From the NCBI RefSeq assembly GCF_000379465.1, contig NZ_KB905410.1, positions 1-37,888 on the forward strand: a DNA stretch of 37,888 nt, read 5' to 3'. Below, piece by piece: positions 1 to 37,888 of this stretch; within the stretch, counting starts at the first letter, position 1; each line of letters opens with the position of its first letter. Origin of the DNA: Sciscionella marina DSM 45152 (GTDB lineage Bacteria; Actinomycetota; Actinomycetes; Mycobacteriales; Pseudonocardiaceae). A model generated the notes under the pieces. That model did no database searches and had not been told where the DNA came from. It saw nothing but the letters and a program-made list of their open reading frames with translations. Position numbers and translations under genes: made by a program.

Positions 1-442
1 CGGTACCGGACCGCACGGAGCGGATGCTCCAGCAGGGGGCGGCTCCGGCTCAGGGATGCCGCGAGCGCTGGCGCGTGTGGTCGGCGTGGATACCACCGGG
101 TTCGCGCAGTGGTATTGGGGTCGGGCGCCGCTACTGTGCCGGGCGGCCGACCCTGCTGCGTTCCGGGACGTGCTCGACCTCGACGGCATCGACGAGCTGC
201 TGACCTGCCGCGGGCTTCGCAGCCCGTTTCTGCGCCTGGCTCGCGACGGCGCTGTCGTCGACTCGACCGTGTTCACCGGGCCGGGTGGTGTCGGAGCGGA
301 GATCGGCGACCAGGTGTGTGCCGACCAGGTCGCCTCCCTGTTCAGCGAGGGCAACACGATCGTCTTGCAGGCGCTGCACCGCAACTGGCCCGATGTCATG
401 GATTTCGTCACCGAGCTGGCCGCGGAGCTGGGCCACCCAGCC
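1..442. repeat. Left copy of 442-bp inverted repeat (cupin gene 5' end)
   Basis: This stretch is the reverse complement of 37447-37888 with three mismatches that I can find (positions 187, 393 and 421 here). Identity stops after 442, where the sequence becomes unrelated. The outermost 8 bases, CGGTACCG, are themselves a palindrome and occur at both window edges. The repeat holds the upstream region and the first 129 codons of the cupin oxygenase gene. A short hairpin (GGAGC, loop GGAT, GCTCC) lies at 17-30. Confidence 0.95.
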
Positions 443-490
443 ATGATGAGTTCGGCGGCGCGGGCCATGGCGTGTTGGTACCCCCGCTGA
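56..490 (+). pseudogene. Truncated cupin (JmjC-like) oxygenase, N-terminal fragment
   Basis: The first 129 codons match the intact protein encoded at 36616-37833 on the minus strand, with one amino-acid change (Asp for Gly at residue 113). After residues GHPA the frame runs into 15 unrelated residues and stops. The HxD iron-binding motif (residues 146-148 of the intact copy) and the distal histidine lie beyond the break, so this product cannot bind the metal of the Cupin_4 (PF08007) fold. The break lies 50 bp before two tandem 24-bp repeats that look like an insertion-sequence end, so an insertion or IS-mediated rearrangement probably cut the gene. Whether it is still transcribed from its duplicated upstream region cannot be seen. 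Confidence 0.9.
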
Positions 491-538
491 TTTCGGCAAG
501 TCGAGTTGGCCCCGTTTCGGCATTTTGAACTGGCCCCG
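491..538. repeat. Two tandem 24-bp near-repeats, possible IS21-type end
   Basis: Positions 491-514 and 515-538 are imperfect copies of a 24-mer that starts TTTCGGCA and ends TGGCCCCG, lying directly after the cupin breakpoint. Multiple tandem terminal repeats are typical of IS21-family ends, where the transposase binds. No istA or istB gene is present, so at most this is a solo end. The family assignment is a guess from the repeat layout. Confidence 0.4.
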
Positions 539-579
539 GCGTAGCTGATGTTGCGGGTCAGGAGGTTGTTAACGTCTTC

Positions 580-608
580 TTGTCAGGTTTATCCTTACGA
601 TCTATCCT
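580..608 (+). promoter_or_regulatory. Promoter of the zinc-finger gene (TTGTCA-N17-TATCCT)
   Basis: TTGTCA at 580-585 and TATCCT at 603-608 are separated by exactly 17 bases, a good match to a housekeeping sigma-70-type promoter. Transcription would start near 615, about 28 bases before the GTG at 643, which leaves room for the AAAGG ribosome-binding site at 630-634. The -10 box overlaps the palindrome at 605-618. Confidence 0.65.
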
Positions 609-618
609 GACGTCAGGA
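605..618. promoter_or_regulatory. Palindromic operator TCCTGACGTCAGGA with further half-sites
   Basis: This is a perfect 14-bp palindrome covering the end of the -10 box and the expected transcription start. The half-site TCCTGAC or its complement GTCAGGA also occurs at 557-563, 582-588 (last base changed) and 622-628, giving five copies in about 70 bp. A repressor bound here would block RNA polymerase. The regulator is unknown. Autoregulation by the adjacent gene product is a reasonable guess because that protein ends in a helix-turn-helix-like segment. Confidence 0.6.
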
Positions 619-642
619 GATTCCTGACGAAAGGTGTGGATC

Positions 643-975
643 GTGAACCACTGCTCCTTCTGTAGGCGATCAGCCGAGAGCGTCGACACGCTCGTGGCCG
701 GCCCAGGTGTCTACATCTGCAGCGAGTGCGTGTCCTTGTGCGCTGAGACCATTGCGAACAAGCCAGCCGGGCTAACGCGAGCTACTCCGATCTGGGAAGG
801 GATGGACGACGAGGCGCTACTGGTCCATTTACCGCGTATTGAGGCGATTCGGCATCAGGTCGACGACGATCTGCGGGCGTGGGTCGGCGAGGCGCGACGA
901 CGCGGCATCTCGTGGGACCGGGTTGGTGATTCACTCGGGATGCGCCGTCAATCGGCATGGGAACGGTTCTCGTGA
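643..975 (+). CDS. ClpX-type C4 zinc-finger protein with helix-turn-helix-like C-terminus
   Basis: Residues 4-29 follow the pattern of the ClpX N-terminal zinc-binding domain: two CxxC pairs (CSFC and CSEC, followed by SLC) around the core AGPGVYIC. There is no AAA+ ATPase domain, so this is not ClpX. The last 30 residues ([22 protein letters not shown]) resemble the recognition helices of a DNA-binding domain. In ClpX this zinc domain dimerises and binds adaptors and substrates, so the protein may be a small dimeric regulator (inference). The start is taken as GTG 643 because AAAGG lies 8 bases upstream; GTG 634 is in frame but overlaps that site. The upstream promoter and operator are well formed, which suggests tight control. 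Function unproven. Confidence 0.8.
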
Positions 976-1012
976 CTACGCTTCCGTATCGCGATAGCCG
1001 GGAGGATGCCTC

Positions 1013-1816
1013 GTGGCACACGCGAACGCGCCGCTGAGCTCGGAAGGGCGTCGTCGCCTGGTCGAGCGGTGCGAGACGAGGCCGATCGCTCACGTGGCCG
1101 CTGAGATGGGGATCTCTCGGGCGACCGCGTCGAAGTGGGTCAATCGCTACCGTGACTACGGAGACATTGGACTCATGGACCGCTCATCAGCGCCACTGGC
1201 CCAGTCGACCGCGACTTCGGCCGAGGCCGTTGAGCGGATCGAGCACCTGCGTCGTCATCGTAAGTGGTCAGCGGCCCGGATCGCCCACGAGCTGGCCGCT
1301 GACGGGATCGTGGTCTCCCGTCGAACCGTCAGCCGTCGCCTGGCCGATTTCGGATTGAACCGGCGTCGGTTCATCGATCCAGGCGGCGACATCAACCGCG
1401 AACCACGAAAGATCGTCGCCCGCAGACCAGGCCACATGATCCACCTCGACGTGAAGAAGGTAGGCCGGATTCCCGACGGCGGTGGCTGGCGAGCCCATGG
1501 GCGCGGGAGCACTCAAGCGAAAACCGTTGGACGTCGAAAGGGAAAGGCGGAACGCGGCGGATACACCTACCTACACTCCGCGATCGACGGCCACTCGCGA
1601 CTCGCTTACACCGAGGCACTCCCTAACGAGAAGACGACGACCGCGATCGCTTTCCTCCACCGCGCACCCGCGTGGTCTGCCGCCCACGGCATCACACGTA
1701 TCGAGCGGATTGTCACCGATAACGGAGCCTGCTACCGCGCCGACGACTTCGCGCGAGCAACGCTTGGCGCACACCACCAGAGGATCACTCCATATACGCC
1801 TCGCCACAACGGGACC
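1013..1816 (+). pseudogene. IS481-family transposase, 3' truncated
   Basis: The protein starts at GTG 1013 with GGGAGG at 1000-1005. The N-terminal helix-turn-helix region (RRLVERCETRPIAHVAAEMG), the LDVKKVGRIPDGGG segment with the first catalytic Asp, and the TDNG segment with the second Asp are characteristic of IS481 transposases. The match stops at YTPRHNG, just before the region that carries the catalytic Glu, and the open frame then runs through about 40 unrelated codons to 1933. The product lacks the third DDE residue and should be inactive. The end of homology coincides with the hairpin that follows the SRPBCC gene, so a deletion joined the two. No terminal inverted repeats were found. 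Confidence 0.85.
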
Positions 1817-1819
1817 CCT

Positions 1820-1840
1820 GCCGAACAGTTGAGGTTCGGC
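1820..1840. terminator. Hairpin between convergent transposase relic and SRPBCC gene
   Basis: GCCGAAC, a 7-base loop and GTTCGGC form a perfect 7-bp stem 14 bases beyond the stop codon of the minus-strand gene. There is no T-run, as is common for actinobacterial terminators. It may also mark the junction of the IS481 deletion. Confidence 0.4.
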
Positions 1841-1853
1841 GACGAGCGGACAC

Positions 1854-2336
1854 TTACCCGTGGGGACTGGTGTGGGATTCTACGATACGCGCAAGGATGC
1901 CTAGGCTGGCGCGCAGCGTGGTCTCGGGGATGACGGGGAAGATGCCCTGGTCTCGGTACCGCTGCTCGATCTGGCTCCAGTCGTAGTACGACGTCACGAG
2001 TGTGCCAAGCGTGCTTGGCTCGAGCTCGTAGCCGTACAGGTGCTTGATCGGAGGCTGGATCGTCCCGGAGACGGTCCACTCGATCAGAGCCTCCGGCGCG
2101 AACTGCGTGATGATGACCGCGACGTCGTACTGGCCCATCGGGCGGTCGCCAAGCGCCTCCCGGTCCATGTGCACGGTGAACCGGTCGCCGACCCGCTGGA
2201 CCCGCTGCCCTTCTGCGGATTGCAGCATCCCGGAGCTGTCGATCCGGACGTGTCCGTTCGGTTCACACAGCACCCCGAATGCCATCGCCGGCGCTGCCGC
2301 GATATCCCGCCGTACCTCGAATCGCTCCCTTGTCAT
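1854..2336 (-). CDS. SRPBCC (START/polyketide-cyclase-like) family protein
   Basis: The 160-residue protein begins MTRERFEVRRDIAAAPAMAFGVL, the usual first strand and helix of SRPBCC proteins, and has the alternating strand pattern and a long C-terminal helix (TTLRASLGILARIVES). The length is normal for a single-domain member. Such proteins bind hydrophobic ligands in a deep cavity; no ligand can be named here. It is monocistronic and faces the truncated transposase. The ribosome-binding site is weak. A -10-like TAGTGT lies about 17 bases upstream of the ATG, so the leader is very short or absent. Confidence 0.75.
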   Translation of the reverse strand: MTRERFEVRRDIAAAPAMAFGVLCEPNGHVRIDSSGMLQSAEGQRVQRVGDRFTVHMDREALGDRPMGQYDVAVIITQFAPEALIEWTVSGTIQPPIKHLYGYELEPSTLGTLVTSYYDWSQIEQRYRDQGIFPVIPETTLRASLGILARIVESHTSPHG

Positions 2337-2619
2337 GGTCTCTACCGTGGCACACTATCCGGCGATCCTCGTCGTGCAGGAGCACGAAGCCTTACCGCAG
2401 CATCCCGCTCGGTGGCGGACACACCGAGGATCTGAGTCTGTGTCGGCGCTAGGCTCACGAGGCCCGGGCGGAGGCTGAGGCGTACGCACCGCACGCTGAG
2501 GTCGAGGCTGCCTTCGACTGGGGGGCCGAATGAGCCGCGCCGAGGTTCGCCGTCCACGGCGGTGCCTGCTGCTCCCCACGTGCCGAGACACTCATTCGGC
2601 GATCCGCATGACGCATTCC

Positions 2620-3180
2620 TTACCGACCCGTCTCGTGAGGGTGGGTGGTGCGTAGTCGGCACAGGGCGCTGTGGACTCGGGTCTTGAGCGTGCCGAGGGG
2701 AATGTTGAGGATGGCGGCGGCCTCGGCATGCGTGTGGCCTTGGTAGTAGATGATCGTGATTATGGTGCGTTGCAGCGGGGTGAGCGTGGCGAGCTTGTCG
2801 CGAATCTGCTGGCGTTCGACGCCGGTGGGGACGGTGTCGGTGACGTCGTCTACCTGGGGTGTGTGGTTCGCCGCTGAGGTGTGCTGTTCGCGGTGAGCGC
2901 TGGCGCGCAGGGTTCGGACCTGATCGACGGCGCGACGGTGAGCAATGGTCAGTACCCAGGTCAGCGGGCTAGCGCGAGTGGGATCGTAGCGCGGAGCGGT
3001 GCGCCATACGTCCACGAACGCCGCATGGGCGGCGTCTTCGGCGTAGCGCGGGTCCTGCAGGATGGTGCGGCACAGCCCGTATACGCGGGGGACGAGCTGG
3101 TCGTAAAGAGCGGCGAAAGCCGAGGTGTCCTTGGTGGCCACTCGGGCCATGAGATCGTAGTCAAGGGCCGGGTGTGTCAT
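2620..3180 (-). CDS. ECF RNA polymerase sigma factor, SigK-like
   Basis: Region 2 is visible as AFAALYDQLVPRVYGLC through DVWRTAPRYDP and RRAVDQVR, and region 4 as LTPLQRTIITIIYYQGHTHAEAAAILNIPLGTLKTRVHSAL. The order, spacing and length fit SigK-type ECF factors. The start is taken as ATG 3180 (186 residues), because family members begin a few residues before region 2. An in-frame ATG at 3279 would add 33 residues and overlap the upstream gene by 32 bases. Upstream on the same strand are a zinc-ribbon protein and an RskA-like anti-sigma factor whose C-terminal half is broken. If that anti-sigma factor is the partner, this sigma factor may be poorly restrained; this is inference. Confidence 0.88.
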   Translation of the reverse strand: MTHPALDYDLMARVATKDTSAFAALYDQLVPRVYGLCRTILQDPRYAEDAAHAAFVDVWRTAPRYDPTRASPLTWVLTIAHRRAVDQVRTLRASAHREQHTSAANHTPQVDDVTDTVPTGVERQQIRDKLATLTPLQRTIITIIYYQGHTHAEAAAILNIPLGTLKTRVHSALCRLRTTHPHETGR

Positions 3181-3247
3181 GCGCGTGGCGGTCGACGGTT
3201 CCACATACCCGGCCGCGTGACTTCGAAGCGTTCCCGGCCGAGGTGTC

Positions 3248-3598
3248 TCAGTGCTCACTGGTGCTCCGTGGTTTTGCATGCCGAGGCGTTCGGTCGATGG
3301 GGGTCGGCTCGCAGCTGGTTTGTGCTGTGCGCTGCTCGGGTAGCTCGGTAGGCGTGGCTGCGCGGCTGAGTTGGGTGTAACAGGCAGGGCAGATCAAGGT
3401 GTCTTCACCGGTGGCGACCATGGCCGACTCGCGAGCGAGTCCACAACGGTCGCAGCGGTATTCGGCGGGGACCGTGAGGCAGTGCAGTTGCCACCCGGAC
3501 CAAGGTGGGTACGAGTCCAGAATGACCACGCGGTCGTCGTCACGAGTGTGGATGGGTGCGGCATGCGTGGCCGGGATGTGAGAAGGCAGGAGACTCAC
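3248..3598 (-). CDS. Small zinc-ribbon-like protein of unknown function
   Basis: The 116-residue protein has a CDRC pair and a CPAC pair 24 residues apart (about residues 49-75), a probable zinc ribbon, after a stretch DDRVVILDSYPPWSGWQLHC. I do not recognise a named family. The tail is rich in Thr, Pro and Arg and overlaps the possible long start of the sigma factor downstream by 32 bases. Its place between an anti-sigma gene and an ECF sigma gene suggests a role in the same regulatory unit, but nothing in the sequence proves that. Confidence 0.6.
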   Translation of the reverse strand: MSLLPSHIPATHAAPIHTRDDDRVVILDSYPPWSGWQLHCLTVPAEYRCDRCGLARESAMVATGEDTLICPACYTQLSRAATPTELPEQRTAQTSCEPTPIDRTPRHAKPRSTSEH

Positions 3599-3699
3599 GG
3601 CGATCCCTCCATTTCAGGGCAAGCTGAGACCTGAGGTGGAGTGCCGGGGTCTGGGGCACTTATTTACTATTGAACCTACCCCCTTGGACCGGAGTTTTG

Positions 3700-4081
3700 A
3701 AACCTGAAGCACAGAACTCCCACCTGTCGGGGAACACGCCCCGGTAGCGTCGTTGCCCAGTATGACCATGGGTCGCCCCTTACCCCGTGTGGAGCGCGGG
3801 GTAACCATTTGACCTGGGGTTTCTGCCGTCCGCAGCGGCTGGGGATCGGCGAGCTCGACACTAGCGGCGCACGCTGTTTGGTGCGGTCTGGCAGGGTGGG
3901 GATCGGCCGGACTGGTTGTTTTTGCGCAGTTGCACCACGCTGCGGTGTTCGCCGGTGTGTCGCTGTAGCTGACCGGCTCCCATCGTGTGCTGGTCACCGA
4001 GCCCAGCGTCGCTACGGCGCTGACCCGGCTGGGGCAGGTGGCCGACCGGACCCAATCATGCAGGTGATAGCCGCTCGCGAC
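3700..4081 (-). pseudogene. Decayed C-terminal half of RskA-type anti-sigma factor
   Basis: Downstream of the stop of the short anti-sigma gene, different minus-strand frames hold successive pieces that resemble the extracytoplasmic RskA domain: VTSTRWEPVSYSDTPANTA, then SVVQLRKN, then PTLPDRT, then VILGNDATGACSPTGGSS. In intact RskA proteins these follow in one frame in this order. At least two or three frameshifts and loss of the transmembrane segment are needed to explain the arrangement. The pieces are short and the match is from memory of the family, so an alignment to RskA is needed to settle it. Confidence 0.55.
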
Positions 4082-4360
4082 CTAGTCGGGCGGCTGCTGC
4101 CGGGTGTGAGCGATTTCCGATAGCACCTTCTCCCGCAGGTGGGCAGGGGGTTGTGTCGCGCTCGCCGCACCGAGCCTGGCGGCGGTTTCTCGTAGTCTGT
4201 CCACTTCCTGACGGCACGCGGCGCATTCGGTGAGGTGCTGTTCGAAGGCTGCCAGTTCGGTGTCGATGAGGGCATGCAGCGCGTAGGCGGACGCGGCCGC
4301 ACACCACGGCGTCGGCTCCTCGTCACGGGGCGAGCGTGCCGATCCCCGGCGATCGTTCAT
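4082..4360 (-). CDS. Anti-sigma factor, zinc-binding N-terminal domain only (RskA-like, truncated)
   Basis: The 92-residue product has the anti-sigma domain that clamps ECF sigma factors: SAYALHALIDTELAAFEQHLTECAACRQEVDRL, with the H(x3)CxxC zinc-type motif. The start ATG 4360 follows GGGAGGGG at ideal distance; an upstream in-frame start at 4489 has no such site. Normal RskA proteins continue with a transmembrane helix and a periplasmic domain of about 130 residues. Here the frame stops after HTRQQPPD and the rest lies behind as frameshifted debris. The soluble remnant could still bind a sigma factor but could not respond to regulated intramembrane proteolysis (inference). Confidence 0.75.
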   Translation of the reverse strand: MNDRRGSARSPRDEEPTPWCAAASAYALHALIDTELAAFEQHLTECAACRQEVDRLRETAARLGAASATQPPAHLREKVLSEIAHTRQQPPD

Positions 4361-4827
4361 CGCCCCTCCCTTCGGGGTTCCGTATCGCGCGTTGCCCCCT
4401 GTATTCGGAGTGTCAGCGCCCGCGGTTCGGTCTTTCGCACGCGTGGCTGGCCCGAGAACTCGGTCCCATCCGCTGCTCATTCTCGACACGAACTACTGCT
4501 AGAGGCGGTTTCGCCGCGAAATCGACCCGTTACGGCCCCGGCGATGGGTCTGCACAAGGGGCAGACCGGAAAAGAAGCGTTCTCTGCGATGGGCAAGACG
4601 AAGAAATTGTGGGGCATCGGCGGCGAGCCCGCCGCCCATCAGGGTACGAACGAGAAGGGAGCTTTGACAAAACCATCGTCGCGAAGCCAGCACCACAGTC
4701 ACGAGCGCCGCGCTGCTCGTGCTCTCGCAACGACAGCCGGCACGATAATGGGCACTGCACACCGGACAGTTTCGGCGTTCAGGATTGCTATGAAACGCGC
4801 CTACGCTCCTGAAATACGCTCGAGGGC
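4361..4827. other. Intergenic region, divergent promoters expected
   Basis: About 470 bp separate the minus-strand anti-sigma gene from the plus-strand lipoprotein relic. No gene-like frame is convincing. A small hairpin (GGCG, loop GTTT, CGCC) is near 4505. Promoters for both directions should lie here but no consensus stood out. Confidence 0.5.
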
Positions 4828-5877
4828 GTGCGCGCGGCCTCTGGTGCACCAGTCGCCGCTGACCAGATCCGCCGGCGCGCGAACCGCACGGCGGTCGGCA
4901 CGGGCCTCGGTCGACGACTGTGGTGCCTGCTGGCGGTGGCCGGCTGCTGCGTGGTTGCGCTCACGACAGCATGCGGTTCACCACCGAACCCCGGGCGCGC
5001 GTGGCCATCGAGTCCTCGGGGCGCTCCGCCCCTGCGCGTCGCGCCCGACTCCGCTGTCTCGCCGCCGACGCGGCCGGGCCTCCCCGGCACCGTCATCGAC
5101 CTCCACGGCGCCCTCGAGGGGGTCGCCGTGACCGACAACGGCAGTGTTGCCGTCAACGTCCGAAAACCCGACGGCCTCGACACTTTCCCATCGCCTCGGC
5201 CGGTGCCCCCACGGCCCGCCAATTCGTGCCGCTCGGTGGTTGTTCCCGTCATCTGACGCTCGGCGGACCAAACGGCCCCGCGCTGGTCGCCGACGAGACC
5301 GATGACCGATCCTCCAGGTCGCACCCGGCGGCCGCGCACTCGAGCCGGTTCACGTAGGCCGACAGCCCCACGAGGCCTTTCACATCACCGGCAACATGTA
5401 TTGGGTGGCCGACGAGTTCGGCAACAGTTACCACATCGTGGTTGGCGGCCAGGTAAAACGGGTAGTGTCCGCACCCATACAACCCGGTGGCGGCGCCGCC
5501 TCGAACGATGGGAAACACGTCGTCGGAGTGGGTGTTCGCGACCGCCGCATCACCGAATACCGTGCCAACGGCGACGCCGTGCTCGGTTTCATGCTCACGC
5601 CCCACGGTCCGAAGCAGGTTGCCACCATTCCCACCGGCGCCGGTTCGAAGCCCTACGGCCTCGCCTACGACGCCACCCGGCACACCCTGTGGACCACGCT
5701 GACCGGCCGCAACCAAGTACTCGGCTTAACGTTCAACCACGGCAGAATCGTGCACAAGAGCCTAAAAGCTACCGTGCAACAACCCAACACCCTCGCGATA
5801 GACCACCCACCGGGGCGCTCGTCATCACCGGCTCCACCAGCCACGGGCACCTGCAATTCATCGCTGGAGACAGGTGA
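4828..5877 (+). pseudogene. Lipoprotein with beta-propeller-like repeats, multiply frameshifted
   Basis: A lipoprotein signal is clear: Arg-rich n-region, hydrophobic LWCLLAVAGCCVVALT and lipobox LTTAC. The mature part continues in frame 1 (LHGALEGVAVTDNGSVAVNV), then frame 3 (APTARQFVPLGG, GPNGPALVADETDDR), then frame 2 (YWVADEFGNSYHIVVGGQV, GKHVVGVGVRDRRITEYRANG, PYGLAYDATRHTLWTTLTGR) and ends in frame 1 (TGALVITGSTSHGHLQFIAGDR, stop at 5877). The repeated short beta-strand units are typical of NHL/YncE-like propellers. At least three frameshifts break it. It was presumably a surface lipoprotein; its role is unknown. If sequencing errors explain the shifts, the intact gene would be about 350 codons. 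Confidence 0.75.
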
Positions 5878-6132
5878 TCGGGTTGCCGGCACCACGCCAT
5901 GCGGTGGACCAAGGTCCGAGTCTGGAGGACTGGCCTGGTGATTCGCCGATTTTACCCGCTGCAACTCCCGAACCGGCCGGCGGACGCCTGCTGGTTGGCG
6001 ACGATCACCGTGATAGCGGGTGTGGGGCTTGCGCTACCGGCCGGTTCCCGTCCTCGGTGACGCGGACGAGTCCCACTGCGTCTCGCCCGGTCGGGCCACG
6101 GCGGGCTTGCGGTCGGCGTGTAGAACCGTGGT

Positions 6133-6573
6133 ATGGCGTTGATCGATAGTTCCGACATTGCCCACATTCGGCTGACCGTGACCGACATCGATCGCTCGAA
6201 AGCTTTCTACGACCAGGTATTCGGTTGGCCGGCCGCGATCGACATGTCCGCTCGGGCCGACGAGCCAGGCGTGCGAGCATCCCGTGAGGCCTTTTACGGC
6301 GGGGTCGTCTACCAGCTGCCCTCAGGCACGCTGCTCGGGTTGCGCCCGGTCGCCCCGAGTGGGCAGCGGTTTGACTCCGAACACACCGGACTTGATCACC
6401 TCAGCTTCCAGGTCGCATCAAAAGACGAGCTCCAGGTTACGCGCCAACGGCTCGACCAAGCCGGAGTCCCGCACGGCGAAGTGACCGACCTGGCCGACGT
6501 GGGGCTTGCTATCCTGTCGTTTTCCGACCCCGACGGCGTGCATCTCGAGCTGACCGCTCCGCTGCAGGGATGA
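6133..6573 (+). CDS. VOC (glyoxalase/bleomycin-resistance) family protein
   Basis: The 146-residue protein holds the paired beta-alpha-beta-beta-beta modules of the VOC superfamily: IAHIRLTVTDIDRSKAFYDQVFGW at the start, GLDHLSFQV opening the second module and FSDPDGVHLEL at the end. His 11, His near residue 84 and Glu near 140 could supply metal ligands. Substrate unknown; these enzymes include lyases, dioxygenases and drug-binding proteins. No SD precedes ATG 6133, but TAGAAC lies about 12 bases upstream and could be a -10 box giving a leaderless mRNA. It converges on tatB. Confidence 0.82.
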   Translation: MALIDSSDIAHIRLTVTDIDRSKAFYDQVFGWPAAIDMSARADEPGVRASREAFYGGVVYQLPSGTLLGLRPVAPSGQRFDSEHTGLDHLSFQVASKDELQVTRQRLDQAGVPHGEVTDLADVGLAILSFSDPDGVHLELTAPLQG

Positions 6574-6783
6574 GGTCACTGGTTCCCCAGTGGGGCACCT
6601 GGCGCGGGCGAGTCGACACGACCTGGTAGCCCCGAACGTGTCCAGCGGTGCAAGGTGGCACGTCATCGCAGCCCCGAGCCACGACTTCGCCGTGCGCCGG
6701 GGAGCCCTCGCAGAACGTGCGCGCTGGCCGCGGTGACCTGGCGAGCACCTGGCCGACCATCCGTGGTGTGCGCGAACGGCCGG

Positions 6784-7194
6784 TCATGTTGTTTCTGGGT
6801 CGAATGGTGTCGGTTGCTGTGGCCTTGGCGTTGGCGCGGACGGGTTGTTGTCGGTGCGGCTGTTGTGTTGGTCAAGGGTTTCGAGGTCGTCGCGGGGGTC
6901 GAGGCGTTGGGCGTCGTCGGCGGGGTCGTAGCCGTCGAGGAGGTGTTCGGTGATGGCCCGGCGTGGGCCCATCGCGCGCAGTTCGCGGATGTGTTCGAGT
7001 GGTTCGCGGAGTTCGTCGAATTCGGGGCCGAGCTCGTTGCGCAGCTGTTCGCGTGCTCCGGTCGCGTAAGTTCGTGCTCGGCGGAGGGCTCGGCCTGCGT
7101 GTTGGATCGTGGCGGGGAGCCGCTCCGGGCCGAGGATGAACAGGCCGGCGACGATGATGACGAGGATTTCGGGCCATCCCAGGTTGTTGAACAT
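6784..7194 (-). CDS. tatB: Sec-independent protein translocase subunit TatB
   Basis: The 136-residue protein starts [27 protein letters not shown]: a single N-terminal transmembrane helix, the GPERLP hinge and then a long amphipathic helix ([31 protein letters not shown]), the hallmarks of TatB. The tail is Pro, Asp and Thr rich. TatB together with TatC forms the receptor for twin-arginine signal peptides. ATG 7194 is chosen because the helix must start there; upstream codons in the frame are antisense noise. The gene lies 91 bp downstream of a twin-arginine ferritin-like gene and is divergent from tatA-tatC, an unusual split. Confidence 0.9.
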
Positions 7195-7285
7195 GCGGGC
7201 CCCGTGTGCTCTCGGGTGGCTGGGTGAGGTCAACCATGCGGCGCCGGCGGGCCCGGCCAGGGGCCCGTCGGCGCCAGCGGGCTGG

Positions 7286-8287
7286 TTAGCTGTTGTTGCT
7301 GCTGGTAATGATGTCGCCGTTGACCCCGGCGGGGAAGAAGCCACCCGAGCTGGCCTGTTTCGGGGTGAGATAGACGATGTTGAGCACATTGGGGGCGCTG
7401 CGACTGTAGGCGACCCCGTTGCCGTCGGTGGGCACGATGTTCGCTTGGCCGTTGCTGTCGACGATGCCTTGGTCATCGTCGGATTTGCCGTCGAGGCTGT
7501 CGCGGGCATCGGAAAACTTACCGGCGGCCTCGCGCAGGTCGCGGCCGAACAGGCCGGTGCCCAGCAGCCCGGTATGGGTCTGGTAGAGCTCGGTGCGCAC
7601 GTTGGCCGCGTGGTAGGCCTCGGTGGCCAGGATACCGGCGGCGGCCTCGAGGTAGGTCTTGTTCTGCACCAGCGGCGCGGCACCCTTGTACGCGGTGACC
7701 CCGACATCTTCGAACAGGAACGCCGCGAGCAGGAAGTTCTCCTCGCAAGCGAACGCGTCGAAGCTATGTCCCTTGGCCACGATCCCGGCGGCTTGGGCGG
7801 CGGCGGTGAAACTGTGCTGCAAATCGATCGCCGGTTGCGCGACCGCCGCCGAACCCAACGCCGTGCGCAGGAACTTGACGTGAGCGTGCTCGTCACCGGC
7901 GATCTCGCGGGCAAAGGAGCGCAGCTTCTGGCTGCGGAATGGCACCGCCCGGCCACCGGTGACACCGCCCTGTTTGCCGGTGCCGCCGGTCATCGAGGCG
8001 GGCAGCCCGGCGCCGGTGACCGCATGCAGGTAGAACTGCGATTCAAGGTATTCCAGGTTCAACGCGAAGTTCAACACCGAGGCGTCCGAGAGCTGGCCTG
8101 CGTCGTTGGCCGTCTCGGCAGCGTGTGCCGCGGGGGCATCCAGGGCCGAGAGAGCACCACCACCCAGCGCGGAGGCGCCGACGACGCCCAGCCCGGTCAA
8201 ACCGGCGCTACGCAGGAACCGGCGCCGGTCAGCGTCGTTCTCCGCGCTGCGGTTGATCATCGAGGCCGCATACTTCTTACCGAACAT
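7286..8287 (-). CDS. Twin-arginine-exported ferritin-like domain protein
   Basis: The 333-residue protein has a Tat signal: RRRFLRSAG at residues 21-29, a moderately hydrophobic stretch and an AHA cleavage site near 56. The mature part is a four-helix ferritin-like domain with possible metal ligands Glu79/Glu82 (LEYLESQFY), Glu133/His134/His136 ([10 protein letters not shown]), Glu182-183 and Glu223/His226 ([10 protein letters not shown]). Relatives are annotated as ferritin-like or desiccation-related proteins; the reaction is not established. The C-terminal 90 residues are rich in Gly, Asn and Asp. The SD GAAAGGATGG precedes ATG 8287. It lies between tatB and tatA, so it is a likely client of the neighbouring translocase. 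Confidence 0.88.
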
Positions 8288-8403
8288 CAGCGATCCATCC
8301 TTTCAACCAATCCAGTTGTCCCTCCCACCACGAATTCGAGGTAGCGCCGTCCTTGGATTGGTCCGACCGCCGGCGCCGCGAAAAGAGAGTGAGGAGATCT
8401 GAC
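8288..8403. promoter_or_regulatory. Divergent promoter region between ferritin-like gene and tatA
   Basis: This 116-bp gap separates two diverging transcription units, the ferritin-like gene with tatB to the left and tatA-tatC to the right. Both units must start here. The ribosome-binding sites are visible (GAGGAG at 8391-8396 for tatA; GAAAGGATGG on the other strand), but I could not assign -35 and -10 boxes with confidence. Confidence 0.5.
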
Positions 8404-8709
8404 ATGTTCAGTGGTTTGCAGGGCTGGCACATCATCGTCATCGTGGTCGCGATCGTCCTGTTGTTCGGCGCCAAACGGCTACCAGACGCCGCGAAAGGCA
8501 TCGGCCACTCGCTGCGCATCTTCAAATCCGAAGCGAAAGCCATGCGCGAGCAGAACGACACCGACGACACCGACAGCGCGGCTCCACAGCAGCAGGCCCA
8601 GGATCCGGCCACCGAGCAACTACCGTCCGCGGGCACACCGGACACCCCCGTGGCCGCGGCAGCACCACCCGCACGGGCCAAGACCCACTCGTCGACCGGG
8701 AACGAATAA
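8404..8709 (+). CDS. tatA: Sec-independent protein translocase subunit TatA
   Basis: The 101-residue protein reads MFSGLQGWHIIVIVVAIVLLFGAKRLPDAAKGIGHSLRIFKSEAKA: one short N-terminal membrane helix, the FGAKRLP hinge and an amphipathic helix, diagnostic of TatA. The acidic, Ala/Pro-rich tail is variable in the family. TatA oligomers form the translocation path. ATG 8404 follows GAGGAG by 7 bases. tatC starts 9 bases after the stop, so the two are co-transcribed. Confidence 0.92.
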   Translation: MFSGLQGWHIIVIVVAIVLLFGAKRLPDAAKGIGHSLRIFKSEAKAMREQNDTDDTDSAAPQQQAQDPATEQLPSAGTPDTPVAAAAPPARAKTHSSTGNE

Positions 8710-8718
8710 CCGGTCGTC

Positions 8719-9744
8719 ATGGACACGTCGGCGTTTGCCCCTCGGGGCGGGTGGAAAGAGGCACGGCAGCGGCGCAGCCGTCGTACCAACCCCGATGGCT
8801 CGATGACCCTCGTCGAACACCTCTACGAGCTGCGGTACCGGCTCGGGATGGCGCTACTGGCCGCGGGTGTCGGCGCGCTCGTGTGCTGCCTGTGGTTCAA
8901 CGTCACGATCTGGCCGATCCCGACGCTGAGCCATGTCGTGCTCTATCCGTACTGCCACGGCACCTCGCACACGCTGACCGACCTGGTCGGCAAACCCGGC
9001 AAGGAATGCGGGTTGCTGCAGACCAAACCGTTCGAGGGATTCTCCACGCTGCTCCAGGTTGGCATCACCACCGGTGTGGTGCTGACCAGTCCGTTCTGGC
9101 TGCACCAGCTGTGGGCGTTCATCACGCCCGGGCTACACAGGAAAGAACGGCGGTTCGGCGTCAGCTTCGTGAGTTTCGGTTCGGTACTGTTCCTGCTCGG
9201 CGCCGTCGTGGCGTACCTGTTGTTGCCCGAGGTGCTGCGGGTGATGACGAACGTCGCCGGCAGCGACAACCTGTTGACCGCGTTCTCCGCGAGCGACTAC
9301 GTGTCCTTCCTGATCAACCTCCTCGTCGTGTTCGGTATCAGCTTCGAGCTGCCACTCGTGGTAGTGATGCTGAACTTCTCCGGCGTGCTGCGCTACGAAA
9401 AGGTGCGCCACTGGCGGCGCGGATTCTTCTTCGCGATCGTCATCTTCGCCGCGCTGGTAACCCCGGGCACCGACGCGATCTCCATGGTCATCCTCGCCGC
9501 AGCGCTGTGCCTGCTCTTCGAGATGGCACTACAGCTCGCCAGAGTGCACGACAAGCGCATCGACGCGAAACGCCGCGACGAAGGCTGGGACACCGACGAC
9601 CCGGACACCCCCTCCAAGCTGGACCACACCCCCGACCCCGTGTTCACCCCGCAGCCCGCGGCGCACGCGGGACCGACCCCGGCCACCGAGCAGGCCGAGG
9701 CCGACCGGCGCCCGCGCCGACACTGGTACGACGACGCCACCTAA
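8719..9744 (+). CDS. tatC: Sec-independent protein translocase subunit TatC
   Basis: The 341-residue protein contains the TatC signature SMTLVEHLYELRYRLGMALLA and six membrane helices, with the conserved first periplasmic loop (KPFEGFSTLLQVGI), PFWLHQLWAFITPGLHRKERR and FGISFELPLVVVMLNFSGVL. TatC recognises the twin-arginine motif. The N-terminal 28 residues before the signature and the Asp/Pro/His-rich C-terminal tail of about 70 residues are longer than in E. coli TatC but common in actinobacteria. It is in an operon with tatA. A start at ATG 8803 would fit short homologues, but 8719 is closer to the tatA stop. Confidence 0.93.
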   Translation: MDTSAFAPRGGWKEARQRRSRRTNPDGSMTLVEHLYELRYRLGMALLAAGVGALVCCLWFNVTIWPIPTLSHVVLYPYCHGTSHTLTDLVGKPGKECGLLQTKPFEGFSTLLQVGITTGVVLTSPFWLHQLWAFITPGLHRKERRFGVSFVSFGSVLFLLGAVVAYLLLPEVLRVMTNVAGSDNLLTAFSASDYVSFLINLLVVFGISFELPLVVVMLNFSGVLRYEKVRHWRRGFFFAIVIFAALVTPGTDAISMVILAAALCLLFEMALQLARVHDKRIDAKRRDEGWDTDDPDTPSKLDHTPDPVFTPQPAAHAGPTPATEQAEADRRPRRHWYDDAT

Positions 9745-9745
9745 T

Positions 9746-9760
9746 CGGGCGCGCCGCCCG
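9746..9760. terminator. tatC: Hairpin just after tatC
   Basis: CGGGCG, loop CGC and CGCCCG form a perfect 6-bp GC stem two bases after the tatC stop codon. There is no T-run. This is a plausible actinobacterial terminator for tatA-tatC. Confidence 0.45.
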
Positions 9761-10051
9761 AGGGATCGGCTCGCCCCCGATTCGAACTATTCATGGTGCC
9801 GCGCGAAGGTCAACACCGAGGCATCCGAACGCTGGTGCCCGTCCTGGGCTACTTCGGCACAGACCGCTCGAACGTTTATACCCGTTTTCCCAAGAAACAA
9901 AACCTGGTTGCCGGGAATTCTTAAACTCTTCATGCATAGTGGCTGAACACGTGGCGTTGTTTGAATTTTCCGGCCGGTACGGCAATCCGCTCTCGGGGTC
10001 GGTTCCGGATTAGGGGTGTAAGGAACTGAAAAAATGAAAGGACACCTTGTG
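9761..10051. other. Intergenic region upstream of secreted repeat protein, with ferritin gene scrap
   Basis: Positions about 9804-9836 repeat, with roughly four mismatches in 33 bases, part of the ferritin-like gene near 8059-8091; on the minus strand they read SDASVLTFA against SDASVLNFA. The rest is AT-richer than its surroundings. The last 70 bases share sequence with the region upstream of the paralogue at 18163-18555: both have CGGCAATCCGC and a gapped match through the SD GAAAGGACA. Confidence 0.5.
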
Positions 10052-10456
10052 ATGCAGAAGATGCTCAAGCGCACGATCGCTGCCGCGGCTGTGGCCGCCC
10101 CAATGACCATGGCACTGTCCGGGCTGGCCTCGGCCGACACCTACGGACAAACCCAGCAGCACGCCGGTGCCGACGGGGCGATGTCCACCTCGCAGCAGGC
10201 CAGTACGGGCGGCCACGGTGACGGCGGGTCCTCCTACAACCAGAACTGGCAGCAGGCCGGGCCGGACGGCGCGGACTCCAGCTCGGTGCACTCCAGCACC
10301 GGCGGCAGCGGCCACGGCGGCAAGGGCGGCGCGTCCTACGGCCAGACCAGCCAGCACGCGGGCCCGGACGGCGCGTCTAGTTCCGGCACCCACGCCTCCA
10401 CCGGCCATTCCGACGGTTCCCACCACAGTGGGGGACTGCTGCGCAGCCTGCTGTAA
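10052..10456 (+). CDS. Small secreted three-repeat protein (copy A)
   Basis: The 134-residue product starts with a Sec signal peptide (MQKMLKRTIAAAAVAAPMTM, cleavage after ASA near residue 29). The mature part is three units of about 30 residues, each opening S/T-Y-x-Q, then Q-x-A-G-x-D-G-A-x-S and a His/Gly/Ser linker, and it ends in GLLRSLL. There are no cysteines. The spacing S-x5-Q ... N/D-x-A is close to curlin repeats, so a beta-structured or amyloid-like surface protein is possible (inference). ATG 10052 is preferred over 10034 because GAAAGGACA, conserved in the paralogue, then acts as SD. A second copy lies inverted at 18163-18555. Confidence 0.78.
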   Translation: MQKMLKRTIAAAAVAAPMTMALSGLASADTYGQTQQHAGADGAMSTSQQASTGGHGDGGSSYNQNWQQAGPDGADSSSVHSSTGGSGHGGKGGASYGQTSQHAGPDGASSSGTHASTGHSDGSHHSGGLLRSLL

Positions 10457-10526
10457 CCGCGATCGACAAGGTTGGTCTGCAACCGGCCACTTCGCCATGA
10501 GCCTTGACGACATGGCCGGACGTCAA

Positions 10527-10546
10527 AACGCCGTAGATACGGCGTT
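10527..10546. terminator. Hairpin after secreted repeat protein A
   Basis: AACGCCGT, loop AGAT and ACGGCGTT form a perfect 8-bp stem 70 bases after the stop codon. It lacks a T-run. It separates the secreted protein gene from the desaturase relic. Confidence 0.5.
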
Positions 10547-10560
10547 CACCGCGGTAAGCG

Positions 10561-11041
10561 TGGGCGTGGCCTGCGGGTCGCGCTCACGGTTGCGGGCAGC
10601 ATGGCGATGCAGGCCCGGTCATCAGCTGGGTCGCCGACCACCGCCGCCACCACGCCTTCGCCGACCGCGATGACGATTCGTACTCTCCGTGGCGTTTCGG
10701 CACCACACCCGCAGCACTGGCCAAGGGATTCCGGCACGCGCACATGGACTGGTTGTTCGACCGGGACCTGGTCGGTCAACTCGCTCCGCCACATGATCGG
10801 CGACCGGCCGTTCGAGGCGCGGGACAAATCGGCGAAATTCGGGCCGCTGGCGATCCTGTTCTTCGGCGCGTCCTGGCACAACTCCCGCCACACCGATCCC
10901 TCCGGTGCCCGCCACGGGGTGCGACGCGGACAGCTCGACATTTCCGCCCGCATCATCTGGGTGTTCGAGAAACTCGGCTGGGCGTCCCAGGTCCGGTGGC
11001 CGAAACCGGAAAGGCTGGCCAGTAAACTCGAGACCGCGTGA
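10561..11041 (+). pseudogene. Acyl-CoA/fatty-acid desaturase relic, C-terminal part
   Basis: One frame holds GPVISWVADHRRHHAFADRDDD, containing the HRRHH histidine box of membrane desaturases, followed by SPWRFG and FRHAHMDWLFDRDL. After a deletion or shift near 10800 the +2 frame continues with KFGPLAILFFGASWHNSRHTDPSGARHG, the place of the third box (normally HNxHH; here HNSRH) and the usual C-terminus ISARIIWVFEKLGW ... PERLASKL. The N-terminal half is absent and the region between the boxes is shortened. A second relic of the same family lies on the minus strand at 29988-30194. Confidence 0.75.
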
Positions 11042-11119
11042 CACTCTCCGTCTCCCCGTCACCGGTGGCTCGCACTCTCACGAATACGGGCCCACCGGAT
11101 GCGTTCAATGTTCGGCGCT

Positions 11120-11366
11120 TCACGGTGTACGCGGCGGTTGACCGGTGGTGAGAGCGACGCGGCCGTGAGAGCTGCGCAACAGCATCCAGCCGTCGACGGC
11201 GCTCTCGATGTCGTAGCCCCTCGCCAGGTAGACGTCCAAGGCGTGGGTCATGTCCTCGCCGGGCTGCACCTGCAGGACGTCACAGGGACGCCGAGGGGTC
11301 GAGGCTGCGCGGAGCCGCGAGCGACGTTCGCCTGGTGGCCGCGACGGTCTGGAGGTGTCGGGTCAT
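11120..11366 (-). pseudogene. Small protein gene with probable single-base frameshift
   Basis: GGGGAGG sits at a good distance before ATG 11366, and the first frame reads MTRHLQTVAATRRTSLAAPR and stops near 11283. A second frame then continues with coding character: VQPGEDMTHALDVYLARGYD, ESAVDGWMLLRSSHGRVALT, stop at 11120. Together they would give about 80 residues with a start, a body and an end, so one lost or gained base near 11285 is likely. I do not recognise the family. It lies downstream of the operon that ends at 11452. Confidence 0.45.
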
Positions 11367-11451
11367 GATGGAGCCTCCCCGGACTGCCTGGGCGCCCGAG
11401 TGCGCCCAGGGTGTGCGGATGCGTCGCCGCTATGGCGCTCGTTCGACGCGT

Positions 11452-11988
11452 TCACGGGTGGTTCGCCCGGTGGGGCCTCGGCGTTGGGCCGCTTCCGGTA
11501 GGGGCTCTCCGGTAGCGCTCGCGGCCGAGACGGACGGCATAGGCGACGGCGCTGATCGCGAACAGCGCCGCGGTGATCAGGAGCCACCGGGCAAGGTAGG
11601 GCTGCTGGGTTTGGCCGGTCGCAGCGAGATAGGTGTCCTGGCCTTGCTCGATGATGCCGGGGAAGAACAGCAGGAACAGCAGCCCCGCGGCGAGCGCGGG
11701 CACTCGCAGATAGTTTACCGCCGGCACGAGCGGAGCCGTACGTCGCGTCGGGCGGATCGCGTGCAGGACAGTGGTCAGGGAGCGATCGGCGAGGGCGTAG
11801 ATCGGGAACAGCACCAGGTCGTGACCGATGACTGCGGCGAGGAACCACACGAGCATCAGCGGCCACTGCGGATCAGCAGAGGTCTGCAGCGCGGCGTACC
11901 CGGCCAGAGCGAAACAGCCCAGCAGCGCCAGCAGATGCAGCGGGTGCGCCCCGTAGAAACCCTTGATGCGGGAGACAGCGATGCGCAT
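11452..11988 (-). CDS. Integral membrane protein, last gene of the ECF-sigma/molybdoenzyme operon
   Basis: The 178-residue protein has about four membrane segments (LLALLGCFALAGYAAL, PLMLVWFLAAVIGHDLVLFP, VPALAAGLLFLLFFP, WLLITAALFAISAVAYAV). I do not recognise a named family. ATG 11988 lies one base after the stop of the molybdoenzyme gene, with GGAGGG inside the end of that gene, so the two are translationally coupled. It may help assemble or anchor the upstream enzyme; this is inference from position only. Confidence 0.75.
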   Translation of the reverse strand: MRIAVSRIKGFYGAHPLHLLALLGCFALAGYAALQTSADPQWPLMLVWFLAAVIGHDLVLFPIYALADRSLTTVLHAIRPTRRTAPLVPAVNYLRVPALAAGLLFLLFFPGIIEQGQDTYLAATGQTQQPYLARWLLITAALFAISAVAYAVRLGRERYRRAPTGSGPTPRPHRANHP

Positions 11989-11989
11989 G

Positions 11990-13405
11990 TCAGGCCCTCC
12001 GGAAGTCGAGGGAGCGAACCCACTTGGTGTTGTGCACGCCTGGCAACGCGGGGACGATGATCCGCGCCGGGTAGCCGTGGTCGGGTGACAGGTCGGTTCC
12101 GTTGACCTTCAGCGCCAGCAACGCATCCGGATGCAGCGTCTGGTTGGCCTGCAAGGTGGCTTGGCCAAATGCGCCGGCTTGTTCCAGCGATTGCACGTGG
12201 GTGGATCCCGGCGTGGGCACTCCCGCGAGCGACGCGAGGTCGGCCAGCCGAACGCCAGTCCAGGTCTGGGTGGTGGACCATCCTTCGACGCAGGCGATGG
12301 GCAGCTCGGCAGTGTGCTGCGGCATCGCCAAGAGCGCTTCCCGGTCCAGCAGCACGGGCCGCGGGCCGCCGGTCAGGGTCAGATGCCAGCCGGGTCCGGT
12401 GTCGGCGGGCGCGATCGCCGCCGCGGTGGCGGTGCGGTTGATGGGAAAGCCGTTGGGCCCGTCCCCGGGCGTGCGGCCTCGGGGCAGTAGCAGGGCGGCG
12501 TAGCGAGTGACGCCGCCAAGGGTCTGTCCGGCCGTGAGTACCGCGATCAGTGCCGCGCCTCCGCCGACCATCGCGAGCGCGCCCCGGCGGCTGACCGTCG
12601 CAGCGGCGGGGTCGGTGGCGACCAGGTCGCTGCTGTCGGCGGGCTCCGGGTGGGTGTCGGCGCGGGCGGTGCGTAGTTCGGTGCGCAGTGACCGGGAGCG
12701 CAACGCCCGGATCATGTGCGGCAGTTTGATCGCGACGTGCACGACGAACGCACCGAGGAAGATCCAGCCGCCGTAGTAGTGCGCGGTGTAGAAGCTGAAT
12801 CCGAAGAGGTAATCGTATTGGGTGTTGAGCAGGCCGGTGGCGATCTCGAAGAGAATCCCTCCGACCAGCAGCAGCAGTGACAGTCGTTCGATGACCTGGG
12901 CGATCGAACGTGCCGGTGGCCAGGCAAACAGTTTCGGGACCACGGACCACAACTTGGCCAGCACGACGGGGATCAGCACCAGTCCGAGCCCGACGTGCAG
13001 CCCCTGGTTCAGCCGGTAGAGCCAGGACGGCCCGGTGGGCCAGTCGAAGCCGGGCAGCCGCAGCCAGCCGACATCGGCGGGGATGGCTTGGCCGAACTGC
13101 GGTCCGTAGGCGATGTAGGACAGCAGGCCGGTAATGATCACGATCGGCAGCGACACCAGCAGAACCGCACCGAACACCGACGTCAACCACGGCCCCCGCA
13201 ACGGGCTGCGCCACGCCCGGCTCCGCCCCAGCCCCGGGGGCCGGTGTCGTTCCAGTGCGCGCCACAGCCCACGGGGGAACCCATACGACGGCTCGGCCGG
13301 ACTGTCCTTTGTAGATTGTTCTGCCGTGGAAGTGCTACCCACGCGGGATTGCGTGCCGGCGTGCTGCTTCGGCCGGGGATCGGGCGGTGGGGTCGGCGTC
13401 GTCAT
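11990..13405 (-). CDS. Membrane-bound molybdopterin oxidoreductase (cytochrome b561-like plus sulfite-oxidase fold)
   Basis: The 471-residue protein has four membrane helices at about 74-100, 133-155, 171-195 and 206-228 with candidate haem histidines His137, His209, His223 and His230. A fifth hydrophobic segment at 275-297 is preceded by SRRGALAMVG. The C-terminal 170 residues are a sulfite-oxidase-type molybdopterin domain with the cysteine ligand in ACVEGWS (Cys372) and HGYPARIIVPALPGVHNTKWV. The layout suggests a periplasmic molybdenum site that passes electrons to or from a membrane cytochrome. The SRR motif suggests that the last helix is inserted by Tat after Sec inserts the others. 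The substrate is unknown. Start ATG 13405 is 6 bases after the methyltransferase stop. Confidence 0.87.
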   Translation of the reverse strand: MTTPTPPPDPRPKQHAGTQSRVGSTSTAEQSTKDSPAEPSYGFPRGLWRALERHRPPGLGRSRAWRSPLRGPWLTSVFGAVLLVSLPIVIITGLLSYIAYGPQFGQAIPADVGWLRLPGFDWPTGPSWLYRLNQGLHVGLGLVLIPVVLAKLWSVVPKLFAWPPARSIAQVIERLSLLLLVGGILFEIATGLLNTQYDYLFGFSFYTAHYYGGWIFLGAFVVHVAIKLPHMIRALRSRSLRTELRTARADTHPEPADSSDLVATDPAAATVSRRGALAMVGGGAALIAVLTAGQTLGGVTRYAALLLPRGRTPGDGPNGFPINRTATAAAIAPADTGPGWHLTLTGGPRPVLLDREALLAMPQHTAELPIACVEGWSTTQTWTGVRLADLASLAGVPTPGSTHVQSLEQAGAFGQATLQANQTLHPDALLALKVNGTDLSPDHGYPARIIVPALPGVHNTKWVRSLDFRRA

Positions 13406-13411
13406 GCGCGC

Positions 13412-14107
13412 TCACCGGCATTCGCGGTCGAGTTCGGCGAAATGACGTTGCTGGTATCGGTGACTCCCTCGCAGTCGCAATCCAGCGGTATTGGCCACCG
13501 TGGCGAGCGCGTCGAGTCCGACGATCGCCCAGGGGAACCATCCTCCGGATTTCGGCGAGCTGCCCACGCGTGCGGCTCCGCGCCAGAGGCCGTTGTCGGT
13601 GGGGGCGATCTCCACGACCACGGTGCCCGTCGGCCGCAGCAGCGCGGCGGAACGGCGCAACAGCGTGACCGGGTCGCCGCCGAGGCCGATGTTGCCGTCC
13701 GCGAGCAAGACGTGTCGCCAGAAGCCCGCTCCAGGCAGCGGCCCGAAGACATCGCGCTGAAGGACGGGTGCTCCCCTGGCCTGGCAGTACCGCACAGCCC
13801 ACGGCGACATGTCCACTCCGAGTGCGGCGAGGCCGCGGGCCGCCAGCGTGTGCACGAGCCGCCCGGGTCCGCAGCCCAGGTCGATGGCGGGTCCGTGACA
13901 GCAGTCCAGCAGGCGCCGGTCACCGTGGTCGGCCGCGCCGTGCCAGCGTCGCACCGCGATGCGGACGCGTCGACCATCGGTCAGTTCCAGGTGATCTGCG
14001 TCGCCAGTCAGTGCGCCATCGAATCCCGTCGGGCTGAAATGGACGGTGCCGCGTGCAGGACAGGTCGCGACGGGGTCGCTCGCGGAGCCGGGTTCCGGTG
14101 CACTCAT
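13412..14107 (-). CDS. Class I SAM-dependent methyltransferase
   Basis: The 231-residue protein shows motif I as AIDLGCGPGRLVHTLAARG, motif II around LGVDMSPWAVRYCQARG and the later LLRPTGTVVVEIAP strand, a normal Rossmann-type methyltransferase core. The N-terminal 60 residues (TVHFSPTGFDGALTGDADHL) are a lead-in without clear family. The acceptor substrate cannot be told. The gene overlaps its upstream neighbour by ATGA and is followed within 6 bases by the molybdoenzyme gene, so it belongs to the sigma-factor operon. Confidence 0.83.
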   Translation of the reverse strand: MSAPEPGSASDPVATCPARGTVHFSPTGFDGALTGDADHLELTDGRRVRIAVRRWHGAADHGDRRLLDCCHGPAIDLGCGPGRLVHTLAARGLAALGVDMSPWAVRYCQARGAPVLQRDVFGPLPGAGFWRHVLLADGNIGLGGDPVTLLRRSAALLRPTGTVVVEIAPTDNGLWRGAARVGSSPKSGGWFPWAIVGLDALATVANTAGLRLRGSHRYQQRHFAELDRECR

Positions 14108-14340
14108 CCGTCGCAGCCTTCCGAGTCTTCGGTGCCTGCGGTCAGCAGGGCGAGCGTCTCGGCGGTCACGGCGCGAACGCGGTCCACCAGGCCGGCGGCC
14201 TCATGTACGGTGAACAGCCCACAGCGGGCGGCGTGGCGGATCGCGGAGAGCGCACGCCGCTCGAAACGTAACGTCGCGTCAGCAGAACGGAAGGACGGTT
14301 CTGCCGTTGTGGCCTCGGCCGGCCAGGGGGCAGCAGTCAT
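14104..14340 (-). CDS. Small protein between ECF sigma factor and methyltransferase
   Basis: The 78-residue protein is largely helical (LRFERRALSAIRHAARCGLFTVHEAAGLVDRVRAVTAETLALL) with no cysteine pair or membrane segment. It overlaps the sigma gene by ATGA at its start and the methyltransferase gene by ATGA at its end. Its position directly after an ECF sigma gene is where an anti-sigma factor is often found, but it lacks the HxxxCxxC motif. Function unknown. Confidence 0.7.
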   Translation of the reverse strand: MTAAPWPAEATTAEPSFRSADATLRFERRALSAIRHAARCGLFTVHEAAGLVDRVRAVTAETLALLTAGTEDSEGCDG

Positions 14341-14942
14341 CGCGCGTTCTCCCGCTGATGGGGCCGGTGTGTCTTCCCGGCGCAGGTTGGTGCATCGACA
14401 GAGTGGCTGCGGTGATGCTGACGCAGACGTGAGAGTGCGTCGTTCAGCCGGGACAGCACCGTGTCCGCCGGAATGCCGAGCAGCTCGGCGACCTCCGACA
14501 GGGTCTGTCCACGGAAGTAGATCAAGACCAGCGCCTCACGCGACGCGACGGGCAGCGCGGCGACCAGTTGAGCGCCCGACAGCCGCCTGAGGAGGTTGGC
14601 GAGGTCCTCGTCCGGCACGGCTCGTGGCGGCTGGCCTGACGGGTCATCGCGGGGCGGGGCGGTCCGGAGCCGGTCGAGCGCATACCGCCGAGCGACGGTC
14701 ATCAACAGCGTGGACACGTCGTCGCGGCCCGGGTTGTAACGGGAGGCTGTCTGCCAAACGTGCAAGTACACCTCGCAGGTGACTTCTTCGACCTGTCGTA
14801 CGTCCGGCAGGATGCTGTGGATCAGCCCGTACACGGCCGGTGCGGTGTGGTCGTACAGTCCGGCGAACGCGGCGGTGTCACCGTGCCCCGCCCGCGCCAG
14901 CAGTGTCTGGCAAAGCCTCGACTGATCGTTGATGGTTACCAC
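14337..14942 (-). CDS. ECF RNA polymerase sigma factor heading the molybdoenzyme operon
   Basis: Region 2 is seen in FAGLYDHTAPAVYGLIHSIL, VEEVTCEVYLHVWQTASRYNPG and RRYALDRLR, and region 4 in LPVASREALVLIYFRGQTLSEVAELLGIPADTVLSRLNDALSRLR. This is a second SigK-like ECF factor in the window. I choose GTG 14942 (GTGGTAACC) because GGGAG lies just upstream; an ATG at 15032 would add 30 residues without family resemblance and would overlap the divergent ANTAR fragment. The operon runs sigma, small protein, methyltransferase, molybdoenzyme, membrane protein, with ATGA overlaps or gaps of at most 6 bases. The sigma factor probably activates its own operon (inference). Confidence 0.87.
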   Translation of the reverse strand: MVTINDQSRLCQTLLARAGHGDTAAFAGLYDHTAPAVYGLIHSILPDVRQVEEVTCEVYLHVWQTASRYNPGRDDVSTLLMTVARRYALDRLRTAPPRDDPSGQPPRAVPDEDLANLLRRLSGAQLVAALPVASREALVLIYFRGQTLSEVAELLGIPADTVLSRLNDALSRLRQHHRSHSVDAPTCAGKTHRPHQRENAR

Positions 14943-15082
14943 GGCCACTCCCACAGGGACGCATGGACTCGTGCCGCCGGGGACTGGGGCAGCGCTGCAG
15001 ATCACCGGACTACCCGGGTGATTCGGCAGCAAAACACCCGAGCACTACTTCCTCATCACGCCAGACCGAACGTCGTGAACCG

Positions 15083-15370
15083 GCCGCCGAGGCACTGACC
15101 GACGTCGCCACCATCGGGATTCTGCAACAACGCACCATCGAACACGGCGACCAGCTCAGCGGGCAGCTGCAGACCACGCTGCACAGCCGCATCGTGATCG
15201 GACAGGCCAAAGGCGTGCTCGCCGCGCACGGCGCGGTCTCCATGGACGATGCGTTCGCACAGCTACGCCGCTACGCACGTGCCCACCATCAACGTCTGAC
15301 CGACCTCGCGCGCTCAGTCACCGACGGTACTGCCGATCTGGCCGTGATCCTGAACCATCCGCAACGCTGA
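15083..15370 (+). pseudogene. ANTAR-domain fragment of a GAF-ANTAR regulator
   Basis: From EALTDVATIGILQQRTIEHG the sequence follows the end of the GAF domain and a full ANTAR domain (QTTLHSRIVIGQAKGVLAAH, AFAQLRRYARAHHQRLTDLA), closely similar to the intact protein at 20610-21368. The GAF domain before it is missing, and the open frame upstream to 14963 is unrelated, Arg- and Ser-rich sequence without an SD. It is a 5'-truncated relic, although a short ANTAR-only protein cannot be fully excluded. Confidence 0.7.
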
Positions 15371-15452
15371 CAGCTCCGAATCACCGTTACGGCCGGCCGC
15401 GGTCCGCGCCGGCTCGTCCGGTCGTAACGGCGGAGAGAGATGGCAACGGAGC

Positions 15453-16202
15453 ATGACCCAGATCGACGACACAGCGGCCGCGTTGCGGAAGCTCACCGAT
15501 ACCATCACCATCGGCGAGCCCCTCCCCGCAGTGCTGCAGCGAGTGTGCGAGTGGGTGACCTCGCTGATACCGGCTGCCACCGCCGCCTCGGTCACCCTCA
15601 TCGACAACGGACAGCCGCGCACCATCGCCACCACCCACGAGAAAGTTCTCGACCTCGATCGGGCCCAGTACCGCGCCGGCGACGGGCCCTGCCTGCACGC
15701 CCTGCGCACCGCGACCACCATCCGCGCCGACCTCGCCCAGCTCAGGGGCCGGTGGCCTGAGTTCGCCGACACCGCCACCGCAGCAGGCATCGCGACCGTG
15801 CTCGCGTGTGCGCTGGTCCTGCCCGACGACACCACCACCACGGCGCACACCGCGCCCGCCACCACCGTGGCGGCGGGCGCGGTGAACGTGTGGAGCGACC
15901 AGCCCGCGGCGTTCGACCCGGTCGAAGCAGCACTGGTCACCATGTTCAGCGGCGCGGCATCCGCACTCGTCCTGACCACACGCCGCTGGGAACGCGCGAG
16001 CGCGTTGGCCGACCAACTGCGGACCGCACTCGCCACCCGCGACCTGATCGCGACCGCCAAAGGCATCGTGATGGCCCGACGCCAGGTCAGCTCCGAAGAA
16101 GCTTTCGCATGGATCACCGATGTCTCCCAGCACACCAACCGCAAAATCCGTGATATTGCCGCCATCCTCATCGACGACCCCATCCTCGTCGAACCCGCAT
16201 AG
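15453..16202 (+). CDS. GAF and ANTAR domain regulator (1)
   Basis: The 249-residue protein has a GAF domain (residues about 10-170; LPAVLQRVCEWVTSLIPAAT, QYRAGDGPCLHAL) and a C-terminal ANTAR domain (LRTALATRDLIATAKGIVMA, SSEEAFAWITDVSQHTNRKI). ANTAR domains bind paired hexaloop hairpins in nascent RNA and stop terminator formation; the GAF part senses a ligand, not known here. The GAF loop from 126 to 150 is very Thr/Ala-rich. It lies just behind an ANTAR fragment and ahead of a broken Asp23 gene. Confidence 0.87.
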   Translation: MTQIDDTAAALRKLTDTITIGEPLPAVLQRVCEWVTSLIPAATAASVTLIDNGQPRTIATTHEKVLDLDRAQYRAGDGPCLHALRTATTIRADLAQLRGRWPEFADTATAAGIATVLACALVLPDDTTTTAHTAPATTVAAGAVNVWSDQPAAFDPVEAALVTMFSGAASALVLTTRRWERASALADQLRTALATRDLIATAKGIVMARRQVSSEEAFAWITDVSQHTNRKIRDIAAILIDDPILVEPA

Positions 16203-16280
16203 ACGGCGCTGGTACCTCCTGACCTGTCTTGATTTCGGCAATTCGAATGCTGCCGGTGCGGCATCGCCACCGGTGGTCCG

Positions 16281-16775
16281 ATGTTGGTTCTGGACTTTGC
16301 TGCCGCCGTCGCGCGGCGGCCGGCGTTCGAGCCGGCCACGGCCACGCTTCACGCGCTGTTCCAAGCGATCAGGCTCGTCGTACTGCTTGACGGCCGCTCC
16401 ACACCGGGAAACCGCAGATCAACGGCGGGACCGTCCGGACCTGGCGATGCCATTGCTGCCCGGAGGAGCATCGCCGTCGCCGACACCGTGGTGCAGAAAT
16501 TCGCCGGGCTCGCGACGCACGAGGTGCCCGGCGTCTTCGCACTCGGCGGTGGCGCCACGAGGGCGTTCAGCGCGTTACGCGAGCAGATTCCCGGTGCCAG
16601 CGCTTCCGCGGGGTAGGGCATGGCCTTCGAGGTCGGCGAGCGGGAGGCGGCGGTCGACCTGCAGCTGGTCGTCGACTACAGCGTCTCCACCGTCGATCTG
16701 GCCCGATCGGTGCGGCGCAACGTGATCTGCGCGATCGAGCAGATGACCGGGCTCAAGGTGGTGGAGATCATCATC
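16281..16775 (+). pseudogene. Asp23/Gls24 family protein, inactivated
   Basis: From about 16461 the reading frame matches Asp23/Gls24 proteins: RRSIAVADTVVQKFAGLATH, EVPGVFALGGGATRAFSALR, then after a TAG at 16614-16616 FEVGEREAAVDLQLVVDYSV, RSVRRNVICAIEQMTGLKVV. Relatives have a Gln at the position of the TAG, so a CAG to TAG change is likely. The normal end of the protein is replaced after LKVVEI by the tail of an IS5-type transposase. The 180 bases before 16461 do not look like the family's N-terminus. Asp23 proteins are envelope-associated stress proteins. Confidence 0.75.
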
Positions 16776-16833
16776 CTCACCTCGCCGCAGCCCCCACCTG
16801 CTACAAGGAACTCACCAAATGAGACACCTTCTT
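16775..16833 (+). mobile_element. Remnant 3' end of an IS5-family element
   Basis: In one frame the sequence reads LAAAPTCYKELTK and stop, like the C-terminus of IS5-family transposases (the intact element nearby ends TCHKKLRKLTT). It is followed by a terminal repeat at 16809-16833 that, read on the minus strand, matches the end of the intact IS at about 22 of 26 positions. Nothing else of the element remains. It cuts the Asp23 gene. Confidence 0.6.
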
Positions 16834-16853
16834 AGCGTGATCCACGAAAAGTG

Positions 16854-16884
16854 CGCCCGAACCAGGGGTTCGGTGTCTCGGGCG
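16854..16884. terminator. Branched hairpin between IS remnant and intact IS
   Basis: CGCCCGA and TCGGGCG form an outer 7-bp stem and GAACC with GGTTC an inner one. It is followed by TTTGCG. It could be a terminator or part of an old mobile element. Confidence 0.35.
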
Positions 16885-16943
16885 TTTGCGATCACTATTT
16901 CCGCGCGCTCGGCCAGCCGTCACCGACGTGGTCGCGAACGCAT

Positions 16944-16946
16944 TCA
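16944..16946. repeat. Left target-site duplication TCA of the IS
   Basis: TCA directly precedes the IS and is repeated at 17823-17825 directly after it. A 3-bp TNA duplication is typical of the IS427/IS1031 groups of the IS5 family. Confidence 0.7.
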
Positions 16947-17822
16947 GAGCTTGTCTCATGTGGTGAGTTTGCGGAGTTTTTTGTGGCAGGTGAGGCTGGC
17001 TCCGAGGATGAGGAAGGAGAGGAAGTGCTCGGCTTTGCGTTCGTAGCGCAACGTGAGACGGCGATATCCGGTGAACCAGGCCATGGTTCGCTCGATGACC
17101 CAGCGATGCTGGCCGAGTTTGTCTTTGGATTCGATGCCTTTGCGGGCGATGCGGACTGTGATGCCGCGGTCGCGGACCCAGCGCCGCAGGTTGAGCTGGT
17201 CGTAGGCCTTGTCGGCGTGCAGCTTGGCCGGCTTGCGACGCCGCGGGCCACGACGGGAGCGGATCGCCGGGATAGCCATCACCAGCGGCTTGAGGGCGTG
17301 GCTGTCGTGGGTGTTAGCCGCGGAGACAGCGACCACGAGCGGCAGCCCAGCACGGTCGGACAGGGCATGGATCTTCGAGCCGGGCTTGCCGCGATCGACT
17401 GGGCTGGGGCCGGTCATGGATCCCCTTTTTTCGCCCGTACGCAGGCACCATCCACGATCGCGCGGCTCCAATCAATGAGGCCCTGGCTGCCGAGTTCGTC
17501 CAGCAGCACGCGATGCAGCTGCCGCCACAGCCCGGCCTTGGTCCACTGCGCAAAGCGGCGATGCGCGGTCTGGAACGGCACCCCGAACGAGGGCGGCAGA
17601 TCCCGCCACGCACAACCGCTGGTCAGCACGTACACGATCGCGGTGAACACCGAACGAGCGTCCACCGGGGCAGTGCCACCGCCCTGCGGGCGCGGCGTGA
17701 ACACCGGGATCAACGGCTCCGCCAGCGCCCACAGCTCATCCGGCACCAACCGTAACGACAAACGATCAACCACAGCCAAGATCATCGCTTATCAGCGACT
17801 AATCACCATGTAAGACACGCTC
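16947..17822 (-). mobile_element. Complete IS5-family (IS427-type) insertion sequence, 876 bp
   Basis: The ends are imperfect 20-bp inverted repeats, starting GAGCTTGTCT at 16947 and, on the minus strand from 17822, GAGCGTGTCT, with 16 of 20 positions equal. The element is flanked by the direct repeat TCA. It carries one transposase split over two overlapping frames, as in IS427-type elements. The ends, duplication and catalytic residues are all present, so it may still be active. Confidence 0.88.
16956..17785 (-). CDS. IS5-family transposase in two frames with frameshift signal
   Basis: The first frame (17785 to 17414, 123 residues) is MILAVVDRLSLRLVPDELWA to VDGACVRAKKG and carries the first catalytic Asp in the SRAIVDG segment. 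The second frame (to 16956) continues with GSMTGPSPVDRGKPGSKIHA, LHADKAYDQ (second Asp) and RWVIERTMAWF (Glu), then YRRLTLRYE. The two overlap at an A6G4 run near 17424-17433 on the minus strand, a slippery sequence that allows a -1 or equivalent shift to make the full DDE transposase of about 260 residues. Without the shift only the short N-terminal product is made. Confidence 0.88.
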
Positions 17823-17825
17823 TCA

Positions 17826-18162
17826 GTACCGGCTTCGTGCGCATCGTTCGGCGAAATTCCAGAGATCCAGCGCAAGAGGACGATCGGATCGCGTTCGCTC
17901 ACCCCGAAACCGCCTTCGTCTCGATCTCGAACTCAACAGCACCGGACACACACGCCAGTGGGCGATCGGGACCCAGAATCAGCACGGGCCACCGCACGGT
18001 GATGTTGCTCTGGAGAGCATGCTCCCTCCCTTTCGGGCGCCCATGCTCTCCGGAGCGAACACTCATACCGCGATCTACGCCGCACACGGCTTCGTCCTGT
18101 TCGGCCATGTCGCCTGCGAGCATGCCGAAGTAATCGTTTGCAGGTCGACCCGGCCGAGCCCG
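17826..18162. other. Region right of the IS without a supported gene
   Basis: About 340 bp hold no frame with family resemblance. A 10-bp inverted repeat, GGAGAGCATG at 18012-18021 and CATGCTCTCC at 18042-18051, with a 20-base loop, lies here and could end transcripts from either side. Confidence 0.5.
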
Positions 18163-18555
18163 TTACAGCAGGCTGCTCAGCAGACCGCCGCCCTCATGTG
18201 TTCCGCCGTTGCCACCCGCGGAAGCGTGGGTGGCGGAGCTGGATGCCCCGTCAGGGCCCGCGTGCTGCCAGCTCTGGTCGTACGAGGCGCCGCCATTGCC
18301 GCCGCTGCCGATGCTGGAGTGCACTGAGTTGGAGTCCGCGCCGTTCGGGCCGGCTTGCTGCCAGCTCTGGTCGTACGAGACGCCACCGCCGTGGCCACCC
18401 GTGCTGGCCTGCTGGGAGCTGGACATCGCTGCCTTGGAACCGGCGTGCTGGTTCGTCTGCCCGTAGGTGTCGGCTGAGGCCAACCCGGACAGTGCCAGGG
18501 TCAACGGAGCGGCAACAGCCGCGACGGCAACCGTACGCTTGAGTATCTTCTGCAT
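18163..18555 (-). CDS. Small secreted three-repeat protein (copy B)
   Basis: The 130-residue paralogue of the protein at 10052 has a signal peptide (MQKILKRTVAVAAVAAPLTL, cleavage after ASA) and three units opening TYGQTNQHAG, SYDQSWQQAGPNGAD and SYDQSWQHAGPDGAS, ending GLLSSLL. Signal peptide and end motif are more conserved than the linkers, where Gly and Ser counts vary. ATG 18555 is chosen because TGAAAGGACA upstream is conserved in both copies and gives an SD. In the first unit the usual DG is replaced by SKA. It is inverted relative to copy A and about 8 kb away. Confidence 0.78.
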   Translation of the reverse strand: MQKILKRTVAVAAVAAPLTLALSGLASADTYGQTNQHAGSKAAMSSSQQASTGGHGGGVSYDQSWQQAGPNGADSNSVHSSIGSGGNGGASYDQSWQHAGPDGASSSATHASAGGNGGTHEGGGLLSSLL

Positions 18556-18573
18556 CAGAATGTGTCCTTTCAC

Positions 18574-19040
18574 TATTTCTCACTCTTGCATCCGTAATAC
18601 GGATCCGATCCGGAAGGCGGATTGCCGTTCTGGCCCGGGATTTCGAGGTGTTCGCTCGATCGAAGGAAATGCTACGAACAAGCGAAGAATTTTTCGCTAA
18701 CCATGTTTCGTCCTCGGCGGAATGGGGTGGCAGCCGCTGTTCTTCGCGCACCGTGTTTCGACATGGTCGAGCGTTGACGGATATGTCGGAGCGGGTAGGG
18801 TGCTGCTCTGCGCTGGGGAAAGGCACCGTGTCGAGATGTCGGATAGACACTCGTTCCGACCGGGGGCATGCACCGGGAAACTCGAGCCCCCTCGGCGCGG
18901 TGGCCCGCGGGTACCGTGGACGTGTAGGTTGCACCGCCCTGCGCTTCGGCAGTTGAAAATTCCGCTGAAGTTCGATCGCGGTGGGGTTGCCGCGTAGTCT
19001 CGGCGTAGTAAGGACCTCACAGTGTGAAGTAGGGAGAGGG
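18574..19040. other. Divergent intergenic region with palindromes
   Basis: This 467-bp gap separates the secreted protein B gene from the GAF-ANTAR cluster. It contains the perfect 15-bp palindrome ATCCGTAATACGGAT (18590-18604) 35 bases upstream of the secreted protein start and a hairpin AGCGAA/TTCGCT at 18681-18698. Around 18660-18720 the DNA is clearly AT-richer than its neighbours. No coding frame is supported. Confidence 0.55.
18590..18604. promoter_or_regulatory. 15-bp palindrome in the leader of secreted protein B
   Basis: ATCCGTA, A, TACGGAT is a perfect inverted repeat in the presumed 5' leader. It could be an operator or an RNA hairpin. The copy A leader has related but not palindromic sequence. 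Confidence 0.45.
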
Positions 19041-19772
19041 ATGGGAACGCAGTCCGCGGAGGAGCCGGTGCCCGCCGAAGTCGGCGATCAACTGGTGACC
19101 GCGCTCGCGGCCGCGGCTCGTGAGCTCGGTGAGCGACCTGGTTCTGAGGACGACATGTTGCGGTCGATCGTGTCCGCGGCGGTGGCCACGGTGCCCGGCG
19201 CGGAGCATGCGGGGGTGTCGTTGCTGCACAGTGACGGCGCGATCATCTCGTACACCCCGTCCAGCAGCACGGTGGCCGAGGTGGATCAGTTGCAGTCCAC
19301 CTACCGGGAGGGACCGTGCGTGACCGCGTTGTGGGATGAGCACACCGTGTTGGTCGACGACCTGGTTGCCGAGGCCGATCGGTGGCCACGGTTCGCCCCG
19401 GAGGCAGCCGCATGCGGGGTGGCGAGCATGTTGTCGTTTCAGTTGTTCACCAGGGAGGACACACTCGGCGCGTTGAACCTGTACTCCAGCGTCCGGGAGG
19501 GGTTCGATGCCGAGTCGCAGACGCTTGGTGGACTGTTCGCCTCGCACGCCGCGTTGGTGTTGGCCGGAGCGCAGGAATCCGCGAGCCTGCACCGGGCGTT
19601 AGCTACCCGGGACGTGATCGGGCAGGCCAAGGGAATTCTGATCGAGCGGTTCGATGTGGATGCCGAGACCGCGTTCAGCATGCTGGTACACAGCTCGCAG
19701 ACCACGAATCTGAAACTGGTCGACGTGGCAAGCTGGCTGGCCCAGGGCCGCGACCGTCGCCGGTCGAGCTAG
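19041..19772 (+). CDS. GAF and ANTAR domain regulator (2)
   Basis: The 243-residue protein carries a GAF domain (VPGAEHAGVSLLHSDGAIIS, YREGPCVTALWDEHTVLVDD, VASMLSFQLFTREDTLGALN) and an ANTAR domain (LATRDVIGQAKGILIERFDV, AFSMLVHSSQTTNLKLVDVA). ATG 19041 follows GGGAGAGGG; the frame is open 60 bases further but without an SD. It is the first of three GAF-ANTAR genes in the same direction. Expected role: ligand-dependent antitermination in the cytoplasm. The RNA targets are not known. Confidence 0.9.
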   Translation: MGTQSAEEPVPAEVGDQLVTALAAAARELGERPGSEDDMLRSIVSAAVATVPGAEHAGVSLLHSDGAIISYTPSSSTVAEVDQLQSTYREGPCVTALWDEHTVLVDDLVAEADRWPRFAPEAAACGVASMLSFQLFTREDTLGALNLYSSVREGFDAESQTLGGLFASHAALVLAGAQESASLHRALATRDVIGQAKGILIERFDVDAETAFSMLVHSSQTTNLKLVDVASWLAQGRDRRRSS

Positions 19773-19809
19773 CGCCGACGGCATCGAGCCCGGAACAGGA
19801 GGACCGGTC

Positions 19810-20529
19810 ATGGACGAGCACCGGCGCCAGCAACTCGAACAGCTGCTGAACGCCGATGGTGATGGCGAGCACGGTTCGCAGATGAGCCTGATCTGTACCC
19901 GCCTGGTGACCGAGCTGGCCGTGACCGGTGCCGGGGCGACCGTTTTGACCCAGCTCGGCGACAGCGACGGGCACGGGCCGAGCCGCGGGCTGGTCCACGC
20001 CTCCAACGAAGTCAGCGCTGGGCTCGAAGACCTGCAGCTCACGGTCGGCGAGGGCCCGTGCCTGGACACCTTCGGCACCGGCGGCCCGGTCCTGGTCGCC
20101 CACCTGGCGAACGAGACCGCCCGCTGGCCGGCCTTCACCCGCGACGCCCTCGAACTCGGTGCGGCAGCGGTATTCTCCTTCCCCCTCCAAATCGGAGTGG
20201 TGCGGCTCGGGTCGCTGGACTGCTACCGGGACACCCCCGGCCCACTGACCCAGGCGCAGGTGGCCGACGCGCTGATCCTGGCAGAGCTGGCCACCCACGC
20301 GGTGATCACCGAGCTGGACGGACACCGTACCGACGACATGAGCTGGCTGGCCGACTCGCACGCCGAGGTGCATCAGGCCACCGGCATGGTCGCTGTGCAG
20401 CTCGCCGCCACCACCGACGCCGCACTGCTGCGACTGCGCGGCTACGCCTACACCAACCAGCTCCCACTCGCCGAGGTCGCCTCCCAGGTGGTGGGCCGCA
20501 CACTGCGGTTTAGCCCCGATGACCCCTGA
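19810..20529 (+). CDS. GAF and ANTAR domain regulator (3)
   Basis: The 239-residue protein shows a shorter GAF region (LVTELAVTGAGATVLTQLGD, LTVGEGPCLDTFGTGGPVLV, RWPAFTRDALELGAAAVFSF) and a C-terminal ANTAR-like domain (LADSHAEVHQATGMVAVQLA, ALLRLRGYAYTNQLPLAEVA). The ANTAR core has QATGM where most have QAKGI, so the usual Lys is missing; RNA binding may be altered. It starts 37 bases after the preceding GAF-ANTAR gene with AGGAGG before ATG and is likely co-transcribed. Confidence 0.88.
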   Translation: MDEHRRQQLEQLLNADGDGEHGSQMSLICTRLVTELAVTGAGATVLTQLGDSDGHGPSRGLVHASNEVSAGLEDLQLTVGEGPCLDTFGTGGPVLVAHLANETARWPAFTRDALELGAAAVFSFPLQIGVVRLGSLDCYRDTPGPLTQAQVADALILAELATHAVITELDGHRTDDMSWLADSHAEVHQATGMVAVQLAATTDAALLRLRGYAYTNQLPLAEVASQVVGRTLRFSPDDP

Positions 20530-20609
20530 ACCAACACGTGCCGGGAACACCATGAGACGACCCGGCCATGAGACGACACCGTGCCGAAGCAGCACCAGGA
20601 AGGACCGTG

Positions 20610-21368
20610 ATGAGTAGCGCCCGGGAACAACGACTGGCCGCCACCTTCGTGACGTTGGCCGACACGCTCGTCACCGAGTTCGACGTCCTCGATTTCCTGA
20701 CCCTGCTCACCGAACGCGCCGTCGAACTTCTCTCCGTCTCCGCCGCCGGGGTCATGCTCTCCGACCAGCGCGGCGGATGGCGCCCGACCGCCACCTCGAC
20801 CGAACACGCCGAACTGGTCAACCTGTTCGCCACCCAAACCCGGGGCGGGCCCTGCCAAGACGCGGCCCGCACCGGCACCCCGATAGCCAGCGGCGACCTC
20901 AACCAGGAAAACACCCGGTGGCCCCAGTTCGCCCAGGCCGCGACCCACGCCGGCTACCGCGCCGCATACGCGATCCCGATGCGCTCGCGCGAGCAAACCA
21001 TCGGCGCGCTGACCCTGCTCAACCGCGAGGCCATCCCGGTCGACGAGAACAGCGCCGCACTCGGGCAAGCCCTCGCCGACGTCGCCACCATCGGACTGCT
21101 CCAGCACCGCGCCGTGCACCGCGACGAGATACTCTCCGAACAGCTACAAGCCACCCTGCACTGGCGCACCGTCGTCGAACAAGCCAAAGGCATCCTCGCC
21201 GAAGCAGGCAACCTCCAAATGCACCAGGCCTACACTCTGCTGCGCCACTACGCCCACCGAAACCACCGGCGTCTTTCCGAAGTCGCCCACGAACTGGCCA
21301 CCGGCCAACAACCACCGACCGAACTCCTCACCCGGCACAGCCAGGAACTCGAAACCGGCCAGACCTGA
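20610..21368 (+). CDS. GAF and ANTAR domain regulator (4)
   Basis: The 252-residue protein has a GAF domain (FDVLDFLTLLTERAVELLSV, TRGGPCQDAARTGTPIASGD, AAYAIPMRSREQTIGALTLL) and an ANTAR domain (LQATLHWRTVVEQAKGILAE, QAYTLLRHYAHRNHRRLSEV). ATG 20610 follows AGGAAGGACCGTG; a start at 20568 lacks such a site. This is the closest relative in the window of the ANTAR fragment at 15083-15370, so that fragment may be the end of a duplicated copy. Confidence 0.9.
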   Translation: MSSAREQRLAATFVTLADTLVTEFDVLDFLTLLTERAVELLSVSAAGVMLSDQRGGWRPTATSTEHAELVNLFATQTRGGPCQDAARTGTPIASGDLNQENTRWPQFAQAATHAGYRAAYAIPMRSREQTIGALTLLNREAIPVDENSAALGQALADVATIGLLQHRAVHRDEILSEQLQATLHWRTVVEQAKGILAEAGNLQMHQAYTLLRHYAHRNHRRLSEVAHELATGQQPPTELLTRHSQELETGQT

Positions 21369-21715
21369 CCCTCCTCGACATGATGGACCTGGCGGCTGTC
21401 ATCCGAGAGGGCTGTCGGTACGGTGACTCAGGACCGATCCGAGCCGTGTCACGACCGGTTCGCAGTGCCTGGTCGGGGTTCTCATCGTTGTTGTTGAGCA
21501 GTTGTTCTTGAGCAGCGGCCAGAGCGCCGACCGATGACCGAGAAGCACCCGGACGATCTCTTCCTTGCAGCACACGGTGCGACGACCGAAATCCGCGTAG
21601 TCCGGCGGGCGATCCTCGGTGCGGAGGAAATAGGCGCGGAGGAAATACCCGGCGGTGTGAGCCTCGCCGTAGCGCAAACCGTTTTGTCGAGCCACAGCGT
21701 GGGTACGACGAGGCT
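21369..21715. other. Intergenic region, no supported gene
   Basis: About 350 bp between the GAF-ANTAR cluster and the oxidoreductase. Open frames on both strands here have no family resemblance and mirror each other. A -10-like TACGAC lies just upstream of the ATG at 21716. Confidence 0.5.
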
Positions 21716-22684
21716 ATGCGGTACGGGTACACCTTGATGACCGAGCAGACGGGCCCGAAACAACTCGTGGGAGACGCCGCGGCCGCGGAAGCGGCGGGGT
21801 TCGACTTCGAGGTCGCTAGCGACCACTTCTCGCCATGGCTGCGCGAACAAGGGCACGCACCGTATGTGTGGAGCGTGCTCGGCGCGGTGACCGAGTCGAC
21901 CGACCGCGTCGAACTGATGACCTACGTGACCTGTCCGCTATTGCGCTACCACCCCGCGGTCGTCGCACAGAAAGCCACGACGGTGCAGCTGTTATCGGGT
22001 AACCGGTTCACGCTCGGGCTCGGCGCCGGGGAGAACCTCAACGAGCACATCCTCGGCGGTGGCTGGCCGGCGGTGAATGTCCGGCACGAGATGCTCGACG
22101 AGGCGATCACGATCATCGGTGCCCTATTCGATGGCGGGCACGTGAACTATCGCGGCACGCATTACCGCGTGGATTCGGCAAAGCTGTGGGACCTACCGGA
22201 TGTGCGGGTGCCGATCGGGGTCGCGGTTTCCGGTGCGCAGTCGGTGGCCAGGTACGCGCCGGTCGCCGACGCGATGATCTCGGTGGATCCCAGCAGCGAA
22301 CTCTGCTCGGCATGGGATGCGGGGGCACCGGATCCGCCGGCACGGAAGGTCGGGCAGCTGCCCATCGCCTGGGGTGCGGACGAGCGAGAGACCATCCGCA
22401 GGGCGCGCGAACAGTTCCGCTGGTTCGCGGGCGGCTGGAAGGTGAATGCCGAGCTGCCGGGGACGGATGCGTTCGCGGCGGCCACTCAGTACGTGACGGA
22501 GGAGGATGTGGCCGCGGCCATCCCGTGCGGACCCGACCCCGAACCGATCGTCGAGAGCGCACAGGCGTTTCGCGATGCCGGGTTCACCGATCTCGCGCTG
22601 GTGCAGATCGGCGGCGAGCACCAAGAGGGATTTTTCGAGTTCGCCCGCGACGAGCTGTTGCCGGCCTTACGCGACATGCGTTGA
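21716..22684 (+). CDS. LLM-class F420-dependent oxidoreductase
   Basis: The 322-residue protein is a luciferase-like TIM barrel: MRYGYTLMTEQTGPKQLVGD, FEVASDHFSPWLREQGHAPY, VWSVLGAVTESTDRVELMTY, RYHPAVVAQKATTVQLLSGN, RFTLGLGAGENLNEHILGGG and the C-terminal QIGGEHQEGFFEFARDELLP. These features fit the F420-dependent group whose members end in this Gly-Gly-Glu/His-Gln segment (TIGR03557-like). Such enzymes move a hydride between F420H2 and an organic substrate; the substrate is unknown. No strong SD precedes the ATG, so a short leader is possible. Confidence 0.9.
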   Translation: MRYGYTLMTEQTGPKQLVGDAAAAEAAGFDFEVASDHFSPWLREQGHAPYVWSVLGAVTESTDRVELMTYVTCPLLRYHPAVVAQKATTVQLLSGNRFTLGLGAGENLNEHILGGGWPAVNVRHEMLDEAITIIGALFDGGHVNYRGTHYRVDSAKLWDLPDVRVPIGVAVSGAQSVARYAPVADAMISVDPSSELCSAWDAGAPDPPARKVGQLPIAWGADERETIRRAREQFRWFAGGWKVNAELPGTDAFAAATQYVTEEDVAAAIPCGPDPEPIVESAQAFRDAGFTDLALVQIGGEHQEGFFEFARDELLPALRDMR

Positions 22685-22792
22685 GCCGGGTCCGCAGCGG
22701 AGGATCGAGAGCACCCAGACCGATGTTTGAACACCGAACACGTGGGTACGGCTCCCTATCTCGTATCGTAGCCAGTACGGCAGGAGTCGGAC

Positions 22793-23392
22793 ATGAACGT
22801 ATGGCGACATACACGGCGAGTCACGGAAGCGACCCGGGCGGCCGCTGACCGAGTGCAGGGAGAAGTCACGCAAGCGTGGCAGGATCGTCACCAGTGGACC
22901 GGACGGGCCAATGAGGCGTACTCCGAGCTGGCGCGGCGCGGAGAAGAGCTACTGGCACGTACCGACCGCGAAGGACGTCGGTGGGCCCGAAAAGTGCGTG
23001 AAAACGCCCGCCGGATCCCCGGCGTCGCCGCGGCGGAGGGTGAGCTCAGCGGCTTGGCCAGTACTCCCGAGGAATTACCGATCGCCGATTACGCGCACCT
23101 GACGGTCGAGCAACTGCTCCCGCGGTTACCCGCGCTGTCGCAACGGGAGCTGCACCAGGTCGAAGGCTACGAGGCGAACAATCACGCTCGTGTCACCGTA
23201 TTGCGGCGCATCGACGAACTCCGCGGCACGGAACCGTGGGCGGCTTACGACGAAATGACCGTCGACGAGATCATGCCGCGCCTACGCGCACTGTCCCCGG
23301 AGCAACGAGCCACCGTCGCCACCTACGAAGAACGACACAAACAGCGCCGTACCGTCCTGCACGCCGCCAAGCGCGACGAGCCGACCCGATGA
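22793..23392 (+). CDS. Helical protein with two C-terminal 45-residue repeats
   Basis: The 199-residue protein starts with a long charged helix (residues 1-80; ATRAAADRVQGEVTQAWQDR, RRGEELLARTDREGRRWARK). Two repeats follow: LPIADYAHLTVEQLLPRLPA, LSQRELHQVEGYEANNHARV and then AAYDEMTVDEIMPRLRALSP, EQRATVATYEERHKQRRTVL. The unit YD-x-LTV-x-x-I-L-PRL-x-x-LS-x-x-x-L-x-x-V-x-x-YE is known from many actinobacterial proteins of unknown function, several linked to envelope or lipid-droplet proteins. AGGAG precedes ATG 22793. Function unknown. Confidence 0.78.
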   Translation: MNVWRHTRRVTEATRAAADRVQGEVTQAWQDRHQWTGRANEAYSELARRGEELLARTDREGRRWARKVRENARRIPGVAAAEGELSGLASTPEELPIADYAHLTVEQLLPRLPALSQRELHQVEGYEANNHARVTVLRRIDELRGTEPWAAYDEMTVDEIMPRLRALSPEQRATVATYEERHKQRRTVLHAAKRDEPTR

Positions 23393-23661
23393 CGCGAGGC
23401 AGGCTGGCCACGGCTGGTCTCCGGAGCCGGTCCCCTTTCTGCTCTCCAGAAATCGATCAGTGGGCCTTGATCAACCGTCTACCGGCTGGCTCACCGGAGG
23501 AAGGCAAAGTCGTCACGCGACGGCGATAAACGGGTATGGCGGGAATCGGGGTCGAGCACTCCGGTCGACATCGACCGACTTCAGCACCGCGTCACCGAAC
23601 GCGACCAGAATTTGTCAGCCCGCGCGGTCAGTTGGAGAAACGCGACCGTTGACGGTCGGCA

Positions 23662-24108
23662 TTAGTTCCCTTGTCCGTCCGGCGGGCCGCCTACCGGTGT
23701 GGTGCGCTCTGCCTGAATTTGACCGGGGGCCTGAGAGGGTGCCTGGCTCAAGTCGACGACGCAGAAAGCGTTGTCGTCGGGGTCGGATAGGACGACGAAA
23801 TCGGGGGTGGCTGGATACAGGTCCCAGTCGAGCTTGGTGGCGCCGAGTCCGATGAGCCGCTCGACCTCGGTTTTTTGTTCGGCAGGGCTGTCCACGAAGA
23901 GGTCGAGGTGCACGCGTGGGTGTTTCTCGACCGGTGACCGGCTGCGCTGCAGTCCGAGCGCCCGCCCGGAGCCGTCCGCGTGATGCAGGGTCGCCCAATC
24001 GTCGTTACCCCATTCGTCGGCTGCTACGAGATCGAGGGCCGCCGTCCAGAAGGCGATCGCACGGTGCAGGTCGACCACGCCGATCACGGCGAATCCCAGC
24101 CTCAGCAT
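23662..24108 (-). CDS. VOC family protein (second)
   Basis: The 148-residue protein shows MLRLGFAVIGVVDLHRAIAF, FWTAALDLVAADEWG, and later HPRVHLDLFVDSPAEQKTEV and FVVLSDPDDNAFCVVDL, the two modules of a glyoxalase-like fold. The N-terminal ligand His is replaced (GFAVIG), so the metal site may be incomplete. ATG 24108 has TAGACT 13 bases upstream and no SD, compatible with a leaderless mRNA. The Pro/Gln-rich 20-residue tail is unusual. It diverges from the ATP-grasp/hydrolase pair. Confidence 0.8.
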   Translation of the reverse strand: MLRLGFAVIGVVDLHRAIAFWTAALDLVAADEWGNDDWATLHHADGSGRALGLQRSRSPVEKHPRVHLDLFVDSPAEQKTEVERLIGLGATKLDWDLYPATPDFVVLSDPDDNAFCVVDLSQAPSQAPGQIQAERTTPVGGPPDGQGN

Positions 24109-24292
24109 GATGTCGAGTCTAAGGTTCGCCGCGGTCGAATGCCAGCCAGCGCGCCCTGTGCTCATCGGGGCGTGGCGTCCGGCGGCGGAATGTCGATGAC
24201 CTTGCGGGCCAGCCGGTCGGCCGGCGATCGTGTGCCGGGCAAAGAGCCGCGATCGGTGCATATCGAACAGACATTGTGGGTACCACCTGGTC

Positions 24293-24862
24293 ATGGGTGA
24301 CCACGAGGGCCGCAACGTGTTCGTGTCGGGTTTGGCCCCTCCCCGATTCGAGCTGGTCAGGCTGGCCGGCGGACAGCCGCCGGATGGGGTGCGTCGCCTG
24401 TCAAGGCTCGAGCTGGCGAAGGGGCTCTCCCCGGAGCCGACGCCTCGGGCTTATGACGAGGCCGCCAGTTTCGAACGCTTCCGTTGCCCATCGATGCCGC
24501 CCGGCACGGTACAGACGACGTTGATCGCCATTCCGCGCACCGGCATCGATCAGATCGGATCGGAATCGGTGACGTTCGACATCGAGTATTTGTGGGGCCG
24601 AAATGACAATGCGATCAGCCTGGTGGAGATCACCCCTCGACACTCCCAGACCCGCACGAAAGTATACCGCCAAGGCCGCTTCTCGGTAGCCGTGAAGTGG
24701 TTCGTGCGCCGCCTTGCCGATAGTGCGGTGAGCCCGGCGCATACCGATCGGGAAAAGGAATCAGTGGAGCAGGAAAACGAACTGCACGCCGAATACCGGC
24801 AATGCCTGGACCAATCACCGTTCGAAATCGACGAACAGGAGGCGGCGATTTGCGCGAGGTGA
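24293..24862 (+). CDS. Shortened ATP-grasp paralogue, probably inactive
   Basis: The 189-residue protein aligns with the ends of the 424-residue ATP-grasp protein at 34107-35381: RNVFVSGLAPPRFELVRLAG with ENVFVLGLDDHNHQVLQRLP, and FDIEYLWGRNDNAISLVEIT with FNIEFFWDEETDDLNVLEVN, then PRHSQ, VAVKWFVRRL and the end SPFEIDE. About 215 residues, including the central ATP-binding part, are missing, and the metal-binding NPR is TPR. The frame stays open across these in-frame losses. The stop overlaps the start of the hydrolase gene. It may be a relic, or a small subunit kept for its coupling. Confidence 0.7.
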   Translation: MGDHEGRNVFVSGLAPPRFELVRLAGGQPPDGVRRLSRLELAKGLSPEPTPRAYDEAASFERFRCPSMPPGTVQTTLIAIPRTGIDQIGSESVTFDIEYLWGRNDNAISLVEITPRHSQTRTKVYRQGRFSVAVKWFVRRLADSAVSPAHTDREKESVEQENELHAEYRQCLDQSPFEIDEQEAAICAR

Positions 24863-26874
24863 CCTCGCTTCCGCACGACGTGACCGAGGACGAGCCCGTG
24901 TGGATCCCCCTTGCCGACGGAACCAGACTGGCCGCACGCATCTGGCGCCCGGCTTCCTCCGACGACGAGCCGGTGCCTGCCATTCTGGAGTTCATCCCGT
25001 ATCGGCAGCGGGATCTGACCGCGCATCGGGACTCGATGCATCATCCGTACCTGGCCGGGCACGGGTACGCCGGTGTTCGGGTCGATCTGCGCGGTAGCGG
25101 TGAGTCGGACGGGGTGCTGACCGACGAATACCTCGAACAGGAACTCTTGGACGCGGAAGAGATACTCGCCTGGCTTGCCCGGCAACCATGGTGCAGCGGA
25201 CGAACAGGAATGATGGGGATTTCCTGGGGCGGATTCAATGCGCTGCAGGTCGCGGCTCGTCGGCCGGCCAGCCTGGGCGCGATCGTCACGGTGTGTTCGA
25301 CTGACGACCGATACGCTGACGACGTCCACTACATGGGTGGCTGCCTCCTTGGAGACAACTTGTCCTGGGCGTCGGCGATGTTCGCCAACAACGCGTGTCC
25401 TCCTGATCCGGCGGTGGTGGGACAACGCTGGCGGGAGATGTGGATAGAACGGCTCACCGGCAGCGGGCTGTGGCTGGACGAATGGTTGCGTCACCAGCGT
25501 CGCGACGAATACTGGCGACACGGTTCTGTCTGCGAGGACTACGGTGCCGTGCGTTGTCCGGTGCTGGCCGTGAGTGGCTGGGCCGACGGCTACTCGAACT
25601 CGGTGTTTCGGCTGATGACCGAGCTCGAGGTCCCCCGCAAGGGTCTGATCGGACCGTGGTCGCACAAATATCCACACCTGGGCGAGCCAGGACCCGCGAT
25701 CGGGTTCTTACAGGAACTCGTGCGGTGGTGGGACCATTGGCTCAAGGACAAGGACACCGGGGTGCTGGATGAGCCTATGTTGCGCACCTGGATGCAGGAC
25801 AGCGTGCCACCGTCCACCACCTACGAGGTCCGACCTGGCCGCTGGGTAGGGGAACCCAGCTGGCCGTCTCCGCATGTGGGGCCGGTGTGCTACCCGCTGC
25901 TGCCGCACCGGATCGGTGGCCAGGACGAGAAGACGGACCCGAGTGAGCTCACCGTGGAATCGCCCCTGTCAGTGGGTCAATTCGCCGGGAAATGGTGTTC
26001 CTACAACGCGCCTCCCGACCTGCCCTATGACCAGCGGGAGGAGGACGGCGGTTCGCTGGTGTTCGACAGCCCGGTGCTCGAGGAAGCCAAGGAAATCCTC
26101 GGCGCCCCGATACTCGATCTCGAATGCTCGGTGAACCGGCCGGTCGCGATGATCGCCGCACGGCTGTCCGATATCGCGCCGGACGGAAGTGCCACGAGAG
26201 TCACCTATGGACTGCTCAACCTCACCCACCGGGACAGTCACGAACACCCCCGCCCGCTGCAGCCCGGCAGACGATACCGGGTGCGGGTTCCACTCAACGG
26301 TGTGGCGCAAGCGTTTCCGCCCGGCCACCGGATACGGGTGTCACTGTCCACTTCCTACTGGCCGCTAGCGTGGCCATCGCCGGAGCCTGTTCGGCTCATC
26401 ATCGTGGCCGGGTCGAGCACTGTAACCCTGCCCTGGCGCGAGCCAGCCGATTCGGATCGGAGCGCGGTCGTACCTTTCGACGAATCCGAGCGGACACCAC
26501 CGATAGCGACCACCGCGACGAGGCCGGGCGAGCAGCGTTGGCAAGTGTCTCGGGATCTCATCGACTACGTGTCCGAGCTGCACGTCGTCAAGGATTCCGG
26601 CGGCACCAGATTCGACGACATCGATCTGGAGGTGGACCAACGGGTCGAGGAACGTTACGGGTGGAAGGGCGACCAATACGACTCGGTACGCGGCGAGGTC
26701 GTCTCGACGTTTTCGTTCTGCCGGAGCGACTGGAAAGCCAGCGCGGTGACCAGAACGGTGCTGACCTCCGACCGGGAGCACTTCCATGTGCATGCGCAGC
26801 TTGACGCCTACGAGGGCGAACAACGCCTGCGATCACTGAACTGGCACCGCAGCATCCCGCGTGACCGGGTATAG
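24850..26874 (+). CDS. CocE/NonD family hydrolase (X-Pro dipeptidyl-peptidase S15 type)
   Basis: The 674-residue protein has the alpha/beta-hydrolase core of the S15/CocE group: VWIPLADGTRLAARIWRP, DLRGSGESDGVLTDEY, the nucleophile elbow GISWGGF (Ser125), a small cap region and the catalytic His region (IGPWSHKYPHLGEPG). A C-terminal jelly-roll domain (LIIVAGSSTVTLPW) follows. Such enzymes cleave esters or N-acyl bonds; the substrate is unknown. TTG 24850 is preferred because AGGAGG at 24837-24842 lies 7 bases upstream; GTG 24859 overlaps the ATP-grasp stop as GTGA but is further from the SD. No signal peptide is seen, so it is probably cytoplasmic. Confidence 0.88.
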   Translation: MREVTSLPHDVTEDEPVWIPLADGTRLAARIWRPASSDDEPVPAILEFIPYRQRDLTAHRDSMHHPYLAGHGYAGVRVDLRGSGESDGVLTDEYLEQELLDAEEILAWLARQPWCSGRTGMMGISWGGFNALQVAARRPASLGAIVTVCSTDDRYADDVHYMGGCLLGDNLSWASAMFANNACPPDPAVVGQRWREMWIERLTGSGLWLDEWLRHQRRDEYWRHGSVCEDYGAVRCPVLAVSGWADGYSNSVFRLMTELEVPRKGLIGPWSHKYPHLGEPGPAIGFLQELVRWWDHWLKDKDTGVLDEPMLRTWMQDSVPPSTTYEVRPGRWVGEPSWPSPHVGPVCYPLLPHRIGGQDEKTDPSELTVESPLSVGQFAGKWCSYNAPPDLPYDQREEDGGSLVFDSPVLEEAKEILGAPILDLECSVNRPVAMIAARLSDIAPDGSATRVTYGLLNLTHRDSHEHPRPLQPGRRYRVRVPLNGVAQAFPPGHRIRVSLSTSYWPLAWPSPEPVRLIIVAGSSTVTLPWREPADSDRSAVVPFDESERTPPIATTATRPGEQRWQVSRDLIDYVSELHVVKDSGGTRFDDIDLEVDQRVEERYGWKGDQYDSVRGEVVSTFSFCRSDWKASAVTRTVLTSDREHFHVHAQLDAYEGEQRLRSLNWHRSIPRDRV

Positions 26875-27545
26875 CTGCCCCACCAGGGGGGTCGCACGCC
26901 CGAACGGCGTAGCGGTGCCGCAGCAGGGAGCGGTGCCGGTGGGACAGCCGCACTCGTCGTGCTCGTAACAACACCGAGGCCAAGCTGAACCGACGACGGA
27001 TCGGCCGGAGTCAACCCGCCGCGGCCCGCACGGTCGACTCCTCGGAGGACGGGCTGATGCATCGGCGACCAGGCGCCAGGCAGGAAGTACCGGTCACTTC
27101 GGCCCCGCCGGGACGCCGCGTCGCGTCCCGGCCCCACGCGGCACCCGGGCAGCCGTGACACGACCTCGTGTCCGTGCTCGACCCGGACGAACAACGCGCT
27201 CGGGCAAGGCGCCGCGCCAAGCCGCTGGCTCACTTTTGCGCCGAGTCCGGTAGCCCGAGGACGCTGCAGCGGTTCTGCGACCGGGACAGCTGAGCCACGA
27301 ACGCGACGTGCCCGCGACCGAGCCGGAACGCAGCGAAGGCGTATCGGCCAAGGCGGTTGAGGTGTTCGGCCCCGATCGTGCTGCCGACAGGCGATTACCG
27401 GCGGTGAAACCGACCAGTAGATGTATCGTCAGATGTGTGGTGTCGTACGGCAGGTATGCGAGTACGCACCCGACGACGAGCTCCGGACGCATCCTGTGAA
27501 CCGCGGTAGGTTGGAAATTGTGGGCGAGGATGGGAGGGATCTGAC
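26875..27545. other. Intergenic region of about 670 bp without supported gene
   Basis: Frames here are short or lack family resemblance on both strands. From about 27390 to 27520 the DNA is less GC-rich. GGGAGG before 27546 belongs to the next gene. A relic too decayed to recognise is possible. Confidence 0.5.
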
Positions 27546-28811
27546 GTGGTTGTCCGGGGCAGAAACCCGTCGGCGCGTCCACGCCATCGCAACCGGGTGA
27601 CCTACTCACTGCGTGAGTTTTTGCTGGTGCCCTTGATGGTGACCGGTCTCTTGATCGTCATAGCGGTGATCGTCACCGTGCTCGATCGTCATGCACGGAA
27701 TTCGGCGTGGTCGGCGTATCAGGCAGTGGCGGCGGTGGTGCCCGCGGAGGCGACGACCACGTTGCTGTCCACCGTGACGCCGGGCCTGCTCACGGTCATC
27801 TCGATCATTTTCTTCGTGCTGCTGATGGCGGTACAGCATCAGTCGGCGACCTACAGTCCGGTGGTGCTCGACCAGTTCCTGCGGCGCAAGCTCAACCAGG
27901 TCTTTTTCGGTCTGTTTGTTGGCCTGACCGTGTATTGCCTGCTGGTTCTTGCCCTGGTCCCATCCGGAGCGGTCATGGCCGGGACCCTGGCCCTGCTGCT
28001 GACTGCGGCCACGCTCGTGTCCCTGCTGGTGTTCGTCTACAGCACGGTCGACCAGATCCGTCCGAGTGCGACAGTACGGATCTTGCAGCAGCTGACGGTA
28101 CAAGCCCGGGCAAGTCAGCAACCATTGCTGGCTCGCTGCCGGACGCAACCGCAACTCACCGATCTGCCCACCACTCAAGTCACCTCGGACCAGGCCGGTT
28201 ACACCGTGCACATCAACGGCGGCTTACTGGCTAAGGCTCTGCATCCGGTCAGCGACACGGCCGAAATCGAACTACTCGTGTCCATGGGCGATCACATGGC
28301 GCCCAGCGCGGTACTCGCCGAGGTACGCGCTGATGACGAGACCGAACGCGACCGCCTTGCCGCAGCCGTCCTGGATGCACTGTGGCTTGGCCGAATGCGC
28401 GATCTTGTCCGCGATGCGGCCCACAGTGTGGATCATCTTTCCAACATGGTCTGGTCGGCCACGGCCACATCCGCGGACCCGCAAGGCGCACGAATTATGA
28501 TCGATACGCTGCACAGTCTGCTGATCACATCGACGCCAGCAACGCATCGCTCATGCGCTGGAGTCTTGCCGGAGAACAAGTGCGGGCTCCAGAGATACCC
28601 ACCGTCGTACTCGACGCCCGCAACGCAGGTGAACCCAGACTCCGCGGGTCAGCGTCGGAGGGTCTTACGCCGGATGAATCCGATCGCCGCGGTGCCCACG
28701 AACAAGACGATGCCGACGATGGCAAGCCATACGAGCCCTTTGATGGCGAACCCGATGACCGCGATGATGAGCCACAAAACAAGCAAGATGATGATCAGGA
28801 CCAACATGTAA
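27546..28811 (+). CDS. DUF2254 family membrane protein, probably frameshifted and truncated
   Basis: The start GTG 27546 follows GGGAGGG. Membrane helices are visible at FLLVPLMVTGLLIVIAVIVT, TPGLLTVISIIFFVLLMAVQ, VFFGLFVGLTVYCLLVLALV and AGTLALLLTAATLVSLLVFV, followed by the soluble part (SATVRILQQLTVQARASQQP, YTVHINGGLLAKALHPVSDT, HSVDHLSNMVWSATATSADP), as in DUF2254 proteins. After HSLL near 28520 the open frame runs into Pro/Thr/Met-rich sequence antisense to the next gene. In the neighbouring frame DHIDASNASLMRWSLAGEQV reads like a natural continuation up to about 28640. A shift plus loss of the end is the likely explanation. Role unknown. Confidence 0.7.
   Translation: MVVRGRNPSARPRHRNRVTYSLREFLLVPLMVTGLLIVIAVIVTVLDRHARNSAWSAYQAVAAVVPAEATTTLLSTVTPGLLTVISIIFFVLLMAVQHQSATYSPVVLDQFLRRKLNQVFFGLFVGLTVYCLLVLALVPSGAVMAGTLALLLTAATLVSLLVFVYSTVDQIRPSATVRILQQLTVQARASQQPLLARCRTQPQLTDLPTTQVTSDQAGYTVHINGGLLAKALHPVSDTAEIELLVSMGDHMAPSAVLAEVRADDETERDRLAAAVLDALWLGRMRDLVRDAAHSVDHLSNMVWSATATSADPQGARIMIDTLHSLLITSTPATHRSCAGVLPENKCGLQRYPPSYSTPATQVNPDSAGQRRRVLRRMNPIAAVPTNKTMPTMASHTSPLMANPMTAMMSHKTSKMMIRTNM
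28649..28807 (-). CDS. Small hydrophobic membrane protein
   Basis: The 52-residue protein is almost entirely two membrane helices (MLVLIIILLVLWLIIAVIGF and VWLAIVGIVLFVGTAAIGFI) and ends RRKTLRR. ATG 28807 follows GGAGG at good distance; an upstream ATG would add 17 polar residues without an SD. Short proteins of this kind are frequent in actinobacteria near stress genes. Function unknown. Its end overlaps the 3' end of the shifted DUF2254 gene. Confidence 0.7.
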   Translation of the reverse strand: MLVLIIILLVLWLIIAVIGFAIKGLVWLAIVGIVLFVGTAAIGFIRRKTLRR

Positions 28812-28941
28812 GCCTCCGCTTCCAGAAACTTCCTCATATCGCCAGCTGGACTGCTCACGCATGGGTTATGCCGAGCCAGAGCTGGTCATACGCGCACAAC
28901 GGCCAGGTGGTTGTCTCGCCTGGCCGTCGTACGTGGCGCGG

Positions 28942-29763
28942 TTACTTCCGGGTGTCCCCGTCGCCGCGCCCATGCCCGGAGGAATCCACCGCGACGCCGT
29001 CGGTACTGTCGATGTCGATCTCCTCCCTGCGGAGGTTCTCGCTGACAGTCTGCTCCTCGGTACTGGTCTCCGTACCGAGCCGGACCCGTTCGACGGGTAC
29101 GGTCTCCTTGGCGGTCACCAAGCGTTCCTCGTGCAGCGTGACTTCGTGCTCTCCCTCGCTGAGGTCGGCACCCGAGGTTGCCTGGCCGCGATTGGCTTCG
29201 GTGATGGGCTCACGCTCGACCACGACCTCTTCGTGGCTCACCGGCACTGTCTTGGTGACATTTTCCGTGACAATGTGCTTGCGCAGCCGAGCGCGGCCCG
29301 TTTCCTGTTGCTCGGTACCGACATAGAGTCGTTCCTCGGAACGGGTCATCGCGTCATCGGTACCAGAGCCGTGCGTACTATCGCCCTGTACCTTGGCGGC
29401 ACCTGCCTCGTGTTGGCGCCGGTCCGGGGGTGGCGTGAGTCCGTAGTACTGGTACAGCTCCTGTTCGTCCCCGGCGCTGAGTTCGCTGCCCGGGTCGTGG
29501 TGTGGCGCGTTCTTCAACGCAGCCTTGTCGAACAGCATGGTCAGCGCCACACCGTCCCAGCGCCCCTTGTCCAAGGGTACCAACGATATGTGCGAGCCGA
29601 ACAACCCGCTTTTGACCGCGGCCCACTCGGGCCGGCGGGTGTCGTTGTCCAGGTAGATGTCGGTGATCTCGCCGACCTTGTTGTCATCGCTGTCGTGCAC
29701 CTCGGCGCCGATCATGGCGGCCGGGTCGTTCCTGTCGGCGTTCGGCCTGTTCGTGGTGGTCAT
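28942..29763 (-). CDS. PRC-barrel and DUF2382 (YsnF/AvaK-type) protein
   Basis: The 273-residue protein begins with a PRC-barrel domain (MIGAEVHDSDDNKVGEITDI, VKSGLFGSHISLVPLDKGRW) and ends with a DUF2382 domain (RSEERLYVGTEQQETGRARL, RKHIVTENVTKTVPVSHEEV, EEVVVEREPITEANRG, LHEERLVTAKETVPVERVRL). This pairing is common in stress-induced actinobacterial and cyanobacterial proteins; the mechanism is not known. It is acidic and cytoplasmic. ATG 29763 follows AAAGGA. Confidence 0.88.
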   Translation of the reverse strand: MTTTNRPNADRNDPAAMIGAEVHDSDDNKVGEITDIYLDNDTRRPEWAAVKSGLFGSHISLVPLDKGRWDGVALTMLFDKAALKNAPHHDPGSELSAGDEQELYQYYGLTPPPDRRQHEAGAAKVQGDSTHGSGTDDAMTRSEERLYVGTEQQETGRARLRKHIVTENVTKTVPVSHEEVVVEREPITEANRGQATSGADLSEGEHEVTLHEERLVTAKETVPVERVRLGTETSTEEQTVSENLRREEIDIDSTDGVAVDSSGHGRGDGDTRK

Positions 29764-29987
29764 GATTATCCTTTCGTGTGGCCATCCGGAAGCTCCCGTC
29801 CCGCCGAGCGACAGCCGAGAAAGCGTCGCCGACGCAGCACACAAGCCTCGCGCATGGATTCTGAAATCGGTATTGGCGGGAAGCCCACGAAGAGGATCCA
29901 GACTTCGCAAGTCCTCGGCCGACTAGGAATACCCCCAACGCACGGCGTCCAAACCGCGAAGCGCGCGCAGGCTTGGGTGGATGCCCT

Positions 29988-30194
29988 GAGTTTGCCTGCG
30001 AGGCGTTCCGGCTTCGACCCGCGCACGTTTGCCCGGCCCAGCTTCCCGAAGAGCCGCATGACGCGAGCGGACATGTCGAGTCGGTCTCCGCGGCCACCGT
30101 GGCGTGCACCGGTCGGGGCGGCGTGGTGGAAGTTGCGCCAGGACTCGCCCATGAGCACGATGGCTAATGGCCCGAAGCTCAGTCGCCGGGCCAT
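29988..30194 (-). pseudogene. Desaturase relic, last 65 codons
   Basis: The minus-strand frame reads RRLSFGPLAIVLMGESWRNF, HHAAPTGARHG, LDMSARVMRLFGKLGRA and SKPERLAGKL, the end of membrane acyl-CoA desaturases with the third histidine box NFHH. Everything before it is missing; it begins inside the end of the DUF4235 gene. It matches the relic at 10561-11041 more closely than chance, so two copies of the same desaturase type decayed in this window. Confidence 0.7.
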
Positions 30195-30484
30195 TCGCCG
30201 CTCCACCGTGTGAACACGCGGGCACCACCCCGGTCGATGAGTGTTTTGACGACGGAGAAGATGGTTCCTTGTAGGGCGGCTGCGAGAAGGATTGTCGTGA
30301 ACGAGGGTCCGGTCGCGAGCGCGCCGGGTGGGTCCGGGCGCTGTCCGGGCGCGGCCTGCTGCCATATTTTCTTGAAGATCACGTTCGCGAGTAGCCCGCC
30401 GAGGATCGATCCCGCCATGCCCACGGGGCGATAGAGGATCTTCGCCGACGTGCTGGTCGGGTGCCGTGCTGCGGAGTGGTTCAT
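30179..30484 (-). CDS. DUF4235 membrane protein
   Basis: The 101-residue protein reads AKILYRPVGMAGSILGGLLA, NVIFKKIWQQAA, ILLAAALQGTIFSVVKTLID and ends TRWSGEWPGD, a full-length DUF4235 protein with two membrane segments. ATG 30484 follows AGGAGG and overlaps the stop of the DUF3618 gene by ATGA, so the two are coupled. The family's role is unknown; it is usually found with DUF3618 and holin-X genes as here. Confidence 0.88.
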   Translation of the reverse strand: MNHSAARHPTSTSAKILYRPVGMAGSILGGLLANVIFKKIWQQAAPGQRPDPPGALATGPSFTTILLAAALQGTIFSVVKTLIDRGGARVFTRWSGEWPGD

Positions 30485-30852
30485 CGCCGCCTCCTGGCGC
30501 GTATCCATAGGGCGGTGAGCAGCACGGCAAACAGCACGGCGCTGATCGGTACCGCTGGTTTGGGGCTGCCGTCGTCGGTGACGGTGTCTTTCACGCGGGT
30601 AAGCAGCCGGTCACCGCGTATTCGGGCGGCCTGGGCCTGCTCGGTGGCGCGGCCTGCGACATCGTGCAGCGCGTGCTGTGCCTGCGCCTTGACGTCGAAC
30701 TTTTCCGACAGTGCGTCAACGGTGTTCCCGAGCTCTTCGCGGGTGCGTTCAATATCTGACACCAGCTCGTCAGCACTGGCATCCTTGCCTGGTTGCGCGC
30801 TTTTCTCGGTGTCGGATTCCGGCACCATGGCCGCGCCGCTCTGCGGGTTCAT
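30481..30852 (-). CDS. DUF3618 protein
   Basis: The 123-residue protein holds the DUF3618 core SADELVSDIERTREELGNTV, DALSEKFDVKAQAQHALHDV and a C-terminal membrane helix (VPISAVLFAVLLTALWIRAR). It is thought to associate with the envelope. Start ATG 30852 overlaps the stop of the upstream gene as ATGA; ATG 30828 (MVPESDTEK) is also possible. Its frame is open further upstream through codons with high third-position GC, see the finding on the G8 run. Confidence 0.87.
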   Translation of the reverse strand: MNPQSGAAMVPESDTEKSAQPGKDASADELVSDIERTREELGNTVDALSEKFDVKAQAQHALHDVAGRATEQAQAARIRGDRLLTRVKDTVTDDGSPKPAVPISAVLFAVLLTALWIRARRRR

Positions 30853-31412
30853 CTGCTTCGGTTTCGTCGAGGTGTCTGGTGGTTGCGCGGTGCCGGATGT
30901 GTCAGCCTGCGCGGACGCGGGCTGCTGCGGACTGGTGGAGGTGCCCGGCTTCGAGATCGTGGGTTTACCGGGGTCCGGGGGGGGCAGGATTGGTGGGTGT
31001 GGTCATGGTGACCGGCCTCCTGTACGTGGTGGACATCGTGTTGAACGTTCTCGAGGGTGCGTTGCGGTGTCGGGGAAGACTGCTGTACTTGCTGCTTACC
31101 GACTAATCCTGCGATACCGGCGATGGCCAGCAGCGCGCCCGCGACTATCAATGCCGATGCCCACAGCGGTAACACCAACGCGAGCACGATGATCACTGTC
31201 GCGATCAGGGTCCCCACCCCGAAGAGCGCGAACATGCCCGCGGCACCGAACAGACCCGCGCCGAGCCCGGCATGCTTCGCAGTGTCCTTCAGCTCGGTCT
31301 TGGCGAGTTGGAGCTCGTCGCGGACCAGCCGGGAGGTCTGTTCGGACAGCTGGGTCATCAACTGGCCCACGGACGGATCCGGCGTGGTCTCGATACCTGA
31401 ATCGTGGCTCAT
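30849..31412 (-). CDS. Phage-holin-superfamily (holin-X/DUF1469) membrane protein, tail probably frameshifted
   Basis: The 187-residue protein reads SVGQLMTQLSEQTSRLVRDE, LQLAKTELKDTAKHAGLGAG and two hydrophobic hairpins (MFALFGVGTLIATVIIVLAL, LWASALIVAGALLAIAGIAG), as in putative actinobacterial holin-X proteins. Despite the name these are chromosomal envelope proteins, not lysis proteins. ATG 31412 follows GAGGTG. After the G8 run at 30977-30984 the tail becomes Arg/Pro-rich; the neighbouring frame reads PDPGKPTISKPGTSTSPQQP with a codon pattern typical of this genome. It heads the operon with DUF3618 and DUF4235. Confidence 0.82.
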   Translation of the reverse strand: MSHDSGIETTPDPSVGQLMTQLSEQTSRLVRDELQLAKTELKDTAKHAGLGAGLFGAAGMFALFGVGTLIATVIIVLALVLPLWASALIVAGALLAIAGIAGLVGKQQVQQSSPTPQRTLENVQHDVHHVQEAGHHDHTHQSCPPRTPVNPRSRSRAPPPVRSSPRPRRLTHPAPRNHQTPRRNRSR

Positions 31413-32092
31413 CAGTAATTCACCTCTGAGGACGCTGCCACTGGCATTGGCGTGTAGCTGATTTCGGTTTGTTTCGGTCAGGCCCGGTATTACCGGGTCA
31501 GGCCCCTTGGAAGAAGTCACGTGCGCGAGTCCCACCGAGATAGCGCACCATGATTTGGTGAGAGCCAGAGGCTGCTCTGGCTGTAAGGCACATTGCATTG
31601 GGCGCGGCAGACCCTACGATCGGGCGCGTTTCAGGTTCGGTCCGCCTATCATGAAATCGGTCAACGTACAGTCGTGGACGCTGCGCGAGGTCACGGGGCT
31701 GTTCGCTATGTCTGCCAGGGTCTAGGGCAGGGCCCTCTCCGGTGGCCCGATTGAGGGGTGCCCGAAACGCCGCGGGCCTAAACACCGGATGGGGAGCAAC
31801 GACGCTTCCAGCGGCGCCACCGGTGCGCTATACCGATAGTCGCGGCGGACCAGGCAAATACCGTCGTCATCCGTTCACCCATGCTTGTCGCCATGACGCG
31901 TCGCCGACAACCACAGGACGTTTGTGTTCAAGCCCAGCGGGGTAGCCACAACGTAAGCCGTCCGGTGCCCGGGAAACCGGCCTGTGATCCCAGTTTGCTC
32001 GATGGCGCTTGACGGGATCGCAGGGTGGCATGCAGCGAACCAGGAAGTATCGGGATAAGCGGCGACTGCAAGCGGTCTCGGGGAGACAGAAC
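31413..32092. other. Intergenic region of about 680 bp with palindromes
   Basis: No coding frame is supported. The perfect palindrome CCCGGTATTACCGGG (31483-31497) is flanked on both sides by GTCAGG and lies about 70 bases upstream of the holin-X start. A hairpin AGCCAGA/TCTGGCT lies at 31563-31582. Sequence from 31590 to 31750 may be old mobile DNA but nothing could be named. Confidence 0.5.
31483..31497. promoter_or_regulatory. 15-bp palindrome upstream of the holin-X operon
   Basis: CCCGGTA, T, TACCGGG is a perfect inverted repeat between two GTCAGGCCC direct repeats (31477-31485 and 31497-31505 approximately). The symmetry and place suggest an operator. Confidence 0.45.
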
Positions 32093-33106
32093 ATGCAGGT
32101 TGGACTGAATCGACTGATCGACGAAGAGCTGACCGCTTTCGTCGAGGAGAGCAAGCAGTTCAACGCCGCGGCGAAGCCTGCCGGTGACGAGCAGCCACAA
32201 CCCGATCCCGCCACCACCCATGGGCTGTGGCGGGCCCGCGGCAAACCCTCAGTCTCTGCCGCCGAGTCCGGCAGCACCGCGCTCGAGCGCCTCGTGCAGG
32301 CCGGTGGGCGCCAGACTCCGGTGAGGATCACTCTCCCCGAGACAAATGAGATCAGCGGTGCCTACCTCGATCTCCACGGTGGCGGCTTCTACCTCGGCTC
32401 AGCAATCGGGGGTGACACCCGCAATGCCCATGACGCTCGCCATGCACGCAATGCCCGCAATGCCCGCCTCGCCGAGGCGACCGGGGCGGTCGTCGTGAGC
32501 GTCGATTACCGGCTGGCGCCCGAGGACCCGTGGCCTGCGGCTCCCGACGACTGCGAAACCGCCGCCCGCTGGCTCATAGAACAAGCCGAGTCACTGTTCG
32601 GAACCGACAAGCTGGCGATCGGCGGAGCGTCGGCGGGAGCCAACCTGGCCATGTCCACCCTGCTGCGCCTGCGAGATCGGGATCTGGCCGAGTCATTTGC
32701 CGGTGCCGCCCTCCAGTTCGGTGCCTACGACCTCAGCGGCCAATCCCCCAGCGGCCGGCTGTTCGCCGATGAGTTCTTCATCCAGGCGTATGCCGGCCAC
32801 GTCGCCGATCGAACCGACCCTGACATCTCCCCTCTCTACGGTGACCTCAATGCTCTGCCGCCGACCCTGCTGGTCGTCGGCAGCTCGGATTTCCTCCTCG
32901 AGGACAACCTGGCGATGACGGCTCGGCTCTGCGCCGCAGGCAATGATGTGGACCTGCGAGTGTATCCCGAGTCGGTGCACGGTTTCACCTCTTTCCCGAC
33001 TGCGATGGCCGCTACCGCGATGCGGGGAATCGAACATTGGCTCGCCGACCGACTGGTCGACAAAGAGCTCGCGCCCCCGGCAGTCGGTCTATCGCCTGGC
33101 GACTGA
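32093..33106 (+). CDS. HSL-type alpha/beta hydrolase (esterase)
   Basis: The 337-residue protein has the HGGG oxyanion motif (LDLHGGGFYLG), the nucleophile motif GASAG, the acid region (VVGSSDFLLEDN) and the catalytic His (ESVHGFTSF), with SVDYRLAPEDPWPAAPDDC typical of hormone-sensitive-lipase family esterases. The substrate is probably a short-chain or isoprenoid ester; unknown. ATG 32093 follows GGGGAG; an in-frame start at 32009 lacks an SD. Between GGDTR and LAEATGA lies an expanded repeat of NAR/HAR codons not found in ordinary members. Confidence 0.87.
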   Translation: MQVGLNRLIDEELTAFVEESKQFNAAAKPAGDEQPQPDPATTHGLWRARGKPSVSAAESGSTALERLVQAGGRQTPVRITLPETNEISGAYLDLHGGGFYLGSAIGGDTRNAHDARHARNARNARLAEATGAVVVSVDYRLAPEDPWPAAPDDCETAARWLIEQAESLFGTDKLAIGGASAGANLAMSTLLRLRDRDLAESFAGAALQFGAYDLSGQSPSGRLFADEFFIQAYAGHVADRTDPDISPLYGDLNALPPTLLVVGSSDFLLEDNLAMTARLCAAGNDVDLRVYPESVHGFTSFPTAMAATAMRGIEHWLADRLVDKELAPPAVGLSPGD

Positions 33107-33646
33107 CACAGCGACTGTGTGACGAGAAACCGTCGCTTGTCCAGCAGCAGAGCCGAACTTTCCGGTGCTGACGACATGAGCGCACCTGCGCGGAACGACC
33201 TTGCCGGTGGAACCTGAGCCGGACGGGGAACCCCGATCCCTCTCGTCACCGAATGGCAGCTTCCCGGCACACCCGCGGCAGGCAAGAACGAGGTTCCAGT
33301 GGTGACGAAGGGACGCGAGGCCCGACTCGCCGCCTTTCCCTGACCGCCGCACGTTTACGAACAAGACAGGCTGGGCATAAAAGAGATAAGGGAAATGGTC
33401 CCTTCGTGTGGGAGCTGGTGTCGTGACACGTCGGAGCAAACCCGGTCTGGTCACCGACCTGATGCACCGCGAATAGTGGCCGAGCCGTCACTGAACGACC
33501 GCGGGGCGTGCTGGGTGACGGACGGGGAATATGGCGCCGAGGACGATCCGGTGGCGGCCAGCCGACCGGACAACCGCGGCAACGAGACCGATGATGACTG
33601 ACCCAAGCAGACAGCACGATCACAACCGAAAGGAAGGGCCGAACAC
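33107..33646. other. Intergenic region of about 540 bp
   Basis: The plus strand from about 33480 to 33600 has an acidic frame (SLNDRGACWVTDGEYGAEDD, stop at 33601) with high third-position GC, ending just before the HesB-like gene, but no start with an SD. It may be the end of a decayed small gene. The rest shows nothing recognisable. Confidence 0.45.
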
Positions 33647-33946
33647 ATGCTCGCCATGACAGAAGCCGCCGTGAAGGCCATCGGTGCCTTGACCACCCAA
33701 GAAGGTCAACAGCAGGGAAACGGGCTGCGGTTGGCGATGCAGAACGAGCCGGAGGCGGAATCGCAACTCGTGTTATCCGTTGCGGCCACACCGGAAAAGG
33801 ACGATCAAGTGCTCGGCTCCAACGAAGGAGCCAAGGTTTTTCTTGAACCGCAGGCAGCACGGTTCCTTGACGATAAGGTGCTCGATGTCCAGCAAGACGA
33901 TCAAGGTGAGCTCAATTTCGCGGTGATGCAGCAATCGGAAAACTGA
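33647..33946 (+). CDS. HesB/IscA-like protein lacking cysteines
   Basis: The 99-residue protein reads MLAMTEAAVKAIGALTTQEG, GLRLAMQNEPEAESQLVLSV, ATPEKDDQVLGSNEGAKVFL and EPQAARFLDDKVLDVQQDDQ, the A-type Fe-S carrier fold with its usual length. The three cysteines (C...CxC) that hold iron or a cluster in IscA are absent, as in a set of actinobacterial relatives, so it cannot act as a classical carrier. AAGGAAGG precedes ATG 33647. It lies 160 bases before the ATP-grasp gene and may be co-transcribed. Confidence 0.83.
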   Translation: MLAMTEAAVKAIGALTTQEGQQQGNGLRLAMQNEPEAESQLVLSVAATPEKDDQVLGSNEGAKVFLEPQAARFLDDKVLDVQQDDQGELNFAVMQQSEN

Positions 33947-34106
33947 TGCAAGGGACGAACTCTCCATGCCGTTGACGGTGCTCCCGTCGCGGCCGCCGAG
34001 TGAGTACGAAATCATGTTCACCGCGGAGCCCCGACCGTAGTTGCCTGTCGAGGACCTGCGGTCGGGGACGGTTCCGTGTTGACTGTTGGAGTTTGAGATA
34101 CGATCC

Positions 34107-35381
34107 ATGTCCGAGAATGTGTTCGTGTTGGGTCTTGATGACCACAACCATCAGGTGCTGCAGCGTCTGCCAGATGCCGAAAGGTACCGTTTTCACTCGC
34201 TGTTGACCATCCCGGAATTGCAGTATGGCAAGACCATCCCGCTGCGCGAGCTGTTAGAGAAAGCGCAGACCCAGTTGGAGCGAATCAATGTTGCGGTGGA
34301 CTCGATCATCGGTTTCTGGGATTTCCCGGTCACTACTATGGTGCCGATCCTGTGCCGCCGGGTCGGCGGCCTGCCAAGCGCGAGCCTCAATGCGATCGTC
34401 AAGTGTGAGCACAAGTACTGGAGCCGCCTCGAGCAGCAAAAGGTGATCGACGAGTATCCGCGCTTCGGTCTGGTCGACCTCGAACGCGATACCGAGCCGC
34501 CCGAAGGTGTCAACTACCCGATGTGGGTCAAGCCGGTGAAGTCCTTTTCCTCCGACCTTGCCTACAGCGTGTCCGACATCGAGGAATTCCGCGATGCGCT
34601 GGACCAGATTCGCCAAGGAATCGGCCGGATCGGAGAGCCCTTCGATATCTTGCTCGAGCATCTCGACCTACCCCCCGAGATCGCCGCCGCCGGCGGCATG
34701 GCCTGCCTGGCCGAAGAGGCCATCAGCGGGCGGCAGCTGACCGTAGAGGGATACCGCTATCGTGGCCGGGCCCACATCCTGGGTGTGGTCGATTCGATCA
34801 CTCACGACCAGAGCTCGAGCTTCGTCCGCTTCCAGTATCCCGCAGCGGTCCCCGACCGGGTCAACGACCGGATGGCCGATATCACCACGCGCATCCTCGA
34901 TCAGATCGAGCTGGACGACACGACCTTCAATATCGAGTTCTTCTGGGACGAAGAAACCGACGATCTCAACGTGTTGGAGGTCAATCCCCGGCACTCGCAA
35001 AGTCACGCCGAGCTTTTCGAGCAGGTCGACGGGGTGTCCAATCACCAGGCCATGGTGCGAATGGCGCTCGGCAGCGACCCGGGAATGTCCCATCGGGACG
35101 GCCCCTACCCGATAGCGGCCAAGTGGTTCCTGCGGCACTGGCATGACGGTGTATCGCGCCGTCACCCTAGCGACGAGGAGATCACCGCACTCGAGCACGA
35201 GCTCCCCGGTGTCACCGTCGATGTCATCGCCCACCAGGGCGACCGCCTTTCCGAACTCTTCGACCAGGACAGCTACAGCTACAAGATCGCCAACATCTAC
35301 ATCGGCGCCAACGATGAGGATGAGCTACGGGCCAAGTTCGAGCGCTGCGCCGACGTACTGCCGTTCGAATTCGACGAGTAG
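34107..35381 (+). CDS. ATP-grasp enzyme of unknown substrate (full-length paralogue)
   Basis: The 424-residue protein has an N-terminal Rossmann-like part (MSENVFVLGLDDHNHQVLQR), a middle ATP-binding part (YPMWVKPVKSFSSDLAYSVS with the Lys that holds ATP, then FDILLEHLDLPPEIA) and the metal-binding segment NIEFFW ... LNVLEVNPRHSQSH. The order fits ATP-grasp carboxylate-amine or -thiol ligases. Such enzymes activate a carboxylate as acyl phosphate and join it to a nucleophile. The substrate cannot be told. ATG 34107 is chosen although its SD is weak. A shortened copy lies at 24293 next to a hydrolase. Confidence 0.85.
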   Translation: MSENVFVLGLDDHNHQVLQRLPDAERYRFHSLLTIPELQYGKTIPLRELLEKAQTQLERINVAVDSIIGFWDFPVTTMVPILCRRVGGLPSASLNAIVKCEHKYWSRLEQQKVIDEYPRFGLVDLERDTEPPEGVNYPMWVKPVKSFSSDLAYSVSDIEEFRDALDQIRQGIGRIGEPFDILLEHLDLPPEIAAAGGMACLAEEAISGRQLTVEGYRYRGRAHILGVVDSITHDQSSSFVRFQYPAAVPDRVNDRMADITTRILDQIELDDTTFNIEFFWDEETDDLNVLEVNPRHSQSHAELFEQVDGVSNHQAMVRMALGSDPGMSHRDGPYPIAAKWFLRHWHDGVSRRHPSDEEITALEHELPGVTVDVIAHQGDRLSELFDQDSYSYKIANIYIGANDEDELRAKFERCADVLPFEFDE

Positions 35382-35722
35382 CGAGCACGACCCGCCACAA
35401 GGCCGTGGCCTTCGCATACCGAGTAGGGAGATCCACCGACCGACGGTGCCACGCCCGTGGATCAGCTGATCGAGCTCAAGAGGTCTTCGAGGGAACTTCG
35501 CGGGCGCACCAGCGAGCTCCTTGTATTACTGGGCGTTGATCAGGTCACCCAGTGAAACGCTTGCCCCCATCCTGGTGTTTGACCGGAGAGCTTCCGGAGT
35601 GGCTTTTTCCGTGGGAAATGTCCTCGCCTACGGGTGGCATTCGGCAGGTGCTTCGCCGTCAACCGGCCCGGCACAGTCGGGCACAAGCCTGGGTAGCGAG
35701 CCACTCCGGCGGCATGCGGCAG
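35382..35722. other. Intergenic region between convergent genes
   Basis: About 340 bp. A short plus-strand frame (VDQLIELKRSSRELRGRTSE, LLVLLGVDQVTQ, stop near 35554) has coding-like content but no start site or SD. Nothing else is supported. The 3' end of the minus-strand gene carries three CAGGTCGAG units (35732-35758). Confidence 0.45.
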
Positions 35723-36619
35723 TCATCGGTTCAGGTCGAGCAGGTCGAGCAGGTCGAACACGCGCATGCGTCCGGTTGGTTTCGCCGCGCAGGTCAGCGG
35801 CCGGTCGACGGGGACTGTGCGCTCACGCAACAGGACCGTGCAGTTCGGTCGAGTCAGCTCCACACGCCATGTCGATGCGTCGATCATGGTGGCGGCGATG
35901 ACCTGTAAATCATCGGTGCCGGTGGCGCCGATAGCGGCGCGTGCGTGCAGCTGCGCGGTTTGGGCAGCGGGCGTGAGCGAGGACCTGCCACGAAGGAAAC
36001 GAGAGTCGACGATGCCAGTAGTGTAGGCGCGCACAACGCCAGGGGCTTCGTGCGGCGAGACACCACCATAAATCAACCCGTGGGGGAGCAAGACCATGGC
36101 GGGGGCGAACCGACAACCGCCGATGTGGCTGCATTCCCAGGTGCCGTCCGGGTCGCCGGCGGCGAGCACCGCAGCCAGCCGGCGTCCGCGGATGGCGCAG
36201 CAGGGATCGTGTCGACCGTGGGTGCAGACCAGTGTCAAGTGACGCTCGTATGGTTGGCCGGAGACCTCCATCGCGTCGGTGATACCGACCGATCCGTCGT
36301 GGAAGCCGGTGCGAACCGACTCGTGGCCGGGCCGGGCATCGATCCGGAACCAGCGGCGCGGCCGGGTGGGGTTGCCGGGCCGCCCGTGCCGGCGCACCAG
36401 GGCGATCCGTGCGTTGGCCGAGTCCGCCCAGCCGGCAAGTGCGGCCATCGCCTCCGGAACCAGTCCAGGGGAAGAGAGCGCGAGCCGGTCCCAGGGGCCG
36501 GGGTGCTCGATGAGCAACCAGCGGTCCGCAGGCGAGGCGGTGCCCGCGAGAGGATCACCGGCCGCCTCGGCGAGGATGGCACAGCCGGGCAAAGCCGGCC
36601 GCCCGGAAGCGTCAGTCAC
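35723..36619 (-). CDS. Sucrase/ferredoxin-like family protein
   Basis: The 298-residue protein matches the Suc_Fer-like family (PF06999), a thioredoxin-like [2Fe-2S] ferredoxin fold: LTLVCTHGRHDPCCAIRGRR and WECSHIGGCRFAPAMVLLPH, with four candidate cluster Cys/His ligands (CTHGRHDPCC and CSHIGGC), then YGGVSPHEAPGVVRAY. The C-terminus is extended by a Leu-Asp repeat (DLLDLLDLNR) from a 9-base triplication. It is coupled to the cupin oxygenase gene by ATGA overlap, so it may be the electron donor or partner of that Fe(II) enzyme (inference). Confidence 0.86.
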   Translation of the reverse strand: MTDASGRPALPGCAILAEAAGDPLAGTASPADRWLLIEHPGPWDRLALSSPGLVPEAMAALAGWADSANARIALVRRHGRPGNPTRPRRWFRIDARPGHESVRTGFHDGSVGITDAMEVSGQPYERHLTLVCTHGRHDPCCAIRGRRLAAVLAAGDPDGTWECSHIGGCRFAPAMVLLPHGLIYGGVSPHEAPGVVRAYTTGIVDSRFLRGRSSLTPAAQTAQLHARAAIGATGTDDLQVIAATMIDASTWRVELTRPNCTVLLRERTVPVDRPLTCAAKPTGRMRVFDLLDLLDLNR

Positions 36620-37833
36620 GTTGTCGCCGCCCCGGGCACGAGCACGCCTTCGCGCAGCAGACGACGCACCAACACCAGCTGATCATCCTCGTCGAGACCA
36701 GGCAGATTCCCGAGACGGTGTGTCGTTCCATCGAGCACGGCACGCAGTGCGCGACCGGTGATCCGCGGCAGCGTGATGTGCCGGTCGGGCAATTCGAGCA
36801 CGAGATGCTCATCGTGCTCGATCAACCGGTGCCCCAAGCCAATCCGCCTGCGGACCACGGCACCGACGGCCAGATCGCGTGCAAACGCCGTCGCGGCGAT
36901 CGGCCGGATGGGCTCGGGACGGTTGCCCGACCACACCCCACGGCGCGTGTGCCCCGCGACGTCCTCGACCGGAACGCCGGGAAGGGCTTCGGCGAGGACA
37001 GCGCGCACTACCTCGAGATGGGGAGCGAGTTGCTCGGGATCGGAGACGTCGACCCCCAATGGCAGCGACGCCCGCAATCGCTCGTCCCGTGCAACGAGGT
37101 CGGCCAGTGCCTGGACCAGTGCGAACCGGGTCACGACGTGGACGCCGACGGTCAGATGTGCCGACACTTCCCCGAGGGCCACCGCGGAGTGCAGCCAGCC
37201 CCGGGGAAGATACAGCGCGTCGCCCGGTTCGAGCACGGCGTCGATCGTCGGCGCCTCGTCGCGCGCCCGAGCCGTGACCGCGTCGGCATACTCGTTCCAC
37301 GGCTGGTCACGCAGTGGGTCGTCATGCACGGGCGGGTGCACGGTCCACCGTTTTCGCCCAGCGAGCTGGAGCACGAATACGTCATGCACGTCGTAGTGCG
37401 CCGCGAAACCCTGCGATTGCGGCGGGGTGACATAGGCGTTGGCCTGGGCTGGGTGGCCCAGCTCCGCAGCCAGCTCGGTGACGAAATCCATGACACCGGG
37501 CCAGTTGCGGTGCAGCGCCTGCAAGACGATCGTGTTGCCCTCGCTGAACAGGGAGGCGACCTGGTCGGCACACACCTGGTCGCCGATCTCCGCTCCGACA
37601 CCACCCGGCCCGGTGAACACGGTCGAGTCGACGACAGCGCCGTCGCGAGCCAGGCGCAGAAACGGGCTGCGAAGCCCGCGGCAGGTCAGCAGCTCGTCGA
37701 TCCCGTCGAGGTCGAGCACGTCCCGGAACGCAGCAGGGTCGGCCGCCCGGCACAGTAGCGGCGCCCGACCCCAATACCACTGCGCGAACCCGGTGGTATC
37801 CACGCCGACCACACGCGCCAGCGCTCGCGGCAT
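36616..37833 (-). CDS. Cupin (JmjC-like) Fe(II)/2-oxoglutarate oxygenase, Cupin_4 family
   Basis: The 405-residue protein is of the family that includes the ribosomal oxygenase YcfD/RoxA (PF08007). Metal ligands are visible as His146 and Asp148 (AAHYDVHDVFVLQLAGRKRW) and His215 (LEPGDALYLPRGWLHS). A C-terminal winged-helix-like part follows (RRRIGLGHRLIEHDEHLVLE). YcfD hydroxylates a ribosomal-protein arginine; the target here is unknown. ATG 37833 is also the start of the truncated copy at 56. The gene's first 387 bases and upstream region lie in the terminal inverted repeat. Confidence 0.88.
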   Translation of the reverse strand: MPRALARVVGVDTTGFAQWYWGRAPLLCRAADPAAFRDVLDLDGIDELLTCRGLRSPFLRLARDGAVVDSTVFTGPGGVGAEIGDQVCADQVASLFSEGNTIVLQALHRNWPGVMDFVTELAAELGHPAQANAYVTPPQSQGFAAHYDVHDVFVLQLAGRKRWTVHPPVHDDPLRDQPWNEYADAVTARARDEAPTIDAVLEPGDALYLPRGWLHSAVALGEVSAHLTVGVHVVTRFALVQALADLVARDERLRASLPLGVDVSDPEQLAPHLEVVRAVLAEALPGVPVEDVAGHTRRGVWSGNRPEPIRPIAATAFARDLAVGAVVRRRIGLGHRLIEHDEHLVLELPDRHITLPRITGRALRAVLDGTTHRLGNLPGLDEDDQLVLVRRLLREGVLVPGAATT

Positions 37834-37888
37834 CCCTGAGCCGGAGCCGCCCCCTGCTGGAGCATCCGCTCCGTGCGGTCCGGTACCG
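37447..37888. repeat. Right copy of 442-bp inverted repeat
   Basis: This stretch is the reverse complement of 1-442 with three mismatches and holds the intact 5' end of the cupin gene. As the repeat reaches both window edges, its true length cannot be seen. If both copies lie on one chromosome, recombination between them would invert the 37 kb in between. Confidence 0.95.

Follow-up and report, generated by a model that had tools for sequence, protein, structure and literature searches.

The gene at 10052..10456 on the forward strand of the window, the stretch of 37,888 nucleotides of Sciscionella marina DSM 45152 that was analysed here, encodes a 134-residue protein (copy A). Our preferred reading, which we hold tentatively, is that it is a lineage-restricted, secreted β-hairpin-repeat protein and probably a structural or adhesive component of the cell surface. 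The fold part of this reading, which comes from modelling, is the more certain and the function part the less so. The gene itself is defined by its open reading frame, its repeat hits, its paralogues and their dN/dS ratios.

The open reading frame around copy A runs over 10034..10456(+). The likely start is the ATG at 10052, which is preceded at a distance of nine bases by AAAGGA, and a second in-frame ATG further upstream, at 10034, is an alternative. By inspection, the N-terminal stretch MQKMLKRTIAAAAVAAPMTMALSGLASA (MQKMLKRT...LASA; 10052..10135, +) is a putative Sec-type signal peptide with a predicted mature start at DTYG, and the A-S-A that precedes an Asp or Glu in this cleavage region is kept in most relatives. 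Judged by its sequence, copy A is probably secreted. An Arg-Arg pair is found within the first 10 residues of 23 of 42 distinct family proteins; the host copies carry Lys-Arg. The mature protein of 106 residues comprises three similar units and then a hydrophobic C-terminal tail, GLLRSLL (10433..10453, +). The three-unit repeat described in the initial annotation is real, with three matches to [ST]Y.Q..Q and three to AG.[DN]GA and a turn-to-turn spacing of 31 and 34 residues, and the mature sequence is free of Cys, as had also been stated. The composition is very polar and Gly-rich with few bulky hydrophobic residues, and inspection by eye revealed no anchoring motif. The conserved GLLxSLL ending that had been claimed is present at the C-terminus of copy A and only partly shared by the family: a regular expression for a similar hydrophobic tail matches 19 of the 42 distinct proteins, and 14 of the 42 have tails rich in D, E, H and Y.

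The structure of mature copy A was predicted with AF2 from an alignment of 20 sequences. The model contains six strands, two in each unit (all coordinates on the forward strand): residues 2-11 and 14-24 in unit 1 (mature residues 2-24; 10139..10207), 32-42 and 45-55 in unit 2 (mature residues 32-55; 10229..10300) and 66-76 and 79-89 in unit 3 (mature residues 66-89; 10331..10402). The pLDDT is at least 90 at 59 of the 106 residues, with means over ten-residue blocks of 92 in unit 1, 94 in unit 2 and 77, 94 and 88 in unit 3, and is below 50 in the tail. The strand-turn-strand arrangement predicted for each unit agrees with the β-rich modular repeat protein envisaged in the initial annotation. 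The two residues between the strands of a unit are the P-D of A-G-P-D-G. The sequence PDG favours tight hairpin turns. As the strands lie two residues apart, their spacing suggests antiparallel hairpins; the model may also describe a non-curlin solenoid.

When the model was compared with known and predicted structures using Foldseek, no match reached E ≤ 0.001 (best E 0.33 in the PDB and 0.11 in BFVD). Streptavidin and CapZ, both antiparallel sheets, lead among the PDB matches listed (50 of 223). The BFVD matches listed (50 of 311) are a mixture of tail-fibre, MORN-repeat, barrel-like, capsid, movement and unnamed proteins, so the Foldseek search hardly discriminates. The likeness to the tail fibre of Caulobacter phage Seuss (TMq 0.66, rmsd 3.1) and to a MORN-repeat protein (TMq 0.41), both in BFVD, is weak, and a sequence relation of the look-alikes to the hairpin-repeat family is absent (0 matches at E ≤ 10 in a profile search of PDB sequences; best E 0.02 in PHROGs). 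As regards the β-solenoid of strand-arc-strand repeats known from curlin, the model places the strands of a unit two residues apart, as in a hairpin, and the Foldseek matches are too weak and mixed to fix a topology. Literature searches on MORN-repeat hairpins, on a small secreted repeat protein of Saccharopolyspora and on the AGPDGA motif returned only unrelated work.

The unit recurs in other genera. Relatives in Amycolatopsis, Prauserella, Saccharothrix and their kin share a conserved unit, [YF]-x-[QES]-x4-A-G-P-D-G-A-x-[ST]-x2-[TV]-x-[AS], with successive units mostly 28-36 residues apart and one to six units per protein. Its conservation was measured over 83 unit windows from 28 proteins, a few of the windows being out-of-register duplicates. 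The regular expression that defined the windows fixed residue sets at positions 0, 1, 4 and 5 and required an aromatic residue within -10 to -6; the positions left free by it are strongly patterned, with Tyr or Phe at -7 in 77 of the 83 windows, Ser or Thr at +7 in 66, Thr or Val at +10 in 70, Ala or Ser at +12 in 78 and Thr or Ala at +14 in 65. A hidden Markov model of the unit recovers three units in 33 of 47 proteins (42 of the 47 being its training set) and gives two matches in 235 shuffled proteins. In copy A, itself part of the training set, the three units are matched at 3.7e-05, 1e-07 and 4.3e-07, respectively. The same model finds four units in a protein of A. iheyensis. A longer relative (L105; G386:C1:5758800-5760300) has six units with an exact period of 29 residues, three of which share an identical 22-residue core, YFGQGGSMATPKGATAFNTESG; its C-terminal part after the units looks unrelated, and it has no Pfam match. 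One genome (G376) carries four short paralogues in tandem with one or two units each, as counted by eye.

This conservation bears on the alternative that copy A is a mostly disordered, Ser/Gly/Gln-rich secreted protein, acting as a spacer or in hydration or metal binding, in which the repeats are short linear motifs. We consider this unlikely, while giving it more weight than the other alternatives discussed below. The polar, Gly-rich composition is in keeping with it, as are the low-confidence tail of the AF2 model, the D/E/H/Y-rich tails of some relatives and the model of the four-unit relative, in which strand-turn-strand is predicted in three of the four units, the region of the third unit is of low confidence, and the overall pLDDT is 67.6. 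The retention of the Y/F, S/T, T/V and A/S positions across genera and the high pLDDT over more than half of mature copy A argue against it.

Searches of genome samples place the family, by sequence, within a narrow lineage. A profile built from the three host copies (see below) matches 54 of 390 genomes of the host's family, in 12 of 46 genera, at E ≤ 1e-3. With a 14-row profile at 1e-6 the figures are 111 of 390 genomes and 19 of 46 genera, which are upper figures because several of the matches (for example in genus g61) span only the signal peptide and the residues just after it; one g61 frame (L103) that was translated contains no such units. In a sample of the order, the 14-row profile at 1e-5 matches 28 of 298 genomes, one of them outside the host's family, and in a sample of the phylum at 1e-6 the host genome is the only match among 396. 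A search of named genomes gave 24 loci, 23 of them in Amycolatopsis, Prauserella and Saccharothrix; the remaining one, a weak row from a Gemmataceae MAG (L065), was dropped from the family set. Also excluded were L004, L005, L009 and L012, the match in L009 sitting in an amidase-like open reading frame. Most genomes of the host's family lack the gene at the thresholds used, it was not found in the sole other species of the genus examined (1 of 1), and a scan for relatives with copy A alone found none.

There was no significant Pfam match for 16 distinct proteins (14 alignment members, including the three host copies, and two long relatives) and no significant NCBIfam match for the three copies. 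The rows that did appear were rejected as chance: HXXSHH (0.77) in Pfam, MmpB (0.54) and a β-lactamase model (0.023, over residues 6-62 of copy B, far under its cut-off) in NCBIfam, a PDB row at 0.55 and the best PHROGs row. On these searches, the hairpin-repeat proteins are a lineage-restricted actinobacterial family that is unlisted in the libraries searched.

The initial annotation had called the protein curlin-like, and we regard as very improbable the corresponding model of a functional amyloid in which the units stack as a parallel β-solenoid and polymerize head to tail like CsgA. The spacing behind that label, [ST]-x5-Q-x4-[ND]-x-A, does occur three times in mature copy A, where 1000 shuffles average 0.02 occurrences, but within-protein shuffles take no account of the duplications that generate repeats, so the excess is evidence of a repeat and not of a curlin origin. 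Hardly any protein other than the three paralogues has the complete spacing, and [ST]Y.Q..Q is confined to these three among 51 entries (42 distinct proteins); in the unit windows of the relatives the curlin-like positions are weakly kept (Ser at -8 in 34 of 83 and Gln at -2 in 12 of 83). The consulted passages of a published study (PMC10192328) give the curlin regular expressions as QX10Q, NX5QxG and a degenerate form, and the curlin unit as 23 ± 5 residues. These expressions have 0, 0 and 0 matches in the three copies, compared with 7, 0 and 5 in the E. coli K-12 CsgA control. In the 39 other relatives the degenerate form is matched ten times, against 4.25 by shuffling (P 0.01), which, with the repeated strand-turn-strand units of the AF2 model, speaks for a curlin-type amyloid.

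The remaining comparisons with curli go the other way. The Curlin_rpt model (PF07012) is unreported at E ≤ 10 in the three copies and 14 family members, and absent from the host genome at E ≤ 1, whereas it matches the CsgA control at 1.4e-27 over five stretches. Profile comparison by hhalign with CsgA and CsgB, represented by a profile of two rows only, gives a probability of 0.03%. CsgG (PF03783) was not found in the host genome at E ≤ 1, with a positive E. coli control. A monoderm is not expected to need a CsgG channel. Curli are absent among the PDB Foldseek matches listed (50 of 223); the CsgA chains 8enq and 8c50 are present in the PDB sequences. The family does resemble CsgA in that both are small secreted strand-turn-strand repeat proteins of variable repeat number, but the copies lack the QX10Q kernel, the turn is a tight, two-residue PDG turn, the units are longer (28-36 residues apart as against the figure in the consulted passages of PMC10192328) and the conserved residues are Tyr/Phe and T/V-x-A. 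Homology to curlin is rejected on the regular expressions, the hidden Markov model and the profile comparison, with E. coli K-12 CsgA as the control, and the curlin-like assignment is not sustained. No paper was found in literature searches on the curlin repeat and functional amyloid in Actinobacteria or on functional amyloid in Pseudonocardiaceae.

The host genome (8.54 Mb) contains two further copies. Copy B, a 130-residue paralogue at 18163..18555 on the reverse strand of the window, where the sequence match covers 18166-18555, has 76% protein identity to copy A; its first unit is degenerate (AGSKAA), which leaves only two matches to AG.[DN]GA. Copy C, on a second contig (G000:C63:3737-4141), has 87% protein identity to copy A. 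The dN/dS ratios (NG86) are 0.25 for A-B, 0.12 for A-C and 0.19 for B-C. All three copies are therefore under purifying selection and are real genes, the proteins of which are kept. Over 383 bases at each end of the window (1-383 and 37506-37888, oppositely oriented) the sequence is 99.5% identical to the terminus of contig C63 (L002 2975-3357). The contig breaks are therefore probably at a repeat, and C63 may lie beside the window in the genome.

The three copies share an upstream dyad, ACGGCAATCCGC-N14-CCGKATTA, that ends 39-40 bp before the start codon. It lies at 9979..10012(+) before copy A, where it reads ACGGCAATCCGC-N14-CCGGATTA and stops 39 bp short of the start codon, and a genome search located it at 18595..18628(-) before copy B. 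When up to three mismatches are allowed there are four sites in the genome: the three copies, which are exact, and one with three mismatches. The upstream RNA of the three copies folds no better than shuffles (z of +1.29, -0.84 and +0.76), which makes a promoter or operator likelier than an RNA element, and no Rfam model reaches its gathering score in the window. A sub-threshold miRNA match from Rfam in L003 was judged to be chance. Within the stretch of about 110 bases that precedes the start codon, six relatives from Amycolatopsis and Prauserella (L048, L049, L052, L054, L056 and L063, chosen by eye among 23) have in common a hairpin and a small second one beside the ribosome-binding site. 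In these, 7 of 19 predicted pairs are changed on both sides, but the covariation term is only -0.06; the single-sequence z lies between -1.03 and -4.06.

Copy A is preceded by a Ferritin_2 gene (7286-8287, -), TatA (8353-8709) and TatC (8719-9744), and followed by a molybdopterin oxidoreductase gene and one for sigma-70. A ferritin-like paralogue also adjoins copy C on C63 (L002 164-1160(-)), with 82% DNA identity to window positions 7293-8299 and split over two frames. Window positions 9779-9858 are 80% identical over 81 bp to the N-terminal region of that paralogue and, from this match, look like a ferritin remnant upstream of copy A. Four GAF-ANTAR regulators are encoded at 15453-16202(+), 18981-19772(+), 19810-20529(+) and 20568-21368(+), the last three in a row by copy B and the one at 19810 under the Pfam cut-offs, and an IS4/5-type transposase in two overlapping frames (16956-17785, -) is also near copy B. 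Neighbouring open reading frames of at least 100 residues were clustered across 23 named loci, C63 and the window, and the 25 widest clusters listed reflect mostly synteny within a genus. Two of them span genera (Amycolatopsis/Saccharothrix and Prauserella/Saccharothrix) at differing distances and sides, so that none of the genes in the clusters listed keeps one position relative to the repeat gene from clade to clade. None of the neighbours suggests surface assembly. That the protein is cut at its Gly-rich linkers into several short secreted peptides, acting as signals or antimicrobials, is very improbable and the least probable of the accounts considered, the three similar units with variable linkers between them being set against the lack of any processing site seen by eye, a unit number that runs from one to six and the lack of a neighbour gene conserved across clades among the clusters listed.

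The preferred reading, of a β-hairpin-repeat protein at the cell surface, would work as follows. After export, presumably by Sec, each unit would fold as a strand of about ten residues, a tight A-G-P-D-G-A turn and a strand of about 11 residues, with Gly-rich linkers joining the units and a flexible hydrophobic tail at the end. The units would form an open-ended, probably antiparallel, sheet with free edge strands. On the outer face of the hypha the protein may serve in a structural or adhesive layer, the sheet edges and the GLLxSLL tail making contacts if it self-associates. With so few bulky hydrophobic residues, a lone single-layer sheet may be unstable.

Actinobacterial surface proteins offer a point of comparison, and the initial annotation held copy A to be unlike chaplins and without their motif. 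This was confirmed: the chaplin model (PF03777) is unreported for copies A, B and C, which have a repeat architecture instead, and with no match and no Cys membership of the chaplins is rejected. A scan of the host genome with PF03777, in which no positive control rose above the cut-off, gives just two places, both under it with E about 0.6, and in a search of a class sample the host genome has no match at E ≤ 0.01. For rodlin, an NCBIfam scan of the three copies returned no rodlin row at E ≤ 10, a negative that would count only if that library includes a rodlin model. The likeness to chaplins is a general one: both groups consist of small actinobacterial proteins that carry signal peptides, occur in several copies and are restricted in lineage, in some cases with tandem paralogues, whereas the hairpin-repeat proteins lack Cys and have repeats rather than one chaplin domain. 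In a sample of the class, the chaplin model matches 102 of 394 genomes at E ≤ 0.01 and 96 of 394 above the cut-off, with the strongest matches in family f18 and numerous ones in f103. The host's family (f1) accounts for only two of the 102, with weak matches (E about 0.002). In the consulted passages of a review (PMC4255298), chaplin-like proteins are named for several genera with complex development, and no genus named there is of the host's family.

Since the hairpin-repeat family is near-confined to the host's family among the genome samples searched, chaplin matches are rare there and the chaplin genera in the consulted passages of the review lie elsewhere, the protein could be a coat protein of mycelial Pseudonocardiaceae, with polymerizing β-hairpin sheets doing the job of chaplins and the number of units setting thickness or adhesion. 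This extension is speculative and we think it improbable: most genomes of the family, at the thresholds used, and the other species of the genus lack the gene, and one genome (G077) has a hairpin-repeat family match and a weak chaplin match together. The work sets out a well-marked repeat family that is open to experiment and for which 16 distinct proteins searched gave no significant match in Pfam. If its members do form surface layers, this would bear on how hyphae are coated in aerial-growing Pseudonocardiaceae.
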